Below, piece after piece: positions 1 to 64,000 of a stretch of DNA of 64,000 bases (position 1 is its first letter; the number at the start of each line of letters is the position of its first letter). The notes under the pieces were generated by a model, which searched no databases, was not told the DNA's origin, and worked only from the letters and a program-made list of their open reading frames with translations. The DNA is from Aequorivita todarodis. GTDB taxonomy: Bacteria > Bacteroidota > Bacteroidia > Flavobacteriales > Flavobacteriaceae. The translations under genes were made by a program, and so were the position numbers. The stretch covers positions 62,001-126,000 of the forward strand of contig NZ_JAQQTG010000019.1 in the NCBI RefSeq assembly GCF_028561335.1, written 5' to 3'.

Positions 1-160
1 AACCATCGGGATGTGCTTTCACCAAATGTGAAATATCCTTATTGTGCCGAAGAATGGTTCCGTAGAAATAATTGGCATCCACGAAAAAGTCCCTGTTTTT
101 TTCCTGTGAAAAAACAAAAGAAGTTGTGAGAAAAAACACCAAAAACGCAATTCGGGACAT
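1..160 (-). CDS. Acyloxyacyl hydrolase / PagL-like lipid A deacylase, N-terminal part
   Basis: The first 53 codons of a gene that runs off the left edge, read directly from the reverse strand. Residues 1 to about 19 form a signal peptide (hydrophobic core FLVFFLTTSFVFSQ). The mature part starts EKNRDFFVDANYFYG and continues with HNKDISHL and HPDG. From memory this is the N-terminal pattern of flavobacterial acyloxyacyl hydrolases, outer-membrane barrels that remove acyl chains from lipid A. The catalytic residues lie outside the window, so the family call rests on this short stretch. The ATG lies 20 nt after the metF stop on the same strand, so it could be the last gene of the met operon. Confidence 0.55.
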   Translation of the reverse strand, partial: MSRIAFLVFFLTTSFVFSQEKNRDFFVDANYFYGTILRHNKDISHLVKAHPDG

Positions 161-180
161 TACCGCAAAATAAAGCAATC

Positions 181-1137
181 TTAAAATACCTGCGAAGCGA
201 TTTCCTTAATATTGCTACTTTTTCCCATTGAGTAATAATGTAGAAACGGAACTCCAGCTTTTACAAGTTCTTGACTTTGCTTTACGCACCAATCAATCCC
301 AATCTGCCGAACGGCCTTATTATCCTTGGCTTTCACCACTTCCATCACCAACGAATCTGGTAAATCAACTTTAAATCTATGCGGAATTAAATTGAGATGT
401 GATTTCACTGCAATAGGTTTCAAGCCAGGAATAATTGGCACGGTAATACCTTCTGCCCTACATTTTTTTTCAAACTGAAAAAACTTTTCATTGTCGAAAA
501 ACATTTGGGTAACGATGTACTCCGCGCCGTTTTTTATTTTCTTTTTTAGGAAATGGATATCGCTCTCGCTGCTCGGGGCTTCCATATGTTTTTCGGGATA
601 TCCGGCCACGCCCACACAAAAATCCGTCGGGAAAGTATGCTGAAGTTCATCATCCAAATAGGTTCCTTTGTTCAAAGCATTTATTTGCGAAACAAGGTCG
701 CAAGCGTATTTGTGGCCGTTTTTTTCGGGCGTGAAATAGGTCTCACTTTTAACCGCATCGCCGCGCAGGGCCATTACATTATCAATTCCCAAAAACTGGA
801 GGTCTATCAAAAAATTCTCGGTTTCTTCCTTCGTAAATCCGCCGCAGAGAATGTGCGGCACGGCATCAACTTCATATTTGTTCTGGATTGCCGCGCAAAT
901 CCCCACCGTTCCCGGACGTTTGCGAACGATTTTCTTCTCAATCAAACCGTTTTTCAATTCCTTAAAAACATATTCCTCCCGATGATAGGTAACGTTTATG
1001 TAGGGCGGCTGAAACTCCATCAACGGATCAATATTCTCAAAAATGGAATGTATATTTTCCCCTTTCAAAGGCGGTAAAATCTCAAACGAAAATTGTGTTT
1101 TTCCGTTGCCGTTTTTTATGTGCTCGGTTACTTTCAT
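181..1137 (-). CDS. metF: Methylenetetrahydrofolate reductase
   Basis: A 318-residue MetF. It reduces 5,10-methylene-THF to 5-methyl-THF with a flavin, supplying the methyl donor for MetH. FSFEILPP near the N-terminus, a TIM-barrel pattern with VMALRGDA, VGVAGYPEKH and TQMFFDN, and IPGLKPI are typical of the family. An open frame runs 24 codons further upstream, but that part is translated from a G-rich palindromic repeat. I therefore start at the ATG of MKVTEHIKNG, which matches the family length. It lies 145 nt downstream of metH2 and should be controlled by the SAM-I riboswitch at the head of this operon. Confidence 0.95.
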   Translation of the reverse strand: MKVTEHIKNGNGKTQFSFEILPPLKGENIHSIFENIDPLMEFQPPYINVTYHREEYVFKELKNGLIEKKIVRKRPGTVGICAAIQNKYEVDAVPHILCGGFTKEETENFLIDLQFLGIDNVMALRGDAVKSETYFTPEKNGHKYACDLVSQINALNKGTYLDDELQHTFPTDFCVGVAGYPEKHMEAPSSESDIHFLKKKIKNGAEYIVTQMFFDNEKFFQFEKKCRAEGITVPIIPGLKPIAVKSHLNLIPHRFKVDLPDSLVMEVVKAKDNKAVRQIGIDWCVKQSQELVKAGVPFLHYYSMGKSSNIKEIASQVF

Positions 1138-1139
1138 AA

Positions 1140-1203
1140 AGCCCCCTATCCCCCGAAGGGGGAATTTACCCCTTGCCCCTGACCGTGGAACATTGGGGTG
1201 GTT
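1140..1203. repeat. G/C-palindromic repeat upstream of metF
   Basis: Core ccccctatcccccgaagggg followed by a second, related hairpin (ccccttgcccctgaccgtgg). It lies directly against the metF ATG and creates a spurious 24-codon N-terminal extension. Many relatives of this C5-spacer-G5 element occur in the window. Confidence 0.8.
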
Positions 1204-1265
1204 AAACATTTATACTCAATATTTTTTTTCATAAATAAAGTTTTCTAATAATTGATATTTTAAAA

Positions 1266-1291
1266 GTCCCCCTTCGGGGGATTTAGGGGGC
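1266..1291. repeat. G/C-palindromic repeat providing the metH2 stop codon
   Basis: Sequence cccccttcgggggatttagg and flanks. Read on the minus strand, the last codons of metH2 (E-A-P-stop) fall inside this element, so the repeat supplies the TAA. Confidence 0.8.
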
Positions 1292-4051
1292 TTCCGCTAT
1301 ATTGGTTTTCAACCAATTCGTAGCTTCCTCCAAATCCATATTCTTCCTTTTTGCAAAATCTTCCACTTGGTCCATTTTAATCTTTCCAAGACCAAAATAA
1401 CGTGCTTCGGGATTGGCAAAATAATAGCCCGAAACCGAAGCCGCGGGCCACATGGCCATATGTTCGGTGAGTTCTACGCCTATATTCTCTTTCACTTTTA
1501 AAAGCTCCCAAATAGTCCCTTTTTCCAAATGGTCGGGACAGGCGGGATAGCCGGGCGCGGGACGAATGCCCTTGTATTTTTCTGAAATCAAGTCTTCGTT
1601 CGTAAGATTTTCTTCGGAAGCATAGCCCCAATAGTTGGTTCGCACTTCCTTGTGAAGGTATTCCGCAAAGGCTTCCGCCAAACGATCTGCCAACGCTTTT
1701 ACCATTATGGCGTTATAGTCATCGTGTTCCGCAACGTATTTAGCAGCCAATTCCGCAGTTCCAAAACCTGTACTTACACAGAAACAGCCAATATAATCCT
1801 GAATTCCAGTTTCCTTTGGAGCAATAAAATCTGCCAATGCAAGGTTTGGTTTTCCTTTTGCTTTTTGGGATTGTTGGCGAAGGGTAAGCCCCCTAACCCC
1901 CGAAGGGGGAAAAGCTCCCTCCGCCCCGCCGCGGTGGGGAACTATCAAAATGTCGTCATCGTCTATTGTATTCGCTTCAAAAATTCCAAAGACAGCCCTC
2001 GCTTCCAACAATTTTTCTGAAATTATTTTATGAAGCATTTTTTTCGCATCCTTAAATAATTCTGAAGCTTGTTCGCCTACAATTTCATCTGTTAAAATGT
2101 TTGGATACTTTCCGTGCAGTTCCCAACTTCTGAAAAAGGGCGTCCAATCTAAATAATCCAGCAATATATTTAAATCGAAATCCTTTAAAACGTGAACTCC
2201 CAGTTTGTTGGGTTTCACTATTTCTGAAGAATTCCAATCAATTTGAAATTTGTTTTTTCGCGCTTCGGAAATGGGCAAATAGGTTTTTACTTTTTGTCGC
2301 TTCAAAAAATCCTGTCGGAAAGTGTCGTATTCCTGTTTGATGTTTTCTTTATATGCTTCCGAAGTTTCCTTTTTCAGCAAATCGCCAACCACCGTAACCG
2401 CTCGTGAAGCATCGTTTATATGCACCACGGCACATTCGTACTCAGGATCAATTTTTACCGCGGTATGCGCCCGGCTCGTTGTTGCACCGCCAATCAACAA
2501 CGGAACCTTGAAATTTTGCCGTTGCATTTCCTTCGCCAAAAAAACCATTTCGTCCAGCGATGGCGTAATCAAGCCGCTCAAACCAATGGCATCCACGTTT
2601 TCTTCTTTTGCGGTTGCTATTATTTTTTCCGGCGGAACCATTACACCCAAATCGATTATTTCATAATTATTGCACGCCAAAACAACGCCGACTATGTTTT
2701 TTCCAATGTCGTGGACATCACCTTTTACGGTTGCCATTAATATTCGACCTGCCGAATCCGTCCCCCTAGCCCCCAAAGGGGGAACAAGTTCGGCCTTCTC
2801 CCCCTTTGGGGGCTGGGGGGACTTTTCAGTCAAATCTTTTTTTGCTTTTTCAATATACGGAAGCAAATAAGCAACTGCTTTTTTCATTACACGAGCAGAT
2901 TTAACCACTTGCGGCAAAAACATTTTTCCGCTTCCGAAGAGGTCTCCAACCACGTTCATTCCAATCATTAAATTGCCTTCAATTACTTCAATTGGTTTGT
3001 TGGCAATTTGTCGCGCTTCTTCAATGTCTTCAAGAATATATTCATCAATTCCTTTTACCAATGCTCTCGTAATTCGGTTTTGCAAAGACTCTTCGCGCCA
3101 CGAGAGATCAATTTTACTTTCTTTTGCGGTTCCTTTAACTGTTTCGGCAAAATCCAATAAACGTTCCGTGGCATCTTCGCGCCGGTCGAGCATTACGTCT
3201 TCAACGTGTTCCAAAAGATCTTTTGGAATATCGTCGTAAACTTCCAACATTGCAGGGTTTACAATCCCGATGTTCATTCCCGCTTGAATGGCGTGGTACA
3301 AAAATACCGAGTGCATCGCCTCCCGCACGGGATCATTGCCCCGAAAACTGAAGGAAACATTACTCACGCCACCGCTGACGCTTACGTGTGGCAGATTTTC
3401 CCGAACCCAGCGCGTAGCTTCTATAAAATCAATAGCATTTTTTCGATGCTCGTCCATTCCCGTTGCAACAGGAAAGATGTTTAAGTCGAAAATAATATCC
3501 TCGGGGGCGAATTTCACTTGATTTACCAAAATATCATACGAGCGTTTTGCGATTTCTATTCTTCGGTCGTAATTATCGGCCTGTCCCGTTTCGTCAAAAG
3601 CCATTACGATTACCGCGGCACCATAGCGTTTTATCAATTTTGCGTGATGTATAAATTCTGCTTCGCCCTCCTTTAAACTGATGGAATTTACCACACATTT
3701 CCCTTGAACAACCTGCAAACCTGCTTCAATGATTTCCCATTTACTGCTATCAATCATAATCGGCACTCGCGAAATATCTGGCTCGGCAATTACGAGATTC
3801 AAAAATTTCACCATCGCCTCTTTCCCATCAATCAAACCATCGTCCATATTTACATCGATGATTTGCGCGCCGTTTTCCACTTGCTCGCGGGCAACGGAAA
3901 GGGCTTCCTCAAAATTTCGTTCTTTTATGAGTCGAAGAAATTTCTTTGAACCTGCCACATTGGTGCGTTCTCCCACATTTATGAAATTGCTTTCGGGGGT
4001 AATGATTAAAGGCTCTAATCCTGATAATTTTAAATATCTTTTATCTTTCAT
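1283..4051 (-). CDS. metH: Cobalamin-dependent methionine synthase, C-terminal three modules
   Basis: A 922-residue protein carrying the pterin-binding, B12-binding and SAM-activation modules of MetH. The N-terminal [14 protein letters not shown] opens the methyl-THF domain. DVHDIGKN, with its cobalt-ligand histidine, lies near residue 450, followed by GLSGLI and [21 protein letters not shown] and [13 protein letters not shown] belong to the reactivation domain. The homocysteine-binding module is encoded separately at 5066-6079. Two stretches look foreign: residues about 409-431 ([19 protein letters not shown]) in the linker before the B12 domain and about 702-721 ([11 protein letters not shown]) in the activation domain. 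Both are translations of the G/C palindromes. The stop codon also lies in a repeat. Confidence 0.95.
1888..1943. repeat. In-frame palindromic insertion in metH2 (activation domain)
   Basis: Contains gccccctaacccccgaaggg and a second arm pair ctccctccgccccgccgcgg. It is read through in frame as [11 protein letters not shown], where other MetH proteins have a short loop before HLRQQ. Confidence 0.8.
2758..2824. repeat. In-frame palindromic insertion in metH2 (linker before the B12 domain)
   Basis: Two head-to-head copies, ccccctagcccccaaagggg and ctccccctttgggggctggg, encode the proline/glycine-rich linker PQPPKGEK...PPLGARG. Confidence 0.8.
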
Positions 4052-4069
4052 TTCAACTTTATTTGCTTA

Positions 4070-4120
4070 GCGTCTTTGCGACTTTGCGTGCATTTTTTTC
4101 TCGCAAAGGCGCAAAGACGC
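4070..4120. repeat. Hairpin repeat of the cgcaaagacgc family between dehydratase and metH2
   Basis: Arms gcgtctttgcg and cgcaaagacgc are perfect inverted copies, with an inner pair actttgcg/cgcaaagg. Related elements lie at 21109-21167 and 45958-46021. With a U-rich loop rather than a U tail it is not a standard terminator. Confidence 0.75.
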
Positions 4121-4127
4121 CAAGGTT

Positions 4128-5069
4128 TTAGAATGGCAAATTCTTTAAATCCACATTTCCGCCGGAAATTATTATTCCAACTTTTTTATTTTTAAACCGT
4201 TCTTTTTCGCGAAGCAATGCCGCAAAAGCGACTGCGCTGCTGGGCTCCACGATTATTTTCATCCGCTCCCAAATAAGTTTCATTGCTGAAATAATTTCGG
4301 TTTCTTCAACCCTGATTATTTCTGAAACCAATTCTTTTATAATCGGGAAATTGACATCGCCGAGGAAGGTTTTAAGCCCGTCGGCAATTGTATTTGTAGT
4401 TTCGTTGAATTCTATTTTTCCACTTTTTAGACTTCGAAAAGCATCGTCAACTTCAAAGGGTTCGCCGCCGATTGTTTTGCAATTAGTTCCGAAATATTTC
4501 ACCGAAAGTGCAGTCCCCGCAATCAATCCTCCGCCGCCAACGGGTGTGAAAACATAATCCAAATCGGGGTGCGATTGCAACAATTCCGCTGCGGAGGTTG
4601 CATTGCCGAGAATAACATTTCTGTCGTTTGAAGGATGGATAAATGTTGCTCCGGTTCTTTTTTGGATTAAGCCTGCTTCGGATTCCCTCGCAGTGGGCGT
4701 TGATTCGGATTCTGTGATAATTCCACCGTAACCTTTTACAGCTTCCTTTTTCACTTGTGGCGCATTTTCGGGCATCACGATGTATGCTTTTACGCCAAGA
4801 TTTTTCGCAGCCAACGAAAGTGCCTGCGCAAAATTTCCCGAGGAATGTGTTACCACGCCAGCCTTCTTTTGTTTATCAGAAAGTTGAAGAATTGCATTGG
4901 TCGCCCCTCTCATTTTGAATGCGCCCATCTTTTGAAAATTTTCGCATTTGAAGAAAATTTCAGCTCCGGAAAGTTCATTTAAATAGGAAGATTTCAGCAC
5001 AGGCGTGTTGTGAACGTACGGTTTTACCCGCGTACACGCCTCTTCAACTTCTTGTTTAGTGGGAATCAT
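4128..5069 (-). CDS. PLP-dependent threonine/serine dehydratase (or serine racemase-like)
   Basis: A 313-residue fold-type II PLP enzyme. GAFKMRGA holds the PLP lysine near residue 53, THSSGNFAQ follows, and the glycine-rich phosphate loop is TPVGGGGLIAG. EPSSAVA and IISGGN close the domain. There is no C-terminal ACT domain, so it is of the TdcB/serine racemase size, not the feedback-inhibited IlvA. Its ATG overlaps the metH1 stop (ATGA). It therefore sits between the two halves of the split metH and under the same SAM-I riboswitch. Removal of threonine or serine would make sense in a homoserine/methionine setting, but the substrate is not decided by the sequence. Confidence 0.85.
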   Translation of the reverse strand: MIPTKQEVEEACTRVKPYVHNTPVLKSSYLNELSGAEIFFKCENFQKMGAFKMRGATNAILQLSDKQKKAGVVTHSSGNFAQALSLAAKNLGVKAYIVMPENAPQVKKEAVKGYGGIITESESTPTARESEAGLIQKRTGATFIHPSNDRNVILGNATSAAELLQSHPDLDYVFTPVGGGGLIAGTALSVKYFGTNCKTIGGEPFEVDDAFRSLKSGKIEFNETTNTIADGLKTFLGDVNFPIIKELVSEIIRVEETEIISAMKLIWERMKIIVEPSSAVAFAALLREKERFKNKKVGIIISGGNVDLKNLPF

Positions 5070-6079
5070 ACCGCAGCGTTTTCAGAATTAAAAACTGATC
5101 TCGGTTTGTATTGCGAAGCGATTTCAGCAATGGCCTTAATGTGCTCGGGCGTGGTGCCGCAACAACCCCCGATGATGTTCACTAATTGTTTGTCTAAATA
5201 TTCCTTTACCTGCGAAGCCATTTGCTGCGGACTTTCGTCATATTCCCCAAAGGCGTTTGGCAGACCCGCATTTGGATAGGCGCTCACGGCAAGATTGGTG
5301 CGGTTTGCAATCACTTCCAAATGGGGCGTGAGTTGTTTGGCCCCCAAAGCACAATTAAAGCCGACGCTCAAAAGTGGAATGTGCGTAATTGAAATCAGAA
5401 ATGCTTCCGCCGTCTGCCCGGAAAGTGTTCTTCCCGAGGCATCGGTTATCGTTCCGCTTATCATAATTGGTATATCAATATTTCGCTCTTCCTTAATTTC
5501 ATCAATTGCGAAAAGTGCTGCTTTGGCATTCAGTGTATCAAAAATGGTTTCTACCAAAAGGATGTCCACACCGCCATCAATCAAGGCTTCCGCTTGTTGT
5601 TTGTAGGCAACGCGGAGTTCTTCAAATGAAATAGCGCGAAAACCTGGATCATTTACATCGGGACTCATGCTGGCAGTTTTGTTTGTCGGACCCATTGCTC
5701 CGGCTACAAAACGGGGTTTGTTAGGTTCTTTCGAAGAGAATCCATCTGCAACTTTTTTTGCGATTTTGGCAGATTCGTAATTCAATTCATAAACCAAATC
5801 CTGCATATCGTAATCGGCCATTGCAATGGTAGTGCTGGAAAATGTGTTGGTTTCCACAATATCGGCACCTGCGGCGAAATATTTGGAATGAATATCAGCA
5901 ATGGCTTGTGGCTGGGTTATAGAAAGTAAATCGTTATTCCCTTGTACCGATTTATGAAAATCCTTAAACCGCTCGCCTCGGAAATCTTCTTCCGAAAATT
6001 TATAGCGTTGTAGCATTGTGCCCATCGCGCCGTCGAGAATTAGGATTCGGTTTTGAAGTGCTTGTTGTATTTTATTCAT
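5066..6079 (-). CDS. metH: Methionine synthase, homocysteine-binding module
   Basis: A 337-residue homocysteine S-methyltransferase domain. ILDGAMGTMLQ opens the barrel. The zinc-binding cysteines are in VGFNCALG and IIGGCCGTTPEH. It equals the first module of E. coli MetH and must work in trans with the 922-residue product of metH2. It is the first gene behind the SAM-I riboswitch at 6218-6340, and its stop overlaps the start of the dehydratase gene. Confidence 0.93.
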   Translation of the reverse strand: MNKIQQALQNRILILDGAMGTMLQRYKFSEEDFRGERFKDFHKSVQGNNDLLSITQPQAIADIHSKYFAAGADIVETNTFSSTTIAMADYDMQDLVYELNYESAKIAKKVADGFSSKEPNKPRFVAGAMGPTNKTASMSPDVNDPGFRAISFEELRVAYKQQAEALIDGGVDILLVETIFDTLNAKAALFAIDEIKEERNIDIPIMISGTITDASGRTLSGQTAEAFLISITHIPLLSVGFNCALGAKQLTPHLEVIANRTNLAVSAYPNAGLPNAFGEYDESPQQMASQVKEYLDKQLVNIIGGCCGTTPEHIKAIAEIASQYKPRSVFNSENAAV

Positions 6080-6093
6080 TTCTTGATTTTAAA

Positions 6094-6132
6094 AACATCC
6101 CTCCCCAACGCTCCCTTCAAAGGGAGGAAGCG
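6094..6132. repeat. Palindromic repeat in the metH1 leader
   Basis: Arms ccctccc...cctccc around cttcaaagggagg. It lies between the riboswitch and the metH1 ATG, so it is part of the mRNA leader. Confidence 0.7.
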
Positions 6133-6217
6133 GAATTATAATATATAATATATTGCTCCCACAAAATTTGGGAATTAAAAAAATATCAAGAAAAGGTAAA
6201 GGAAAAACCTGTTTTTG

Positions 6218-6340
6218 TTATCTATCCCCGCCAGAGCGAAAGTAGAATGTAGCACCTTCTCGATTGAGGCCCCGCAATAAATGCGGGGTCGAGGGTTGCT
6301 AAGGCGTCACAGGGTCTATTCCCTCGGCCTTTCTTGATAA
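6218..6340 (-). promoter_or_regulatory. SAM-I riboswitch (S-box leader) of the metH operon
   Basis: The reverse strand shows the SAM-I core in order: TTATCAAGAAAGGCCGAGGG, AGACCC, TGACGCC, GCAACC, AAGGTGCTACATTC and the closing GATAGATAA, which pairs with TTATC to form P1. It ends 138 nt before metH1. The P3 stem (CTCGA/TCGAG) is capped by an inserted palindrome, ccccgcatttattgcgggg. No U-tailed terminator follows, so control of translation or Rho is more likely than an intrinsic terminator. Confidence 0.93.
6266..6288. repeat. Palindromic element inside riboswitch P3 loop
   Basis: gaggccccgcaataaatgcg plus ggg. It is of the same family as 9993-10015 in the metK SAM-II leader. It lies between the two arms of P3, where SAM-I tolerates length variation. 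Confidence 0.8.
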
Positions 6341-6366
6341 CTTTTCATAATGCTTATGAACTGGTG

Positions 6367-6397
6367 CAAAGTAACGGGATAAAAATGTAATACACAA
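6367..6397 (-). promoter_or_regulatory. Promoter of the metH operon
   Basis: On the minus strand TTG is followed after 20 nt by TTACTTTG, close to the Bacteroidota -33/-7 pattern. It lies 26 nt upstream of the SAM-I aptamer. Confidence 0.55.
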
Positions 6398-6398
6398 G

Positions 6399-6518
6399 CC
6401 CCCTAACCCCCAAAGGGGGAATTAATTCAGGAAAGACGTAAGACCGCTGCGCTCTAAGACATAGGACGTATGACTAATGAGTTTTGTCTTATGTCCTACG
6501 TCTTACCGTCTTAAGTCA
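6399..6518. repeat. Repeat mosaic between the metH leader and osmC
   Basis: Starts with gccccctaacccccaaaggg. From 6435 follows a long imperfect inverted repeat built of gacgtaagac / ataggacgtatgac on the left and gtcttatgtcctacgtctta on the right. The osmC-like gene's TGA lies at its right edge. Related gtcttatgtcttacgtc mosaics recur at 8261, 10079, 29979 and 59233. Confidence 0.75.
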
Positions 6519-6938
6519 TTTTAAAGATTTTCCGTTGAGAATTATGCTGTACGTAATTTTCACCGAAGCCTCCAGCGTGATGGAAACCGAGCAGTATTTT
6601 TCAAAACTGAGTTGCGCCGCGCGGATCGCTTTTGCCTCGTCAATCTTGCCTTCCAAATGTAACGTTACGTGTATTGCCTCAAAAGGTTTTGCCTCGCGTA
6701 CTTCCTTTCGCTGGCCTTCCACCTCCATTTTATAGGAAGTGATTTCCTGTCGTTGTTTTTTCAAAATTGAAACAACATCTATCGCACTACAACCGCCAAC
6801 GCCCATTAGCAAAAGCTCCATCGGGCTTGCGCCTTTGGAAGGTTCGTCGGTTTTACTGTCGATGAAAACGGGAACGCCCGAGGCGCCTTTTGCTTCAAAA
6901 AGATAGTTGTCGTTTATTCTTTCAAGTTGTACTTTCAT
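6516..6938 (-). CDS. OsmC family peroxiredoxin-like protein
   Basis: A 140-residue OsmC/Ohr-fold protein. These are dimeric thiol peroxidases that reduce organic hydroperoxides in the cytoplasm. The first conserved cysteine is in MGVGGCSAIDV near residue 50 and the second in FEKYCSVS near residue 115. The ASPMELLLMG helix start is typical of the YhfA-like branch. It is separated from the met genes on both sides by repeat-rich spacers, so it is probably its own unit. Confidence 0.88.
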   Translation of the reverse strand: MKVQLERINDNYLFEAKGASGVPVFIDSKTDEPSKGASPMELLLMGVGGCSAIDVVSILKKQRQEITSYKMEVEGQRKEVREAKPFEAIHVTLHLEGKIDEAKAIRAAQLSFEKYCSVSITLEASVKITYSIILNGKSLK

Positions 6939-6957
6939 TGGGTAAAATTATATTTTT

Positions 6958-7076
6958 GAAACAAGAATCACGAACCACGACTTTTAGACACACGACCCCT
7001 AATTTATAAAAGATTCGTGTTTAAATTTCACGTTTCCAAATGTCGTGGTTCAAAATGTCGTGGTTCAAAAAGTCCA
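6958..7076. repeat. cgtgattcgtg-type inverted repeat mosaic
   Basis: Left arm has caagaatcacgaaccacgac, right arm has gtcgtggttcaaaatgtcgt; the two are imperfect inverted copies. The same family flanks the S23-like gene at 44149-44514. Confidence 0.7.
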
Positions 7077-7105
7077 AAAAAAGGTGTATCAAAATATCAG
7101 AAAAT

Positions 7106-8251
7106 TTAATCATTCTTATCGCTTATCCTTAAAATATCCCCAAAAACGCCTCGTGCCGTAACCGCCGCTCCCGCTCCCGCGCCTTGGATTACAATTGGAT
7201 TATCGCCATAACTTTCGGTGTAAATTTCGAAAATGGAATCGCTGCCTTTGAGAGCACCCAACATACTATTTTTCGGAACCGAAGTTAAATTCACAGTTAA
7301 AATTGCACCCGTTTCTTTTGACAAATCGCCGTGCAAATCGGCTACGTAACGAAAAACCGAATCCTTCGCCTGATTCTTCTTTTTAATTTCAAATGGCACG
7401 TCTAATTCCTTTAATCGCTTTAAAAATTCTTCTTTTGAAACATTCCGCAGATCCTTTGGAATTAAATTTTGAATAGAAATATCTTCAAATTCATTGTGCA
7501 AATCCAATTCACGAGCCAAGATAAGTAATTTTCGTCCAACGTCATTGCCACAAAGGTCTTCGCGCGGGTCGGGTTCTGTAAATCCTTTGTCGATTGCCGA
7601 TTTTAAAACCGAGCTGAACGTTCTATCTTCTTCTGAAAAAGTATTGAAAATATAACTCAACGACCCGGAAAACACCCCGCGGATTCGCGTAATATTCTCA
7701 CCCGAAAGATGCAAAAGTTTAATAGTATCTATCAACGGAAGTCCTGCACCCACATTGGTTTCATATAAATATTGACGCTTTTTTGAAGTCAACTTTTCAC
7801 GAAGTTCTTTGTAAAAATTCAAATCCAATGTATTGGCGATTTTATTTGAGGAAACCAAATGGAAACCGTTTTCTACAAAAGCTGAATAATTTTGAACGAA
7901 GCCAGAGTCTGCTGTGTTATCAACCAAAATTAGATTTTGAAGGTTGTTGGTTTTTGCGAAGGAAATAACTTCGGCGGGATTGTATTCTTTTCCCGAATTC
8001 ATCTTTTCTTCAATCCAATTTTTGCTCAATCCATTTTGCCGAAGTAAAACTGTTTTGGAATTTGCGATTGCGAAAATATTTAGGTCTAAATCGCGTCTTC
8101 GTGAAATCTCTTCTTTCGATGAAATTATTTGATTCACCAAATGGCTGCCCACATTTCCGTGACCAAAAATGGCGATGTTTATCTTTTTCTTTTTAATCTT
8201 TTCAAGATTGATTAACTGTTCCAAAGGAATTTCAACTGTTGCTGCACTCAT
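7106..8251 (-). CDS. Homoserine dehydrogenase
   Basis: A 381-residue stand-alone homoserine dehydrogenase, matching the C-terminal half of ThrA without an aspartokinase. The NAD(P)-binding IFGHGNVGSHLV is near residue 28, SSNKIANT follows, then YETNVGAGLPLI, the RGVFSGSLSYIFN motif, and the catalytic-site segment GFTEPDPREDLCGNDVGRKL. It makes homoserine from aspartate semialdehyde. It is second in the operon behind metB-like and so controlled by the SAM-I riboswitch at 9670-9804. Confidence 0.92.
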   Translation of the reverse strand: MSAATVEIPLEQLINLEKIKKKKINIAIFGHGNVGSHLVNQIISSKEEISRRRDLDLNIFAIANSKTVLLRQNGLSKNWIEEKMNSGKEYNPAEVISFAKTNNLQNLILVDNTADSGFVQNYSAFVENGFHLVSSNKIANTLDLNFYKELREKLTSKKRQYLYETNVGAGLPLIDTIKLLHLSGENITRIRGVFSGSLSYIFNTFSEEDRTFSSVLKSAIDKGFTEPDPREDLCGNDVGRKLLILARELDLHNEFEDISIQNLIPKDLRNVSKEEFLKRLKELDVPFEIKKKNQAKDSVFRYVADLHGDLSKETGAILTVNLTSVPKNSMLGALKGSDSIFEIYTESYGDNPIVIQGAGAGAAVTARGVFGDILRISDKND

Positions 8252-8260
8252 AATTTTTTT

Positions 8261-8356
8261 GACTTAGGACGTTAGGACCTAAGACATAGGACAAGACTTT
8301 TTTAGTCTTATGTCTTACGTCATTTAGCCTGCCTGCCAGCAGGCAGGTCTTACGTC
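8261..8356. repeat. gtcttatgtcttacgtc repeat mosaic with nested cctgcctgcc palindrome
   Basis: Left gacttaggacgttaggacct and right gtcttatgtcttacgtcatt form imperfect arms; a perfect cctgcctgccagcaggcagg palindrome is nested inside the right arm. It lies between metB-like and homoserine dehydrogenase genes of one operon. Confidence 0.75.
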
Positions 8357-8371
8357 GGATTATTTAATATT

Positions 8372-9541
8372 TTAGCTTGAAGGAATCAATTCTGCTTTTT
8401 CAATAATTTTAAAAGCTTCAGCAAGATCGTTTATCAAATCTTCGGCATCTTCAATTCCGCAGGAAAGACGAATGAGCGAGTCGTTGATGCCAGCATTCAA
8501 ACGGATTTCGCGCGGAATGGAAGCGTGCGTCATCTGTGCGGGATGGCAGAGCAAGCTTTTAACACCGCCGAGACTTTCCGCCAATTTGAAATATTCGGTA
8601 CTGGTTACAAATTTTACGGCTGCCTCCTGTGTGTCATCTTTCAGACTGAATGAAACAATTCCGCCAAACAATCCATTTTGCTGCTTTTTGGCGATTTCGT
8701 GGTTTTTATGGGTTTTCAAACCTGGGTAATGTACTGTTGAAACTGCTTCTTGGCTTTCCAAAAACAAGGCAACTTTCAGCGCGTTTTCGCATTGCTTTTT
8801 ATAGCGAATATCTAAAGTTTCAATTCCGCGAATTGTTAAAAAACAATCCCACGGACCTAAAATTCCACCAGAAGCGTTTTGGACGAATTTGATTTTTTCG
8901 GAAAGTTCCTGTGTTTTTGTAACCACCAAACCGGCCACCAAATCGGAATGGCCACCGATGTATTTTGTTCCACTGTGGATTACGATGTCCGCGCCCAAGT
9001 CAATTGGTTTTTGGGAAATTGGGGAAGCAAAGGTATTGTCAACAACCAACAAAGCATCGATGCTTTTTGCGACTTTCGAAATTGCTTCGATGTCTGAAAT
9101 CTTCAACGTTGGATTTGTTGGAGATTCAATCCAAATCAGTTTTGTTTTGTTTGAAACCGCGTTTGCCACGTTTTCAACTTCGGTGGCATCAACGTAGTTC
9201 ACTTTAATTCCGAGTTTTTCGTAAACGTGGGTGAAAAGGCGATACGCCCCGCCGTAAATATCGTCAACCGCGACGATTTCATCATCAGCAGAAAGCAATT
9301 TCAAAACCGAATCAATCGCCGCCAAACCTGTGGCAAATGCAAAACCGGAATGGCCGTTTTCAAGTTTTGCAACAACGTCTTCCAAAACTTTTCGCGTTGG
9401 GTTGTTGCTTCGGGCATAATCAAAACCTTTGTTGACGCCCGGCGCCTCTTGGATAAAGGTTGAAGTTTGGTAAACCGGAACGGAAATAGCCCCAGTTAAC
9501 GGATCACTTGGAATGGAATGGATAATTTTAGTTGCACTCAT
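8372..9541 (-). CDS. Trans-sulfuration PLP enzyme (cystathionine gamma-synthase / O-acylhomoserine sulfhydrylase-like)
   Basis: A 389-residue Cys/Met-metabolism PLP enzyme. YARSNNPTRKVLE, VDDIYGGAYRLF, WIESPTNPTLKI, VVDNTFASP and the PLP lysine in HSGTKYIGGHSD are all present, as is SLGGVKSLLCHPAQMTHAS. The family covers synthase, lyase and sulfhydrylase activities that cannot be told apart by motif. Position behind a SAM-I riboswitch and with homoserine dehydrogenase favours a biosynthetic role from O-acylhomoserine. Confidence 0.85.
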   Translation of the reverse strand: MSATKIIHSIPSDPLTGAISVPVYQTSTFIQEAPGVNKGFDYARSNNPTRKVLEDVVAKLENGHSGFAFATGLAAIDSVLKLLSADDEIVAVDDIYGGAYRLFTHVYEKLGIKVNYVDATEVENVANAVSNKTKLIWIESPTNPTLKISDIEAISKVAKSIDALLVVDNTFASPISQKPIDLGADIVIHSGTKYIGGHSDLVAGLVVTKTQELSEKIKFVQNASGGILGPWDCFLTIRGIETLDIRYKKQCENALKVALFLESQEAVSTVHYPGLKTHKNHEIAKKQQNGLFGGIVSFSLKDDTQEAAVKFVTSTEYFKLAESLGGVKSLLCHPAQMTHASIPREIRLNAGINDSLIRLSCGIEDAEDLINDLAEAFKIIEKAELIPSS

Positions 9542-9669
9542 TTTTCTAATTTTTTTGAGTTAATAAATAGATTAAAACAAAAGATCAATCTCGAAATAAA
9601 TTCGGGACAATAGAAAAATGTTAAAAAGAAAAAATGAAAAGCAATTTCAGAAAAGAAATTGTCCTGTCG

Positions 9670-9804
9670 TTATCTATCGCCAACTTTGAAGATTTCAAAA
9701 TTGTTGTAGAATGTAGCACCTTCTTAAATGAGATTCTCGCCTGCGCGGGAATTTAAGGGTTGCTAAGGCGTCATAGGGTCTATTCCCTCGGCCTTTCTTG
9801 ATAA
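9670..9804 (-). promoter_or_regulatory. SAM-I riboswitch of the metB-like operon
   Basis: Reverse strand: TTATCAAGAAAGGCCGAGGG, AGACCC, TGACGCC, GCAACC, AAGGTGCTACATTC, P4 hairpin (CAATTTTGAAATCTTCAAAG) and closing GATAGATAA. It is nearly identical in its core to the metH copy. P3 is CTTAAAT/ATTTAAG and its loop is filled by a different palindrome, ttcccgcgcaggcgagaa. Confidence 0.94.
9730..9750. repeat. tcccgcgcaggcgaga palindrome in riboswitch P3 loop
   Basis: It belongs to the attcccgcct-cgcgggaat family found in frame in the E2 gene (45357-45383) and at the paaJ stop codon. Confidence 0.75.
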
Positions 9805-9835
9805 CATTTCAGTAAAGATTTGAACTTTGTGAGCG

Positions 9836-9867
9836 CAAATATAGCGTCAGAAAAATTTAATAACCAA
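9836..9867 (-). promoter_or_regulatory. Promoter of the metB-like operon
   Basis: Minus strand TTG, 21 nt, TATATTTG: a full match to the Bacteroidota -33/-7 consensus, 31 nt upstream of the aptamer. Confidence 0.75.
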
Positions 9868-9895
9868 ATATTTCGCCAAAAAACTTCAAATAAAA

Positions 9896-9924
9896 TTGCG
9901 GTTCGTTTAATTTTTTTACTTTTG
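9896..9924 (+). promoter_or_regulatory. Promoter of metK
   Basis: TTG, 18 nt, TACTTTTG on the plus strand. The predicted start near 9931 lies just before the SAM-II aptamer. It is divergent from the metB-like promoter 28 nt away. Confidence 0.75.
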
Positions 9925-9937
9925 CCGAAGATAATTT

Positions 9938-10070
9938 AAGAGGAAAGATTTGACTGATTGCAACCTCTTTCAAACACAGTATTTCTGGGTTTGAGGCCCC
10001 GCAACGAGTGCGGGGGAAAAATGCTAAAGGCAGTGAAAACTTCCCTTCGGCGCATCCGTCAAATCTTTGC
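9938..10070 (+). promoter_or_regulatory. SAM-II-type riboswitch (long-loop variant) of metK
   Basis: P1 is AAGAGG (9938) with CCTCTT (9964). Its loop holds GATTTGAC-TGATTGCAA, matching the conserved SAM-II loop (GAUUUAA...AUUGCA). The 3' conserved part AAAAATGCTAAAGG (10017-10030) matches the SAM-II GCUAAA segment, and ACTG in the loop can pair with CAGT at 10031 for the pseudoknot. Between these lie a CAAAC/GTTTG hairpin and a palindromic repeat. Downstream, GTCAAATCTTT (10058-10068) is an exact 11-nt complement of AAAGATTTGAC (9944-9954) in the aptamer and may form the alternative structure. Class assignment is by eye. Confidence 0.75.
9993..10015. repeat. Palindromic element inside the SAM-II leader
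   Basis: gaggccccgcaacgagtgcg plus ggg, same family as in the metH SAM-I P3 loop (6266-6288). It lies between P1 and the 3' conserved segment. Confidence 0.8.
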
Positions 10071-10078
10071 TTGAATAT

Positions 10079-10203
10079 GACATAAGACTTTAAGACATAG
10101 GACTTAAGACTATTACATTCAATCTTTGATTAGAAATAATTTAGTCTTATGTCTTACGCCTGCCTGCCATGGCACGACAGGCAGGTCCTTTTGTCATACG
10201 TCG
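10079..10203. repeat. gtcttatgtcttacg repeat mosaic in the metK leader
   Basis: Left arm gacataagactttaagacat, right arm agtcttatgtcttacgcctg with a nested cctgcctgcc...ggcaggcagg palindrome. It lies between the riboswitch and the metK ATG. Confidence 0.7.
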
Positions 10204-10235
10204 TTTCAGTTTTTATAAAATTTTAAATACAATTT

Positions 10236-11489
10236 ATGGCCTATTTATTTACTTCGGAAAGCGTTTCCGAAGGACACCCAGACAAAGTTGCGGATCAGAT
10301 TAGCGATGCGCTTTTGGATAATTTTTTGGCTTTCGACCCCGAAAGTAAAGTGGCTTGCGAAACGCTTGTAACTACCGGACAGGTTGTTTTGGCGGGCGAA
10401 GTAAAAAGCAATACCTACCTCGACGTGCAGACAATTGCGCGCGATGTGATCAACAAGATTGGTTATACCAAAGGCGCCTATAAATTTAGCGGGGATTCGT
10501 GTGGTGTTATTTCGTTGATCCACGAGCAATCGCAGGATATTAACCAAGGTGTTGACCGCGCGAATAAAGAAGAACAGGGCGCTGGCGACCAAGGGATGAT
10601 GTTTGGCTATGCTACCAAGGAAACCGAGAATTATATGCCGTTGGCCTTGGATATTTCGCATAAAATTTTGATTGAATTGGCTGCGCTTCGCCGTGAGGAT
10701 TCTGAAATAAAATACCTGCGCCCCGATGCGAAAAGCCAGGTAACCATTGAATACAGCGATGATAATATTCCGCAGAAAATCGTTGCAATTGTGGTCTCTA
10801 CACAGCACGATGACTTTGATGAGGATGAAAAAATGCTTTCGAAAATCAAAAAGGATATAACTGAAATTTTGATTCCCCGGGTAAAAAGGCAACTGCCGGA
10901 ATACGTTCAGAAATTGTTTAATGATGATATTATTTATCACATAAACCCAACTGGAAAGTTCGTAATCGGTGGCCCGCACGGCGATACTGGCTTGACAGGA
11001 AGAAAGATTATTGTTGACACCTACGGCGGAAAAGGCGCGCACGGTGGCGGTGCTTTTAGTGGAAAAGACCCCAGCAAGGTAGATAGAAGTGCGGCGTATG
11101 CTGCAAGACACATTGCGAAAAACCTTGTTGCGGCTGGCGTTGCCGATGAAATCTTGGTGCAGGTTTCATACGCAATTGGCGTTGTGGAACCAACCTCTAT
11201 TTTGGTAAATACCTATAATTCCTCAAACGTAAACCTTTCCGATGGCGACATTGCGAAAAAGGTTTCCGAAATTTTCAATATGCGCCCTGCGGCCATCGAA
11301 GTCAGACTTAAATTGCGCAATCCTATCTATTCCGAAACGGCGGCATATGGCCATATGGGAAGGATTCCGGAGAAAATTACCAAGACTTTTGAAAGCCCCT
11401 ACAATGGGAAAATTGAGAAGGAAGTGGAGCTTTTTACTTGGGAGAAGTTGGACTATGTTGATAAGGTGAAGGAAGCTTTCAACTTGTAA
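10236..11489 (+). CDS. metK: S-adenosylmethionine synthetase
   Basis: A 417-residue MetK. It makes SAM from methionine and ATP in the cytoplasm, as a tetramer. GHPDK (residues 14-18), the [11 protein letters not shown] hexapeptide region, and the phosphate-binding [17 protein letters not shown] are intact. It is the product-forming enzyme sensed by its own SAM-II-type leader, while both SAM-I leaders sense the same product. Confidence 0.97.
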
Positions 11490-11491
11490 AA

Positions 11492-11632
11492 CCCATCCCG
11501 ATAACTATCGGGACAAGCACCAAATTCCAAATAAATTCCAAAATACAAACCTGCCTGTCGTGCTTTTGGCAGGCAGGTCCCAAATTCCAAAGATTGCCGC
11601 ACTTCGCTCGCAACTGGAATTTGGGATTTATA
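11492..11632. repeat. Repeat cluster after metK
   Basis: tcccgataactatcgggac palindrome, then copies of caaattccaaataaattcca and a cctgcctgtcg...ggcaggcagg palindrome. The aaattccaaa family recurs at 24886 and 30606-30800. Confidence 0.7.
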
Positions 11633-11906
11633 TTTTTCCTTTGTATAAATCGGCAATTGGAAAAATCATATCATAATCATTCCAATTTAAGTTACCGTTG
11701 ATTATTTTATATTGAAGAAATTTTTTTTCATCAAAATATTTCTTGATGGATGGATGATTAGATTTGGATAGAAATGGTTTAAAATCCACAATTTTTATGG
11801 TGTTATCACTAAAGTTTATTTCAATAACGAAATCTCCCAAATATTTGGCAGCTGCTATATTGAGCGCTTTACCCTCCACATTATCATAATCAACAATTAT
11901 TTTCAT
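11628..11906 (-). CDS. DUF2442 domain protein
   Basis: A 92-residue small protein. The core FVIEINFSDNTIKIVDFKPFL and the end DMIFPIADLYKG follow the DUF2442 pattern (use of the pair strand-substrate-FkpyL, then W.....i.p..LY). Its ATG overlaps the stop of the DUF4160 gene by ATGA, so the two are co-translated. DUF2442/DUF4160 pairs are repeatedly found together and have been suggested to be toxin-antitoxin-like; activity is not shown here. Confidence 0.7.
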   Translation of the reverse strand: MKIIVDYDNVEGKALNIAAAKYLGDFVIEINFSDNTIKIVDFKPFLSKSNHPSIKKYFDEKKFLQYKIINGNLNWNDYDMIFPIADLYKGKI

Positions 11907-12208
11907 TTTATTCTCTTTGTGATTCGTTCAAAGTCAACATTCTTATGATATACAAAATAATCAATCCATTTTTCAACAATTTTATCGGCATACATTTCAA
12001 GAAATTCTTCAAAATCCCTAAGCTCTTTTCCTTTTAACGGTTCTCTTCCTTTTATGTTTTTAATCTTGATTTCTTTTATAACTCCTTCAACAATATAAAA
12101 TTCAGCCTTACTTTCAAATTCTCCCTTTTTTGCATGAACATGAATAGGTTCATGTTCATTAGAGTAGAAGAAAATCAATATACCTAAATATTCAAATATT
12201 TTTGGCAT
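11903..12208 (-). CDS. DUF4160 domain protein
   Basis: A 101-residue protein. The IFFYSNEHEPIHVHAKKGEF stretch, with its closely spaced histidines (HEPIHVH), is the DUF4160 signature. It is the first gene of a two-gene unit with DUF2442. A TAAATTTG box lies 16 nt upstream on the minus strand (12225-12232) but I found no matching TTG. Confidence 0.75.
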   Translation of the reverse strand: MPKIFEYLGILIFFYSNEHEPIHVHAKKGEFESKAEFYIVEGVIKEIKIKNIKGREPLKGKELRDFEEFLEMYADKIVEKWIDYFVYHKNVDFERITKRIK

Positions 12209-12244
12209 TTTAAGTTGCGTTTATCAAATTTACAAAAACCTTTT

Positions 12245-13795
12245 TTATTGCCCTCCTTTTCTTTCAGGCACCCTTGGCGTTGGCCACGTTTGGCGTTCTC
12301 CTGTTTTATCGTCAATCGGCAGAATAATTTGTTCGCGCGAAGTTTTAGAATCGTCTTCCGAAGCCATATAAGCCATAATTGCAGTTAAGATTACGTTGCT
12401 TTGCACATCGTCAAAAACAATTTTATCGTAGGTATCGAGATTTGTGTGCCAAGTATAATTCCAATAATCCCAACTTAAAGAACTTAAATTGAAAGCAGGC
12501 GCACCAGCGGCCACAAAACTCGCATTGTCTGAGCCTCCGCGCGCCGGCCAGCCCGGAAAAGTGGTTTCAATATGTTTTCGGATGGTGTCCGGAACCGCCT
12601 TCAACCAGCGTGAAATATAATCGTAAGAATGAAGGAATCCTGCCCCGTTGATACTCGTAACCCTTCCCGTACCATTGTCCTGATTGAAAACCGCTTGAAT
12701 ATTATTAACGATTTCGGGATGGTCTGCCACGAAGGAAGAAGAACCGTTTAAACCCTGCTCCTCACTTCCCCAATGGCCCACTAAAATTGTGCGTTTTGGA
12801 TTGGGATATACTTTTTTCAGAATTCGCATGGCTTCCATCATCACCAACGTTCCCGTGCCGTTGTCTGTAGCTCCAGTTCCGCCGTCCCACGAATCAAAAT
12901 GTGCTGAAAGGATTACGTATTCTTCAGGTTTTTCGGTTCCCTTAATTTCTGCGATGGTGTTAAAAGTTGGCACAACGCCCAAATCCTTAGATTCGGCAAC
13001 CACGTGAATTTTCGGTTTGTCGCCGTGTTCCACCATTCTGTAAAGCATACCATAATCTTCCAACTGAATATCTACGGTAGGAATTTTTTTGGTGCGCGCC
13101 CCGAAAATTTTATTCGCGCCAAAAGCTTTGGACCAGTACGAATCAACAATGCCAACTGCGCCGGCTTCTTCCAAGGCTGGAATAATGCTTCTTCGGTCGT
13201 AGCCGCTGCGTTTTATGTTTTCGTTCCAGGCTTTGGTCTGTTCCTCTCTTTCTTTTTTCATCTTTTCAAAAGATTCGGGTGTGGCCCATTCTTTCCAATT
13301 ATCGTCCGGTCTTCCCGTGGGTTGCTTCATCGCAACCATCACGAATTTTCCCTTCACATTCGGCAACCATTTTCTGAATGAAATTGAATCCCTTATTTCG
13401 GGAAGCACAATCAATTCAGCAGTTACGCCTTTTGAGGACGTACCTGGATTCCACGCTAATTGTGTCCCGCTTAAGGTTTGAACACGTGGCGAAACCATAT
13501 CGATATGGGTTATGCCGCGCTCCCAGCCTTTCCATTCGCCCCATTGTTGGTTTTCTGCGGAAATACCCCAGCTTTTATATTTTGCCACGGCCCAATCGTG
13601 GGCTTGCCGCATTTGGGGCGTACCAACCAATCGCGGACCGATATCGTCCAGCAATTCGTGCGCGAGAATTTCCAGTTGTGAATTTTCGTAGGCTTCTTTT
13701 TGGATGTTTTCGATTATTTCGTTTTTTTCCTGGGAAAAAGTTGAAAGGGCTGAAAATAAAAGAAAGGCGAATGTGAGGCAGTATAGTTTTTTCAT
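12245..13795 (-). CDS. Exported M28 family zinc peptidase
   Basis: A 516-residue peptidase with a signal peptide (MKKLYCLTFAFLLFSALSTF). The M28 metal ligands are visible in order: SAHFDSW, GATDNGTG, the catalytic WGSEEQG, FNQDNGTG and YTWHTN. A protease-associated-like insert precedes them (residues about 130-250). It likely acts in the periplasm or outside as an aminopeptidase or carboxypeptidase on peptides. The neighbours give no specific substrate. Confidence 0.9.
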   Translation of the reverse strand: MKKLYCLTFAFLLFSALSTFSQEKNEIIENIQKEAYENSQLEILAHELLDDIGPRLVGTPQMRQAHDWAVAKYKSWGISAENQQWGEWKGWERGITHIDMVSPRVQTLSGTQLAWNPGTSSKGVTAELIVLPEIRDSISFRKWLPNVKGKFVMVAMKQPTGRPDDNWKEWATPESFEKMKKEREEQTKAWNENIKRSGYDRRSIIPALEEAGAVGIVDSYWSKAFGANKIFGARTKKIPTVDIQLEDYGMLYRMVEHGDKPKIHVVAESKDLGVVPTFNTIAEIKGTEKPEEYVILSAHFDSWDGGTGATDNGTGTLVMMEAMRILKKVYPNPKRTILVGHWGSEEQGLNGSSSFVADHPEIVNNIQAVFNQDNGTGRVTSINGAGFLHSYDYISRWLKAVPDTIRKHIETTFPGWPARGGSDNASFVAAGAPAFNLSSLSWDYWNYTWHTNLDTYDKIVFDDVQSNVILTAIMAYMASEDDSKTSREQIILPIDDKTGERQTWPTPRVPERKGGQ

Positions 13796-13928
13796 AACAA
13801 TAGATTAATCTTCCGATGCTTTTTTCAGAAATGAAATCTAAAATTACAACTTATTTACCATTTCAGCTATTGGATTTTTTTCACCACAAAGGTCGCAGAG
13901 GGCTGCACAAAGTTCACCAAGTAAATAA

Positions 13929-13959
13929 GACCTCACAGGTTTTTGAAACCTGTGAGGTC
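13929..13959. repeat. Perfect inverted repeat gacctcacaggttt / aaacctgtgaggtc
   Basis: Fourteen-base perfect arms around a 3-nt loop, just after the response-regulator stop codon. No U run follows on the minus strand, so if it ends transcription it is not of the classic type. Confidence 0.85.
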
Positions 13960-13970
13960 CATATTAGCAG

Positions 13971-14618
13971 TTAAATTATATTATGGTTTCTGGCCTTTTG
14001 CACGGCTTCAATCTTGCTGTGTACCTGTAGTTTCTTGTAGATATTTTCAATGTGTTTCCGAACCGTGCTTGGCGAAAGAAAAAGATGATCTGCAATAATC
14101 GTGTAGCTCAAACCTTTGCTGAGCTGCTCCAAAACCTCAACCTCGCGGGTGGAAAGGGAGATTTCCTCCTTGTCTTTCAAGTTTTGAATATCTATGGGAT
14201 TTCGCAATAGTTTTAAGGTTTTCATTGCAATGGAAGGGTTCATCGCCGCGCCGCCATTTAAGGTTTCCAAAATGCCTTCGTATAAATCTTTTGGGTTGAT
14301 TTCTTTCAGCAAATAGCCATCGGCACCGGCTTTTATAGCGTTGAAGATATGCTCGTCGTTATCAAAAGCGGTGAGCATGATTATTTTGATGTGCGGATAT
14401 TTCTGCTTAACGATTTGCGTGGTTTCAATGCCGTTGAGAACGGGCATTTCAATATCCATCAAAATTAAATCGAGGTTGTGATTTTCTTCGAGTTTTGTGA
14501 GCAGCTCACTGCCGTTCAGAGAGGTATGCTTCACTTTTACATCTTCAAAAAAGGAGAGTTTTTCCTTTATGGCGTTTATCAGAAAGGTGTTGTCGTCAAC
14601 TATTGCAATTTTAAGCAT
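13971..14618 (-). CDS. NarL/FixJ-type response regulator
   Basis: A 215-residue regulator. Receiver domain: acidic pair VDDN (8-9), phospho-acceptor Asp55 in LILMDIEMP, Thr83 and Lys105 (LLKE). The LuxR-type helix-turn-helix is at about 150-210 (STREVEVLEQLSKGLS, then SPSTVRKHIENIYKKL). The preceding gene encodes a matching HisKA_3 kinase. A conserved 18-bp palindrome lies 61 nt upstream of its own start and also before the three neighbouring units, which makes this protein the best candidate to bind it. Confidence 0.93.
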   Translation of the reverse strand: MLKIAIVDDNTFLINAIKEKLSFFEDVKVKHTSLNGSELLTKLEENHNLDLILMDIEMPVLNGIETTQIVKQKYPHIKIIMLTAFDNDEHIFNAIKAGADGYLLKEINPKDLYEGILETLNGGAAMNPSIAMKTLKLLRNPIDIQNLKDKEEISLSTREVEVLEQLSKGLSYTIIADHLFLSPSTVRKHIENIYKKLQVHSKIEAVQKARNHNII

Positions 14619-14648
14619 CTTTGGTACGGTTAGTTGTTTTAAAGATAC

Positions 14649-14656
14649 TAAAAATA
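14649..14656 (-). promoter_or_regulatory. -7 box of the response-regulator promoter
   Basis: TATTTTTA on the minus strand, exactly 22 nt downstream of the palindrome at 14679-14696. Confidence 0.55.
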
Positions 14657-14678
14657 CCTTTTAGGAAGTATTGAAAAA

Positions 14679-14696
14679 ATAGGGCAATTGCCGTAT
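14679..14696 (-). promoter_or_regulatory. Shared 18-bp palindromic operator, site 1
   Basis: ATACGGCAATTGCCCTAT on the minus strand. The core GGCAATTGCC is a perfect palindrome. It is one of four copies with the same orientation and spacing. Confidence 0.8.
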
Positions 14697-14755
14697 AAAT
14701 ATGACAAAAGAATAAAGAGAAAAGAACACAGACAAAAATAGTACGCCAAATCTCA

Positions 14756-16711
14756 TTATTTTTGAAAATTCAAAATAACGCTGGTACCTTTATTTATTTT
14801 TGAATTAAATTCAATGTTTCCCCCAATCTCTCGGGCGCGTTTTTTCATATTGTTCAACCCATTTCCCAGTGTTGCGGAATCTGCATCATAACCTTTGCCG
14901 TTGTCAATAATCTCAATTTGGTACTGGCTTTCCTCTTTTGAAATATTCACTTCAATTTCATCTGCGGAAGCATATTTCAATGCATTGTTCACAGCTTCTT
15001 GAATAATCCTGTAAATGTTCATGCCTTCCACGGATGAAAACACGTGCGTTTCATCAACATTTTCGTCAATATTAAATGAAAACTCGGTTTTTTCCGAAGC
15101 GTTTTTGGCGTGCTCAATAAAATTGGCGATTCGGGCCTGCAGGTCCTCAAAAGTTATGTTTTCCTTGTTCATCGCCCAAATGGTGTCGCGCAATTCATAA
15201 ATGGTTTGCGATGTGAAATTGCTGATACTTGTTAACTTATTTCCTAATTTTTCGCTGATTTCCGTAAATCCAAATTTTAAATTGTCAATGCTGGAAATGA
15301 TAAAGGTGAGCTGCGCCCCAATATTGTCGTGAAGGTCGCGGGAGATTCGCAGGCGCTGCTCCTGTAATTTGTTTTGGGTTTCAATTTTTGCCAAAGCAGA
15401 TGTTAATTCAGCTTCCTTTTGAAGCTGGCGGTTTTTTAGTTTTTGTTGGTTGTAGAGCAAATAGCCCAGTAGCCCAAGAACCAAAGCCAGTCCGAGACTG
15501 CCGAAGATAAAGGTGTTTTTACGGCGGACTTCCAGATCTTTTTCTGCCAACTGGGCGCGTTGTTTTAGGATTTGGTTTTCCTTTTTTTCGGTTTGGTATT
15601 TCGCTTGAAGTTCATTGGTAATGTTGAGCGCTTTCTCACCAACTATTTCTTCCTGAAGAAGTGCATATTTGGTGCTGTAATACAATGCACTGTCGGGAGC
15701 TTTTTCACTAGCAAAAACGGTAACATATTGCAGATAAAGGGTTGAAAGTTTTTCTTTAATACCTTCCTTTTTATAAAAAGGCCTGATCTCATCCAGCAGC
15801 AATCGTGCTTTTCTATATTCTCCCAATGTGTTATGAATTCCGGCCAAAGTTAATTTGGAACTCATCAAATCTGCTACCATATTTGAATTCGTGCGATATT
15901 GAAGTGATTTGGAAATCGCTTCTTTGGCCTGCTGAATTTTATGCTGAGCCATATATACTTCCCCGAGATTATTATAAGCTGCACCAAGAGTTTCAACGTT
16001 ATTTATGGATTCGGAAATTTTAATGCTTTCCGCTAAGGTTTTTATTGCGCTCAAGGTATCCTTCATCACCAACTGAATGCTGGCTTTATTGACCAACGCA
16101 TTTCCCAAAAGTTTGCCCTGATCCGTTTTTCTAAAAAAATCAATATTTTTATTAAAGTACCGAAGTGCTTCTTTATAATTTTTTTGGTTGAAATGTAAAG
16201 CGCCAATGTTACTTTCAGCAGAATTGGCCAAAACTTCATTGCCGGTATCTTCATAGAATTTAAGTGCCTTTAGGTAATAAATCATCGCACTATCTAGTTG
16301 GGTTTTCTTGTGATAGGCCGTGCCAATTTTATAGTGAAGAGATGCAATTCCTGCTGAATCGCGCTGTTTTTCTCGGATGGTGAGCGACTGTTTATAAAAA
16401 TTTAGCGCTTGTTGCAAATCGCCTTTACTATAATTCACCACAGCGAAATCACTTAAAGCCTGTGCTATTAGTGTGGAATCCCCAATTTTTCTGGCAGCTA
16501 CCAACGATTTTTTTCCATATACAAAGGCAGAATCGGTATCTACCATACTGTAATACCAAGTTAAATCTGCATAAATTTTTGCCTTATCGCCAACAGAAGA
16601 TACTTTGGAAAGATTCGTTCTAAGGCTATCAATAATTTCAACTGGATTTTGGGAAATCATTTTGGAACAAAGAAATATTCCGAAAAATGCAATCATTAAA
16701 ATTTTATTCAT
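14756..16711 (-). CDS. TPR sensor histidine kinase (HisKA_3 type)
   Basis: A 651-residue kinase. A signal peptide is followed by tetratricopeptide repeats to about residue 370, which would lie in the periplasm. A short coiled coil and one membrane helix follow (FIFGSLGLALVLGLLGYLLY, about 400). The cytoplasmic part has the phospho-histidine in RISRDLHDNIGAQ and an ATPase domain with NNALKYA, DNGKGYD and GNGLNNMKKRA. It is the usual partner of NarL-type regulators. Its start overlaps the stop of the 87-residue gene upstream. A close paralogue lies at 17079-19058. Confidence 0.92.
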   Translation of the reverse strand: MNKILMIAFFGIFLCSKMISQNPVEIIDSLRTNLSKVSSVGDKAKIYADLTWYYSMVDTDSAFVYGKKSLVAARKIGDSTLIAQALSDFAVVNYSKGDLQQALNFYKQSLTIREKQRDSAGIASLHYKIGTAYHKKTQLDSAMIYYLKALKFYEDTGNEVLANSAESNIGALHFNQKNYKEALRYFNKNIDFFRKTDQGKLLGNALVNKASIQLVMKDTLSAIKTLAESIKISESINNVETLGAAYNNLGEVYMAQHKIQQAKEAISKSLQYRTNSNMVADLMSSKLTLAGIHNTLGEYRKARLLLDEIRPFYKKEGIKEKLSTLYLQYVTVFASEKAPDSALYYSTKYALLQEEIVGEKALNITNELQAKYQTEKKENQILKQRAQLAEKDLEVRRKNTFIFGSLGLALVLGLLGYLLYNQQKLKNRQLQKEAELTSALAKIETQNKLQEQRLRISRDLHDNIGAQLTFIISSIDNLKFGFTEISEKLGNKLTSISNFTSQTIYELRDTIWAMNKENITFEDLQARIANFIEHAKNASEKTEFSFNIDENVDETHVFSSVEGMNIYRIIQEAVNNALKYASADEIEVNISKEESQYQIEIIDNGKGYDADSATLGNGLNNMKKRAREIGGNIEFNSKINKGTSVILNFQK

Positions 16712-16967
16712 TGCGATCTCTTTCTAAAATTATGATTTCCGGCTGCACCATTAGTGCTTCTTCAAGATTGTATCTTTGAAAATCATAGCGGTTCAGGTTT
16801 TGGTTTCTATTGTTAATCTGAAATGTAGCAGTGGAAATGGCCCGTTCCAAAGCAACAATCGTTTGGTCATGGGTTTTGGCCAGCACAATTTTCCTGTTAA
16901 AAAACCAAACCGTTATCCCAATTATTGCGGAAAACAGCATTGCAGCTATGGCAAATTGTACAAACAT
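16704..16967 (-). CDS. Small membrane protein coupled to the TPR kinase
   Basis: An 87-residue protein that I do not recognise. Residues 1-24 form one membrane helix (QFAIAAMLFSAIIGITVWFF) and the rest is polar (NNRNQNLNRYDFQRYNLEEA). Its stop codon overlaps the kinase start (ATGAATAA), so translation is probably coupled. The shared palindrome and -7 box lie directly upstream at the standard spacing, so it is the first gene of the kinase unit. A role in signal input or kinase assembly is a guess from position. Confidence 0.7.
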   Translation of the reverse strand: MFVQFAIAAMLFSAIIGITVWFFNRKIVLAKTHDQTIVALERAISTATFQINNRNQNLNRYDFQRYNLEEALMVQPEIIILERDRNE

Positions 16968-16991
16968 TTTTCTGAAGTTGGTTTTAATCTT

Positions 16992-16999
16992 TAAAAATA
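16992..16999 (-). promoter_or_regulatory. -7 box of the small protein / kinase promoter
   Basis: TATTTTTA on the minus strand, 22 nt after the operator at 17022-17039. Confidence 0.55.
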
Positions 17000-17021
17000 C
17001 GTCTATTTCCCTTTAAAAAAT

Positions 17022-17039
17022 ATAGGGCAGTTGCCTTAT
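17022..17039 (-). promoter_or_regulatory. Shared 18-bp palindromic operator, site 2
   Basis: ATAAGGCAACTGCCCTAT on the minus strand, 54 nt upstream of the 87-residue gene. Confidence 0.8.
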
Positions 17040-17078
17040 AATCCCCACCCCGCCCCAAAGGAGAGGGAGCTAATTGTT

Positions 17079-19058
17079 TCAAAAAATAAGTCTCACCACG
17101 GTTCCTCTATCTATTTCTGAAGTGATTGCCACGTTTCCCCCCAAATCTTTGGCGCGTTTTTTTATGTTTGCGATGCCGTTGCCGAAACTTGTTTTTTCCA
17201 TATCGAAACCTTTGCCGTTATCGGTTATTTCCACCTTAAAGGAAGTCCCCACCCCCGACCCCTCCCCAACAGGGAGGGGAGCTTTGGATAGGGAAACTTG
17301 TATTTGGGTTGCTTCGGAATATTTTAGGGCATTGTTTACGGCTTCCTGTATAATCCTGTAAATATTCATGCCTTCCACAGAGGTAAAATGCTTTTCCCTT
17401 AAAACATTTTCGGCAACATCAAATTGAAAATTGACATCGCTGGACACCTTGGCCTTTTCAATAAAATTTGAAATGCGCGCCTGCAAATCCTCCACCGAAA
17501 TATCTGTTTTGTTCATCGCCCAAATGGTGTCGCGCAGCTCATAAATGGTCTGTGAGGCAAACTCGCTTATCCTGCCCAATTTATCGGTTACGGACGTTGC
17601 GGCACCCTCCAAGCCATACTTTAAATTGTCTATGGAAGAAATAATAAAAGTGAGCTGGCTGCCAATATTGTCATGGAGGTCGCGGGAAATCCGCAACCGC
17701 TGTTCCTGTAATTGGTTTTGGGTAGCTATCTTTGCGAGGGCCGTTTTCAGTTCGCTTTCTTTTTGAAGTTGGCGGTTTTTCAGTTTTTGCTGCTTGTAAA
17801 AAAGATAGCCGATAAGCCCCAAAAGCAGCGCAAGTCCAAGACTTCCGAAGATCAGATTGTTTTTCTGTTCCACTTCAAGCTCCCTTTCCGCAAGGTTTGC
17901 CCGGGTTTCCGCGAGGGCCCTTTCTTTTTCGGAAATATTGAATTTCGTTTCCAACGCCGCTGTATTCTCGGCATTTTGTTGTGAAAAAATACTGTCCCTG
18001 AGCGCAATGGCCTTTATAAAATATTCGTTGCCTTTTTCGGGATCGTTGTTCAGGAAATTGGCCTGTGATACCGCATAATAGTATTCAGAAATACTCACCT
18101 TTTGTTCCGGAAATTGCTGGATTAAATTTTCGCCCTTCTTCAGCACCTTGAGGGCTTCCTTTAAATTATTTTTTAGGATATAGGCTTCCGCAAGATTATT
18201 GATGGAGGTAATCACTCTATGCACCCCAATTTTTGTGGCAAGCCTTCCATCTATCACTTCCTGCAGAAGAGGTATGGCAAGGTCCGTTCGGTTTGTTTTT
18301 TGGTATAGGCTGGCCAAAGTATGGGTTAGATCGAAATACAGATCTTGGTTTCCAACTTCCTTTGCCAGATTTCTACCTTCAACTAGCATTTTTTCCGCTT
18401 CTTTGAAATCACCTTTGTCCTGTAAATTAATGGCAATGTTGTTAAGGGAAACGGGAATATCCTTGGTTTTTTTATATTCCCGGCGGATGGCCAGGGCCTT
18501 TTGGTGATACTCCAAAGCTTTATCGGCCATATTCATATCTTGGTAAATGAGGCCTATATTGTTAAGGTAGGTATCGTCCTTGTCGGGGGTGCCGTATTTT
18601 CTGTTCAGGGCAAGTGCCTCGAAAAAATAATCCAAAGCGTTTTGGTAATTTCCTTGGTTCCAATTGGACATGCCCAGGCCGTTTGTGCATCGTGCCTCAA
18701 GGTCTGCAAAGCCGTAATCCTTGCTCATCAAAAGCGCCTTCTTGAAATAGAATTGGGCCGAATCGTAAACACCTTGTACGTCATAATATATTCCCAAGGT
18801 ATTGGTAAGCCGTGTTTTACTGTAGGCTGTTTTTGGGGTGGTAGTTTCCCTTAATCCCTTTTGAAGAAAACTTTTTGCTTTTTCAGGTTCATTAAAAATA
18901 TAATAAAACCCCAAATCGTTATAAATAGCGAGCCGCGTGGAATCATTCGCCGTTTTTGCGGCCTGCACCAAACTGTCCATTTTCTTTTGGGGAGCTTGCG
19001 AAAAGACTGTTGAAAGTCCAATAAACAAAAACAGAAAAACACAGAAAAAACATTTCAT
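17079..19058 (-). CDS. TPR sensor histidine kinase, second paralogue
   Basis: A 659-residue kinase with the same plan as its neighbour: signal peptide, TPR repeats to about 350, coiled coil, membrane helix (LIFGSLGLALLLGLIGYLFY, about 400), phospho-histidine in RISRDLHDNIGSQ, and ATPase motifs NNALKYS, DNGKGFD, GNGIANIKKRA. Residues about 591-606 (APLPVGEGSGVGT) are translated from a palindromic repeat and sit between two strands of the ATPase domain; the paralogue lacks them. It has its own operator and promoter. Confidence 0.92.
   Translation of the reverse strand: MKCFFCVFLFLFIGLSTVFSQAPQKKMDSLVQAAKTANDSTRLAIYNDLGFYYIFNEPEKAKSFLQKGLRETTTPKTAYSKTRLTNTLGIYYDVQGVYDSAQFYFKKALLMSKDYGFADLEARCTNGLGMSNWNQGNYQNALDYFFEALALNRKYGTPDKDDTYLNNIGLIYQDMNMADKALEYHQKALAIRREYKKTKDIPVSLNNIAINLQDKGDFKEAEKMLVEGRNLAKEVGNQDLYFDLTHTLASLYQKTNRTDLAIPLLQEVIDGRLATKIGVHRVITSINNLAEAYILKNNLKEALKVLKKGENLIQQFPEQKVSISEYYYAVSQANFLNNDPEKGNEYFIKAIALRDSIFSQQNAENTAALETKFNISEKERALAETRANLAERELEVEQKNNLIFGSLGLALLLGLIGYLFYKQQKLKNRQLQKESELKTALAKIATQNQLQEQRLRISRDLHDNIGSQLTFIISSIDNLKYGLEGAATSVTDKLGRISEFASQTIYELRDTIWAMNKTDISVEDLQARISNFIEKAKVSSDVNFQFDVAENVLREKHFTSVEGMNIYRIIQEAVNNALKYSEATQIQVSLSKAPLPVGEGSGVGTSFKVEITDNGKGFDMEKTSFGNGIANIKKRAKDLGGNVAITSEIDRGTVVRLIF
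17243..17284. repeat. In-frame palindromic insertion in the second kinase
   Basis: Core gacccctccccaacagggag plus flanking ccccaccccc. The other TPR kinase, otherwise aligned here, has no such segment. Confidence 0.75.
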
Positions 19059-19097
19059 AAAAAGCCATTGTTGGGAATCCTAAAGTACAGAAAAAAA

Positions 19098-19160
19098 ATA
19101 AACCCCATAGTTTAACATGGGGTTTCAGAACTGCAAACGCCCCTCAACTCGTTTGCGTTT
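19098..19160 (-). other. Structured 5' leader of the second kinase
   Basis: Two hairpins in the untranslated leader: aaccccat...atggggtt and gcaaacg...cgtttgc. They lie between the predicted transcription start near 19197 and the ATG at 19058. Function unknown. The rest of the 358-nt gap holds the operator, promoter and the terminator of the lipoprotein gene. Confidence 0.5.
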
Positions 19161-19202
19161 TGAAAAATAATCTGGTTAGTAGATCACTTTAAATTTCCTA
19201 TA

Positions 19203-19210
19203 CAAAGATG
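19203..19210 (-). promoter_or_regulatory. -7 box of the second kinase promoter
   Basis: CATCTTTG on the minus strand, 22 nt after the operator at 19233-19250. Confidence 0.55.
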
Positions 19211-19232
19211 CTTTTTGGCAAAAGAATAAACA

Positions 19233-19250
19233 ATAGGGCAGTTGCCGTAT
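19233..19250 (-). promoter_or_regulatory. Shared 18-bp palindromic operator, site 3
   Basis: ATACGGCAACTGCCCTAT on the minus strand, 174 nt upstream of the second kinase start. Confidence 0.8.
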
Positions 19251-19334
19251 TCTCAGTAGTCAGTATTCAGTGTTCAGTATAATTTTAAGGCTCCTAAACT
19301 TTTAAACCCCTCAACTTTTAAACTTTTAAACTAT

Positions 19335-19372
19335 AAAAAAAACCGGAGGAAAAACTTGCGTTTCGCCCCCGG
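19335..19372 (-). terminator. Intrinsic terminator of the lipoprotein gene
   Basis: On the minus strand CCGGGGG pairs with CCTCCGG (one G-U) and is followed by a run of eight U. It lies 45 nt after the stop codon. Confidence 0.7.
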
Positions 19373-19417
19373 CCCACGTAAAAACCTCAACATAGAGATT
19401 TTCTTTAGTGCGTTTGC

Positions 19418-19936
19418 TTACTGGAAATCCACATTGAATGAACCTTCGGTAATGTCTTTAAAAGTACCATCCGCATTTTTGCCTTTAAAATTAAAAGTAC
19501 CTTTAATGTTGGTTGAACTAATTTCCGAAACTTTTATTTCGCCCGCAACGCTTGTATCATACGGAGCAACCCATATTTCTGAATTTGTTGGATTGTTAAC
19601 ATCTACTTCTGTATAGCTGGCATTGCCAAATACGTTGGGGCCGCCGCCAATGCTGTAGGTGCCTACCCCGTCAAAACCACCATTAATTGACAAAGTGATG
19701 TTTTTGCCGTTCATGGTATTTGAAGTGATCATTAAAGTGCTGACCCCATTGGCATCGGAACGTACGGCACTGGTCACCAAAGGATCCGAATTATAGCTTG
19801 CGCCAGAAACCTTTGCGCTTACAGTTCCAGAAGCAGCATCACCGCCGCCTCCGCCATCGTCGTCTTTTTTACAAGAAGTTAAACTTACGGCAACAACTGC
19901 CATCAATACTAAAATTGTTTTGTTGAATAGTTTCAT
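19418..19936 (-). CDS. Small lipoprotein, DUF6252-like
   Basis: A 172-residue lipoprotein. The lipobox is VSLTSC with Cys22, followed by KKDDDGGGGGD, the acidic signal that in Bacteroidota sends lipoproteins to the outer membrane or surface. The mature part is rich in beta strands, S, T, G and N (VSAKVSGASYNSDP, then GTYSIGG and GSFNVDF), resembling the DUF6252-type lipoproteins. It has its own copy of the shared operator and is the only non-signalling product of that set, so it may be the output of the two-component system. Confidence 0.75.
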   Translation of the reverse strand: MKLFNKTILVLMAVVAVSLTSCKKDDDGGGGGDAASGTVSAKVSGASYNSDPLVTSAVRSDANGVSTLMITSNTMNGKNITLSINGGFDGVGTYSIGGGPNVFGNASYTEVDVNNPTNSEIWVAPYDTSVAGEIKVSEISSTNIKGTFNFKGKNADGTFKDITEGSFNVDFQ

Positions 19937-19987
19937 AATGTTTGGTTTTAGTTCTCCGCCGCGGCGGATACGTGATTAATGTTGAAG

Positions 19988-19995
19988 CAAAATTG
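19988..19995 (-). promoter_or_regulatory. -7 box of the lipoprotein promoter
   Basis: CAATTTTG on the minus strand, 22 nt after the operator at 20018-20035. Confidence 0.55.
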
Positions 19996-20017
19996 GTCCA
20001 AACCTGAAGTTCTCACA

Positions 20018-20035
20018 ATAGGGCAATTGCCTTAT
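20018..20035 (-). promoter_or_regulatory. Shared 18-bp palindromic operator, site 4
   Basis: ATAAGGCAATTGCCCTAT on the minus strand, 81 nt upstream of the lipoprotein start. Confidence 0.8.
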
Positions 20036-20074
20036 TCTTTTCAGTATGCAGTATTCAGTACCAGTTGGCAGTAC

Positions 20075-21094
20075 TTAAAATTGAATATGTGGAAATAGAT
20101 TTTTAAGTGAAGAAATTTTCTGTTGAAGATTTGCCAAAAACCGGAGATGTTCGGCACTTTCGGGATTTAAGGACCTGTGGTTCAGGCCATTTTGTATGGA
20201 GGCGATTTCCTTTTGAAGCGTTTCGGTTTCAGCAGCAATCCAAACTTTGGAAAATTTCTGCCAAATAAGCTCGATGGCGGTGCTGTTTGGATGAAGCAGA
20301 TCCTCGGCGTAAAAACGGTAATCGCGGAGTTCGTCCATCATGATTTCGAAGGCAGGAAAGTAAAAGGATTTACGATTTACGTCCCGAAAGCTATCGGGAG
20401 CCGATTTTAGATTTAAGAAGTGGTGGATTGCAGAAATGAGATGCGCTTTGCTGAGTGAATTTTCCGCGAAACCATCTTTAATATGCCGCACGGGCGAAAC
20501 GGTGTTTATAATTGTCGCGGTCGGGTTTATTGTTGAAATTTTATCGAAAATAGTTTGAAGGCTTTTTGAAATGGTTTCGATGGAAAGCAATTCCTTTTGA
20601 AAATGTTGCTTCGGAAGTTTATGGCAGTTGGCTACAATTTCGCCTGTGCTTAGCAGAGCCGAAGCACGGTCGCTGAGCGGAGCCGAAGCGTCAACAGTCC
20701 TGTAAACCCACGAAGTTCCAAAAGTGAAAATGATATGCGTTGCAGAAAAGAGAGCTTCGCGAAGGTTTTGCAAAGCCGAATTTAGATTAACTAAAAATTC
20801 ATCCATATCCAAAGCCGAAAGCTCGGAATGTGCTTCAAAACATTTCCAAACTTCATTGTGCTGAAAAATATCTTCTTCGGAAAAGGAAACGTCGTCAATT
20901 GCGCGAACAATCAGTTTTTCAATCGATACAGGATTGAAAATTACCCCAAACGGATTCTGTAAATTCTGAAACTTGAAATAATCAAACTTTCTTCCAATGT
21001 TTTCCGAAAAACAGCTTCCCATCAAAAGGATTTTGGAGGAATAATCTATCTGATTTTCTTCGGGGTTTAGCGGTATTTCGGTTTGGAGCTTCAT
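20075..21094 (-). CDS. GSCFA domain protein
   Basis: A 339-residue member of the GSCFA family (SGNH-hydrolase-like, function not established). The eponymous motif is LLMGSCFSENIG near residue 25, then NPFGVIFNP, TFGTSWVY, IVANCHKLP, TVSPVRH and MMDELRDYRFYAEDLLHPN. Two stretches are translations of repeats: residues about 133-149 (DASAPLSDRASALLS) between TFGTSWVYRTV and TGEIVANCHK, and about 228-238 (APDSFRDVNR). Both sit in loops between conserved motifs. Confidence 0.88.
   Translation of the reverse strand: MKLQTEIPLNPEENQIDYSSKILLMGSCFSENIGRKFDYFKFQNLQNPFGVIFNPVSIEKLIVRAIDDVSFSEEDIFQHNEVWKCFEAHSELSALDMDEFLVNLNSALQNLREALFSATHIIFTFGTSWVYRTVDASAPLSDRASALLSTGEIVANCHKLPKQHFQKELLSIETISKSLQTIFDKISTINPTATIINTVSPVRHIKDGFAENSLSKAHLISAIHHFLNLKSAPDSFRDVNRKSFYFPAFEIMMDELRDYRFYAEDLLHPNSTAIELIWQKFSKVWIAAETETLQKEIASIQNGLNHRSLNPESAEHLRFLANLQQKISSLKNLFPHIQF
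20385..20406. repeat. In-frame tcccgaaagctatcggga palindrome in the GSCFA gene
   Basis: Of the same family as tcccgataactatcggga after metK (11493) and upstream of paaG (55952). Translated as PDSFRD. Confidence 0.8.
20650..20697. repeat. In-frame agccgaagc / gcttcggct repeat in the GSCFA gene
   Basis: Contains agagccgaagcacggtcgct and gagcggagccgaagcg. Translated as ASAPLSDRASALLS inside an otherwise conserved region. Confidence 0.75.
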
Positions 21095-21108
21095 CTGTTA
21101 TATAAAAT

Positions 21109-21167
21109 CTCTGTGTTCCCTGTGCCTTTGTGGTGTATAATTTACCACAGAGACACAGAGGTCACAG
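21109..21167. repeat. ctctgtg...cacagag inverted repeat between alaS and GSCFA gene
   Basis: Arms tctctgtgttccctgtgcct and agagacacagaggtcacaga flank a gtggtgtataatttaccac palindrome. A close relative lies at 45958-46021. Confidence 0.8.
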
Positions 21168-21169
21168 AG

Positions 21170-23782
21170 TCAAATCAAAAAGGTTTTCGCTTTTTCCAAG
21201 GCCTCATCAATTCCCGCTGGATTCTTCCCTCCCGCAGTGGCAAAGAAAGGCTGCCCGCCGCCGCCGCCCTGGATGTATTTTCCAAGTTCGCGGACGATTT
21301 TTCCCGCATCCAGATTTTTATCGGCAGCCAATTCTTTTGAAATATAACAGGCAAGCAACGCTTTTCCATCGTGTTCGGCGCCAAAAACTAAAAATAGATT
21401 CTCGGTTTCGCCGCCCATTTCAAACGCCAAATCCTTCATTCCACCAGCATCCAAATCAATTTTTTTAGCAAGGAAATTGATTCCGTTTATTACTTCAATT
21501 TCAGCTTTTAATTCGCCTTTTAGATTCTTGGCTTTATCCTTCAACAATTGCTGAATCTGTTTTTGCAAGGCACTGTTTTCTTCCTGCAGACTTTCCACAG
21601 CCTTCACCGGGTCCTGTGCATTGTTCAGTGCTTTTTGGAGTGCGGCAAACGCTTCACTTCTATCAATAAAATATTGTTTGGCAGCATCGCCGGTAATCGC
21701 TTCAATCCTTCTGATTCCCGAGGCAACCGCGCCTTCGGAAGTAATGATGAAATGCCAAATATCGTTTGTATTCGGCACGTGGGTTCCCCCGCAAAGTTCC
21801 ATCGATTTTCCAAACTTTATCGCGCGCACACTATCGCCGTATTTTTCGCCGAAAAGTGCAATGGCACCTTCGTCTATGGCTTGCTGGTAGGGAATATTTC
21901 GTCGTTCTTCCAAAGCGATTCCCTCGCGGATTCGGGCGTTTACAAAATCCTCCACCTGTTTCAGTTCCTCGTCGGTCACTTTTGCGAAATGTGAAAAGTC
22001 AAAACGCAGGTTTCGGCTGTGGACCATACTCCCTTTTTGGGTAACGTGCTCGCCCAAAATATTGCGCAGGCCTTGGTGCAACAAGTGGGTTGCGGTATGG
22101 TTGGCCGCGGTACGGTTTCGCTGTTTTTCGTCCACTACGGCCACAAACGTACCCTCCAAATTTCGCGGAAGCGTTTTTGTGAAATGGATTATTAGATTGT
22201 TTTCCTTTTTGGTGTCAACAATATAAGTAATGCCGCCATCGGCAGCTTTTAAATAGCCCTTATCGCCTACTTGGCCGCCGCCTTCGGGATAGAACGGCGT
22301 GAGATTGAAAACAAGTTGGTACATTTCGCCCTCCTTTTTGCTTTCCACCTTGCGGTATTTTGTAATGCGCACTTGGGTTTCCAAGGTATCGTAGCCCACA
22401 AATTCCTCTTCGTCATCTTTTTCCAGAACAATCCAATCGCCCGTTTCCACTTTTGTCGCGGCGCGGGAGCGGTCCTTCTGTTGCTGAAGTTCGGCGTCAA
22501 ATTCCTTTTCGTTTAACGAATAGCCGCGTTCACGAAGAATTAATGCCGTTAAATCTATCGGGAAGCCGAAGGTATCGTACAATTCAAACGCTTTTTTACC
22601 GGAAATTTCCTTTGAATCTGCGGTTTCAATAACGTTTTCAAGCAACACCAAACCTTGGTCCAGCGTTCGCAAAAACGATTGTTCCTCTTCGCGAATAACA
22701 TTCGTGATTAAGTTCTTTTCAGTAATTAACTCCGGAAAAGCGTCGCCCATTTGCGCGCTGAGCGTTTCTACCAATTTATAAATGAAAGGCTCTTTTTTGT
22801 CCAAAAACGTAAACCCGTAACGGATGGCCCTTCTTAAAATTCTTCGTATTACATAGCCGGCGCCCGTATTGCTCGGAAGCTGCCCATCTGCAATTGAAAA
22901 TGCCACGGCGCGAACGTGGTCTGCGATTACGCGCGTTGCAATGTCCTTTTTCTCGTCCTTTCCGTATTTTGAATTCGTAATTGCCTCAATCTCCCGAATG
23001 AGCGGTGTAAAAACATCGGTATCGTAGTTGCTCTGTTTGTTTTGCAAAACCATACACAAACGCTCAAAACCCATCCCGGTATCAACATGTTGGGCGGGCA
23101 ATTTTTCAAGGCTACCGTTGGCTTTTCGGTTGAATTGCATAAAAACCAAGTTCCAGATTTCCACTACTTGCGGGTGGTCGTTATTCACCAAATCCTTCCC
23201 CGGAATTTTAGCCTTCTCTTCCGCCGAACGGATATCCACGTGTATTTCGCTGCATGGCCCGCATGGACCTTGGTCGCCCATTTCCCAGAAATTGTCCTTT
23301 TTGTTTCCGTTTAAAATGCGGTCTTCGGGCACGAATCGTTTCCAAAGTTCATAAGCTTCGGTATCGCGCTCCAAGCCTTCACTTTCATCGCCTTCAAAGA
23401 TGGTTACGTAGAGAATTTCCTTATCAATTTTATACACTTCGGTCAAAAGCTCCCACGCCCACTCGATGGCTTCTTTTTTGAAATAATCGCCAAAACTCCA
23501 ATTGCCGAGCATTTCAAACATGGTATGGTGATAGGTATCCATTCCCACTTCTTCAAGATCGTTGTGCTTTCCGCTTACGCGCAGGCATTTCTGTGTGTCT
23601 GCAATCCGGTTGCTTTTTGGCTTTCCATTTCCGAGGAAATATTCCTTAAAAGGCGCCATCCCACTATTGATGAACATTAGGGTTGGGTCGTTCTTCACCA
23701 CCATAGGCACTGAGGGCACAATGGCGTGTTGTTTCGACTTGAAAAATTCTAAAAATCTGGAACGGGTTTCCTTCGAGTTCAT
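21170..23782 (-). CDS. alaS: Alanyl-tRNA synthetase
   Basis: An 870-residue full-length AlaS. It charges tRNA-Ala. The class II catalytic core starts [14 protein letters not shown], with [11 protein letters not shown] and [17 protein letters not shown]. The editing domain has the zinc motifs NHTATHLLH and CGGTHV. The C-terminal oligomerisation part ends [16 protein letters not shown]. All key segments are intact. Confidence 0.97.
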
Positions 23783-23811
23783 TTCTTATAAAGTTATGCT
23801 AAAATTAAGGG

Positions 23812-23843
23812 TTGGGCGCAGTGGGAAACAATTTCTATATTTG
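23812..23843 (+). promoter_or_regulatory. Promoter of the M23 peptidase gene
   Basis: TTG, 21 nt, TATATTTG: full -33/-7 match in the space between the divergent alaS and M23 genes. Confidence 0.7.
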
Positions 23844-23905
23844 TAAAAACGTTACCTTTACCTCGCGCGAACAAGCAACGCGCAAAAATAGCAATTTTTT
23901 AATGC

Positions 23906-24883
23906 ATGTCTAAGGTTAAATATTACTACGATAGCGAAACGCTTTCGTACCGAAAAATAGAAAAGAAAAAAGGCCGAAAACTGAAGATTTTCGCCCTAAG
24001 TCTTTTGGGAATGTTTTTGAGCGGTTTTTTACTGCTTTTGGTTTATATAAATCTTCCTTCGGTTCAGACCCCAAAGGAGTTGGCGCTACAACGCGAGCTG
24101 AACAATATGCAGCTCCAATTTGAGCTTTTGAACAAGAAAATAAACCAAGCACAGGCAGTTTTAGCGGAAGTGGAAGACCGCGACAACAACTTGTATCGCG
24201 TGTATTTCGAAAGCAACCCAATCCCTGAGGAGCAGCGAAAGGCTGGTTTTGGAGGGATTAACCGTTATAAGGATTTGGAGGGTTTTGACAATTCGAAATT
24301 GATAATAAACACCACCCGCAACTTGGATATTTTAACGAAGCAGATTGTGGTGCAGTCGAAATCGTTGGATGAAATAGCCAAACTTGCCGAGGAAAAAGAA
24401 AAGCTTTTGGCCGCCATTCCTGCAATCCAACCCGTAAAAAACGAGGATTTAACGCGGATTGCATCGGGTTACGGTTACCGCACAGACCCATTTACAAAAG
24501 CGCGAAAGTTCCACTACGGCATGGATTTTACCGCACCCCGCGGAACGCCAGTCTATGCAACGGGCGATGGGGTCGTGGAACGTGCGGACAATACCGCGAC
24601 CGGTTACGGAAACCATATTGTGATAGACCATGGCTACGGTTATGAAAGTCTGTACGGACATTTGTACAAATACAATGTACGGGCTGGCCAAAAAGTACAG
24701 CGCGGAGACATTATAGGTTTTGTGGGAAGTACCGGAAGAAGCGAGGCGCCACATTGCCATTACGAAGTTTTTAAGGATGGCGAACGCATCAACCCGATAA
24801 ATTTTTACTACGGAAGTTTGACTGCGGAAGAATTTGCCAATATTTTGAAAAAATCACAGGAAGAGAACCAATCTTTAGATTAA
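23906..24883 (+). CDS. M23 family metallopeptidase (LytM domain)
   Basis: A 325-residue membrane-anchored peptidoglycan endopeptidase. Topology: basic cytoplasmic N-terminus, membrane helix at about 28-50 (FALSLLGMFLSGFLLLLVYI), coiled coil at about 58-90, then the LytM domain. Zinc ligands are in FHYGMDFTAP, SLYGHLYKY and APHCHYEVF, all present, so it is probably active. It would act on periplasmic peptidoglycan in cell-wall remodelling. The following merR gene may be in the same unit. Confidence 0.92.
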   Translation: MSKVKYYYDSETLSYRKIEKKKGRKLKIFALSLLGMFLSGFLLLLVYINLPSVQTPKELALQRELNNMQLQFELLNKKINQAQAVLAEVEDRDNNLYRVYFESNPIPEEQRKAGFGGINRYKDLEGFDNSKLIINTTRNLDILTKQIVVQSKSLDEIAKLAEEKEKLLAAIPAIQPVKNEDLTRIASGYGYRTDPFTKARKFHYGMDFTAPRGTPVYATGDGVVERADNTATGYGNHIVIDHGYGYESLYGHLYKYNVRAGQKVQRGDIIGFVGSTGRSEAPHCHYEVFKDGERINPINFYYGSLTAEEFANILKKSQEENQSLD

Positions 24884-24885
24884 AT

Positions 24886-24918
24886 TCCAAAAAACAAATA
24901 CCAAATTCCAAAAAATTG
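24886..24918. repeat. aaattccaaa repeat
   Basis: attccaaaaaacaaatacca followed by aattccaaaaaattg, directly after the M23 stop codon. Confidence 0.6.
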
Positions 24919-24933
24919 AAATTAATCACTGAT

Positions 24934-24992
24934 AACCCTTAACCCTTAACCCTTAACCCTTAACCCTTAACCCTTAACCCTTAACCCTTAAC
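24934..24992. repeat. Tandem heptamer array (AACCCTT)8
   Basis: Eight perfect copies of aaccctt plus a partial one, ending 7 nt before the merR ATG. On the other strand it reads AAGGGTT, a telomere-like unit. Confidence 0.95.
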
Positions 24993-24999
24993 AAAACAA

Positions 25000-25329
25000 A
25001 TGCACATAGACCTACCCGAAAAACTGTATTATGGCATTGGCGAAGTGGCCGAAGCCTTCGGCGTGAATACGTCGCTGATACGTTTTTGGGAAAAGGAATT
25101 TGACGCATTAAAACCGAAAAAAAATGCTAAGGGCAACCGAAAGTTTACCCCGCAGGACATCAAAAATCTGGAACTCATATTCCATTTGGTGAAAGAACGC
25201 GGGTTTACGTTGGAAGGCGCAAAAATCCATTTAAAGGAAAACAAACAAAAAACACTGGACCGGTTTGAGATTATCCGCAAGCTGGAGTCGGTAAAAGCAG
25301 AACTTTTAAAAATCAAGGAACAACTCTAA
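25000..25329 (+). CDS. MerR family transcriptional regulator
   Basis: A 109-residue protein with only the MerR DNA-binding domain and a short coil. YYGIGEVAEAFGVNTSLIRFWEKEF is the winged helix-turn-helix, followed by NRKFTPQDIKNLELI and the helical tail. It lacks an effector domain or metal-binding cysteines, as is usual for this flavobacterial gene next to M23 and lemA. The start lies 7 nt after an (AACCCTT)8 array. Confidence 0.88.
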   Translation: MHIDLPEKLYYGIGEVAEAFGVNTSLIRFWEKEFDALKPKKNAKGNRKFTPQDIKNLELIFHLVKERGFTLEGAKIHLKENKQKTLDRFEIIRKLESVKAELLKIKEQL

Positions 25330-25342
25330 AACCAATCGCATC

Positions 25343-25951
25343 ATGAAAAAATGGTTACCTATCATTATTATCCTCGGCCTAATTTTAATTATTGGAGGCT
25401 ATTTGGCCAGTCTTAACAACAAACTCGTGGAATTGGACCAAAAGGCCACCGCCCAGTGGGCCAATGTGGAAAGCTCTTACCAGCGCCGGGCAGACCTTAT
25501 TCCAAACATTGTGAGCACTGCAAAGGGCTATGCCGAGTTTGAACAGGAAACTTTGGTTGCCGTTACCGAGGCCAGAAGCAAAGCCACTTCCATAAACATT
25601 GACCCTTCAAATATTACCCCAGAACAACTTGCGCAATATCAACAAGCGCAGGCAGGCGTAACCTCTGCTCTTTCACGATTGTTGGCCGTTTTTGAAAGAT
25701 ACCCCGATTTAAAGGCAAATGAAAATTTCAAGGAATTGATTAACGAACTGGAACGCACCGAAAACCGCATCAACGTGGAGCGTAACAGGTTTAACGAAGA
25801 AGCGCGACTGTTCAATACCGAAATAAATCAATTCCCAACAAAGATGTTTGCCGGGCTATTGGGCTTCCACGAAAAAGCATATTTCAAAGCCGATGCCGGC
25901 AGCGAAAAAGCTCCGGAAGTAAATTTTGATGACCTGGGAAAAGATGATTAA
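25343..25951 (+). CDS. lemA: LemA family protein
   Basis: A 202-residue LemA protein. One N-terminal membrane helix (LPIIIILGLILIIGGYLASL), then the conserved QWANVESSYQRRADLIPNIV and helical domain with ENRINVERNRFNEEARLFN. The family is found with TPM-domain proteins, as here, where two follow directly. The precise role is not established. It starts 13 nt after merR. Confidence 0.93.
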   Translation: MKKWLPIIIILGLILIIGGYLASLNNKLVELDQKATAQWANVESSYQRRADLIPNIVSTAKGYAEFEQETLVAVTEARSKATSINIDPSNITPEQLAQYQQAQAGVTSALSRLLAVFERYPDLKANENFKELINELERTENRINVERNRFNEEARLFNTEINQFPTKMFAGLLGFHEKAYFKADAGSEKAPEVNFDDLGKDD

Positions 25952-26067
25952 AAAACCAAAAAAATTGAGATTTGGGACAAGTGACGAAAAAGAGTTTCTT
26001 TATATAAAACTCAAAGATCTGGGTCTCAAATCTCAAGTCTAACATCTAACATCTAACATCTAAAAAA

Positions 26068-26532
26068 ATGTCTAAAGTTGAAGATTTTCTAACTTCGGAA
26101 GAAGAAGCTGCCATTATTGAAGCCATTCGCATTGCAGAAAAAAACACCTCGGGCGAAATACGCGTGCATTTGGAGGGCCAAGTTGACCCCTCCGACTCCC
26201 CTAAAGGGGAGAGAAAAGATGCCTTTGACCGTGCTGCGGAAGTGTTTGATATGCTGAATATGCACAACACCGCAGAACGCAACGGCGTGCTAATTTATGT
26301 TGCCGTAGATGACCGAACGCTCGCAATTATGGGCGACAAGGGCATCAACGATATTGTGGGCCAGAATTTTTGGGAAAGTACCAAAGACATCATCATTAAC
26401 CATTTTAAAAATGGCGATATGAAACAAGGTTTGGTGGAAGGAATCCTAAAAGCTGGCGAACAGTTGAAGAAACATTTTCCATATAAAAAAGACGATAAAA
26501 ACGAATTGCCGAATGATATTTCTATTGGGTAA
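26068..26532 (+). CDS. TPM domain protein
   Basis: A 154-residue TPM (TLP18.3/Psb32/MOLO-1) domain without signal peptide. TSGEIRVHLEG, RNGVLIYVAVDDRTLAIMGDKGI and GMKQGLVEGI-like motifs are present (NGDMKQGLVEGILKAGEQL). Residues about 41-50 (PSDSPKGERK) are translated from a G/C palindrome in the loop after the first strand. An ATG follows three copies of atctaac, which may be part of the leader. Confidence 0.88.
   Translation: MSKVEDFLTSEEEAAIIEAIRIAEKNTSGEIRVHLEGQVDPSDSPKGERKDAFDRAAEVFDMLNMHNTAERNGVLIYVAVDDRTLAIMGDKGINDIVGQNFWESTKDIIINHFKNGDMKQGLVEGILKAGEQLKKHFPYKKDDKNELPNDISIG
26188..26213. repeat. In-frame palindromic insertion in the TPM gene
   Basis: cccctccgactcccctaaag plus gggag. 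Translated PSDSPKGER between conserved strands. Confidence 0.7.
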
Positions 26533-26536
26533 AGCC

Positions 26537-26622
26537 ATAGCCCCTAACCCCTAAAGGGGAACAAAGGTTTCGTAGAATTGCCATTTTTAAACTTTTAAAC
26601 CCATAAACCCATAAACTTTTTA
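26537..26622. repeat. Repeat-rich gap between the two TPM genes
   Basis: Contains agcccctaacccctaaaggg, then aacttttaaac and two copies of ccataaa just where the start codon of the second TPM gene is expected. Confidence 0.6.
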
Positions 26623-27405
26623 TCTAAATATTACTTTTTACTGTTGCTTGTAGCAATCGGTTTTTTCTCCGAAAATGTTTCGGCCCAGTATGAGATTCCG
26701 CCGAAACCTGAAAAGCAGACCTCTCTTTACGATTATATCGACCTGCTTACGCCGTCCCAAAAAAATGCGTTGGAAAGTAAGCTGGTTCGCTATGCCGATT
26801 CTACCTCCACTCAGATTGTCTGTATTATTATCGGTTCCACAAACGGCGAGGACATTTCTATGCTCGGTGCTGAATGGGGCCAAAAATGGGGAATCGGGCA
26901 AAAAGAAGAAGGTAACGGAATTGTAATCACCCTCGCAAAGGACGACCGCAAAGTTGACATAAATACCGGCTACGGTATTGAATACCGTATTACCGATTTA
27001 ATGTCGGAACGCATCATCAACCGAATAATGATTCCCCAATTTAAAGAGGGAAATTACTATGCAGGTTTGGATCAAGGAAGTGATGCTATTTTTGCAGCAT
27101 TGAAAGGTGAATTCAAAGAAGACCGCGATTTCGGAAAAAAGGACGGAACGCCCATCCCCTTTTTCATTATTTTCATCTTTATCATTATCATCATTGCGCT
27201 TATGCGAAAAGGAGGACGCGGCGGTAAAGGTGGAGGCGGCGGAAGCTTGCTGGACATTATTGTGCTAAGCAGCCTTGGCCGCGGAGGTTTTGGCGGTGGC
27301 GGCGGAAGCTTCGGCGGTGGCGGAAGTTTTGGTGGCGGAGGAGGCTTTGGCGGCGGTTTCGGCGGAGGAGGCTTCGGCGGAGGCGGCGCTAGTGGTGGCT
27401 GGTAA
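26611..27405 (+). CDS. TPM domain membrane protein with glycine-rich tail
   Basis: A TPM domain protein with a signal peptide, the TPM domain (about 30-180), one membrane helix (FFIIFIFIIIIIALM) and a long GGG/F tail (about 200-264). No ATG exists at its start. The frame is open from 26599. A good signal peptide (NFLSKYYFLLLLVAIGFF) needs a start at the ATA at 26611. The only standard alternative, TTG at 26644, would leave a stub without a basic region. I chose 26611 for that reason; the start is uncertain. It follows lemA and TPM1 and probably works with them at the envelope. Confidence 0.8.
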   Translation: MNFLSKYYFLLLLVAIGFFSENVSAQYEIPPKPEKQTSLYDYIDLLTPSQKNALESKLVRYADSTSTQIVCIIIGSTNGEDISMLGAEWGQKWGIGQKEEGNGIVITLAKDDRKVDINTGYGIEYRITDLMSERIINRIMIPQFKEGNYYAGLDQGSDAIFAALKGEFKEDRDFGKKDGTPIPFFIIFIFIIIIIALMRKGGRGGKGGGGGSLLDIIVLSSLGRGGFGGGGGSFGGGGSFGGGGGFGGGFGGGGFGGGGASGGW

Positions 27406-27416
27406 ATCTAACTTAG

Positions 27417-28376
27417 TTAACCCATTTCCTCAACAAATTCAAAAGCCCGTACTACCGAATACGGATGATGTGAATATTTAGGCGGAAAGGCGCAATGCCC
27501 TCCGTGGGCAGGGGTTTCCAAAAACAGATAATCGTGGGCCTTGGCCATTTCCACGGGATGGTCTTTTGTCCCCAAAATTGGGTCGTCCCAAGCATTGATT
27601 ACTAACAACGGCAATTTTATTCCTGCAACTGAATTTCCCGGCGAAGCATTCAGATAATAATCGTCTAAATCGCTATAGCCACCGTGCACGGGAATGATGA
27701 ACCGAGTAACCACATCGTCAAAATTTTTGATGTATTTGGCAGCATCCGCAGGAACGGCATCGGGAAACTGGATGGATTTTGCGGCTATCTTCCATTTTAC
27801 CTTTCCTATAAACCGTCGCTGATAAATTTTACTGAATCCCGATTGCAATTTTTCGGCACTCGACCGTAACTGGAAAGGAGCCGAAATGGCTACCGCGGCC
27901 TTTACTTCCACTGGAATTTTACGCTTTCCCAAATAATTCATAATCTGGTCGCCTCCCAAAGAAAAACCAACTAAGAAAACTTGGGTAAAACCATTTTGCA
28001 CTACATGTTTTACTACATATTCCAAATCTTCTATAGAGGCGTGATGGTACAATTGGGGCAATAAATTCATCTGGCCGCCACAACTGCGATTATTCCACGC
28101 AAACACGGAATAGCCTTTTTCAAGAAAATAATTGGCGCATACGTTGTTGTAATTTTTTCGGGAATTGCCCTCCAGCCCATGGCAAAGAATCACTGCCTTT
28201 TGGGAATCCTGCAACTTATAATCCAGCAGCAGAAAATCGGCATCGGGCAATATCAGCTTTTTTCGGTCATAATCCGGGGGCCCAAATTTCCGGATGACCC
28301 CAGAATAGATGGTGGAAATATGCCCATTGTGAAAAATGGGGTCCGGCCGGTATGTGGATTTTTCCAGATAAGGCAT
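27417..28376 (-). CDS. Alpha/beta hydrolase, YheT/UPF0017 type
   Basis: A 319-residue hydrolase. LCHGLEGNSRKNY is the oxyanion region, VGFSLGGDQIMNYLG holds the nucleophile serine, ND-type acid in NAWDDPILG, and the histidine in THGGHCAF-like PAHGGHCAF. The family hydrolyses short esters; the natural substrate is unknown. It is convergent with the TPM gene, with an 11-nt gap. Confidence 0.88.
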   Translation of the reverse strand: MPYLEKSTYRPDPIFHNGHISTIYSGVIRKFGPPDYDRKKLILPDADFLLLDYKLQDSQKAVILCHGLEGNSRKNYNNVCANYFLEKGYSVFAWNNRSCGGQMNLLPQLYHHASIEDLEYVVKHVVQNGFTQVFLVGFSLGGDQIMNYLGKRKIPVEVKAAVAISAPFQLRSSAEKLQSGFSKIYQRRFIGKVKWKIAAKSIQFPDAVPADAAKYIKNFDDVVTRFIIPVHGGYSDLDDYYLNASPGNSVAGIKLPLLVINAWDDPILGTKDHPVEMAKAHDYLFLETPAHGGHCAFPPKYSHHPYSVVRAFEFVEEMG

Positions 28377-28523
28377 GGTTTGCTACATTGTCAGAAATTT
28401 CCTTTCTCCTTAAAGATAGGATTACATTTTCGGATTCTAAAATTTATTTGGGAAGAAAATCTAAAAGGTAATTGTCTTGGGAAACGGTCCAAAGAAATAA
28501 AAGCAGCAAATATCATAACAAAC

Positions 28524-28562
28524 CATATTCTGAATATTGAATATTGAATATTGAATATTGAA
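28524..28562. repeat. gaatatt tandem repeat
   Basis: Four tandem copies of gaatattga/gaatatt next to the der stop codon. Self-complementary, so it can form a hairpin. Confidence 0.75.
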
Positions 28563-28563
28563 A

Positions 28564-29868
28564 TTACTTCTTCCTAAAATAAACCGTAATTGGAACCCCG
28601 GTAAAATCAAAGTTTTCCCGAAGTTTATTCTCAATAAAACGTTTGTACGGGTCTTTTACATATTGCGGCAAGTTGCAGAAAAACGCAAAACTTGGGTAGG
28701 GCGTGGGCAATTGTGTGCAGAACTTTATTTTAACATATTTAGCCTTATAAGCTGGCGGCGGATAGGCTTGGATAATGGGAAGCATCACTTCGTTGAGCTC
28801 GCTCGTTTTAATCTTTTTGCTACGGTTTTGGTACACCTCTACCGCCGTTTCAATGGCTTTATATATGCGCTGTTTTGTCAACACCGAAACGAAGATGATG
28901 GGTACATCCACAAAAGGTTCAATTTGCTGACGGATGTATTTTTCATAATCCTTTACGCTGCTGGTATCTTTATCTTCCACCAAATCCCACTTATTGGCAA
29001 GTATCACGATCCCTTTATTATTGCGCTGTGCAAGCCAGAAAATGTTCTCCACTTGCCCGTCAAAACCGCGGGTAGCGTCAAAAATAAGGATGATAACATC
29101 GCAATGCTCTATGGCGCGGACGCTTCTCATTACGGAATAAAATTCCAAGTCTTCCTTTACCTTGCTCTTTTTGCGGATTCCGGCCGTATCAACCAAATTG
29201 AACTCAAAGCCGAAACGGTCGTATTTTGTATCGATACTATCGCGCGTAGTTCCCGCGATGTCTGTAACTATATATCTATCCTTACCTATCAAAGCATTGA
29301 TGAACGAAGATTTTCCCGCGTTCGGACGACCCACAACTGCAAATCGTGGGAGCTCACTGTCATCCGGCTCTTCCCTTTCTGGCAAGACCTTTACCAAATC
29401 GTCCAACAATTCTCCAGTTCCGCTACCGTTAATACTGGAAATATTATATTGGTTTTCAAACCCAAGCGAATAAAACTCCAAAGCATCATTCACCCGAGAA
29501 GCAGCATCCACTTTATTGATTGCCAAAAAAATTGGTTTTTTTGAACGGCGAAGCAATTTTGCAACCTCTTGGTCCATTCCCGTAACGCCACTTTCCACGT
29601 CAACCATAAAGATTATTGCATCTGCTTCATCAATGGCGAGTTCCACTTGCTTGTCAATTTCGGCTTCAAAAATATCGTCGCTTCCCTTCACATAACCGCC
29701 TGTGTCTATCAACGAAAATTCCTTTCCGTTCCAGTCGCTTTTTCCGTAGTGGCGGTCGCGCGTAACGCCGCTCACGGCATCCACAATGGCTTCCCTGCGC
29801 TGAATCAATCTATTGAAAAAGGTAGATTTTCCTACATTCGGTCTTCCTACGACGGCAACAATGCTCAT
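28564..29868 (-). CDS. der: Ribosome biogenesis GTPase Der
   Basis: A 434-residue double-GTPase (EngA). First G domain: [23 protein letters not shown]. Second: [23 protein letters not shown]. The C-terminal KH-like domain ends VYFRKK. Der helps mature the 50S subunit. A frame continues 15 codons upstream, but that part reads from a ggcaggcagg repeat; the start at [11 protein letters not shown] matches the family. Confidence 0.95.
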
Positions 29869-29978
29869 AATCTTAATTTTAGGGCCAACCTGAATTTTGG
29901 CAGGCAGGTGCAAAAATAGCTTTTAGTTGGCAGAAAAAATACTATTTTAACGGCTTTAAAGAACAAAATATTTATAAT

Positions 29979-30070
29979 GACTTAAGACTGTAGGACATAA
30001 GACGTATGACTAAATATTTTCAATTTAAAATAAAAGAAGTCATATATCCTATGTCCTTTTGTCCTATATC
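29979..30070. repeat. gtcttatgtcc repeat mosaic upstream of der
   Basis: Left gacttaagactgtaggacat, right tatcctatgtccttttgtcc as imperfect inverted arms. It occupies much of the space between der and the divergent gene at 30121. Confidence 0.65.
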
Positions 30071-30120
30071 AATGCAATAATTTATGGTATATGCAATCAT
30101 TAAAACGAATCAATTAAAAT

Positions 30121-30639
30121 ATGCTTTCGAATGAAATAGTCTTACGCCCACGTTTTCAAAAGGAGCTGGCGCAGCCCTGCACGAAATTGCTCGCGAAATT
30201 TTCGGAAGCAAAAAAATCACAAAACAGATTTGTAATTTCCTGCGTGGACGACCATATTTTTATAAAATTACCGAAACAGGAACAGCACTTTTGGTCGCCG
30301 CAACTGCATTTGGAAATAACTGCAAAAGATGAAAACTCCTGTTCCCTCCAGGGTTTTTTCGGGCCGAACCCAACTGTGTGGACCATGTTTATGTTTCTGC
30401 ATGTTGCAGTGGGTATTCTATTTATGGTAGATTTGACTTGGCTGTACTCCAATTACAATTTAGGAAACACTATCGGTTTGCAAATTGGTATCGCTATATT
30501 TTTAGTGGTGGTCTGGATTCTCCTATATTTTGCCGGAGCGATGGGAAAGAAAAAAGGAAAACCCGGAATGCGCGAGCTGTATGATTTTATGAATGAGATT
30601 GTTGAAAATTCCAAATTTCAAGCACCAAATTCCAAATAA
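30121..30639 (+). CDS. Conserved membrane protein between der and era
   Basis: A 172-residue protein that I know only as a conserved flavobacterial protein in this location. An N-terminal soluble part (FVISCVDDHIFIKLP, about 37-90) precedes two membrane helices (MFMFLHVAVGILFMVDLTWL and IGLQIGIAIFLVVVWILLYF). The last ten residues (NSKFQAPNSK) are translated from the aaattccaaa repeat, so the original stop was probably replaced by the repeat. No function can be given. Confidence 0.75.
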   Translation: MLSNEIVLRPRFQKELAQPCTKLLAKFSEAKKSQNRFVISCVDDHIFIKLPKQEQHFWSPQLHLEITAKDENSCSLQGFFGPNPTVWTMFMFLHVAVGILFMVDLTWLYSNYNLGNTIGLQIGIAIFLVVVWILLYFAGAMGKKKGKPGMRELYDFMNEIVENSKFQAPNSK

Positions 30640-30800
30640 ATCTCAAAAAAATAAATTCCAAATTCCAAGACACGCAATTTAAAATTTGATGCTTTAAAAA
30701 GCCTCACTCCAGCTCTCCCAATGGAAGAGAGCAATCCCCCCTTTGAAGGGGGTTAGGGGGATGTTATGGAATTTGGAATTTGAAATTTGGAATTTATTTC
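30606..30800. repeat. Repeat mosaic between the membrane protein gene and era
   Basis: aaattccaaa copies at both ends (30606-30690 and 30768-30800, the latter inverted as ttggaatttgaaatttggaa) enclose a ccccctttgaagggggttag element (30737-30762). Together they form one long imperfect inverted repeat. Confidence 0.7.
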
Positions 30801-31681
30801 TGGTTGTACCCAAATCGCCGAAGCTGCTTTTCGTTACTTCTCCAATCTTTATTAACCTTCACGTAAAGTTCGAGATGGATTTGCTTTCCAAAGAATTTCT
30901 CCAAATCCTTTCGGGCTTCAGTGCCCACACGCTTTAAAGCCGAACCTTTGTGACCGATGATAATCCCTTTTTGCGTTTCGCGCTCCACCATAATGATACT
31001 GCGGATGCGGATGATGTTTTCGTCCTCAAAAAATTCCTCGGTATCAATTTCAACGGAATAGGGAATCTCCTTTTTGTAGTGCATCAGTATTTTTTCGCGT
31101 ATGGCTTCGTTTACGAAAAATCGCTCGGGTTTATCAGTCAACTGATCTTTTGGATAAAATGGCGGTGATTCGGGAAGCAATTCAATAATTCGATTAAAAA
31201 CTTCGGGAACCCCAAAATTTTGAAGTGCCGAAATAGCGAAAATTTCGGCATTCGGAACTTTTTCCTGCCAAAGCTTTAAGGCTTCGGAAAGCAGCTCCTC
31301 GTTGCCTTTGTCTATTTTGTTTATAAGAAGTAATACGGGAATTTTAGCATTTGTGATTTTTTTGAAAAATTCCTCATCCTTGAGTTCCTTTTCGCCCAAT
31401 TCAACCAAATACAAAAGAATATCGGCATCCTCAAAAGCAGATTTCACAAAATCCATCATACTTTCCTGCAATTGGTAGGCAGGTTTTATGATTCCGGGCG
31501 TATCGCTCAAAAGCACTTGAAAGTCATCGCCGTTCACAATTCCCAAAATGCGGTGGCGCGTGGTCTGCGCCTTGGAAGTGATGATGGAAAGCCGTTCACC
31601 CACAAAAGCGTTCATCAGCGTGCTTTTGCCCACGTTTGGGTTTCCAATAATATTTACGAATCCGGCCTTGTGTTTTGTCAT
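30794..31681 (-). CDS. era: GTPase Era
   Basis: A 295-residue Era. GNPNVGKSTLMNAF (G1), TTRHRILG (G2), SDTPGI (G3), NKIDKG (G4) and SALQNFG (G5) are followed by a type II KH domain with IIGHKGSALKRVG. It binds 16S rRNA in 30S assembly. The C-terminus GYNQK is next to the aaattccaaa repeat. Confidence 0.96.
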   Translation of the reverse strand: MTKHKAGFVNIIGNPNVGKSTLMNAFVGERLSIITSKAQTTRHRILGIVNGDDFQVLLSDTPGIIKPAYQLQESMMDFVKSAFEDADILLYLVELGEKELKDEEFFKKITNAKIPVLLLINKIDKGNEELLSEALKLWQEKVPNAEIFAISALQNFGVPEVFNRIIELLPESPPFYPKDQLTDKPERFFVNEAIREKILMHYKKEIPYSVEIDTEEFFEDENIIRIRSIIMVERETQKGIIIGHKGSALKRVGTEARKDLEKFFGKQIHLELYVKVNKDWRSNEKQLRRFGYNQK

Positions 31682-31700
31682 TTCTTTGGAATTGATATTG

Positions 31701-31728
31701 CAAATTTAAGGCTTAAATCCCGAAACAA
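31701..31728 (-). promoter_or_regulatory. Promoter of era
   Basis: Minus strand TTG, 17 nt, TAAATTTG, 19 nt upstream of the era start. Confidence 0.5.
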
Positions 31729-31781
31729 TGGATTTGGTCCAATTTTAAAACTTTCAGCCTTGAAATCCTTACTTTTGTGAA

Positions 31782-31952
31782 ATGCTTTTTCCAAAGAAAA
31801 AAATAGAGCTCGAAGAAGGCGATTATTACTTAACGCCCGAAGGCTACAAATGCTTTACGGAGCAATACCATTTAAAGCGTGGCTATTGCTGTGAAAGTGG
31901 CTGCCGCCATTGTCCCTACGGCTTTGACAAAAAAACTGGGAAGCATCAATAA
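31782..31952 (+). CDS. Small cysteine-rich DUF5522-like protein
   Basis: A 56-residue gene. The sequence holds YYLTPEGYKCFTEQYHLKRG then YCCESGCRHCPYGF, the C-x-CC-x3-C-x2-HCPYG pattern of DUF5522-like proteins, probably a metal-binding knuckle. A TACTTTTG box ends 4 nt before the ATG, so the mRNA may be nearly leaderless. It is divergent from era and lies 15 nt before hutU on the same strand. Confidence 0.8.
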   Translation: MLFPKKKIELEEGDYYLTPEGYKCFTEQYHLKRGYCCESGCRHCPYGFDKKTGKHQ

Positions 31953-31967
31953 AAATATTTTTAGAAA

Positions 31968-33986
31968 ATGACTTTTAAAGAACTAATTCAACAAGGCATT
32001 CCATCAGTTTTACCTGAAAAGAAACCTTACGATCCATCCATAAACCACGCACCAAAACGAAAGGAAATCCTTTCAAAGCAAGAAAAGGAACTCGCGCTGC
32101 GCAACGCCCTTCGCTATTTTGAGCCGAAACACCACGCCACGCTCCTACCCGAATTTCGCGAGGAGCTGGAAAAATACGGGCGCATTTATATGTACCGTTT
32201 CCGTCCCGATTATAAAATGTCCGCCCGGCCCATTGAGGAATATCCGGGTAAATGTGAGCAGGCAAAGGCGATAATGCTGATGATTCAAAATAACTTGGAT
32301 TATGCCGTGGCGCAACATCCGCATGAGTTGATTACCTATGGCGGTAACGGTGCCGTTTTCCAAAACTGGGCGCAGTATCTTTTGGTGATGAAATACCTTT
32401 CGGAAATGACCGACGAGCAAACATTGGCTGTTTATTCTGGGCATCCGATGGGTTTATTTCCTTCACACAAAGACGCGCCGCGAGTGGTGGTTACCAACGG
32501 AATGATGATTCCGAATTATTCAAAACCGGACGACTGGGAAAAATTCAATGCGCTCGGCGTAACCCAATACGGCCAAATGACCGCTGGAAGTTATATGTAC
32601 ATTGGCCCGCAGGGAATTGTTCACGGAACCACGATTACCGTTTTGAATGGTTTCAGAAAAATTAAAAAAGAACCAAAGGGCGGTTTGTTCGTAACTTCCG
32701 GTCTCGGCGGCATGAGCGGCGCGCAACCCAAAGCCGGGAATATTGCAGGCTGTGTAACGGTCTGTGCCGAAGTGAACAAAAAAGCAACCGAAACCAGACA
32801 TAGCCAAGGCTGGGTGGATGAAGTGATTTCAGATTTGGATATGATTTCAAAACGTGTAAAAGAAGCATTGGCGAATAAGGAAACCATTTCGATTGCCTAC
32901 GACGGAAATGTGGTGGAAGTTTGGGAAAAATTTGCCGAAGAAAATATACATGTTGATTTGGGAAGTGACCAAACTTCCCTTCACAATCCGTGGGCGGGCG
33001 GGTATTATCCAGTTGGTTTGAGTTATGAAGAAGCCAACGAAATGATGGCAAACAATCCCGAACAATTCAAAAACGAAGTGCAAAAAAGTTTGCGCCGTCA
33101 AGTGGAAGCCATCAACAAGCACACTGCAAAAGGCACCTATTTCTTCGATTACGGAAATGCGTTTCTTTTGGAAGCCTCGCGAGCAGGTGCAAAAATTTAC
33201 AAGGATAAGAATGGAGCGTTCGTGAGCTCCCCTTCCCTTCGGGAAGGGGCTGGGGGATGGGCCTATCCCTCCTATGTGCAAGATATAATGGGCCCCATGT
33301 GTTTCGATTACGGTTTTGGGCCGTTCCGTTGGGTATGCGCTTCGGGCAATTCCGAAGATCTTCAAAAAACGGATGAAATCGCTTGTGGAGTTTTGGAGGA
33401 ATTGATGAAAAATTCACCAAAAGAAATCCAGCAACAAATGCAGGATAACATCACTTGGATTAAAGGCGCGCAGGAAAACAAATTGGTTGTTGGTTCGCAA
33501 GCACGCATACTTTATGCAGATTCTGACGGACGTGTGCAGATTGCTTCGGCTTTCAACAAAGCTATTTCAGAGGGAAAAATTGGTCCAGTTGTTTTGGGGC
33601 GTGACCATCACGATGTTTCGGGGACCGATTCGCCATATCGCGAAACTTCAAATATATACGATGGAAGCAGGTTTACGGCCGATATGGCCATCCAAAACGT
33701 AATCGGCGATAGCTTCCGCGGCGCCACATGGGTGAGCATCCACAACGGTGGTGGCGTAGGTTGGGGCGAAGTGATAAATGGAGGTTTCGGAATGGTTCTT
33801 GATGGTAGTACAGATGCGCAACGGCGACTTGAAAATATGCTTTTCTGGGATGTAAATAACGGAATAGCTCGGCGCAGTTGGGCACGGAATGACGGAGCGG
33901 TTTTCGCAATAAAACGCGCGATGGAGAACAATCCGCAGTTAAAGGTTACGCTTCCCAATTTCGTTGATGACAATTTATTCACTTAA
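31968..33986 (+). CDS. hutU: Urocanate hydratase
   Basis: A 672-residue urocanase, of the longer Bacteroidota type. It converts urocanate to imidazolone propionate in histidine breakdown, using a tightly bound NAD. GGNGAVFQNWAQYL, SGLGGMSGAQPKA, DQTSLHNPW and FRWVCASG are typical. Residues about 420-433 (SSPSLREGAGG) are a translated palindromic insertion just before the conserved YPSYVQDIMGPMCFDYG. No other hut gene is in the window. Confidence 0.94.
   Translation: MTFKELIQQGIPSVLPEKKPYDPSINHAPKRKEILSKQEKELALRNALRYFEPKHHATLLPEFREELEKYGRIYMYRFRPDYKMSARPIEEYPGKCEQAKAIMLMIQNNLDYAVAQHPHELITYGGNGAVFQNWAQYLLVMKYLSEMTDEQTLAVYSGHPMGLFPSHKDAPRVVVTNGMMIPNYSKPDDWEKFNALGVTQYGQMTAGSYMYIGPQGIVHGTTITVLNGFRKIKKEPKGGLFVTSGLGGMSGAQPKAGNIAGCVTVCAEVNKKATETRHSQGWVDEVISDLDMISKRVKEALANKETISIAYDGNVVEVWEKFAEENIHVDLGSDQTSLHNPWAGGYYPVGLSYEEANEMMANNPEQFKNEVQKSLRRQVEAINKHTAKGTYFFDYGNAFLLEASRAGAKIYKDKNGAFVSSPSLREGAGGWAYPSYVQDIMGPMCFDYGFGPFRWVCASGNSEDLQKTDEIACGVLEELMKNSPKEIQQQMQDNITWIKGAQENKLVVGSQARILYADSDGRVQIASAFNKAISEGKIGPVVLGRDHHDVSGTDSPYRETSNIYDGSRFTADMAIQNVIGDSFRGATWVSIHNGGGVGWGEVINGGFGMVLDGSTDAQRRLENMLFWDVNNGIARRSWARNDGAVFAIKRAMENNPQLKVTLPNFVDDNLFT
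33227..33262. repeat. In-frame palindromic insertion in hutU
   Basis: ccccttcccttcgggaaggg plus gctgggggatg. Translated SPSLREGAGGW between GAFV and YPSYVQD. Confidence 0.8.
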
Positions 33987-34034
33987 AAGAAAAAACCGCC
34001 ACGAATTCACTAATATGCATTCGTGGCAAAAAAA

Positions 34035-34583
34035 ATGACAACTATGAAAGCACTTAAATTCTTACCCCTTCTCTTGCTTTTTGTTTTCGCTTCCTGCACC
34101 ACCGTTCGCGTGGCCACCGATTATGACAAAGAAGCAAATTTTAATCAGTACAATTCCTTTGCTTTTTTTAAGCCGGGAATAGACAAGGCTGAAATCAGCG
34201 ACCTCGACAAAAAGCGCATTCTTCGCGCTATTGAGGCGGAACTTTCGGCGAAAGGAATGTCCAAATCAGAAAGTCCTGATTTGCTGGTCAGTATTTTTAC
34301 CAAAGAACGTGAACGTGTTGACGTTTATAACAACAGTTTTGGATACGGTTGGGGCTGGAATCCTTGGTATTATGGAGGTTATTATGGAAGCAGCAACGTT
34401 TCGAGAACTCCTGAAGGCACGCTTTACATAGACCTGATTGATGCAAAAACCAACAATCTGGTTTGGCAAGGCATGGGCAGCGCAGATTTGGTGACCAGTA
34501 ATATGGAAAAAAAGGAAGAACGCATCCGTGAAATTGTAGCCAAAATTTTGGCGGAATATCCGCCCGGAACGCCTAAGAAATAA
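34035..34583 (+). CDS. DUF4136 lipoprotein
   Basis: A 182-residue lipoprotein (start at MTTMKALKF; the inner ATG at 34044 is also possible). Lipobox VFASC with the Cys near residue 21, then TTVRVATDYDKEANF and the DUF4136 domain with YNSFAFFKPG, a glycine/tyrosine loop (YGWGWNPWYYGGYYG) and YIDLIDAKTNNLVWQG. Role unknown; these are outer-membrane-associated lipoproteins. Confidence 0.87.
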   Translation: MTTMKALKFLPLLLLFVFASCTTVRVATDYDKEANFNQYNSFAFFKPGIDKAEISDLDKKRILRAIEAELSAKGMSKSESPDLLVSIFTKERERVDVYNNSFGYGWGWNPWYYGGYYGSSNVSRTPEGTLYIDLIDAKTNNLVWQGMGSADLVTSNMEKKEERIREIVAKILAEYPPGTPKK

Positions 34584-34587
34584 TTTT

Positions 34588-34628
34588 AAAAAAGGCTTTT
34601 ATGCAGACGGTATAAAAGCCTTTTTTTT
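34588..34628 (+). terminator. Intrinsic terminator after the DUF4136 gene
   Basis: Stem aaaaaaggctttta / tataaaagcctttttt with nine-base loop and a run of T. Confidence 0.85.
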
Positions 34629-34675
34629 ACCTTTACCCGTAATGTTAGAATCCATCATCAAAAAATTGCTTCCCC

Positions 34676-36829
34676 ATGAGAATATTTGCCGTCCTTTTTT
34701 TTCTGCTATGCCTCGTATTTAATGCCCACGCCCAAAAGAATACCCTGCCGGTTGGGGAATATTTTACCAATCTGAATGGCTCCACATTTCATTTAACGAT
34801 TACGGAAAATGATGAATTTCAGATTGCGATGGCAAAAGGACACCTAATTAAAACCGACAGCCTGGTTAAACTCGATTTAAAACAAGTTGAAACCCCAACT
34901 TTTGGATTGCGATATTTGGAGCGGGACAGGGCTTTGGACACCCTTACCATCACCTTTAACAAAAAGACAAAAAAGTATTTGCTGTACTATATTTTAGTCG
35001 GGGCGCAGGAAAACCCGGCCGATAAGGTAGTTTACAACTCTGCCGAAAAATTGACTGGAGATACCTTTTATGATAGCTACGACAATTTTGAGATAAAAAT
35101 ACCAAAGACAAAGTATCTGCATTTATTGGAAAATAGGGATTCCAAAGACGCCAACAGCCTGTATATCTTTAAAATACCCGAAGACGTAAGCAAGATTGAA
35201 GTAAATTATGAGCCTTCGGATATGAAGGATTTGCAATTGTTTGGCGAATTCAATGCAAACGACCAGACCATAATCCTTTATGAGGGAAAGGACAATCCCT
35301 TGGTTTTCCATATAGATTACGAAAAATATATTTCAACTTTTGAAAAACCCTACAAGATTGAAGAGAATGTTCCGTGGAAAGAAAATGACGATATCGCCGA
35401 ACAATACCCATATTCTTATGACAATCCGTATAAATTCAAAGTAGAAACTTTTGAAAGTCTGGACGAAGCGGTAAAAAAAGCAGGCGAGGACCAAAAACCC
35501 TTAGTTACTTTTTATTTAGCTGAAAATCCTTCAAATACCGATGAGTATAAAAAATTTATTAAGGAATATGAAACTTCTGTCTCTTATTTGATGTATGATA
35601 AATACATCGAAATGTATGATAATCTCTACTTTTATTTACTTACCGAAAAGGATAAAAAATTCGCAAAAAAGAAGGGGTTAGAAGAAAATACTTTGCTAAT
35701 AATCGACAGCAATAAAGATATGCTTTACAAGCAGAACGTAGATTTTAAAAAACTGCTGGAAATTTTCAATAACGAATTGTACAGCCAAAGCGGAATTAAA
35801 AACATCTATTTAATGAAACGGTTGGACGATGCGGTAAATCAAAAATCATTTAACGCAAAAAGCACTCAGCAACTGTTTAACGAAATTTCCCAAATATCCA
35901 GTTATAATTTCTTCTCGGGATTCGGAGAAACAAATAAAGAATCTTATATCGAAAAGGGATATATTGAAAACGGCGCAGAATTTCACCGCTTGCAATCCAG
36001 TCCGGGGCAAGTAAATGACTTGTATTCAAAATTGGTTGCTTCACATAAAGACGATACGGAGGTTGATTTACAGTTTGCCAATATTGCCGCGAGATTTCTA
36101 GAAAACAATTACGAAAGAACGCTCTATCAAAATTTCGACCCCGTTTTGACCGAAGCAGATCTTTTGGCGATAGATTATTTAATTCGCTTTAAAGAACCGT
36201 TGAAAAATTACGAGGCCACTACGGATGAAGAATATGATAAGGGATATTATTTTTATAACCTTTTCCCCTACACCATTAGCGATGCCTTAAATAGTTACGC
36301 CCCAAACGCAGATGCGGAAATGCTTCAAAAAATGAAGCTGCGCTATCAAAAATTGGATGAAGGGGGTGCGGATTATTTTAATTTTCTCCAGCGTCATTTG
36401 CCAAAGGAATTTTTAGCGAATTATGAGGTGTTTTACAACGCAAATTTCGCGAATACCAACAATATTATTTTGCAGCTAAATTCATTGTATGAAACGCAAA
36501 ACAGCAAACAGTCTTGGAGTGGTTTCAAAGGCAGTATCGCCAATCAAGCCAATGAAGCTGCTTGGTATGTAGTTGAAAACATAAGCGACTTGCCCACCTT
36601 AAAAGAAGCCATAAAATGGTCCAAAACCTCCCTGGACATCTACGAAAACAACCCGTATTTTTTAGATACCTACGCCCAGTTATTATACAAAAGCGGCGAC
36701 AAAACCGAAGGGATAAAATTTCAGGAAAAGGCGGTAAACATCATTAAAAATGACACAAAACTGTTCGGCGAAACTTTGCTGAACCAAACCGAAGATGTGC
36801 TGCAACGCATGAAGAACAATACGTACTAA
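34676..36829 (+). CDS. Exported protein with thioredoxin-like and TPR-like parts, unknown function
   Basis: A 717-residue protein with a signal peptide ending VFNAHAQ. I do not recognise a named family. The first 200 residues are beta-rich. The part from about 260 to 370 (ESLDEAVKKAGEDQKPLVTFYLAENP...LLIIDSNKDMLY) resembles a thioredoxin-like fold without a CxxC. The C-terminal 100 residues look TPR-like (EAIKWSKTSLDIYENNPYF, then DTYAQLLYKSGD). It is bounded by terminators on both sides, so it is a single-gene unit. Confidence 0.75.
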   Translation: MRIFAVLFFLLCLVFNAHAQKNTLPVGEYFTNLNGSTFHLTITENDEFQIAMAKGHLIKTDSLVKLDLKQVETPTFGLRYLERDRALDTLTITFNKKTKKYLLYYILVGAQENPADKVVYNSAEKLTGDTFYDSYDNFEIKIPKTKYLHLLENRDSKDANSLYIFKIPEDVSKIEVNYEPSDMKDLQLFGEFNANDQTIILYEGKDNPLVFHIDYEKYISTFEKPYKIEENVPWKENDDIAEQYPYSYDNPYKFKVETFESLDEAVKKAGEDQKPLVTFYLAENPSNTDEYKKFIKEYETSVSYLMYDKYIEMYDNLYFYLLTEKDKKFAKKKGLEENTLLIIDSNKDMLYKQNVDFKKLLEIFNNELYSQSGIKNIYLMKRLDDAVNQKSFNAKSTQQLFNEISQISSYNFFSGFGETNKESYIEKGYIENGAEFHRLQSSPGQVNDLYSKLVASHKDDTEVDLQFANIAARFLENNYERTLYQNFDPVLTEADLLAIDYLIRFKEPLKNYEATTDEEYDKGYYFYNLFPYTISDALNSYAPNADAEMLQKMKLRYQKLDEGGADYFNFLQRHLPKEFLANYEVFYNANFANTNNIILQLNSLYETQNSKQSWSGFKGSIANQANEAAWYVVENISDLPTLKEAIKWSKTSLDIYENNPYFLDTYAQLLYKSGDKTEGIKFQEKAVNIIKNDTKLFGETLLNQTEDVLQRMKNNTY

Positions 36830-36862
36830 TAAATTGGAGCTCCAACAATAGCATTCACCGAT

Positions 36863-36899
36863 AAAAAAAGCCTCCCCAAAATAATTTTTGGAAAGGCCC
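36863..36899 (-). terminator. Terminator for the T9SS protein gene
   Basis: On the minus strand GCCTTTCCAAAA pairs with TTTTGGGGAGGC, followed by seven T. It lies between convergent genes and may serve both. Confidence 0.75.
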
Positions 36900-36924
36900 T
36901 CAATAATTGGGGATAAATATACGC

Positions 36925-38526
36925 TTACTGTTTAACCAGTTTTATTCCTTTTTTAAATCCTTCGTTTGTGGAAACGTTCATAAAATAAACACCAGATTTC
37001 CAACTTTCGGTATTGATGTTTATTGTGGTTTCTCCCTTGTAATTGCTACTGAAAACTTGTTGCCCCAAAACATTATTTATTGCAATTTCTTCAATGGGAA
37101 CGTTAGCTTTTAAATTTATTTCACGTTTCACTGGATTTGCAAAAAACAAATTTACATCCGAAAATTCTTCTATCCCCGCAGTGTCATCAACCACGTTTTG
37201 CGCATAAATTTTAAGACCGGTTCCTTTGTCTTCAATAAAAACTGCCACATTCTGCATATTTGCTTCTTTTGTGAAATTTATCCTGCTCTTATCTGCCGCA
37301 AAAGTGGCTACGGGACGGGTTTCTTCCGACCAGGCAAAGTCGCCGTTTTCGTCAAGATGCACAGCGTTCAAAGTGGTTGGCGAAACTCCGTTGTTTTCTC
37401 CTTCCTCCATTAAGAAAAGCGGATTCCCATTTCTTAATTGAAGCGATCCTTCATGCGACTTATCATTTCCTATTGGGAATACAACTTTGGCATGATCAGT
37501 CAATTCACGTGCTCCGGAATCCTTATCAAATTTTTGCACATATTCGCCACGCTCACTTTGAGTAGCATTTCGGTAGGTAGCAATAGCCCAAACATATTGT
37601 GAACCGGACTGAAAAGCAATTTCCGTATCCATTTCATACTCGGTTTGGTTTGTGTCAAAATCGGAACCGTTTATTCCCCAAGGCAATGTTCCGTTAGGGT
37701 TTATGCGCTGTAAATACGAATCGAAACGGTTTCCGGTAGAGGAAAAATAGCCCATATAAACCACATCGCCATCCTGCACGCCTGTATAAGCGCGGTTAAA
37801 AGCAGTGGTTCCATCTGCAATTTGCACAGCATTTGACCAAACAGGATCGCCGTCCGTATCATAGCGCTGGGCGAATAGATTCGAACTTATTCCGCTTAAA
37901 ATAGAATGATACACCACTTCAAAATCAGTATTGGAAAGTTCGAATAAGTTGGCAGCCGTAGTATTTCCCGAACCAATTGTTTTAGTTCCGGGCCATACGG
38001 CATTTCCGCTGGAATCGTATTTTTGCATCACCGCCGCACCGGAATCATGCCAAGAAACAATGGCATCTCCGGAAGACAATGGCAATATGGTAACGGGTAC
38101 TCCAGTTCCTAAACTAATCCCGTTAGCGCCCCAAAGTTGGTTTCCGTTCGAATCCATTTTAAAAGCATAGGCCGAAAAATCATCAGTTCCCGTAACGCCT
38201 ATGTAAAGATTATCATCGGCATCGACAACGGTATTCATAATAACCGTAAACGTGCTCATGGGCAGTTGGTTGCTTACAAGCATGCCGTCATCGCCAAACT
38301 TTCGGTTGCCGTCCGCGTCCATGACTTGCATACGCAGTTCGATGTTGGTTGGCGCACCCACGTTTTTCCAAAATACAACATAGGTTTGCCCGTCAGACGT
38401 GCCACGAGCTTGCATATCCAGTTCTCCAGATTCGGCTACCAACGTATTCAGGGCTGTGTCTGTTGTCCACTGTGCAGTACCGACAAACACTGTTAAAAAA
38501 CAGGCGATAGTAAAAATTGTTTTCAT
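36925..38526 (-). CDS. Exported protein with type IX secretion sorting domain
   Basis: A 533-residue secreted protein. I start at MKTIFTIACFLTVF, which gives a clean signal peptide; the frame runs 21 codons further up. The body holds repeating units like AYAFKMDSNGNQLWG, AVMQKYDSSGNAVWP, AQRYDTDGDPVWS, probably a beta-propeller. The last about 80 residues (VNLFFANPVKREINLKAN, IAINNVLGQQVFSS, WKSGVYFMNVST, KKGIKLVKQ) are a type A T9SS C-terminal domain. Ligand unknown. Confidence 0.88.
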   Translation of the reverse strand: MKTIFTIACFLTVFVGTAQWTTDTALNTLVAESGELDMQARGTSDGQTYVVFWKNVGAPTNIELRMQVMDADGNRKFGDDGMLVSNQLPMSTFTVIMNTVVDADDNLYIGVTGTDDFSAYAFKMDSNGNQLWGANGISLGTGVPVTILPLSSGDAIVSWHDSGAAVMQKYDSSGNAVWPGTKTIGSGNTTAANLFELSNTDFEVVYHSILSGISSNLFAQRYDTDGDPVWSNAVQIADGTTAFNRAYTGVQDGDVVYMGYFSSTGNRFDSYLQRINPNGTLPWGINGSDFDTNQTEYEMDTEIAFQSGSQYVWAIATYRNATQSERGEYVQKFDKDSGARELTDHAKVVFPIGNDKSHEGSLQLRNGNPLFLMEEGENNGVSPTTLNAVHLDENGDFAWSEETRPVATFAADKSRINFTKEANMQNVAVFIEDKGTGLKIYAQNVVDDTAGIEEFSDVNLFFANPVKREINLKANVPIEEIAINNVLGQQVFSSNYKGETTININTESWKSGVYFMNVSTNEGFKKGIKLVKQ

Positions 38527-38548
38527 GATTTTTGTTTTAATTTCATAA

Positions 38549-40921
38549 CTAATTATTATAAAAAATTCTATACCAACTGCATTCCTCAATCACCTGTGCC
38601 TCAAAAGCAGTATCGGAATACTCATCTTTCAGGGTTTGGAAATAATCTCTGTGATCGCCGCAAACCTCCACCCTGTACCTGTAATTTGCATTCCGCTCCG
38701 TTGTATAGCAATAGTTGGTTTTGGCGAGCATAAAAACGGCTTTGGCCTTGGTTTCTTTGTTCCCTTTCGCCGCTGCCGCTTTTTCAAAGTATTGGGTGGC
38801 GTTCTTTAAAAATTCGGAATTTGGGCTTTTTTGTTGGCCATCGGAATAATAATCATATCCCAAAATATGGTTGCGGTCGTTATTGCCAATGTATTGAAGC
38901 GCGTTCAAAAACCACCCCAGCTCGCTTGTATTGTACCAGGCATTTCCGAGCATGTAATAATAATCGGCAGCATTTTCGGGATTGCTTTTTGCCAATTCCT
39001 CCAGTTTTTTAAAGGTCTGGGCCAGCTTCAGCTTGTTGTCTGCATAGGTTTCTTCAAGCTCCATTTTTGGGGCATCTTCAGAAAATAGGGTTTTATATTT
39101 TAAATGGATTTTATCTGACTTTTCGGAAAATGGAGTGTCAAAATACTCGCGGATCGCTCCCGAAAATAATTCCGGCCTGATGTTTTTCCCATAAAAAACA
39201 GCGGGGTTTTCAATTTTTTTGAAATAGGAAATCGCTTCGTCCAACTGGTTTTGCTGAAAATACCAAGTGCCTTTCAGCTCATTTACATAATCCTGCGGAT
39301 TGCTCTTCAGTTTTGAAACAATCAGTTTTTCATAATCGGTCTTCGCCGGAAGATTTATGAAATTTTGGATTTTTTGAATAACCGCATCCGCAACAAATTC
39401 ATTTTTATAATGCAGTTTCCAATGGTTTCCCAACTCTGCTTCAGCTCTTTCAAAGGAATATTGGGCATTTTCCCAACTGTAATCCATACTGCCCAAAAGG
39501 GAAACGATTACATTGCCATCCTTTTTATACAAATCTGAAATGGAATTGAAGAAAAATGCGGTCAGCGGCCGCGATTCATTGAGTTGTGTGTCCGACTTCA
39601 GTTTCGAGAAAAGCAAATCAATTTGTTTTCTGTCCAAAGTTTTAAGTTGCAATACTTCAATGGAAAAAGACAAGCGTTTGGCTTGCGGGTAGAGCTCACT
39701 ATTCTTTTCAACTTTAGAAACCGATAATGCTGCATTTTTGTAATCCTCGTTTTTTAAATAGGTAGCCGAAAGCACGATGCTCCAAAAATCCTTTCGTAAA
39801 ACGGCCTTGTTTTCCACTTGGGCTTTGGCTATATTTTGAAGCGTCCGTAAGGTTTCCGAATCCAACGATTTATTGTTTTCAGAATCCTTATTCCATTCGT
39901 AATAGTGGTTGCTAAATAAACTATTCTGCAATTTATCAACCTCACGAATAGCCAATACCTCCAAATAGGGAGAGTTCGGGTTTTCCTCCTGCAATCTCTG
40001 CATCTCCTTGAAAATGCTGCCGTTGTAGTAATACGATTTGAAAAAGGATTGGAGTTCCGCATAGCCATTATCGGCAAAAAATTCGTCGTTGAGTTGCGGG
40101 TTGGACCAATCAAAATATTTTAAACTTAGGGCGCAACTTCTTCGGCGCGATGGCACTTTTGAATAAACCGCTAAAAATCCCTTGGCAGCTTCCTGAAATT
40201 TTTGAAGATTATAGGCCGCCCCGGAACGCTGCTCCAAAGCCATATAATAAATATAGGACGCCTCAGGATCCAACTTCAGAAAAGTATCGAAATATTGCAA
40301 AGCAGCTTCGTTCTCTTGAAGATAATGCGCCAATCGCACAATTTGGTAGGCATATCTATTCTTTAAAAAGGAATTGGTTTCGGCCTTATAATTTTTCAGC
40401 GCGAGCTCCAACAGCTCGGGTTTGCGGTCATACCCGTCATTTTCCTCCCCTTGATACCAGCCGTTGCCGCCATTTTTGTTGCTGCTTATCCCCTCGCATT
40501 GCTTTGCCAGCAACATATAATTAGCGAATGGTTTTTGAAGGTTTTTAGTTATTTTATTGGCCATTATCCCGTTGACGATGCCCGGCTCATTGGCTTTTAG
40601 TTTTTGATACCAATCTGGCGTTTCAGCATAAATTAGCTGGTAAAGCACTTCTTCACTTAAATTTTTTCCGAAGAACTTACGCCAATCCTCCAAATTATCT
40701 TCAACAGCCGTTCTGGTTCCCGGAAATTCACAAAACGTACTCCACGGGCAGTTTAAAAAAGGGTACAGCGAAGAGTCGCCAACTATTTTTTGGTCGATTA
40801 TGGGATAATAAAGTTCTTCATATTCGGGGGCATAGCCACAAAAATAGTTCGGCTTTTCTGCGGCAAAAGAAATTGTTGAGGCAAATAAAATGACGCTAAC
40901 GTACAGTTTCCAAGAGTTCAT
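38549..40921 (-). CDS. Large exported helical-repeat protein, unknown function
   Basis: A 790-residue protein with a signal peptide (VSVILFASTISFAAE). It is built of helical repeats, TPR-like, for example AALQYFDTFLKLDPEASYIYY and ATQYFEKAAAAKGNKETKAK. Cysteines near the N-terminus (YFCGYAP, FLNCPWSTFC) may form disulfides. Its start overlaps the end of the lipoprotein gene upstream by 26 nt, so the pair is translationally linked. I cannot name a family. Confidence 0.72.
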   Translation of the reverse strand: MNSWKLYVSVILFASTISFAAEKPNYFCGYAPEYEELYYPIIDQKIVGDSSLYPFLNCPWSTFCEFPGTRTAVEDNLEDWRKFFGKNLSEEVLYQLIYAETPDWYQKLKANEPGIVNGIMANKITKNLQKPFANYMLLAKQCEGISSNKNGGNGWYQGEENDGYDRKPELLELALKNYKAETNSFLKNRYAYQIVRLAHYLQENEAALQYFDTFLKLDPEASYIYYMALEQRSGAAYNLQKFQEAAKGFLAVYSKVPSRRRSCALSLKYFDWSNPQLNDEFFADNGYAELQSFFKSYYYNGSIFKEMQRLQEENPNSPYLEVLAIREVDKLQNSLFSNHYYEWNKDSENNKSLDSETLRTLQNIAKAQVENKAVLRKDFWSIVLSATYLKNEDYKNAALSVSKVEKNSELYPQAKRLSFSIEVLQLKTLDRKQIDLLFSKLKSDTQLNESRPLTAFFFNSISDLYKKDGNVIVSLLGSMDYSWENAQYSFERAEAELGNHWKLHYKNEFVADAVIQKIQNFINLPAKTDYEKLIVSKLKSNPQDYVNELKGTWYFQQNQLDEAISYFKKIENPAVFYGKNIRPELFSGAIREYFDTPFSEKSDKIHLKYKTLFSEDAPKMELEETYADNKLKLAQTFKKLEELAKSNPENAADYYYMLGNAWYNTSELGWFLNALQYIGNNDRNHILGYDYYSDGQQKSPNSEFLKNATQYFEKAAAAKGNKETKAKAVFMLAKTNYCYTTERNANYRYRVEVCGDHRDYFQTLKDEYSDTAFEAQVIEECSWYRIFYNN

Positions 40922-41945
40922 TTACATTTAAGTTTTGGAGGGTGGAGGAATTTATATGATATAAAATTACAGAATAATCCCGACCCGCAGCTCCTGAAAT
41001 CGTTTTCTGAAGTTTTTTAAATTCTGAAAAGGTTACCTTTTCCATTCTCAGTTTATCGCCTTTGTAAACAAAGTGCCCATTTATAAAGGCATCTTCCGTA
41101 GCGATAAGCCAATTTTCCCCTTCTGAAACCATAAAATTTTCAGAGAGTTGTTTTTCCCCAATATCTGAAAGAATACCCACCAATTGCCCATCGCGATACA
41201 GCACGCCCCAACTGAAAATGGGCAGGGCCACACTAAACGGCAACGGATACTCGTGAAGTCTGGAAAGGTATAAAGCGGTTTTTTCAATATTCAAAATTGA
41301 GTTGGTCTCTTCCATCGAGCCCAAATCGCCAACATTGTAAAACATAATGGTAGCCTCATCAACCGGCGGAACACCCGTTTTTTCGGGGAATTTTACTTGA
41401 TGGAGCCTAACGGTAGCAGAAAATTTTACGGAATTTTTTCCGAATTGGCGCAGTATGTCGCTTTTTTGTAATTCATTTAAAAAGGTAAAATAGGCTTCTT
41501 TTGTGCTTACGGTCCAATCGCAATCTATTTGAATCTCCGGGAAAATACTTTTTTTATTGAAATGCTTAGCCTTCAACCGAAGTATTTTCTCCAAAGTTTG
41601 CTCAGCAATATATTTCAGCTGGGAAGGCTTTGTCGTTTTCTCAAAAACCTCATTGGTTATATAAATTACGGGAATAATTTGCAAGGCCAAAGTTGAGTCT
41701 TTCGCGGGCATTTGAAGCGTTGCGGTAGGCAAGACACGATTTTCCCGTTCGTTATATGTTAAATCAAAAAACCGCAAATACAGTTTTTCGGAATTCGCCT
41801 TTTTCAATAATTCCTTTTCCGTTTCTGAAATGGAATACGTTGTTTTCCAATGATAAAACGAAACGCTTTTTGCTTCATTTTCTTTACAGGCCTGAAAACA
41901 AAACAAAACGAGAAAACAAAAAGTGGCTGCCGAAATTTTTTTCAT
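40896..41945 (-). CDS. Lipoprotein with a possible TIM-barrel (DUF3142-like) domain
   Basis: A 349-residue lipoprotein (lipobox FCFQAC, Cys20, then KENEAKS). FPEIQIDCDWT followed by AYFTFLNELQK, VKFSATVRLHQVKF and TIMFYNVGD read like the strands of a glycoside-hydrolase-type barrel; DUF3142 has a similar LQIDxD motif, but I am not sure of the match. It overlaps the next gene by 26 nt and its ATG overlaps the E1 stop by one base. Confidence 0.7.
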   Translation of the reverse strand: MKKISAATFCFLVLFCFQACKENEAKSVSFYHWKTTYSISETEKELLKKANSEKLYLRFFDLTYNERENRVLPTATLQMPAKDSTLALQIIPVIYITNEVFEKTTKPSQLKYIAEQTLEKILRLKAKHFNKKSIFPEIQIDCDWTVSTKEAYFTFLNELQKSDILRQFGKNSVKFSATVRLHQVKFPEKTGVPPVDEATIMFYNVGDLGSMEETNSILNIEKTALYLSRLHEYPLPFSVALPIFSWGVLYRDGQLVGILSDIGEKQLSENFMVSEGENWLIATEDAFINGHFVYKGDKLRMEKVTFSEFKKLQKTISGAAGRDYSVILYHINSSTLQNLNVNELLETVR

Positions 41946-44014
41946 CAGTAGTTTAAAACTTCCAAAATCTTCTGCTTCACTTTTTCAGTTGAAGGGATCA
42001 TCGTTTCCTCAAGTACCGAATTTAATGGAATGGCGGGCATATTCTCAGAACCGATCAGCATCACCGGCGCATCCAATTGCTGAAAACACGCCTCTTGGAT
42101 TCTTCCCTGCAAGCCACGTGAAAATCCATTTTCTGAAGGCTCCTCGGTTACAACCAGACATTTTCCGCATTTTTTTACGCTTTTAAAAACGGTTTCATAA
42201 TCCAAAGGATGCAGCGTTCTTAAATCTACAATTTCAATTCTATCCTGCATCCCAAGTTCCTCGGAAGCGTTCATTGCCCAATGCACGCCCATTCCGTAAG
42301 TGATTATGGAAAGGGTCTCTTCCTTTTCCTGTTTCCAGATTTCCTGCAAAACCCAAGCTTTTCCGAAAGGTAAAATATAATCTTCCGAGGGCATTATAGA
42401 GGTTGCGCCTTTGGTTCCTTTCACCTTACTCCAGTATAAACCTTTATGTTCAAAAATCACCACAGGATTTGGGTCGTAATAAGCGGCTTTCATCAAACCT
42501 TTTAAATCGGCACCGTTGCTGGGATACGCAATTTTCAACCCGCGAATGTTTGTAACCACACTTTCCACGGAAGAGGAATGGTACGGGCCGCCGCTGCCGT
42601 AAGCGCCAATGGGCACCCGGAGAATCATAGAAACAGGCCATTTTCCGTTTGAAAGATAACAGCTTCGCGAAACCTCGGTAAAAAGCTGGTTGAGTCCCGG
42701 CCAGATATAATCGGCAAATTGAACCTCAACTATTGGTTTCAATCCAACAGCACTCATCCCAACCGTGGAACCGACAATAAATGCTTCTTGAATGGGCGTA
42801 TTGAAAACGCGATTGTCGCCAAACTTTTGCGCCAAAGTCGCCGCTTCACGAAAAACACCTCCCAATCGTGCGCCAACATCCTGTCCATATAACAAACATT
42901 CGGGATGTTTCGCCATCAATTCCTCAATGGCGAAAAGCGCGCAATCTACCATCACCACTTTTTCACCCCCTTTCGGGGAACGTTCGCCTACTTCCTCGAT
43001 AATTTCGGTGGGTGCAAAATCGTGGGTAAATAAATCTTCTGGCTTGGGGTCTTCGGCTTGCATTGCGTTTTTTAACGCTTTTGTCACTTCCGCGGAGGCG
43101 GAAGTCTCAATATTCGTCAGCTCTTTCTCATTAAAACCATTCTCCAAAAGCAGTTTTTTCAATTTTGGATACGGGTCGCGACTTCTGGCCTCTTCCAAAT
43201 CATCCCGATAAAACTCCATGCGAACGCCCGAAGTATGATGGTTCAAAAGCGGAACTCTTGCGTGTACCAAAAAGGGTCTGCGTTCTTTCCTAATTTTTGA
43301 AATTACATGTTGAATGGTGTTGTAACTTTCCTCAAAATCGGTCCCATCGATTGTAACCGCTTCCAAACCGTGGAAACCTGCTGCATATTCAAAAGCGTTT
43401 TGTGCACGGGTTTCCGCAGCGTTGGCTGAAATGTCCCAGCCGTTATCCTGCACCAAATATAGAATTGGCAATTGCTTTAAGGCCGCCATTTGGAAGGCTT
43501 CGGCTACTTCACCCTCGGTAACGGAGGCATCGCCCAAGGAGCAGACCACAAGCCCCCTAACCCCCGAAGGGGGAATATCAAACACATTCTCTTTTTCTTG
43601 AGGAAAGGATTCTTTGTATCTAAACCCTAAAGCAACTCCCGTTGCCGGAATGGCCTGCATTCCCGTGGCGGAACTTTGGTGTGGGATTTTCGGCTTGTCG
43701 TCATCTTTTAAACTTGGGTGTGAATAATAGGTTCTTCCGCCAGAAAAGGGATCGTCCTTTTTCGCCAAAACCTGCAGCATCAATTCATAAGGTTTCATCC
43801 CGATTGCCAGAAGCATAGAATCGTCACGATAATACGGAAAGGCGTAATCCTGTGGCAAAAGTTGCATTCCCACGGCGGTTTGGATTACTTCGTGCCCACG
43901 CGAAGTTGCGTGTACGTATTTTGAAACAACCTTGAAGTTTTCCTCATAAATCTCCGTCATCGCTTTTGCCGTAACGAGATTTTTGAAGGCTTTTTTTAAT
44001 ATATCTTTATTCAT
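41945..44014 (-). CDS. 2-oxoacid dehydrogenase E1, alpha and beta fused
   Basis: A 689-residue fusion of E1-alpha (about 1-335) and E1-beta (about 355-689). Alpha has the TPP motif SLGDASVTEGE...QDNGWDIS and the phosphorylation-loop-like region HHTSGVRMEFYRD. Beta has YGQDVGARLGGVFREA and IVEVQFADYIWPGLNQL. Together with the E2 at 44617 it likely oxidises branched-chain or related 2-oxoacids. Two in-frame palindromes are translated: about 145-155 ([11 protein letters not shown]) just before the TPP motif, and about 343-352 (RSPKGGEK) in the linker joining alpha and beta. Confidence 0.9.
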   Translation of the reverse strand: MNKDILKKAFKNLVTAKAMTEIYEENFKVVSKYVHATSRGHEVIQTAVGMQLLPQDYAFPYYRDDSMLLAIGMKPYELMLQVLAKKDDPFSGGRTYYSHPSLKDDDKPKIPHQSSATGMQAIPATGVALGFRYKESFPQEKENVFDIPPSGVRGLVVCSLGDASVTEGEVAEAFQMAALKQLPILYLVQDNGWDISANAAETRAQNAFEYAAGFHGLEAVTIDGTDFEESYNTIQHVISKIRKERRPFLVHARVPLLNHHTSGVRMEFYRDDLEEARSRDPYPKLKKLLLENGFNEKELTNIETSASAEVTKALKNAMQAEDPKPEDLFTHDFAPTEIIEEVGERSPKGGEKVVMVDCALFAIEELMAKHPECLLYGQDVGARLGGVFREAATLAQKFGDNRVFNTPIQEAFIVGSTVGMSAVGLKPIVEVQFADYIWPGLNQLFTEVSRSCYLSNGKWPVSMILRVPIGAYGSGGPYHSSSVESVVTNIRGLKIAYPSNGADLKGLMKAAYYDPNPVVIFEHKGLYWSKVKGTKGATSIMPSEDYILPFGKAWVLQEIWKQEKEETLSIITYGMGVHWAMNASEELGMQDRIEIVDLRTLHPLDYETVFKSVKKCGKCLVVTEEPSENGFSRGLQGRIQEACFQQLDAPVMLIGSENMPAIPLNSVLEETMIPSTEKVKQKILEVLNY
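42957..42988. repeat. In-frame palindrome at the E1 alpha-beta junction
   Basis: tttttcaccccctttcgggg plus aacg. Translated GERSPKGGEK. Confidence 0.6.
43550..43577. repeat. In-frame palindromic insertion in E1-alpha
   Basis: agccccctaacccccgaagg plus gggaata. Translated [10 protein letters not shown], directly before VVCSLGDAS of the TPP site. Confidence 0.85.
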
Positions 44015-44025
44015 TTTTTATTTTT

Positions 44026-44091
44026 TTGAATCACGAATCACGACGATTGGAATCACGACGGTTTGAATCACGACTTTTTATTGAATTAACT
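44026..44091. repeat. aatcacgac repeat cluster before E1
   Basis: Copies of gaatcacgacg/gaatcacgac at short spacing, inverted relative to the gtcgtg motifs on the far side of the S23-like gene. Confidence 0.7.
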
Positions 44092-44140
44092 GTCGTGTTT
44101 CGTGCAGTGAGCCAAACGAACGGTCGTGTTTCAAAACGTC
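44092..44140. repeat. 49-nt direct repeat flanking the S23-like gene, copy 1
   Basis: Starts gtcgtgtttcgtgcagtgag and ends tcgtgtttcaaaacgtc. It differs at only three positions from 44578-44626. Confidence 0.9.
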
Positions 44141-44148
44141 TTTTTCAA

Positions 44149-44514
44149 TCAATTATCAGGATCAAGCGTATCCATAAAGTTTGATATTTTACTTTGCAAT
44201 GCTTGAACTTTATCTTCCAATTTCAAAAATAACTCCTGTGAGATAAAGTTCTGGCGCGAACAAACAATCAGTTGGGTTTCCCATTCAAGAGCAGAACCAA
44301 GACTGTCATCCAAAAATTTTAAGAAATGACGATCTGTTCTTTTACTCGAACCTTCAGAAATATTTGAGGCAATTGATACCGAACAGCGATTCATTTGCGT
44401 TCGTAAGCCATATCTTTCATAATCTGGCAAAGTAGCCGTAAACAAATAATTATCATCTATTAGCTCTATAGCCAATAACCAAATTTGTAATTTCTTAAAA
44501 TTATGTCTTCTCAT
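44149..44514 (-). CDS. Four-helix-bundle (S23-like) protein 1
   Basis: A 121-residue protein of the four helix bundle family (TIGR02436, first described from 23S rRNA intervening sequences). FKKLQIWLLAIELIDDNYLF, LPDYERYGLRTQMNRCSVSI, ASNISEGSSKRTDRHFLKFL are the family signature. It separates the E1 and E2 genes, all on the same strand, and lies between two 49-nt direct repeats. I start at MRRHNFKK, as usual for the family. Function unknown; basic charge suggests nucleic acid binding. Confidence 0.88.
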   Translation of the reverse strand: MRRHNFKKLQIWLLAIELIDDNYLFTATLPDYERYGLRTQMNRCSVSIASNISEGSSKRTDRHFLKFLDDSLGSALEWETQLIVCSRQNFISQELFLKLEDKVQALQSKISNFMDTLDPDN

Positions 44515-44577
44515 TTTTTTAAAGTCTTTAGTCATCGTGGCTCAAAACGTCGTGGCTCAAAACGTCATATTCCAAAA

Positions 44578-44626
44578 GTCGTGCTTCGTGCAGTGAGCAA
44601 AGCGAACGGTCGTGTTTCAAAACGTC
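44578..44626. repeat. 49-nt direct repeat flanking the S23-like gene, copy 2
   Basis: Starts gtcgtgcttcgtgcagtgag and ends tcgtgtttcaaaacgtc; 46 of 49 bases equal copy 1. A tandem ctcaaaacgtcgtgg lies just before it. Confidence 0.9.
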
Positions 44627-45948
44627 CTATTAAAATCAAACTGTTCCATATAATCGGCAATTCTTCTTAAAAAAGAACCTGCCAAATAACCATCAACTAT
44701 TCGATGGTCGAAGGAAAGTGAAAGGTACATCATTTGTCTAATTTCTATAGTATCACCCTCTTTTCGCTCCATTACTTCAGCACGTTTTTTTATAATTCCG
44801 GTTGCGAGAATTGCAGCTTCGGGTTGGTTGATAATTGGCGTTCCCATCAAACTGCCAAAAGTTCCCACATTGCTAATTGTAAAGGTGCTGCCTTTGGTTT
44901 CATCTGCTTTTAATTTGTTGTCGCGCGCTTTTCCGACGAGCTCATTTGTGGATGCGGCCAATTCTTTCAGATTCATTTTATCGGCATTTTTCACAACGGG
45001 AACAATTAAATTTCCCGAAGGTAGTGCGGTTGCCATGCCGATGTTTATTTCGTCCTTTACAATAATATTTGTTCCATCCAGCGAGGAATTTATCATTGGG
45101 AAATCTGCAATTGCTTTCGCCACACATTCAATAAAAAGTGGCGTGAACGTGAGTTTTTCGTTGTATTTTTTCTGAAAAGCGACTTTATTATTATTGCGCC
45201 AATTTACCATATCCGTTAAATCCGCCTCCACATAAGCGGTTACGTGGGGCGAAGTATGCTTGCTGAAAACCATATGGTCTGCAATCATTTGGCGCATGCG
45301 GTCCATTTCCACTATTTTGCCTTTTCCCTTGTCGAATTTCAAATTGGGGACTTGGAACACGGGATTCCCGCCTTCGCGGGAATTATGTGCAAACTGAAAC
45401 GGACGGCCGTTTTCAAGATAATTCGTAACATCGCTTTTCCGCAATCGACCCTCTTTTCCCGTTCCCGGAATTCGGGCGAGTTCTTCGTAAGAAATATGGT
45501 TTTTCCTCGCAATGCTATCGACCAGTGGCGAAATGAAAAGCCCACCCCCAGCCCCCCGAAGCAAGTTCGGGGCAGGCTCTCCCGAAGGGAGGGGAGCCAT
45601 AACCTTTGCTGTGCTTTCCTTTGAAACATTCGGTTTTTCGAAAATTTCGGTTTTAGAAACCGTTTTTCCTGAAGTTTTGCTCGTAGATTTTGAAGTTTCT
45701 TTTTCTCCCAAAAGTTCCAAAATAGCAATCACTTCTCCCACGGGAACAACGTCTCCATTTTTGAATTTATGCGCCACCATTTTTCCCGAAGCCGGTGCGG
45801 GTACTTCGTTGTCCACTTTGTCGGTGGCTACTTCAAGTAAAATATCGCCTTCTTCAAAAGAATCCCCTTCGGCAACCATCCAATTAATGATGGTTCCCTC
45901 GGTTATGCTCTCGCCCATTTTGGGCATTTTGAATTCTGTTTTATTCAT
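44617..45948 (-). CDS. Dihydrolipoamide acyltransferase, E2 of a 2-oxoacid dehydrogenase
   Basis: A 443-residue E2. Lipoyl domain 1-80 with the lipoyl lysine in EVATDKVDNEVPAP. Peripheral subunit-binding domain at about 140-175 (ISPLVDSIARKNHISYEELA, then GTGKEGRLRKSDV). Catalytic domain from about 210 with the His in LSFDHRIVDG. Residues about 116-137 (SGEPAPNLLRGAGGG) and about 188-198 (NSREGGNPVFQ) are translated repeats and fall exactly in the two flexible linkers between domains. The last bases overlap the 49-nt repeat. Confidence 0.93.
   Translation of the reverse strand: MNKTEFKMPKMGESITEGTIINWMVAEGDSFEEGDILLEVATDKVDNEVPAPASGKMVAHKFKNGDVVPVGEVIAILELLGEKETSKSTSKTSGKTVSKTEIFEKPNVSKESTAKVMAPLPSGEPAPNLLRGAGGGLFISPLVDSIARKNHISYEELARIPGTGKEGRLRKSDVTNYLENGRPFQFAHNSREGGNPVFQVPNLKFDKGKGKIVEMDRMRQMIADHMVFSKHTSPHVTAYVEADLTDMVNWRNNNKVAFQKKYNEKLTFTPLFIECVAKAIADFPMINSSLDGTNIIVKDEINIGMATALPSGNLIVPVVKNADKMNLKELAASTNELVGKARDNKLKADETKGSTFTISNVGTFGSLMGTPIINQPEAAILATGIIKKRAEVMERKEGDTIEIRQMMYLSLSFDHRIVDGYLAGSFLRRIADYMEQFDFNRTF
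45357..45383. repeat. In-frame attcccgccttcgcgggaat palindrome in the second E2 linker
   Basis: Perfect 20-base palindrome core with one central mismatch pair. Translated NSREGGNPVF. Same family at 51680 and 56780. Confidence 0.85.
45538..45599. repeat. In-frame palindromic insertion in the first E2 linker
   Basis: cccacccccagccccccgaa on one side and ctctcccgaagggaggggag on the other, with gcaagttcggggcagg between. Translated LPSGEPAPNLLRGAGGGL. Confidence 0.8.
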
Positions 45949-45957
45949 CCTGTCTTA

Positions 45958-46021
45958 TTCCTTTGCGAACTTTGCGCCTTTGCGGTGTATAAATTACCGC
46001 AGAGGCGCAGAGAACGCAGAG
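45958..46021. repeat. cgcagag inverted repeat between paaY and E2
   Basis: tttgcgaactttgcgccttt and gcagaggcgcagagaacgca surround gcggtgtataaattaccgc. Close relative of 21109-21167. Confidence 0.8.
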
Positions 46022-46023
46022 TT

Positions 46024-46623
46024 TTATTTATTTTTCCTAAATTCTTCCAACGTTTTATAAAAATCTTCTTGTTTGGGACGATTTGCTGGAATTTCCCGCA
46101 ACGGTTCAACCTCTCTCAAACTTTCGTGACAATCTGTTGGCAATTGTTGATACAATCGGGTTCCGGCGGTTTTCCACGCAATCGTTTCATCTGAAATATC
46201 TTTTATGGCTTTTGCGGGATTGCCGACGATTAATTTCCTTTTCGGAAACTTCTCTTCGGCCTTCACAAAACTCATTGCGCCAACGATGCATTCATCGCCA
46301 ATCTCGGCATCGTCCATGATTACGCTGTTCATTCCAATTAAACAATTCCGACCCAAATTTGCCCCGTGTATAATGGCCCCGTGGCCAACGTGTGCGCTTT
46401 CCTTCAACACAATACTTTTCCCCGGAAACATATGAATAGTACAGTTTTCCTGCACATTCACACCATCTTCCAAAATAATCTCCCCCCAATCGCCGCGAAT
46501 GGCCGCCCCCGGACCGATGTAGCAATTTTTACCAATAATCACATTACCCGTTACGGCCGCCAAAGGGTGGACGAAACTGGATTCGTGGATTACTGGGATG
46601 TGGCCTTTGAAGCTATAAATCAT
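46024..46623 (-). CDS. paaY: PaaY-like hexapeptide-repeat protein
   Basis: A 199-residue left-handed beta-helix protein (gamma-carbonic anhydrase fold). VIIGKNCYIGPGAAIRGDWG, NVQENCTIHMFPGKS and the metal-site histidines HVGHGAIIHG are present. PaaY is a thioesterase that removes dead-end CoA intermediates in phenylacetate degradation. The C-terminal extension LRYQQLP...ESLREVEPL-like part is typical of PaaY over plain carbonic anhydrase. The upstream six codons come from a palindrome; I start at MIYSFKGH. Confidence 0.87.
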   Translation of the reverse strand: MIYSFKGHIPVIHESSFVHPLAAVTGNVIIGKNCYIGPGAAIRGDWGEIILEDGVNVQENCTIHMFPGKSIVLKESAHVGHGAIIHGANLGRNCLIGMNSVIMDDAEIGDECIVGAMSFVKAEEKFPKRKLIVGNPAKAIKDISDETIAWKTAGTRLYQQLPTDCHESLREVEPLREIPANRPKQEDFYKTLEEFRKNK

Positions 46624-46712
46624 ATGCCCCCTAACCCCCAAAGGGGGAATTTTTTTTATTAATTATTGTTAAACCTTTACTAACCCCTCCCTTTGGGAGG
46701 GCTGGGGTGGGC
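46624..46712. repeat. Two G/C palindromes between paaF and paaY
   Basis: gccccctaacccccaaaggg (46625) and acccctccctttgggagggc (46682), separated by AT-rich sequence. Confidence 0.75.
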
Positions 46713-47465
46713 CTATTCAAACCGCTTCAACGTTTCCTTCGTAAAATCACTCAAAACCAACCTTCCCGAAATCACGGCTCTTTCCGCCAACAGCTCGTCC
46801 CAGTCTTCGGTGCCGCTCCAAAATACTTTCTTCATTTCTTTCATGGCTTCGGGATTGTAATTGCAAAGATTTTCGGCGAATTTCTGAACGGCTTCATCCA
46901 AGGCTTCCAAAGTATCAAAAACCTGATTGTACAAGCCTTTTTGGCGGGCCCATTCGGCTTCGTAGAACGAATTCGCGTCAATGGCTATCTGGCTGAAACC
47001 GCTCGTGCCCAATTTTCTTTCAACGGCGGGACCAACCACAAAGGGGCCGATGCCTACATTTAATTCACTTAATTTAATAGCGGCAAATTTAGTTGCCATA
47101 CAATAATCGGTCGCAGCGGCCACGCCAACGCCACCGCCAACGGTTTTTCCTTGAATTCTACCAATTATAAACTTTGGGCATTTTCGCATTGCGTTAATAA
47201 CGTTTGCAAATCCGCTGAAAAATAGTTTTCCGGTTTCGGCATCGTTGATACTGATCAATTCATTGAAACTGGCTCCCGCACAGAAAGTACGGTCGCCTCC
47301 ACTTTTTAAAATAATCACTTTCACCTCATCGTTATTTCCTGCTTCGATGATTGTTTTTGCGAGTTTTGCCAACAAATCTCCCGGCAGGCTGTTATGAGCT
47401 GGATGAAAGAATTCTATTGTGGCGATTCCGTTTTTTGTTTCTTGTTTTACGTATGGTTCTGTCAT
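46713..47465 (-). CDS. paaF: Enoyl-CoA hydratase of the phenylacetate pathway
   Basis: A 250-residue crotonase. ATIEFFHPAHNSL, TFCAGASFNEL for the oxyanion loop, and KTVGGGVGVAAATDYCMA are family motifs. Of the two crotonases in the cluster this one lacks the PaaG-type DSAGTFFLPRLIG, so PaaF (2,3-dehydroadipyl-CoA hydratase) is the likely role. The first catalytic Glu position is not conserved as in classic hydratases (NVGIGPFVVGPAVERKLG), so the exact reaction is inferred from the context. Confidence 0.78.
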   Translation of the reverse strand: MTEPYVKQETKNGIATIEFFHPAHNSLPGDLLAKLAKTIIEAGNNDEVKVIILKSGGDRTFCAGASFNELISINDAETGKLFFSGFANVINAMRKCPKFIIGRIQGKTVGGGVGVAAATDYCMATKFAAIKLSELNVGIGPFVVGPAVERKLGTSGFSQIAIDANSFYEAEWARQKGLYNQVFDTLEALDEAVQKFAENLCNYNPEAMKEMKKVFWSGTEDWDELLAERAVISGRLVLSDFTKETLKRFE

Positions 47466-47472
47466 ATGTCAA

Positions 47473-47613
47473 TGCGGATTCATTCCGCATTCGCTTTAAT
47501 GTTAATTCTTAATTTTTTTGTGGATTCATTCCGCATTCGCTTTAATCTTAATTACTAATTTATTTTGCGGATTCATTCCGCATTCGTGTCAATGGATTCA
47601 TCCCCCATTCGTC
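47473..47613. repeat. Four copies of ggattcattccgcattcg
   Basis: Copies begin near 47475, 47522, 47569 and 47594, the last one degenerate (ggattcatcccccattcg). The first three are spaced about 47 nt. Each copy is partly self-complementary (gcggaatgaatccgc). Confidence 0.8.
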
Positions 47614-47663
47614 TTATTCCTTATTCTTCTCAAACTTAGAAAGATCCCACCCATCGCTCAAAT

Positions 47664-47936
47664 CTAACCACTCCGGATTTTTTCTGTAATAATATTTATC
47701 TTCCACTCCTGTTTCCATTTTTTTAAGGCCTTCTCTCTTCTTATTGCTTCCTGAATCCATTGATGTTCTTCAAAATAAACCAATTTTTTGATATTATAAT
47801 AACCAACGTGCGTTTTATGGGTTGCGTTTTTATGTTCAAAAATCCTTCTTTCAATATTATTTGTCACGCCTACGTAAAAAATATGGTTCCTTTCGTGGGT
47901 TAGGATGTAGGTGTAATATTTGTGTTCGCGTGGCAT
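47664..47936 (-). pseudogene. GIY-YIG endonuclease-like gene with a C-terminal frameshift
   Basis: A 90-residue GIY-YIG protein (YYTYILTHERNHIFYVGVTN, then IERRIFEHKNATHKTH, YFEEHQWIQEAIRREKALKK). The frame ends early as ITEKIRSG. In the next frame the expected tail follows: NPEWLDLSDGWDLSKFEKNK and a stop at 47614. One extra A in the A6 run at about 47679-47684 would join them. So the gene is either freshly frameshifted or carries a sequencing error. I start at MPREHKYYTYIL. These small GIY-YIG proteins are common in Bacteroidota and their role is unknown. Confidence 0.8.
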
Positions 47937-47988
47937 ACAATCAATATTTGGATTGAGTTTATGCGACTGCGCAACAAGTGCGCAGGGA

Positions 47989-48018
47989 CAGTTTAATTTG
48001 CTATAGCAAATTAAACTG
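47989..48018. repeat. Perfect 30-bp palindrome over the paaZ stop codon
   Basis: cagtttaatttgcta followed by its exact reverse complement. The paaZ TAG lies at the centre. A gactgcgc...gcgcag hairpin precedes it. Confidence 0.95.
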
Positions 48019-50499
48019 CTCAAAATGGTGATTTAAATGCTTGCGCTCTAATAAATACCACTCATATCGGTTCATTTCCCCAAAAACCAGATTGTTCAAT
48101 TTGGCATCCGGATTTTCCTTGAAATAGTTTTTATACGCTTCCCTTTCCTCGATAAATTTCTCCTTAGCCGTTGCCAGATCCGGATGTTTCAATGTATCCA
48201 AAGTATCTTTTTCCAATTGTGGAAAATTTGTATTCCGAGGAAATTTGTCATAGTTATAAAGACTCGCATGGACTTTTTCCAAAATCTTTTCGGGTGTTGC
48301 AACCTCAAAATCCTGAATTTTTCCCGAAGCTATTTTATAGGTGTACTCCAAATGCTCCAACATATGCTGTGGCGTCATGATGCCCCATTTTGGCTTGGTT
48401 TCCTCAGTTAATTTATTTAGACATTCCTGGATTTTTTCGTCGGTCATTTCCACAAAAGTCTCTTGCTTTTTTTGAACCATGGTGAGAATTGTTGCAACGG
48501 CAACCAATTCATCTTCGGTATCAAAAACCTCGACAAACCATTTTACAATTCCACTTGGATGTTCTGCGGAAGCGACATCTCGATCTACCTTTTGTTTGCA
48601 GGTTAATCGTACATAAACAGTGTCGTTGTGATAAAGTGGGCGTAAAAATCGACAGTCTTCCAAACCGTAATTTGCAGCTACTGGACCTTTGTTCGGATAA
48701 ACGAATAATCCTGCCGCAGCCGCGATAATGAAGTAACCGTGGGCGGTTCGCTTTTCAAAAATACTGCCGTCCAGCGAAGTAATATCTGTATGTGCATAAA
48801 AATGGTCCCACGTAAGATTGGCGAAATTGATTATATCGGTATCGGTAAGCGTGCGATTATGCGTTTTTAACGACATTCCCGGCTCGATGTCTTCCCAATG
48901 GTATTTAAATGGATGCTGTTCCGCCTCTTTATATTTTGCATTCGCTTGATAAATTCCTGTGATTTCCGTTAAAGTTGTCGGTGAACCTTGAATGGCTGTT
49001 CGCTGCATATAATGTTTTATTCCGCGCATTCCGCCCATTTCCTCACCTCCGCCGGCGCGGCCCGGACCGCCGTGGACCAAACTTGGCAATGGCGAACCGT
49101 GACCCGTACTTTCCTTGGCGCTTTCGCGGTTTAGCACCAAAATTCTTCCGTGGTGCGAAGCGGCGTTGATAACATATTCTTTGGCAATTTTATCGTCATT
49201 CGTAGCAATGGAAGATACCAACGAACCTTTCCCCATTTGTGCCAACGTGATGGCTTCGTCTAAATTTTTGTAGGGCATAATGGTACTCACCGGACCGAAA
49301 GCTTCGGTTTCGTGCACGGCCAAATTTTTGAACGGATGGTCTTCGCGAAGTAAGATTGGAGCCAAGAATGCACCTTTTTTGGCATTGGCGCCGATTACTT
49401 CAATCTTGTCCAAATCGCCATAAACGATACTTGCGGTTTTTGACAATTCCTGAACGCGTTCCCTTACCTCCTTCACTTGATCCAAGCTCACCAAGGCGCC
49501 CATTCGCACTTCCTTTAAACGGGGATCGCCGATGGTTACTTTGGAAAGGGCCTTCCCGAGTGCAATCTGCACGTCCTCCACCAAATCCTGGGGCACGATA
49601 ATACGACGGATGGCGGTACATTTTTGGCCACATTTTACGGTCATTTCATTTCGCACTTCCTTGATAAAAAGGTCAAATTCAGCTGTTCCGGGAACCGCAT
49701 CTTCGCCCAAAACGGAGGCGTTTAAACTATCGGCTTCCATAGTAAAAGGTACGGCTTCGTCTATAATTCTCTTGTGCGCCTTCAGCATCCGACCTGTAGT
49801 TGCCGAACCGGTAAAAGTAACCACATCTTGGGATTCCACGCTATCGAGAATAGTTCTGGCCGAACCTGTAATCAATTGTAAAGCACCTTCGGGCAGAATT
49901 TTTGAAGCGATAATTTCACGAACTACGGCTTCAGTTAAAAACGAAGTGTTTGTTGCTGGTTTAACAACGGCAGGAACACCCGCCATCCAGTTCACAGCAC
50001 ATTTCTCCAACATTCCCCAAACGGGAAAATTGAATGCGTTTATATGAATTGCCACCCCGCGCTTCGGCACCATAATGTGATGTGCCATAAAACGGCCACC
50101 GCGCGACAAATCGATAGGTTCGCCCTCAACGTGATAGGATTGGTTTGGGAATAATTTTCTGAGGGAAGCATTGGCAAAAAGATTTCCGAAACCACCTTCA
50201 ATATCTATCCAACTATCCACTTTTGTCGCACCCGTTCGGTAACTGATTTCATAAAAATCGGCTTTCTTTTTTACTAGATGAAGCGCCAGGGATTTCAGCA
50301 TATTGCCGCGTTCCTGAAAGGTCATTTTCCGAAGAACCTCGCCTCCTTTGGTTCTTCCGTAATGGAGAATTTCACTGAAATCGAGGCCTTCGGTATCTGA
50401 AAGGGCCACTACTTCGCCGGTTATGGCATCGTGCATGGGCACGCCTTCTCCGTTTCCGGTAATCCATTGTCCTGTTACGTAATTATGTAGTTTTTTCAT
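48001..50499 (-). CDS. paaZ: PaaZ: oxepin-CoA hydrolase / 3-oxo-5,6-dehydrosuberyl-CoA semialdehyde dehydrogenase with an extra C-terminal domain
   Basis: An 832-residue protein. Residues 1 to about 515: aldehyde dehydrogenase with the general base in FTMEADSLNAS, the catalytic Cys in VKCGQKCTAIRR and the PaaZ-type GSPLPSLVHGGPGRAGGGEE. About 530-675: MaoC-like R-hydratase with YAHTDI...FEKRTAHGYF, which opens the oxepin ring. About 685-832: a DinB/DUF1569-like helical domain (GIMTPQHMLEHLEYTY, then FGEMNRYEWYLLERKHLNHH), absent from the E. coli enzyme. The protein cleaves the ring and oxidises the aldehyde. Confidence 0.93.
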   Translation of the reverse strand: MKKLHNYVTGQWITGNGEGVPMHDAITGEVVALSDTEGLDFSEILHYGRTKGGEVLRKMTFQERGNMLKSLALHLVKKKADFYEISYRTGATKVDSWIDIEGGFGNLFANASLRKLFPNQSYHVEGEPIDLSRGGRFMAHHIMVPKRGVAIHINAFNFPVWGMLEKCAVNWMAGVPAVVKPATNTSFLTEAVVREIIASKILPEGALQLITGSARTILDSVESQDVVTFTGSATTGRMLKAHKRIIDEAVPFTMEADSLNASVLGEDAVPGTAEFDLFIKEVRNEMTVKCGQKCTAIRRIIVPQDLVEDVQIALGKALSKVTIGDPRLKEVRMGALVSLDQVKEVRERVQELSKTASIVYGDLDKIEVIGANAKKGAFLAPILLREDHPFKNLAVHETEAFGPVSTIMPYKNLDEAITLAQMGKGSLVSSIATNDDKIAKEYVINAASHHGRILVLNRESAKESTGHGSPLPSLVHGGPGRAGGGEEMGGMRGIKHYMQRTAIQGSPTTLTEITGIYQANAKYKEAEQHPFKYHWEDIEPGMSLKTHNRTLTDTDIINFANLTWDHFYAHTDITSLDGSIFEKRTAHGYFIIAAAAGLFVYPNKGPVAANYGLEDCRFLRPLYHNDTVYVRLTCKQKVDRDVASAEHPSGIVKWFVEVFDTEDELVAVATILTMVQKKQETFVEMTDEKIQECLNKLTEETKPKWGIMTPQHMLEHLEYTYKIASGKIQDFEVATPEKILEKVHASLYNYDKFPRNTNFPQLEKDTLDTLKHPDLATAKEKFIEEREAYKNYFKENPDAKLNNLVFGEMNRYEWYLLERKHLNHHFEQFNLL

Positions 50500-50505
50500 T
50501 GATTA

Positions 50506-50838
50506 TCAATATTTTATAATTTTATCAAGCCCCTCTTTTACAATTTGAAAATCAGACATTGAAATCGCACCCATTTTTTTCAAAAATCGCTCTTTTGACA
50601 AGGAACGAATGTGAATTGTCATAACTTCCGATGTTTTTGATAATCCATTGCTAGCTGATGGCTTTAAAATTAAATTACCGTGATAGTTTTTTAGTTTCGA
50701 TGTTAAAGGACAAGCTATAATCGTATTCAGGTTATTATTTGCCAAATTTCCTGAAATTATTAGAGCTGGACGGCGCCCACTTTGTTCACTCCCTAAAACT
50801 GGATCAAAATAAACATCCCAAATTTCTGCCTGCTTCAT
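50506..50838 (-). CDS. MazF/PemK-like toxin
   Basis: A 110-residue MazF/PemK endoribonuclease-type protein. EIWDVYFDPVLGSEQSGRRP, PALIISGN, IIACPLTSKL and the late SMSDFQIVKEGL are family features. It overlaps its antitoxin gene (ATGA-type) and ends 6 nt before paaZ, so the pair is embedded in the paa operon. It likely cleaves mRNA when free of antitoxin; activity is inferred from family. Confidence 0.88.
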   Translation of the reverse strand: MKQAEIWDVYFDPVLGSEQSGRRPALIISGNLANNNLNTIIACPLTSKLKNYHGNLILKPSASNGLSKTSEVMTIHIRSLSKERFLKKMGAISMSDFQIVKEGLDKIIKY

Positions 50839-51080
50839 TCTTTGTCTAAATCTTCAAGTTGTTTAAAGTAATCTGCCATGCCTTCTTCAGCCATTGCAAG
50901 CATATCAGGATCATTAGCCATTTTTTTATAAGATTTTAGAAAAGCAGCACGATCTAACTGCTCCAGATAAATTTCAAGTGCTTTTTCAATTATCTTATTC
51001 TTTGGCAGTTGAAGATCTTTCGCTGCCTGGGATAGCTGCTCTAAGATATGGTCTGGTAATGATGATGTGAATGTTGCCAT
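50835..51080 (-). CDS. Ribbon-helix-helix antitoxin of the MazF-like toxin
   Basis: An 81-residue antitoxin. ATFTSSLPDHILEQLSQAAK is the N-terminal strand and first helix, LPKNKIIEKALEIYLEQLD the second helix, and an acidic tail follows (MAEEGMADYFKQLEDLDKE). It should bind the toxin and repress its own promoter. It is 60 percent or more identical by eye to the product of 51240-51485. Confidence 0.87.
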   Translation of the reverse strand: MATFTSSLPDHILEQLSQAAKDLQLPKNKIIEKALEIYLEQLDRAAFLKSYKKMANDPDMLAMAEEGMADYFKQLEDLDKE

Positions 51081-51147
51081 TTTATATTTATTTTGTGTAA
51101 ATATAATTAATATTGGGATTTAAACCTATAGGGAAGGTATATTTCAA

Positions 51148-51243
51148 CTAATATAAAAAAATTAACACTCCAACAAGCTGAGCGCAGCTTGCGAAACAGA
51201 GATTGGATTGAAAAACCACATTCCAAATTTCTTTCTTCTTCAT
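51148..51243 (-). pseudogene. Truncated MazF-like toxin remnant
   Basis: ATG overlapping the stop of the second antitoxin, then MKKKEIWNVV, which aligns with MKQAEIWDVY of the intact toxin. After ten codons the match ends in a repeat-like sequence (tttcgcaagctgcgctcagc) and a stop after 31 codons. Confidence 0.75.
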
Positions 51244-51485
51244 TTTTTATCATACTCTTTAAGCATTTCGAAATAATCCGCCATTCCTTCCTCTGCTATA
51301 TTCATTACCTCTTCATCCTGTGAAGCCCGCCGAAATGTCTTGGCATACCTTGCCTTCTTAAGTTCTCGCAGATATAAGGTTAATGCCTTTTCAATTAATC
51401 TGTTTTTTGGAACCTTAAGATCCTTTGCTTCCTTTGCAAGTGCTTCAAGAAGCTCGTCCGGTAAACTTGATGTGAATGTTGCCAT
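51240..51485 (-). CDS. Orphan ribbon-helix-helix antitoxin, second copy
   Basis: An 81-residue paralogue of the antitoxin at 50835-51080 (same ATFTSSLPDELLEALAKEAK start, same length, same acidic end EEGMADYFEMLKEYDKK). Its toxin gene is reduced to about ten codons. It could act as a spare antitoxin or as a repressor of the intact pair downstream. Confidence 0.83.
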   Translation of the reverse strand: MATFTSSLPDELLEALAKEAKDLKVPKNRLIEKALTLYLRELKKARYAKTFRRASQDEEVMNIAEEGMADYFEMLKEYDKK

Positions 51486-51529
51486 TTTATATTTATTATT
51501 TGTAAATATACACAGAAAAGTGAAATCGA

Positions 51530-51689
51530 AATCGAAAATTAAATTGAAGTTGAAAAGGGACGTAAGACTTAAGGGAACCAGGAACCACGACCGAATAAAG
51601 TTGAAATGGAAAGGGGAACCTGTCCTCCTACTACTGCGGGTAAACCGAAGGAGAAATCAAAAATCCGCAATCGTTCATAAGATTCCCGC
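51530..51689. repeat. Repeat-rich spacer between paaJ and the antitoxin gene
   Basis: Holds aagtgaaatcgaaatcgaaa, a gacgtaagacttaaggg fragment and an accaggaaccacgaccg fragment, then attcccgcctacgcgggaat at 51679. No gene seen in the spacer. Confidence 0.6.
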
Positions 51690-51702
51690 CTACGCGGGAA
51701 TT
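51679..51702. repeat. attcccgcctacgcgggaat palindrome providing the paaJ stop
   Basis: Read on the minus strand the last codons of paaJ (I-P-A-stop) fall in this element, the TAG being its centre. Confidence 0.85.
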
Positions 51703-52901
51703 CTTTCAATAATCGCTGCATAGCCCTGGCCAACGCCCACGCACATGGTAATTAAAGCGTATTTTTTATTTTGAAGTTGAAGTTCCAAAGCTGCGGAATA
51801 AGCGATTCGCGTCCCGGTAACCCCGAGCGGATGGCCAATTGCGATTGAACCGCCGTTTGGGTTGATCCGCGGGTCGTCATCTTTCAAACCCCATTCGCGG
51901 ATGCACGCTAACGCTTGTGAAGCGAAGGCTTCGTTCAATTCAATCACGTCCATATCTTCCATTTTCAAACCTGCTTTTTCCAAAGCTTTATTTGAAGCCG
52001 CAACGGGACCGATACCCATAATTCTTGGTTCAACTCCTACTACTGCTGAACTTACTATTCGAGCAATTGGTTTCAAGTTATATTTTTTTACGGCATCTTC
52101 GGAAGCAATTATGGTTGCTGCCGCGCCGTCATTCAATCCCGAGGAATTTCCCGCCGTAACACTTCCATCTTTTTTGAAAGCTGGGCGGAGTTTTGCCAAA
52201 ACTTCTTTTGTAGTTTCGGGACGAATGAATTCATCATCTTTAAAAATAATGGGGTCCTTCTTTCGCTGCGGAATTTCCACAGGAACTATTTCTTTTGAAA
52301 GCCTTCCATTTTGTTGGGCTTTTGCAGCTTTCATCTGTGAACGGTACGCAAACGCATCTTGGTCTTCCCTCGAAATATTATGTTTTTCAACTAAATTTTC
52401 GGCCGTATTTCCCATTCCATCGGTGCCGTACATTTCAGCCATTTTGGGGTTTACAAAACGCCAACCAAAACTGGAATCGTACATTTTTGCGTCCGTTCCA
52501 AACGCTTTTGAAGGTTTAGCAACAACGTATGGCCCACGCGTCATATTTTCAACACCGCCTGCAATGAACAAATCGCCATCGCCTGCTTTAATCGCACGGT
52601 TAGCGTGGATTATAGCCGAAAGTCCGCTGCTGCAAAGTCGGTTTACGGTTTCGCCGGGAACGGTTACAGGCAGACCCGCCAAAAGTGAGGCCATCCGAGC
52701 TACATTCCGATTATCTTCCCCAGCTTGATTTGCGCAGCCCAAGATTACATCATCGTACGCTTCTTTGGGGATGTTTGGGTTTCTTTTTACTATTTCAGCA
52801 ATTACTAATGCCGCCAAATCGTCTGTCCGCACAGCGCTTAGCGTTCCTTGATAACTTCCTATTGGAGTTCTTATTCCGTCAATTATGTATGTGTTTTTCA
52901 T
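51690..52901 (-). CDS. paaJ: 3-oxoadipyl-CoA / 3-oxo-5,6-dehydrosuberyl-CoA thiolase
   Basis: A 403-residue thiolase. Nucleophile Cys in VNRLCSSGLSA, then ENMTRGPYV, NSSGLNDGAAA, the base His in NPNGGSIAIGHPLGVTG and Cys in MCVGVGQGYA. It cleaves 3-oxoadipyl-CoA to succinyl-CoA and acetyl-CoA at the end of the phenylacetate pathway. RGPYV and the context favour PaaJ/PcaF over a general thiolase. The final codons and stop are in a palindrome. Confidence 0.92.
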   Translation of the reverse strand: MKNTYIIDGIRTPIGSYQGTLSAVRTDDLAALVIAEIVKRNPNIPKEAYDDVILGCANQAGEDNRNVARMASLLAGLPVTVPGETVNRLCSSGLSAIIHANRAIKAGDGDLFIAGGVENMTRGPYVVAKPSKAFGTDAKMYDSSFGWRFVNPKMAEMYGTDGMGNTAENLVEKHNISREDQDAFAYRSQMKAAKAQQNGRLSKEIVPVEIPQRKKDPIIFKDDEFIRPETTKEVLAKLRPAFKKDGSVTAGNSSGLNDGAAATIIASEDAVKKYNLKPIARIVSSAVVGVEPRIMGIGPVAASNKALEKAGLKMEDMDVIELNEAFASQALACIREWGLKDDDPRINPNGGSIAIGHPLGVTGTRIAYSAALELQLQNKKYALITMCVGVGQGYAAIIERIPA

Positions 52902-52927
52902 CTTATAGTATAATTAATTCCGAGGAA

Positions 52928-52962
52928 AACATCCCCCTAACCCCCTTCAAAGGGGGAATAAA
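52928..52962. repeat. G/C palindrome upstream of paaJ
   Basis: acatccccctaacccccttc plus aaagggggaat, 27 nt before the paaJ start. Confidence 0.75.
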
Positions 52963-52995
52963 TTCGTATTCAATTAAATTTTTCGGTAATTGATG

Positions 52996-53853
52996 TTAAT
53001 TCAATATTTCCGAAAAGGTATCGCCCTGACGTATATCGCCCGTTTTATAGCCTTTCATAAACCATTTCATTCGTTGCTCGGAAGTGCCGTGGGTAAAACT
53101 ATCTGGCACCACATCGCCTTGGGTTCGCTTTTGAATTGCGTCGTCGCCCACTGCGTTTGCAGCACTCAGTGCCTCTTCTATATCGCCTTCTTCCAAATAT
53201 TCTTGGTTATAATGTGCCCAAAGCCCCGCGTAAAAATCGGCCTGCAACTCCAAAGCCACCGATAATCTGTTGGCTTCACTCCTATTTTGGCGTTGCAATT
53301 GGGTTACTTTTTGTGAAGTTCGGAGCAAAGTTTGAACGTGATGCCCTATCTCGTGGGCGGTTACGTAAGCAATGGCGAAATCTCCGCCCTTGGCACCAAA
53401 TCGGGTTTTCAATTCATCAAAAAACGCCAAGTCCATATATACTTTTTGATCGGCAGGGCAATAAAATGGACCCGAGGCGGAGCTTGCATTTCCGCAGCCG
53501 GTGCTTACGGCATCTGTGAATAGCACCATCGCGGGCTCTTTGTAATCGCCAATATTATTTTGGGCAAAAATTTGGTTCCACACATCTTCGGTGTCCGCCA
53601 AAACGGTAGCCATAAACTTGCCCATTTCCTTTTCTTGGGCGGTAAGTTCGCGTTGCTCGGTTTGCTGAACTGTTTGACTGTTTCCTAATTGTTCAACGAT
53701 AGGTGCGAGTTGTTGCCCGGTTTCGCCACCGAAAAAATTTAGAGCAAGAACGATTATTGTTACTACAATTCCGCCACCTGCGGCCAGTTTGCCTTTGCTC
53801 ATCCCGCGACGGTCGTCCAGGTTACCGCTTTGTCTTCTGCCTTTCCATTTCAT
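52996..53853 (-). CDS. YpfJ-type neutral zinc metallopeptidase
   Basis: A 285-residue membrane-anchored protein. Membrane helix at about 25-42 (GGGIVVTIIVLALNFF), zinc-peptidase domain with AYVTAHEIGHHVQ and the third-ligand region ALELQADFYAG, then DSFTHGTSEQRMKWF. The family is predicted to be a peptidase, but its substrate is unknown. It has no known role in phenylacetate degradation and sits between paaI and paaJ on the same strand. Confidence 0.9.
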   Translation of the reverse strand: MKWKGRRQSGNLDDRRGMSKGKLAAGGGIVVTIIVLALNFFGGETGQQLAPIVEQLGNSQTVQQTEQRELTAQEKEMGKFMATVLADTEDVWNQIFAQNNIGDYKEPAMVLFTDAVSTGCGNASSASGPFYCPADQKVYMDLAFFDELKTRFGAKGGDFAIAYVTAHEIGHHVQTLLRTSQKVTQLQRQNRSEANRLSVALELQADFYAGLWAHYNQEYLEEGDIEEALSAANAVGDDAIQKRTQGDVVPDSFTHGTSEQRMKWFMKGYKTGDIRQGDTFSEILN

Positions 53854-53891
53854 AATTTTAATGTGTTAATTAGTTGATATTGTATTTGAAA

Positions 53892-54269
53892 TTATTCCCA
53901 GTCTTTACTGGTTCGATACACAACGCCCTTAAAAAGAGCTACCAGCTCATCGCCACGCTTTACTTCAACAATATTGAACCCCAATTTGTTTCCTACTTTT
54001 TCAATTACGGATTCCGCGGTTAAATAATCCCCCTCGTTCAACGCTTCAATGTGATTGATTGAAGTTTCAATAGAAACCGCATACTTTCCGTGGGTATTTG
54101 CCGCAAAGCCGAATGCGGTATCCGCCAAACTATAACTTATCCCGCCGTGAGCTTTGTTCATACTGTTAAGCATCTCTTTGCGAACGGTCATTGCTACCTT
54201 GCACCTTCCTTTTTCAACTTCCAATATTTCGATGCCGAGCCATTGGCTGAACGCGTCTTGACTGAGCAT
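53892..54269 (-). CDS. paaI: PaaI-type hotdog thioesterase
   Basis: A 125-residue hotdog-fold thioesterase. MLNSMNKAHGGISYSLADTAFGFAAN is the PaaI motif. It releases CoA from hydroxyphenylacetyl-CoA and related dead-end esters. An open frame extends 19 codons further (LPPTTHHLPPNEIPYK), but that is a translation of the ggtggtgggtgg repeat, so I start at MLSQDAFSQW. Confidence 0.9.
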   Translation of the reverse strand: MLSQDAFSQWLGIEILEVEKGRCKVAMTVRKEMLNSMNKAHGGISYSLADTAFGFAANTHGKYAVSIETSINHIEALNEGDYLTAESVIEKVGNKLGFNIVEVKRGDELVALFKGVVYRTSKDWE

Positions 54270-54287
54270 TTTATATGGAATTTCATT

Positions 54288-54318
54288 AGGTGGTAGGTGG
54301 TGGGTGGTGGGTGGTAGA
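54288..54318. repeat. ggtggtaggtggtgggtgg repeat, left of S23-like gene 2
   Basis: Tandem ggtggtag/gtggtgg units. The right flank of the same gene has the inverted form. Confidence 0.85.
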
Positions 54319-54331
54319 TTTGCCATGGTAA

Positions 54332-54709
54332 TTATTTTTCAATTCTTTTCCAGATAATTGCCCTTAAGGAACTGATCATTTTGGTCAATTCTGTCAATAA
54401 TCTTCTATTTTCCTCATTCTCATCTTTTCCAATATAATTTCTTAAAAACGCTTTGGAACTACAAGAAACGCATTCGTGTGCGCTATGCCAAGCATTTCCC
54501 AAATAATTATAAAATTGTCTATCTGTTCCTCCAGAACCTTCAGCAATATTTAATGCTATTGAATCCGAAGCTCTCTTGAATTGTGAGGTGAGTTCATATC
54601 TTTCATCTTTTGGAAATTTTTTAACCTGCTTATTGATAATTTCTCCAAAAATCATCGCCTTTTGATAAATGGAAAGTTCCTCAAATTTAAAATGATAATC
54701 AGATTCCAT
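54332..54709 (-). CDS. Four-helix-bundle (S23-like) protein 2
   Basis: A 125-residue protein. YHFKFEELSIYQKAMIFGEI, RYELTSQFKRASDSIALNIA, EGSGGTDRQFYNYLGNAWHS and CVSCSSKAFLRNYI follow the family pattern. It lies between paaH and paaI and is closely related to copy 4 (58515-58889). The gene is enclosed by inverted ggtggtagg / cctaccacc arms. Confidence 0.88.
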   Translation of the reverse strand: MESDYHFKFEELSIYQKAMIFGEIINKQVKKFPKDERYELTSQFKRASDSIALNIAEGSGGTDRQFYNYLGNAWHSAHECVSCSSKAFLRNYIGKDENEENRRLLTELTKMISSLRAIIWKRIEK

Positions 54710-54724
54710 AACATTAGCTTTTTT

Positions 54725-54754
54725 CCTACAACCTACGGCCTACTACCTACCACC
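54725..54754. repeat. cctactacctaccacc repeat, right of S23-like gene 2
   Basis: acaacctacggcctactacc plus taccacc, the inverse of the left arm. Confidence 0.85.
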
Positions 54755-54757
54755 TTT

Positions 54758-55924
54758 TTAATAAAATTTAATATTTCCCTGGCTCATCCGTCTCAACAAC
54801 GGCGAACAACGATACCTGTCCTCGTGATATTCATCGTAAAGCTCGTCCATTTTTTTTACACACCAATCGATTCCCTTTTCATCGGCCCACGCCAATAAGC
54901 CTTTCGGATAGTTTACGCCTTTTGTCATTGCGTTGTCGATATCCTCTGCGGAAGCAATGTTCCAAAACAGGGCGTCTGCGGCCTCGTTTATTAGCATTAC
55001 GAGGATTCGATTAAAAATTTGCTCTGCCTTTTCGGAATCAAAATCGCCTTCCACTGCCCTCGGGCTGACATCGTCTGAATAATTATAATACCCTTTTCCG
55101 CTCTTTCTTCCCAAATAACCCGCTTCTGCAAAACGTTTTTGGGTGAAGGAAGGTTTGTAGCGCGGATCGTAATAAAATGCTTCAAAAACAGTTTCGGTGA
55201 CGGTATAATTTACGTCGTTTCCGATAAAATCCATAAGTTCAAATGGACCCATTCTAAAACCGCCAATTTCTTTCATTGCGGTGTCAATTTCAGCAAATGA
55301 GGCGATTCCCTCTTCATAAATGCGAAGTGCCTCGCCGTAAAAAGGACGGGCTACGCGGTTCACAATGAACCCAGGGGTATCTTTTGCGACCGCAACGGTT
55401 TTTCCCCAATCGGTAATTGTTTTTACTGAAATCTTTAAGGTTTCTTCGGAAGTTTGGACGGCTGGGATAACCTCAACCAATTTCATCAAAGGTGCTGGAT
55501 TGAAAAAGTGAATCCCGATGCAACGTTCCGGTTTCTGAAGGGAGGAAGCAATGGAAGCAATCGATAACGAAGAGGTATTTGAGGCAATGATGCAATCGTC
55601 GCTCACAAATTTTTCAAGGGTCGAAAACACATTCTTTTTAATGTCGAGATTTTCAACTATCGCTTCGATGGTCAAGTCGGAATCCTTTAATTCTTTTAGG
55701 GAATTGACGTATTTTATATTGTTTTGGATGCGCTGTTTTTCTTCGGAATTGATTTTTCCCTTTTCAACCAAACGGTCCATTATTTTTTCGAGATCGGCTT
55801 TGGCTTTTTCCAAAGCTTCCGTTTTGGTATCGTACAATTTTACTGAGCAACCTGCCGTGGCGGCTACTTGTGCTATGCCGCTTCCCATCGTTCCTCCGCC
55901 AATTATTCCAACTTTTTTGATCAT
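54758..55924 (-). CDS. paaH: 3-hydroxyadipyl-CoA dehydrogenase
   Basis: A 388-residue 3-hydroxyacyl-CoA dehydrogenase. NAD-binding GIIGGGTMGSGIAQVAA, SNTSSLSI, the catalytic His in GIHFFNPAPLMKLVE, DTPGFIVNRVARP and GPFELMDFIGNDVN. A second, partial helical domain follows (DADALFWNIAS-type, about 310-385), as in PaaH/PaaC-type enzymes. It oxidises 3-hydroxyadipyl-CoA to 3-oxoadipyl-CoA. Confidence 0.92.
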   Translation of the reverse strand: MIKKVGIIGGGTMGSGIAQVAATAGCSVKLYDTKTEALEKAKADLEKIMDRLVEKGKINSEEKQRIQNNIKYVNSLKELKDSDLTIEAIVENLDIKKNVFSTLEKFVSDDCIIASNTSSLSIASIASSLQKPERCIGIHFFNPAPLMKLVEVIPAVQTSEETLKISVKTITDWGKTVAVAKDTPGFIVNRVARPFYGEALRIYEEGIASFAEIDTAMKEIGGFRMGPFELMDFIGNDVNYTVTETVFEAFYYDPRYKPSFTQKRFAEAGYLGRKSGKGYYNYSDDVSPRAVEGDFDSEKAEQIFNRILVMLINEAADALFWNIASAEDIDNAMTKGVNYPKGLLAWADEKGIDWCVKKMDELYDEYHEDRYRCSPLLRRMSQGNIKFY

Positions 55925-55949
55925 TTTATTTATTTCATATATAAAACCC

Positions 55950-55984
55950 CTCGTCCCGATAACTATCGGGAGCGCTCAGGGTGA
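55950..55984. repeat. tcccgataactatcggga palindrome between paaG and paaH
   Basis: Perfect 18-base palindrome followed by gcgctcagggtgac. Same family after metK and in the GSCFA gene. Confidence 0.85.
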
Positions 55985-55988
55985 CAAT

Positions 55989-56771
55989 TTACATTCCTTT
56001 AAAATTCGGTTTCCGTTTGTTTACAAACGCATCAACACCTTCTGCATAATCTTCGCTTTGGGCCGATTCTATTTGAAGTTTGCTTTCCAGATTGAGTTGT
56101 TCTTCCAACGAATTCTGCATCGAATTATTCAGCAATCGCTTTGTCAATCCCAATGCCTTGGTGGGCATGTTTGCCAAAATGGAGGCGATGTTGTTGACCT
56201 CTTCCATAAAATTTTCAGGAGCAACTACTTTGTAAACCATGCCCAGTTTTTCGGCTTCCATTGCAGAAATTTTATCGCCCAGCATCATTAAAGCCGATGC
56301 TTTTTGGAACCCAATCAACCGCGGCAAAAAGAAAGTCCCCGCGCTATCGGGCACCAACCCGATTTTACTGAAAGCCTGAATAAAACTGGCATTTTCCGAA
56401 GCAACGACCACATCGCAGGCCAGGGCGATATTAGCGCCTGCTCCCGCCGCAACGCCATTTATAGCGCCGATGATCGGTTTTTCAATATTTCGAATTCGGG
56501 ATATAATAGGATTGTAGTGTTCCTCAAGAATTTTTTTGAACCCGGGGTTTAATTCCGGGGAAGTGACTTCCTTTAAATCCTGTCCGGCGCAAAATGCCTT
56601 GCCACTTCCGGTAATTACAATTGCCCGAATGTCCGGATTTTTTTCGCAGGAATCCAATTCGTCTTGTAACAACAACGCCATTTCGCGATTGAAACTGTTG
56701 AAAACCTCTGGGCGGTTCAGCGTTAGCGTTGCTATTTTGTTTTCTATTTGGGTGGTTATTGATTTATTCAT
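55989..56771 (-). CDS. paaG: 1,2-epoxyphenylacetyl-CoA isomerase
   Basis: A 260-residue crotonase. NRPEVFNSFNREM, GKAFCAGQDLKEV, INGVAAGAGANIALACDVVV and the diagnostic KIGLVPDSAGTFFLPRLIG with the catalytic Asp. It turns the ring epoxide into oxepin-CoA, the substrate of PaaZ. The C-terminus DAFVNKRKPNFKGM is typical. Confidence 0.92.
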   Translation of the reverse strand: MNKSITTQIENKIATLTLNRPEVFNSFNREMALLLQDELDSCEKNPDIRAIVITGSGKAFCAGQDLKEVTSPELNPGFKKILEEHYNPIISRIRNIEKPIIGAINGVAAGAGANIALACDVVVASENASFIQAFSKIGLVPDSAGTFFLPRLIGFQKASALMMLGDKISAMEAEKLGMVYKVVAPENFMEEVNNIASILANMPTKALGLTKRLLNNSMQNSLEEQLNLESKLQIESAQSEDYAEGVDAFVNKRKPNFKGM

Positions 56772-56778
56772 ATTTCAA

Positions 56779-56805
56779 CTCTCAGATTCCCGCCTTCGCG
56801 GGAAT
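56779..56805. repeat. gattcccgccttcgcgggaat palindrome between paaD and paaG
   Basis: Same sequence family as the in-frame copy in E2 (45357). Confidence 0.85.
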
Positions 56806-57306
56806 TTATTTTAAACATTTAAAGTAATCAAACGGTTCGTGGCAATCATCGCATTTAAAAAGCGCTTTGCAGGCCGTGGAGCCGAATTGACTGACCAGAT
56901 GTGTGTTTGTGCTTCCGCATTGCGGGCATTTTACCATTTTCTTCCCGCCGAGTAAAACGTCTTTATCGTGCGATTCTGAAAGGGGGCGGGCAATGCCGTA
57001 TTCCTCCATTTTTTGAAGTCCCTCTTCTGTAATCCAATCAGTGCTCCAAGCTGGTGATAGCACCAATTCAACTTCCGCTTTTTTTCCTATTTCTGAAAAG
57101 GCAGCTTTTAAATCGTCGGCAATTACGTCCATTGCCGGGCAACCGGAATAGGTTGGCGTGAGCTTTATTTTTACTACGCCATTTACTTCAATTGCTTCAC
57201 GAATAACCCCAAGCGCCAAAACCGAAAGTACAGGAATTTCCGGGTCTGAAACAGATGATAATGTTTCAATTAAATGACTTTCGATATTTAAATTTTCAAT
57301 GTTCAA
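56806..57306 (-). CDS. paaD: Phenylacetyl-CoA epoxidase maturation protein PaaD
   Basis: A 166-residue PaaD. DUF59/MIP18-type N-terminal domain (SVSDPEIPVLSVLALGVIRE, then KLTPTYSGCPAMDVI), and a C-terminal zinc ribbon with KCPQCGSTNTH and FKCDDCHEPFDYFKC. It helps to assemble the metal centre of the epoxidase. It lies 17 nt after the S23-like gene 3. Confidence 0.93.
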   Translation of the reverse strand: MNIENLNIESHLIETLSSVSDPEIPVLSVLALGVIREAIEVNGVVKIKLTPTYSGCPAMDVIADDLKAAFSEIGKKAEVELVLSPAWSTDWITEEGLQKMEEYGIARPLSESHDKDVLLGGKKMVKCPQCGSTNTHLVSQFGSTACKALFKCDDCHEPFDYFKCLK

Positions 57307-57323
57307 TTTTCAATGTTCAATGT
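57292..57323. repeat. ttcaatgttcaa repeat, left of S23-like gene 3
   Basis: tttcaatgttcaattttcaa with further caatgttcaa units; the paaD start ATG lies inside this stretch. Confidence 0.85.
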
Positions 57324-57686
57324 TCAAATATTTTTTGTTTTTGCAGTTTTTATACTTTTAGCGAAAATCGCAACCAATTCCTCACATTCTTTTAAACTAA
57401 CCTGAGCCTGCTCAATATCTTTTAAAATTTCGGCACCAATTTGAATTTTCAAATTTACCCTTGACTCTTTTAACTCTTTAAGAACAATACCCATTTTATG
57501 AATAAAATCCTTAGCAGACTCCGCTCCTTGCACTTCGCCATAATTTAAAGCGGCTCCAGTTGCAGACCTTATTAATTGCTTTGATAAATGCTCTAAAGCA
57601 TAATTATATTCAACTTTAGTAAATAACTTTATACAAATAATTGAAAAACCTATAAGTCTATCTTCTAAATCAAATGTTCTTTCCAT
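57324..57686 (-). CDS. Four-helix-bundle (S23-like) protein 3
   Basis: A 120-residue protein. RTFDLEDRLIGFSIICIKLF, KQLIRSATGAALNYGEVQGA, SAKDFIHKMGIVLKELKESR are family features; the SIALNIAEG of copies 2 and 4 is replaced by GAALNYGEVQG, so it belongs to another branch. I start at MERTFDLED; the upstream seven codons derive from the attgagcattg repeat. It separates paaC and paaD. Confidence 0.87.
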   Translation of the reverse strand: MERTFDLEDRLIGFSIICIKLFTKVEYNYALEHLSKQLIRSATGAALNYGEVQGAESAKDFIHKMGIVLKELKESRVNLKIQIGAEILKDIEQAQVSLKECEELVAIFAKSIKTAKTKNI

Positions 57687-57696
57687 AACTGTTTTT

Positions 57697-57736
57697 GTAT
57701 TGAGCATTGAAAATTGAACATTGAAAATTGAGCATT
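57697..57736. repeat. attgaaaattgaacattg repeat, right of S23-like gene 3
   Basis: attgagcattgaaaattgaa with cattgaaaattgagcattga, the inverse of the left arm. Confidence 0.85.
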
Positions 57737-57738
57737 GA

Positions 57739-58494
57739 CTACCAAGTCATATTCGGATAGGTACGCTGCATATATTGCAACTCTGCCAAAATATAGCCCA
57801 TATGCTCCGTGTGGACGCCTTCTTTTCCACCTTTAGTAAAATATTTGTTTTCGGGAACTGTCAAGGTTGCTTCTTTTAAAACTTCGGAAACCTCTTCGTA
57901 ATATTTTTCCTTGAAATTTGATACATCGATGCCACTTCCTTCTTTTGCCATTTCTTTTTCAGCCTCGGTCATAAAGAAAAGTTCGTCAGTAAAACGCCAG
58001 AGGTCATTGATTGCTTCCTGCATTTTTGCGTTACTTTCCTCAGTGCCGTCGCCCAAGCGTTTTACCCAATCGGAAGAAAATCGTTTGTGGTAACTTACTT
58101 CCTTAATTCCTTTTTTGGCAATGGCGGCCAGCGTTTCATCGGGACTATTTTGTAACTTCTCCATCAACATAAAATGGTAAACATCGAAGAGAAACTGACG
58201 GCCAATGACGTAGCCGAAATGTGTGTTTGGCTGTTCTACCAACAGACAGTTTTTGTATTCCCTTTCAATTCTCAGGAAGGCAATATCATCTTCAGTTTTA
58301 TCTTCTTCGGAAATCTTTGCGGCATATTGGTAATAGCTTCGGGTCTGGCCCAGCAGATCCAAGGCAATATTGGTGAGGGCGATATCCGTTTCCAAATTTG
58401 GGCCGTGGCCGCAGAGCTCGCCCAAGCGCTGGGCTAGGATTAGGGAGTTGTCGGCTATTGTGAGTATATAGTTAAAAATAAAGGAATTAGGCAT
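57739..58494 (-). CDS. paaC: Phenylacetyl-CoA epoxidase structural subunit PaaC
   Basis: A 251-residue ferritin-like subunit. LILAQRLGELCGHGPNLETD, LLGQTRSYYQYAAKI, EEDKTEDDIAFLR and EVSYHKRFSSDWVKRLGDGT are typical. PaaC pairs with PaaA in the epoxidase. The stop (TAG) is inside the repeat-rich gap to the S23-like gene 3, and the start lies 20 nt after S23-like gene 4. Confidence 0.94.
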   Translation of the reverse strand: MPNSFIFNYILTIADNSLILAQRLGELCGHGPNLETDIALTNIALDLLGQTRSYYQYAAKISEEDKTEDDIAFLRIEREYKNCLLVEQPNTHFGYVIGRQFLFDVYHFMLMEKLQNSPDETLAAIAKKGIKEVSYHKRFSSDWVKRLGDGTEESNAKMQEAINDLWRFTDELFFMTEAEKEMAKEGSGIDVSNFKEKYYEEVSEVLKEATLTVPENKYFTKGGKEGVHTEHMGYILAELQYMQRTYPNMTW

Positions 58495-58516
58495 TAGGGA
58501 TTAGGGATTAGGGATT
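58487..58516. repeat. ttagggat tandem repeat, left of S23-like gene 4
   Basis: aggcattagggattagggat plus tagggattag. The S23-like stop codon is taken from it. Confidence 0.9.
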
Positions 58517-58889
58517 AGTGGTTTCGTTCTTGAATTTTTTTTCTAAGCGATGAAAGCATTTTTGTTAATTCAGAGAGGTACATTCTGTTTTCTTCGTCTT
58601 CTTTCTGAGAAATGTAGTTTCTTCTTTTGGCTTTTGTACTACAAGAGACACATTCATTACAACTATAAATTGAATAGTTAATATGTTTGATAAACTGCGC
58701 ATCACTTCCTGGATATCCTTCTGAAATATTGAGCGCAATTGAATCGGCAGCCCTTCTAAACTGTGAAGAAAGTGCGTATAATTCGTGATTGGGAAATTTC
58801 ATTACTAAAGTATTTATAATCTCTCCGAAATCCATAGCTTTTTGATAGACTTGTAAACCTTCAAATTTAAAATGATAGTTACTTTTCAT
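58515..58889 (-). CDS. Four-helix-bundle (S23-like) protein 4
   Basis: A 124-residue protein, close to copy 2: YHFKFEGLQVYQKAMDFGEI, ALSSQFRRAADSIALNISEG, YPGSDAQFIKHINYSIYSCN. I start at MKSNYHFKFEG because the six codons before it come from the repeat. It separates paaB and paaC, two subunits of one enzyme. Confidence 0.88.
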   Translation of the reverse strand: MKSNYHFKFEGLQVYQKAMDFGEIINTLVMKFPNHELYALSSQFRRAADSIALNISEGYPGSDAQFIKHINYSIYSCNECVSCSTKAKRRNYISQKEDEENRMYLSELTKMLSSLRKKIQERNH

Positions 58890-58896
58890 ACTATTT

Positions 58897-58922
58897 CCTA
58901 ATGCCAAATCCCTAATGCCTCA
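58897..58922. repeat. aatgccaaatccctaatgcct repeat, right of S23-like gene 4
   Basis: cctaatgccaaatccctaat plus gcct, the inverse of the left arm. It ends against the paaB stop codon. Confidence 0.85.
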
Positions 58923-58923
58923 A

Positions 58924-59214
58924 TTACATATGCTTCACCTCATCCGGCAAATCATAAAAGGTGGGGTGGCGATATATTTTGTCCTGTGCGGGTTCAAATA
59001 GTTCGCCGTTATGTTCTGGATTGGAAGCCGTAATGTACTTGCTTTCCACTACCCAAATGCTTACGCCCTCATTTCTTCTTGTATAAACGTCGCGGGCATT
59101 TTCCAGTGCCATTTCAGCATCGGCGGCATGGAGGCTTCCGAAGTGGCGGTGCTCCAATCCGTTTTTACTTCTTACGAATATTTCCCAAAGGGGCCAGTTT
59201 TTCTTTTCAGACAT
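58924..59214 (-). CDS. paaB: Phenylacetyl-CoA epoxidase subunit PaaB
   Basis: A 96-residue PaaB. WPLWEIFVRSKNGLEHRHFG, SLHAADAEMALENARDVYTR and EGVSIWVVES are conserved. It bridges the PaaAC heterodimers. The C-terminus YRHPTFYDLPDEVKHM is complete. Confidence 0.95.
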   Translation of the reverse strand: MSEKKNWPLWEIFVRSKNGLEHRHFGSLHAADAEMALENARDVYTRRNEGVSIWVVESKYITASNPEHNGELFEPAQDKIYRHPTFYDLPDEVKHM

Positions 59215-59232
59215 GAGATATTAGATTTTAGT

Positions 59233-59325
59233 ATTAAGACTTAAGACCGCTTCGCTTTAAGACTTAGGATGTAAGACTATAAATAAATTGTCCTACGTCT
59301 TACATCCTAAAGTCTTACGTCTTTT
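59233..59325. repeat. gtcttacgtc repeat mosaic between paaA and paaB
   Basis: Left aagacttaagaccgcttcgc, right tcctacgtcttacatcctaa and agtcttacgtc form imperfect inverted arms. The 112-nt gap between two epoxidase subunits consists almost only of this element. Confidence 0.75.
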
Positions 59326-59326
59326 T

Positions 59327-60283
59327 TCAACTTGCTTTCGCTACTTTCTTATTTGCGTTCTTTTCCGCATAAGCCATTGCTGCATCGCGCACCCATTCAC
59401 CATTGTTCCAGGCGTTTACACGGGCGCTCATCCGTTCTTTGTTGCACGGACCGTGGCCTTTTACCACTTGCCAAAATTCATCCCAATCAATTTCGCCGAA
59501 ATCGTAATGGCCAGTCTTTTCATTCCATTTTAAATCAGGGTCGGGAACCGTAATGCCCAAAATATCGGCTTGTGGCACGGTCTGGTCTATAAACTGCTGG
59601 CGCAATTCGTCATTGGTTTTTCTTTTCAGTTTCCATTTCATGGATTGCTCGGTATGCGTGGACTGGTCGTCTGTAGGCCCGAACATCATCAAGCTTGGCC
59701 ACCACCAACGGTTAAGCGCATCCTGTGCCATTGCTTTTTGTTCTTCCGTTCCGCGGCAAAGTGTCAACATAATTTCATAACCTTGACGCTGGTGAAAACT
59801 TTCTTCCTTGCAAACACGCACCATCGCTCTTGCATACGGACCAAAGGAGGTATTGCAGAGCGGCACTTGGTTTATTATGGCTGCGCCGTCAACCAACCAG
59901 CCAATGGCGCCCATATCGGCCCAAGTAATGGCGGGATAGTTGAAAATGGACGAATATTTTGCCTTTCCGCTGTGAAGTTGCTCGTAAAGTTCATCCCGTG
60001 AAATTCCAAGGGTTTCGCAGGCGGAATACAGATAGAGTCCGTGTCCGGCCTCATCCTGCACTTTTGCCAACAAAGCCGCTTTTCTACGCAGCGAAGGCGC
60101 ACGGGTAATCCAGTTGCCCTCGGGCAGCATCCCAACAATCTCGGAATGGGCGTGCTGGCTTATCTGCCGAATGTGGGTCTGACGGTATTTCTCCGGCATC
60201 CAGTCTTTCGGCTCTATCTTCTCGTCGCGCGCGATGCGGGCTTCGAAAATTTCCTCTAAATTTTTTACTTCTTTTTCACTCAT
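59327..60283 (-). CDS. paaA: Phenylacetyl-CoA epoxidase catalytic subunit PaaA
   Basis: A 318-residue diiron oxygenase. Iron ligands are in [15 protein letters not shown] and [50 protein letters not shown] and [11 protein letters not shown] follow the family closely. It adds oxygen to the ring of phenylacetyl-CoA. The frame runs 15 codons upstream into a palindromic repeat, so I start at [11 protein letters not shown]. Confidence 0.95.
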
Positions 60284-60306
60284 AAAATATATTTTAAGAC
60301 TAAGAG

Positions 60307-60336
60307 AACATCCCCTAGCCCCCTTCAAAGGGGGAA
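60307..60336. repeat. G/C palindrome between paaE and paaA
   Basis: acatcccctagcccccttca plus aagggggaat. Confidence 0.8.
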
Positions 60337-61410
60337 TTAAACATCAAAATCCACCTTTATTTTTTCCGAAGTGGGAACGGCCTGGCAACTCAATATATAA
60401 TTCTGTTCCACTTCCTTTTCTTCCAAGGCATAGTTTACTTTCATCTCTACATTGCCCTCCAAAATCTGGCACTTGCACGTACTGCAAACCCCACCTTTGC
60501 AGGCGAAGGGCAAATCGGCACCCGCGGCCAGAGCGGCATCGAGAATATTGTCAAAATCCTGGGTCATCGTGAACTGGAATTCCTTGCCCCGGTCTATAAT
60601 GGTTACTTCCACTCCTTCCACTTTCTGTTGCGCCAAACGCTCCATGCGCTTGATATCTTCCTCGGAAAGACCTGTAACGAAGAGCTCATAATGTATCAAT
60701 TCCTTTGGCAGTCCTGCCTTTACCAGGTAATCGCTTACATAGCGCACCATCTGTTCGGGGCCGCACAGGAAAACCTCGCTGGTATCGGGTATGTCAATAA
60801 ACGTTTTGGTGAGCACCTTCATTTTGTCATCGTCAAAACGGCCGTTGAAAAGTTCGATATCGCGGCGTTCCTTTGTAAGGAAATAATAGATTTCCAATCT
60901 GCCGAAATACTTGTTTCTAAGCTGCTCCAATTCTTCCTTAAAGATAATGGATTTTGCGGTCTTATTCACATAAAACAGCTTGCAAGTGGAGTTGGGCTCA
61001 AGCGCCAAATGTGTTTTTATCATTGAAATGATGGGCGTAATCCCGCTTCCGGCAGCAAAGAACAAATAATTCTTGGCCTTCTCGGGATTCGTGTCAACGC
61101 CAAAGGTACCGCTTGGGGCCATAACCTCCAGGGTATCGCCGGGTTTTAGCCTGTTTTCCACCAACGCGGAAAATTTTCCCTCGGGAATAGCCTTTACCGC
61201 TACCTGCCACTCGTTGTCCAAAGGGCTGGAGCATAGGCTGTAGGTGCGCCTTAGGTCGTTCCCGTTTTCCATAATTCGAAAAATTAGGTGTTGCCCTTGC
61301 CGGAACTTGTATTGGTCCCGAAGGTCTTCAGGCATATCCAAAGTAATCACCGTACAATCGGAAGTTTCCTTATAAATATCCTTAATTTTTATTTTGTTGA
61401 ATTGTGCCAC
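60337..61410 (-). CDS. paaE: Phenylacetyl-CoA epoxidase reductase PaaE
   Basis: A 357-residue flavoprotein reductase. FAD-binding [11 protein letters not shown] and [13 protein letters not shown]-binding [16 protein letters not shown] and [10 protein letters not shown], and a C-terminal plant-type 2Fe-2S domain with [14 protein letters not shown] and the fourth Cys in YILSCQ. It passes electrons from NADPH to PaaA. It is the first gene behind the predicted operon promoter, an order (E-A-B-C-D) different from E. coli. Confidence 0.95.
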
Positions 61411-61427
61411 GTATATAGATTGATTAA

Positions 61428-61457
61428 CAAAACTAAGATTTTTAGTTGAAGCTGCAA
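61428..61457 (-). promoter_or_regulatory. Promoter of the paa operon
   Basis: Minus strand TTG, 19 nt, TAGTTTTG. The predicted start lies about 10 nt before the paaE ATG. No clear operator is visible beside it. Confidence 0.7.
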
Positions 61458-61513
61458 TTTACAAAACAAGACCCAATTACCCCTTCCGTCTTTTAAAATC
61501 TAAAAAAGATTTT

Positions 61514-61552
61514 AAATTCCACCTTCCCCTGAAAAAGGAGAAGGAACGCTGT
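61514..61552. repeat. Palindromic repeat upstream of the aromatic hydroxylase gene
   Basis: ccaccttcccctgaaaaagg plus agaaggaacgctg; degenerate member of the cctcccctt...aagggagg family. Confidence 0.5.
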
Positions 61553-61586
61553 TTTTATTATTAAAAGACATTACTTTTGAAGTGTT

Positions 61587-63473
61587 ATGGAACAAAACAT
61601 TGAAACCAACGAACTGCTGGACCGGTTGCCGCCACATTTGAAACAGTACATAAAACCGCAAAACTATGAGCAATACACGCCCATAAACCAAGCGGTGTGG
61701 CGTTATGTAATGCGAAAAAACGTAGATTATCTGGCAAAGGTTGCCCACGAAAGTTATGTGGATGGTCTCAAAAAAACGGGGATTTCCATAAATGAAATTC
61801 CTTCTATGTACGGAATGAACCGTATTTTAAAGGAAATTGGCTGGGCTGCCGTCGCGGTTGACGGGTTTATTCCGCCGAATGCCTTTATGGAATTTCAAGC
61901 GTATAAAGTGCTGGTTATTGCAAGCGACATCCGCCAGCTTGAAAACATAGAATACACCCCAGCGCCCGATATTATTCACGAAGGCGCGGGCCACGCCCCC
62001 ATTATTGCAAGTCCCGATTACGCGGAATATCTGCGCCGTTTTGGGGAAGTGGGCGCAAAAGCAATTTCCAGCGCACACGATATAGATATGTATGAAGCCG
62101 TTCGCGAGCTTTCCATTTTAAAGGAAAGCCCACCCCCCAGCCCCCTCCCGAAGGGAGGGGGAGTTTTAACTCCTCAACAACAGAAATATTTACAAAAAAT
62201 TGAAGCAGCCGAAGCCCGGGTAGAGAAACTTCAAAATAAAAAAGTGAAACCTTCTGAAATTTCCCTGATTCGAAATCTGCATTGGTGGACCGTGGAGTAC
62301 GGCTTGGTCGGGACGGTTGAAAATCCGAAGATTTACGGGGCCGGACTGCTTTCCTCCATTGGCGAAAGTGTTTGGTGTATGAAAGAGGAAGTGAAAAAAA
62401 TCCCCTACTCCATTGATGCGGCTTATCAAGATTTCGACATTACAAAACCGCAACCGCAACTGTATGTAACGCCAGATTTTGCTTATTTGCAGGAAGTTTT
62501 GGAGGAATTTGCAAATACTATGGCCGTTCGGAAAGGCGGTTGGCGAGGTTTGAAAAAACTCATAAAATCGAAACAGCTCGGCACTATTGAAATAAGCACG
62601 GGACTTCAAATTAGCGGTCATTTCTCAAGAATGATAAAAAACGAGGATAACGAAGTGGTCTATTTTGAAACTGAAGGTGAAACTGCACTTTCCTACCGTG
62701 AAAAAGAAGTAATTGGCCACGGAGTGAGCCGCCATAAAAATGGGTTCCGATCGCCTTTGGGGAAATTGAAAGGAATCAATCTCGCTATAGAAAATATGGG
62801 GCCGCGCGATTTGCAGGCTTATAATTTTTACGACGGAAAACCGATTTCGTTTGAATTTGAAAGCGGAATAACCGTTGCAGGCCTGAACGTCACCGGAATA
62901 CGAAACCTTCGCGGGGAATTGATGCTTATCCAGTTTACGGACTGTACCGTAAAATATAAAAACGAAGTGTTGTTTTCCCCAGAAATGGGCGATTTTGATA
63001 TGGCCGTGGGTAAGGAAATTGTTTCAGCCTTTGCGGGAGCGGCAGATTATCATTCGTTTGATTTGGTAACGCACACTGCTACCAGCGAAACCATCCGGCC
63101 CCAATTATCTGAAAAAGAAAAAGAATTAAATTCTCTTTACAAAGAGGTTCGGGAAATTCGGGAAATACATCCCTCCCCCAACCCCTCCCTTCAAAGGGAG
63201 GGGAGCAATAGCCCTCTGCCTTCGGCATCTTTCCCAAAAGGGGAGGAAATCAGGCTAATTTTTGAAAAATTGAAGGGAAACCATCCAACCGATTGGCTGC
63301 TGCCACTGGAAATTTATGAATTGGTCGCAGCCACCGATTCAGCTTTTTCAAAAGAAGTATTGGGTTATCTTTTAAATTTGAAAAAAGAGCGACCAAAAGT
63401 TGCGCATTTGATTGACGGCGGATTGGAACTTATCGATAAAGCGGAGATAACCATTCAAGCGGATGCGGAATAA
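61587..63473 (+). CDS. Aromatic amino acid hydroxylase (phenylalanine 4-monooxygenase-like), long form
   Basis: A 628-residue protein. The N-terminal half is the iron/pterin hydroxylase: iron ligands in DIIHEGAGHAP and the later Glu in the RNLHWWTVEYGLVG segment, with GAGLLSSIGE. The C-terminal about 270 residues are an extra domain found in the Bacteroidota form. It would hydroxylate phenylalanine to tyrosine. Residues about 181-194 (PPPSPLPKGGGVL) and about 527-553 (PSPNPSLQREGSN, then PSASFPKGEE) are translated palindromes. A TACTTTTG box ends 7 nt before the ATG, so the mRNA may be almost leaderless. Confidence 0.9.
   Translation: MEQNIETNELLDRLPPHLKQYIKPQNYEQYTPINQAVWRYVMRKNVDYLAKVAHESYVDGLKKTGISINEIPSMYGMNRILKEIGWAAVAVDGFIPPNAFMEFQAYKVLVIASDIRQLENIEYTPAPDIIHEGAGHAPIIASPDYAEYLRRFGEVGAKAISSAHDIDMYEAVRELSILKESPPPSPLPKGGGVLTPQQQKYLQKIEAAEARVEKLQNKKVKPSEISLIRNLHWWTVEYGLVGTVENPKIYGAGLLSSIGESVWCMKEEVKKIPYSIDAAYQDFDITKPQPQLYVTPDFAYLQEVLEEFANTMAVRKGGWRGLKKLIKSKQLGTIEISTGLQISGHFSRMIKNEDNEVVYFETEGETALSYREKEVIGHGVSRHKNGFRSPLGKLKGINLAIENMGPRDLQAYNFYDGKPISFEFESGITVAGLNVTGIRNLRGELMLIQFTDCTVKYKNEVLFSPEMGDFDMAVGKEIVSAFAGAADYHSFDLVTHTATSETIRPQLSEKEKELNSLYKEVREIREIHPSPNPSLQREGSNSPLPSASFPKGEEIRLIFEKLKGNHPTDWLLPLEIYELVAATDSAFSKEVLGYLLNLKKERPKVAHLIDGGLELIDKAEITIQADAE
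62128..62166. repeat. In-frame palindromic insertion in the aromatic hydroxylase gene, first
   Basis: agcccaccccccagccccct plus cccgaagggagggggag. Translated ESPPPSPLPKGGG, between ELSILK and LTPQQQKYL. Confidence 0.85.
63168..63245. repeat. In-frame palindromic insertion in the aromatic hydroxylase gene, second
   Basis: Two adjoining elements: ctcccccaacccctcccttc...aagggaggggagc and gccttcggcatctttcccaa...aaaggggaggaa. Translated HPSPNPSLQREGS and PSASFPKGEE. Confidence 0.8.
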
Positions 63474-63526
63474 ATCGGCATCGACAAAATTAATTAAAAA
63501 GTTACCCGATTTCTCGGGCAGTAAAC

Positions 63527-63832
63527 ATGGGACTATTTGATTTTTTATTCGGAAACAAAACAAAGAAAATACAGGATTTTAAAAGCCGCGGCGCCATAAT
63601 TGTAGATGTTCGCAGCAGAAGTGAATATGAAAGCGGGGCGATTCCGGGCTCTAAAAATATTCCGCTTCAGAATATTTCGTCAAAAATTGGCGAAATAAAA
63701 ATATGGAATAAACCCGTAATTGCCTGTTGCGCCAGTGGAATGCGCAGCGCCAGCGCGGCTGGAATTTTAAAAAGCAACGGCATAGAAGCGATGAATGGCG
63801 GCGGTTGGTTTAGTTTGAGCAAGAAATTATAA
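63527..63832 (+). CDS. Rhodanese-like protein
   Basis: A 101-residue single rhodanese domain. VDVRSRSEYESGAIPGSKNIP opens it and the active-site loop is CCASGMRSA with the catalytic Cys. It probably transfers sulfur or carries persulfide; the partner is unknown. It ends cleanly before a G/C palindrome. Confidence 0.92.
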   Translation: MGLFDFLFGNKTKKIQDFKSRGAIIVDVRSRSEYESGAIPGSKNIPLQNISSKIGEIKIWNKPVIACCASGMRSASAAGILKSNGIEAMNGGGWFSLSKKL

Positions 63833-63864
63833 GCCCACCCCGACCCTCCCGAAGGGAGGGAGAA
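63833..63864. repeat. G/C palindrome after the rhodanese gene
   Basis: gcccaccccgaccctcccga plus agggaggga, with a run of T further on (63870-63878), so it might also help end transcription. Confidence 0.65.
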
Positions 63865-63935
63865 AATTTGTTTTTTTAAAGTGTTGAATTTCAGTTTTTT
63901 GTAGTTTTACAGTTCCTAATCATAAAACTGAAATT

Positions 63936-64000
63936 ATGTATCATTACAAAGCAAAAATTATTGATGTTTACGACGGCGATACCGTTACGGCCGTTGTGGA
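63936..64000 (+). CDS. Thermonuclease (SNase)-like protein, N-terminal part
   Basis: The first 21 codons before the window ends: MYHYKAKIIDVYDGDTVTAV. The V-x-DGDT motif is the calcium-site start of staphylococcal-nuclease-like domains. No signal peptide is seen, so it may be cytoplasmic. Confidence 0.75.
   Translation, partial: MYHYKAKIIDVYDGDTVTAVV

Follow-up and report, generated by a model that had tools for sequence, protein, structure and literature searches.

A fixed-distance palindrome and a conserved structured RNA in a NarL-type two-component locus of Aequorivita todarodis

Palindromic sites and their spacing to the -7 box

The window analysed here, a 64,000-nt stretch of the Aequorivita todarodis genome, carries a two-component locus in which one 18-bp palindrome is repeated upstream of several genes. 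As claimed in the original prediction, the 18-mer was found with 0 mismatches at four places on the minus strand and nowhere else in the window: operator 1 (ATAAGGCAATTGCCCTAT, 20018..20035) upstream of a lipoprotein gene, operator 2 (ATACGGCAACTGCCCTAT, 19233..19250) upstream of a structured RNA, operator 3 (ATAAGGCAACTGCCCTAT, 17022..17039) upstream of a small membrane protein and kinase 1, and operator 4 (ATACGGCAATTGCCCTAT, 14679..14696) upstream of a response regulator. When up to 3 mismatches were allowed, eight matches were obtained in the window, i.e., the same four places on both strands, against a mean of 0.29 in shuffled sequences, and none of 100 shuffles reached eight. The fixed spacing was exact at all four sites, a -7 box following on the minus strand after 22 nt: CAATTTTG for the lipoprotein promoter (19988..19995), CATCTTTG for the RNA promoter (19203..19210), and TATTTTTA for both the small-protein/kinase-1 promoter (16992..16999) and the regulator promoter (14649..14656). 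The -7 box of the regulator is ambiguous in Aequorivita, where a second candidate, TATCTTTA, is located 9 nt further, 31 nt from the palindrome; at two loci of relatives (L036 and L043), TATTTTTG stands at 22 nt in this promoter. Because the four promoters share few bases pairwise, both in the spacers (4-12 of 22) and in the 60 nt upstream (13-19 of 60), they are not copies of one duplicated promoter, as had also been proposed.

The genome (3.33 Mb, 99.87% complete) and those of relatives were then scanned for the 18-mer followed by 22 nt and the box, a check suggested with the original prediction, and this returned few copies and a conserved spacing. Genome-wide, the 18-mer occurred as four exact copies, one copy with 1 mismatch (C38:21114) and one with 2 (C44:14443). 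The first of these near-copies precedes a beta-propeller gene and is separated from its box, CACCTTTG, by the same 22 nt as the sites of the window; the second was rejected, no box being present at 22 nt. With at most 1 mismatch, the extended pattern (site, 22 nt and box) was found at 6 places, the sixth of which (C32:20318) was discarded since it falls within a 250-aa open reading frame resembling, by eye, a short-chain dehydrogenase. In the genus, 28 of 28 genomes contained at least one exact (0-mismatch) site with 22 nt and box, and the reversed-pattern control none; this count omits a coding match found in many of the 28 genomes, always with 1 mismatch. The bare 18-mer at 2 mismatches was noisy, with matches in 166 of 299 family genomes and also, for the reversed control, in some.

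Of the 226 oriented sites at 80 related loci, 81 had a strict box at offset 22, and no other offset had one in more than 2; one step of the analysis of relatives was run on 73 of these loci, without the seven that were short. In the lipoprotein promoters of relatives, the best -7 box was located at exactly 22 nt from the palindrome in 50 of the 51 scored. Upstream of the regulator gene, a palindrome of at least 12 bits was present in 46 of 79 loci, and a hand count of the scores gave a box score of at least 5 at 22 nt in 29 of these 46. Among the 58 GSCFA controls of the promoter scoring, three scored high only because their scoring windows extended beyond the beginning of a contig and so included a different place (printed offsets 1006, 3548 and 6302). 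Beyond the family, the arrangement of site and spacing recurred in several families of the class, more thinly than across genera.

Operator architecture, the regulator and its partners

The operator has the form TACGNCA-NN-TGNCSTA, a 7-2-7 inverted repeat of NarL-like geometry. The right half had been considered invariant and as fixing the direction of the site. Its invariance held in this genome only, both halves varying among 143 distinct sites of relatives, and the direction is not fixed in this way, ATAGGGC forming the left half in 15 of the 143. If the Bacteroidota -7 box is taken as -12 to -5, as in the accessible text of PMC9723704, the palindrome would span -52 to -35 with its centre at about -43.5 rather than near -42 as predicted. 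The site would then abut or overlap the -33/-35 element at a fixed distance, as expected of a class II-type position, in support of the proposed location at the -33 element.

The sites are accompanied by proteins of recognizable type, all encoded on the minus strand. The response regulator (13971..14618, 215 aa) contains the Pfam domains Response_reg (8.1e-25) and GerE (6.4e-18), which places it in the NarL/FixJ (LuxR-type) class, and phmmer matched it over nearly its full length to VraR (5.6e-30, residues 2-215) and NarL (5.3e-28). Kinase 1 (14756..16711, 651 aa) and kinase 2 (17079..19058, 659 aa) both possess a tetratricopeptide (TPR) region, HisKA_3 and HATPase_c according to Pfam, i.e., the composition of a FimS-like kinase. 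The small membrane protein (16704..16967, 87 aa) has a hydrophobic start by eye, overlaps the start of kinase 1 and gave no Pfam match. The lipoprotein (19418..19936, 172 aa) belongs to DUF6252 (PF19765, E 3.4e-9); its C22 was invariant in 29 aligned sequences, and its profile found no relative among solved structures (best E 0.083).

The regulator tends to accompany the site across genomes. Within the 299 family genomes, it was present in 41 of 42 with the pattern and in 35 of 257 without it, so that 35 of the 76 regulator-bearing genomes lack the strict pattern. Outside the family, in a set of 80 class genomes made of all 14 pattern-bearing ones and 66 pattern-free ones in list order, the regulator was found in 13 of 14 versus 4 of 66. 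This co-occurrence, the 7-2-7 geometry and the match to VraR and NarL point to the regulator as the likely binder. It had been predicted to activate its own gene, both kinases and the lipoprotein; its role as binder and its self-regulation are supported, while direct control of kinase 2 is not. The operator core was mostly CA..TG at 42 of 43 loci with S or A at regulator residue 184 and at 11 of 34 loci with G184. Because only 2 independent supported pairs are left once descent is allowed for, this association is not significant, and a tracking of the operator core by residue 184 is suggestive.

Several other readings of the palindrome were weighed against activation by this regulator. The same regulator could act as a repressor, its dimer blocking the -33 element, with negative autoregulation. 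In the lipoprotein and PQQ promoters, the palindrome indeed overlaps a TTG at -35 to -33, with TG next to the palindrome in 50 of 56, and in the accessible part of PMC4549865 frdA is repressed by NarL from a 7-2-7 site near the start. However, the TTG is mostly missing from the regulator and kinase promoters (TG in 6 of 52), in which a TTTA box is frequent (36 of 52); this comparison covers 108 of 154 sites, leaves aside 5 upstream of the small protein by itself and 41 upstream of other genes, and counts the RNA promoters of the window and of L026 under kinase. In addition, an exact 22-nt distance across unrelated promoters and genera fits an activator touching the polymerase more than a roadblock, making repression unlikely. 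A DNA-binding protein other than the adjacent regulator is a still less probable binder. The genome does encode nine GerE proteins, but the site co-occurs with the adjacent regulator in the family and in the class, and in other families spaced sites lie directly upstream of the regulator homologues (L215, L216, L219 and G518); genome-wide, no 18-mer with up to 3 mismatches was found within 7 kb of the other eight GerE proteins. Finally, the short inverted repeat could be an RNA hairpin or terminator, a repeat element or a sigma-factor element instead of an operator, and the opposite strand at 20017-20036 was flagged as terminator-like. This is very improbable: the palindrome lies upstream of the predicted start, its position is tied to the downstream box irrespective of the upstream sequence, and its few genomic copies are linked to one regulator. 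A terminator or a mobile repeat was rejected on these grounds.

A structured RNA behind operator 2

The units expected after the four sites were the regulator, the small protein with kinase 1, kinase 2 and the lipoprotein. All were recovered except kinase 2 behind operator 2. Because a conserved three-hairpin RNA of about 105 nt (19093..19198, minus strand, start inferred from the -7 box) and an intrinsic terminator of 10 pairs followed by a T-run (19100..19125, minus strand) lie between this promoter and the gene, the promoter does not appear to control kinase 2 directly. The RNA presents ACUAACC and UGAGG loops and is homologous to an element in the 3'UTR of a PQQ_2 beta-propeller gene, a gene not present at this locus. 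In Rfam, the RNA gave no match at E<=1 (window positions 13500-21000); a mir-320 match (E 0.15) lies elsewhere in the locus, outside the RNA, and was set aside.

Compensatory changes amounted to 34 two-sided cells against a shuffle mean of 12.7, a value reached by 0 of 500 shuffles, and pairing of the stem arms was beyond chance (0 of 20000 permutations) in a test of 32 of 39 rows, five repeat hits within an element already counted and two rows from unrelated places having been dropped; an 18-member subset of this test was hand-picked. The number of pair types did not exceed shuffles (375 of 500), nor did the number of two-sided pairs in the Aequorivita-only set (125 of 500). The excess of compensatory changes over shuffles indicates, at the level of sequence, a conserved structured RNA. 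From an alignment of 17 sequences, RNAalifold recovered helices 1 and 3 and missed helix 2, which was therefore tested by naming the helix and by arm pairing. Alignment A1 held ten distinct stand-alone RNA copies, after two unrelated word matches (L104 and window position 34356) were dropped, and alignment A3 held 17 of the 32 arm-pairing rows, hand-chosen for spread. In L026, the RNA copy shows poor pairing (-3.8 kcal/mol).

The start of kinase 2 is on the same strand as the terminator, about 40 nt beyond its stem. The operator-2 promoter could hence serve kinase 2 if the RNA is only an attenuating leader through which transcription continues under some condition. We consider this doubtful: the RNA is kept at five loci where no kinase 2 follows (L027, L029, L155, L160 and L163) and where the small-protein/kinase-1 operator comes next, and elsewhere in relatives it is located behind the beta-propeller gene. 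Somewhat less doubtful, though tentative, is that it represents a new regulatory RNA family: a beta-propeller mRNA under the control of the regulator would have lost its coding part, and its 3'UTR element would have persisted as an independent small RNA, likewise controlled by the regulator, that may act in trans by means of two constant loops, UGAGG(AG) and ACUARCC. If so, the circuit would have a protein output and an RNA output, both from one ancestral transcript.

A proposed circuit and its place among known systems

The site, its fixed spacing, its conservation, the co-occurrence with the regulator, the promoter classes and the covarying RNA are results of computation. The reading favoured here is a self-activating two-component circuit in which the NarL-type regulator would bind the palindrome and activate its own and target genes, to which we assign a probability of roughly 0.77. 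The TPR sensor kinases would relay a signal to the response regulator, the phosphorylated dimer of which would bind the 7-2-7 palindrome at -52 to -35. The bound dimer would abut or replace the -33 element and help the housekeeping sigma factor to use weak -7 boxes, raising expression of the regulator gene, the small-membrane-protein/kinase-1 operon, the DUF6252 lipoprotein, the structured RNA and one unlinked beta-propeller gene.

To our knowledge, hardly any operators are described for the many TPR-kinase/NarL-type pairs of Bacteroidota. VraR, the best sequence match of the regulator among solved structures, responds to envelope stress; here, the phylum and the promoter differ. The partner kinases of NarL are NarX and NarQ, in the place of which TPR kinases are found here. 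In the accessible text of PMC4549865, the NarL site of Escherichia coli is TACCCCTAAAGGGGTA, and NarL-activated promoters have 7-2-7 sites at -40..-49 and -38..-47. The present system shares with NarL the receiver and GerE domains, the inverted heptamers with a 2-bp gap and TAC...GTA ends, and the region occupied by the 7-2-7 sites of NarL-activated promoters, around -38 to -49 (PMC4549865); it differs by its inner bases (GNCA instead of CCCT), its Bacteroidota -33/-7 promoter and its one fixed position. By description, it can be likened to FimS/FimR of Porphyromonas gingivalis (PMC1974823 and PMC11053733), in which the kinase has its TPR sensor in the periplasm and the regulator binds promoters and turns on genes for surface proteins; the targets there are fimbriae. 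The words "binding site", "palindrom" and "footprint" do not occur in the available part of PMC1974823. Besides, no description of the operator, the regulon or the RNA was found in the open-licence literature.

Small RNAs derived from 3'UTRs are a known general class in bacteria. The RNA described here resembles them in being a structured element after a stop codon that ends in the terminator of the mRNA; a difference is that some species lack the coding part and that the promoter directly adjoins the RNA. With this conserved RNA, the circuit would gain an unstudied output, and nature offers an example of an untranslated region that has outlasted its gene. Since the regulator, its operator, the promoter position and the targets can be followed as a set from genus to genus and, with sparser evidence, from family to family within the class, one protein and a few reporters can test a rule of wide reach.

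Spacing of the palindrome from the -7 box

All four copies of the 18-bp palindrome that the original prediction had located on the minus strand (14679, 17022, 19233 and 20018) were found exactly at these positions, with no further copy in the window, and each is separated by 22 nt from the TAnnTTTG-like -7 box proposed for it. Whole-genome scanning revealed a sole further near-copy, on contig C38; it precedes an ORF that contains SBBP beta-propeller repeats, and the box CACCTTTG again stands at 22 nt. A copy with two mismatches on contig C44 has no box at this distance. The extended pattern has a sixth match in the genome, rejected because it lies within an ORF. Across the Flavobacteriaceae, the bare 18-mer (up to two mismatches) matched 166 of 299 genomes, and its reversed control matched some too. 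Because the bare motif is noisy, site and box were taken jointly in comparative tests.

The spacing was examined in the 80 closest loci from a regulator-protein scan (Aequorivita to Flavobacterium, regulators 70–97% identical), using ATAMGNCANNTGNCNTAT as palindrome pattern and [TC]AnnTTTG as strict box. The strict box occurred at offset 22 for 81 of 226 oriented sites and at every other offset from 0 to 59 for at most two, with a background rate of about 0.0011 per base. Since the motif is palindromic, a single site often enters the count twice, once per orientation, and the effect is larger than this fraction suggests. For the lipoprotein promoter, 51 loci were scored, and in 50 of them the best box within ±12 nt stood exactly 22 nt from the palindrome; the core had drifted, as in ATACGTAATTCATCGTAT, in 16 of these 50, with palindrome length and ends kept. 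The signal was weaker upstream of the regulator, where 46 of 79 loci had a palindrome of at least 12 bits; in 29 of these 46 (our own count), the box at 22 nt scored 5 or more. No spaced palindrome was found upstream of the neighboring peptidase (7 loci) or GSCFA gene (58 loci, three coordinate artefacts set aside).

A logo built from 143 distinct sites with the 22-nt spacing gives A-TACGNCA-NN-TGNCSTA-T, a 7-2-7 inverted repeat with two center bases low in information, the same arrangement as the repeats bound by NarL (PMC4549865). The right half had been described as invariant; among relatives both halves vary, and the invariance is confined to this genome. As the box is placed at -12 to -5 (PMC9723704), the palindrome would span -52 to -35, centered at -43.5. 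Its final T starts a TTG at -35 to -33, the next two positions being T in 80% and G in 54% of the logo sites.

The regulator as candidate binding protein

Regulator homologues (E ≤ 1e-60) were present in 76 of 299 family genomes, and the strict pattern of site, 22 nt and box in 42, of which 41 carry the regulator (Fisher 3.7e-28; 4.5e-19 by genus, both ignoring descent). The single exception, G181, has an AT-richer palindrome. In a survey of 295 Bacteroidia genomes the pattern occurred in 16, including 14 outside the family that span ten family groups; among non-family genomes, a homologue at E ≤ 1e-45 was found in 13 of 14 with the pattern versus 4 of 66 without it (Fisher 1e-10, descent ignored). 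The reversed pattern gave no match in any genome of the genus, family and class scans. The regulator gene is immediately preceded by the spaced site in genome G518 and in loci L215, L216 and L219; in these three loci, regulators are 46–63% identical and kinase homologues adjacent. None of the other eight of the genome's nine GerE proteins has an 18-mer match within 7 kb.

When 35 regulators from classic-operator loci were compared with 15 from drifted-operator loci, the majority residue differed only at positions 109 and 184, the latter presumably the start of the recognition helix, judging from NarL-type folds. At least half of the cores were CA..TG in 42 of 43 loci with S/A184 versus 11 of 34 with G184 (77 loci with sites). 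Since no more than two independent pairs are well supported in the tree, this association of residue 184 with operator core type is suggestive.

A conserved RNA behind promoter 3

Downstream of promoter 3, an intrinsic terminator (19125-19100, minus strand) lies about 40 nt before kinase 2, and the roughly 105 nt from promoter to terminator end (RNA at 19093-19198) are conserved in other Aequorivita. By our own count of 28 genus genomes, promoter and RNA are directly adjacent in 10, a gene with a PQQ-type start occupies the slot in 12 and another exported protein in 4, and no such site was seen in 2. In relatives, the RNA element is found behind the stop codon (..YDLKK* or similar) that ends a long ORF, encoding a PQQ_2 beta-propeller protein in L028; this ORF is absent from the window. 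Ten distinct stand-alone copies share a mean identity of 83% over a 91-nt core, compared with 55% and 57% in the flanks and 68% in the promoter spacer. Six were folded, and a terminator plus hairpins formed in every case (z -2.8 to -4.5).

The stem sequence of hairpin 2 varies freely, with pairing and a UGAGG loop kept. This is illustrated by a mean arm pairing of -11.3 kcal/mol within genomes versus -6.0 between genomes (31 distinct sequences; 0/20000 permutations match), L026 being an exception at -3.8. In 17 hand-picked sequences, two-sided changes occurred in 11 of 26 pairs (34 cells versus 12.7 in shuffles, 0/500 as high); the number of pair types was not above shuffles, and RNAalifold alone missed helix 2. 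All 28 genus genomes were matched by a covariance model (E ≤ 0.01); the top match fell within the regulator locus in 27, and in G303 the locus match ranked second. Applied to the 299 family genomes at the same threshold, this model matched 35, 9 in the regulator locus (own count), the others being mostly weak (strongest unlinked, G075, 5.1e-5). A wider model gave a single match in each of 21/299 genomes at E ≤ 0.001, 18 of them within about 10 kb of the regulator on its contig and three elsewhere (E 3.4e-5 to 9.1e-4). No Rfam family matched the RNA. Between terminator and kinase 2 (19059-19099), a GTAYTTTAG-like stretch, kept in L026, L166 and L168, could be a -7 box belonging to kinase 2 itself.

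Elsewhere in the window, a SAM-I riboswitch (9667-9807, minus) stands back to back with a SAM-II riboswitch (9934-10038, plus), the latter preceding an ORF at 10236 which resembles, by eye, S-adenosylmethionine synthetase; a second SAM-I riboswitch lies at 6215-6343. Two small overlapping minus-strand ORFs (11628-12208) resemble a DUF4160/DUF2442 pair.

Promoter types and the proposed circuit

A total of 154 22-spaced sites were grouped by downstream gene. At lipoprotein and PQQ promoters, the palindrome is followed by TG in 50/56 and the last base of the box is G in 55/56; at regulator and kinase promoters, this TG is seen in 6/52 and the last base of the box is A in 36/52. These differences point to two promoter types under one operator. 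Further downstream genes encode FGE-sulfatase-like, CHAT+TPR, MORN, OmpA+PD40, RCC1 and Por-secretion-tail proteins, mostly exported judging N-termini by eye. In four other Aequorivita loci (L150, L154, L165 and L174), an operator precedes the gene of a different exported protein (..QWQQK or ..QWEQK); hence cargo seems to have been exchanged between species. Locus L220, from another Bacteroidia family, carries two palindromes separated by 44 bp (4868-4929), with a regulator homologue on one side and a divergent ORF on the other.

Searches of an open-licence library gave no description of the operator, its spread over families or the RNA, which does not prove that none exists. The system is a NarL-type two-component regulon, and most likely an activation circuit in which TPR kinases would phosphorylate the regulator. 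Bound at the predicted -43.5 position, the latter would presumably activate its own gene, the kinase-1 unit, the lipoprotein, the RNA and a few unlinked genes, the two promoter types under one operator plausibly corresponding to output and control.
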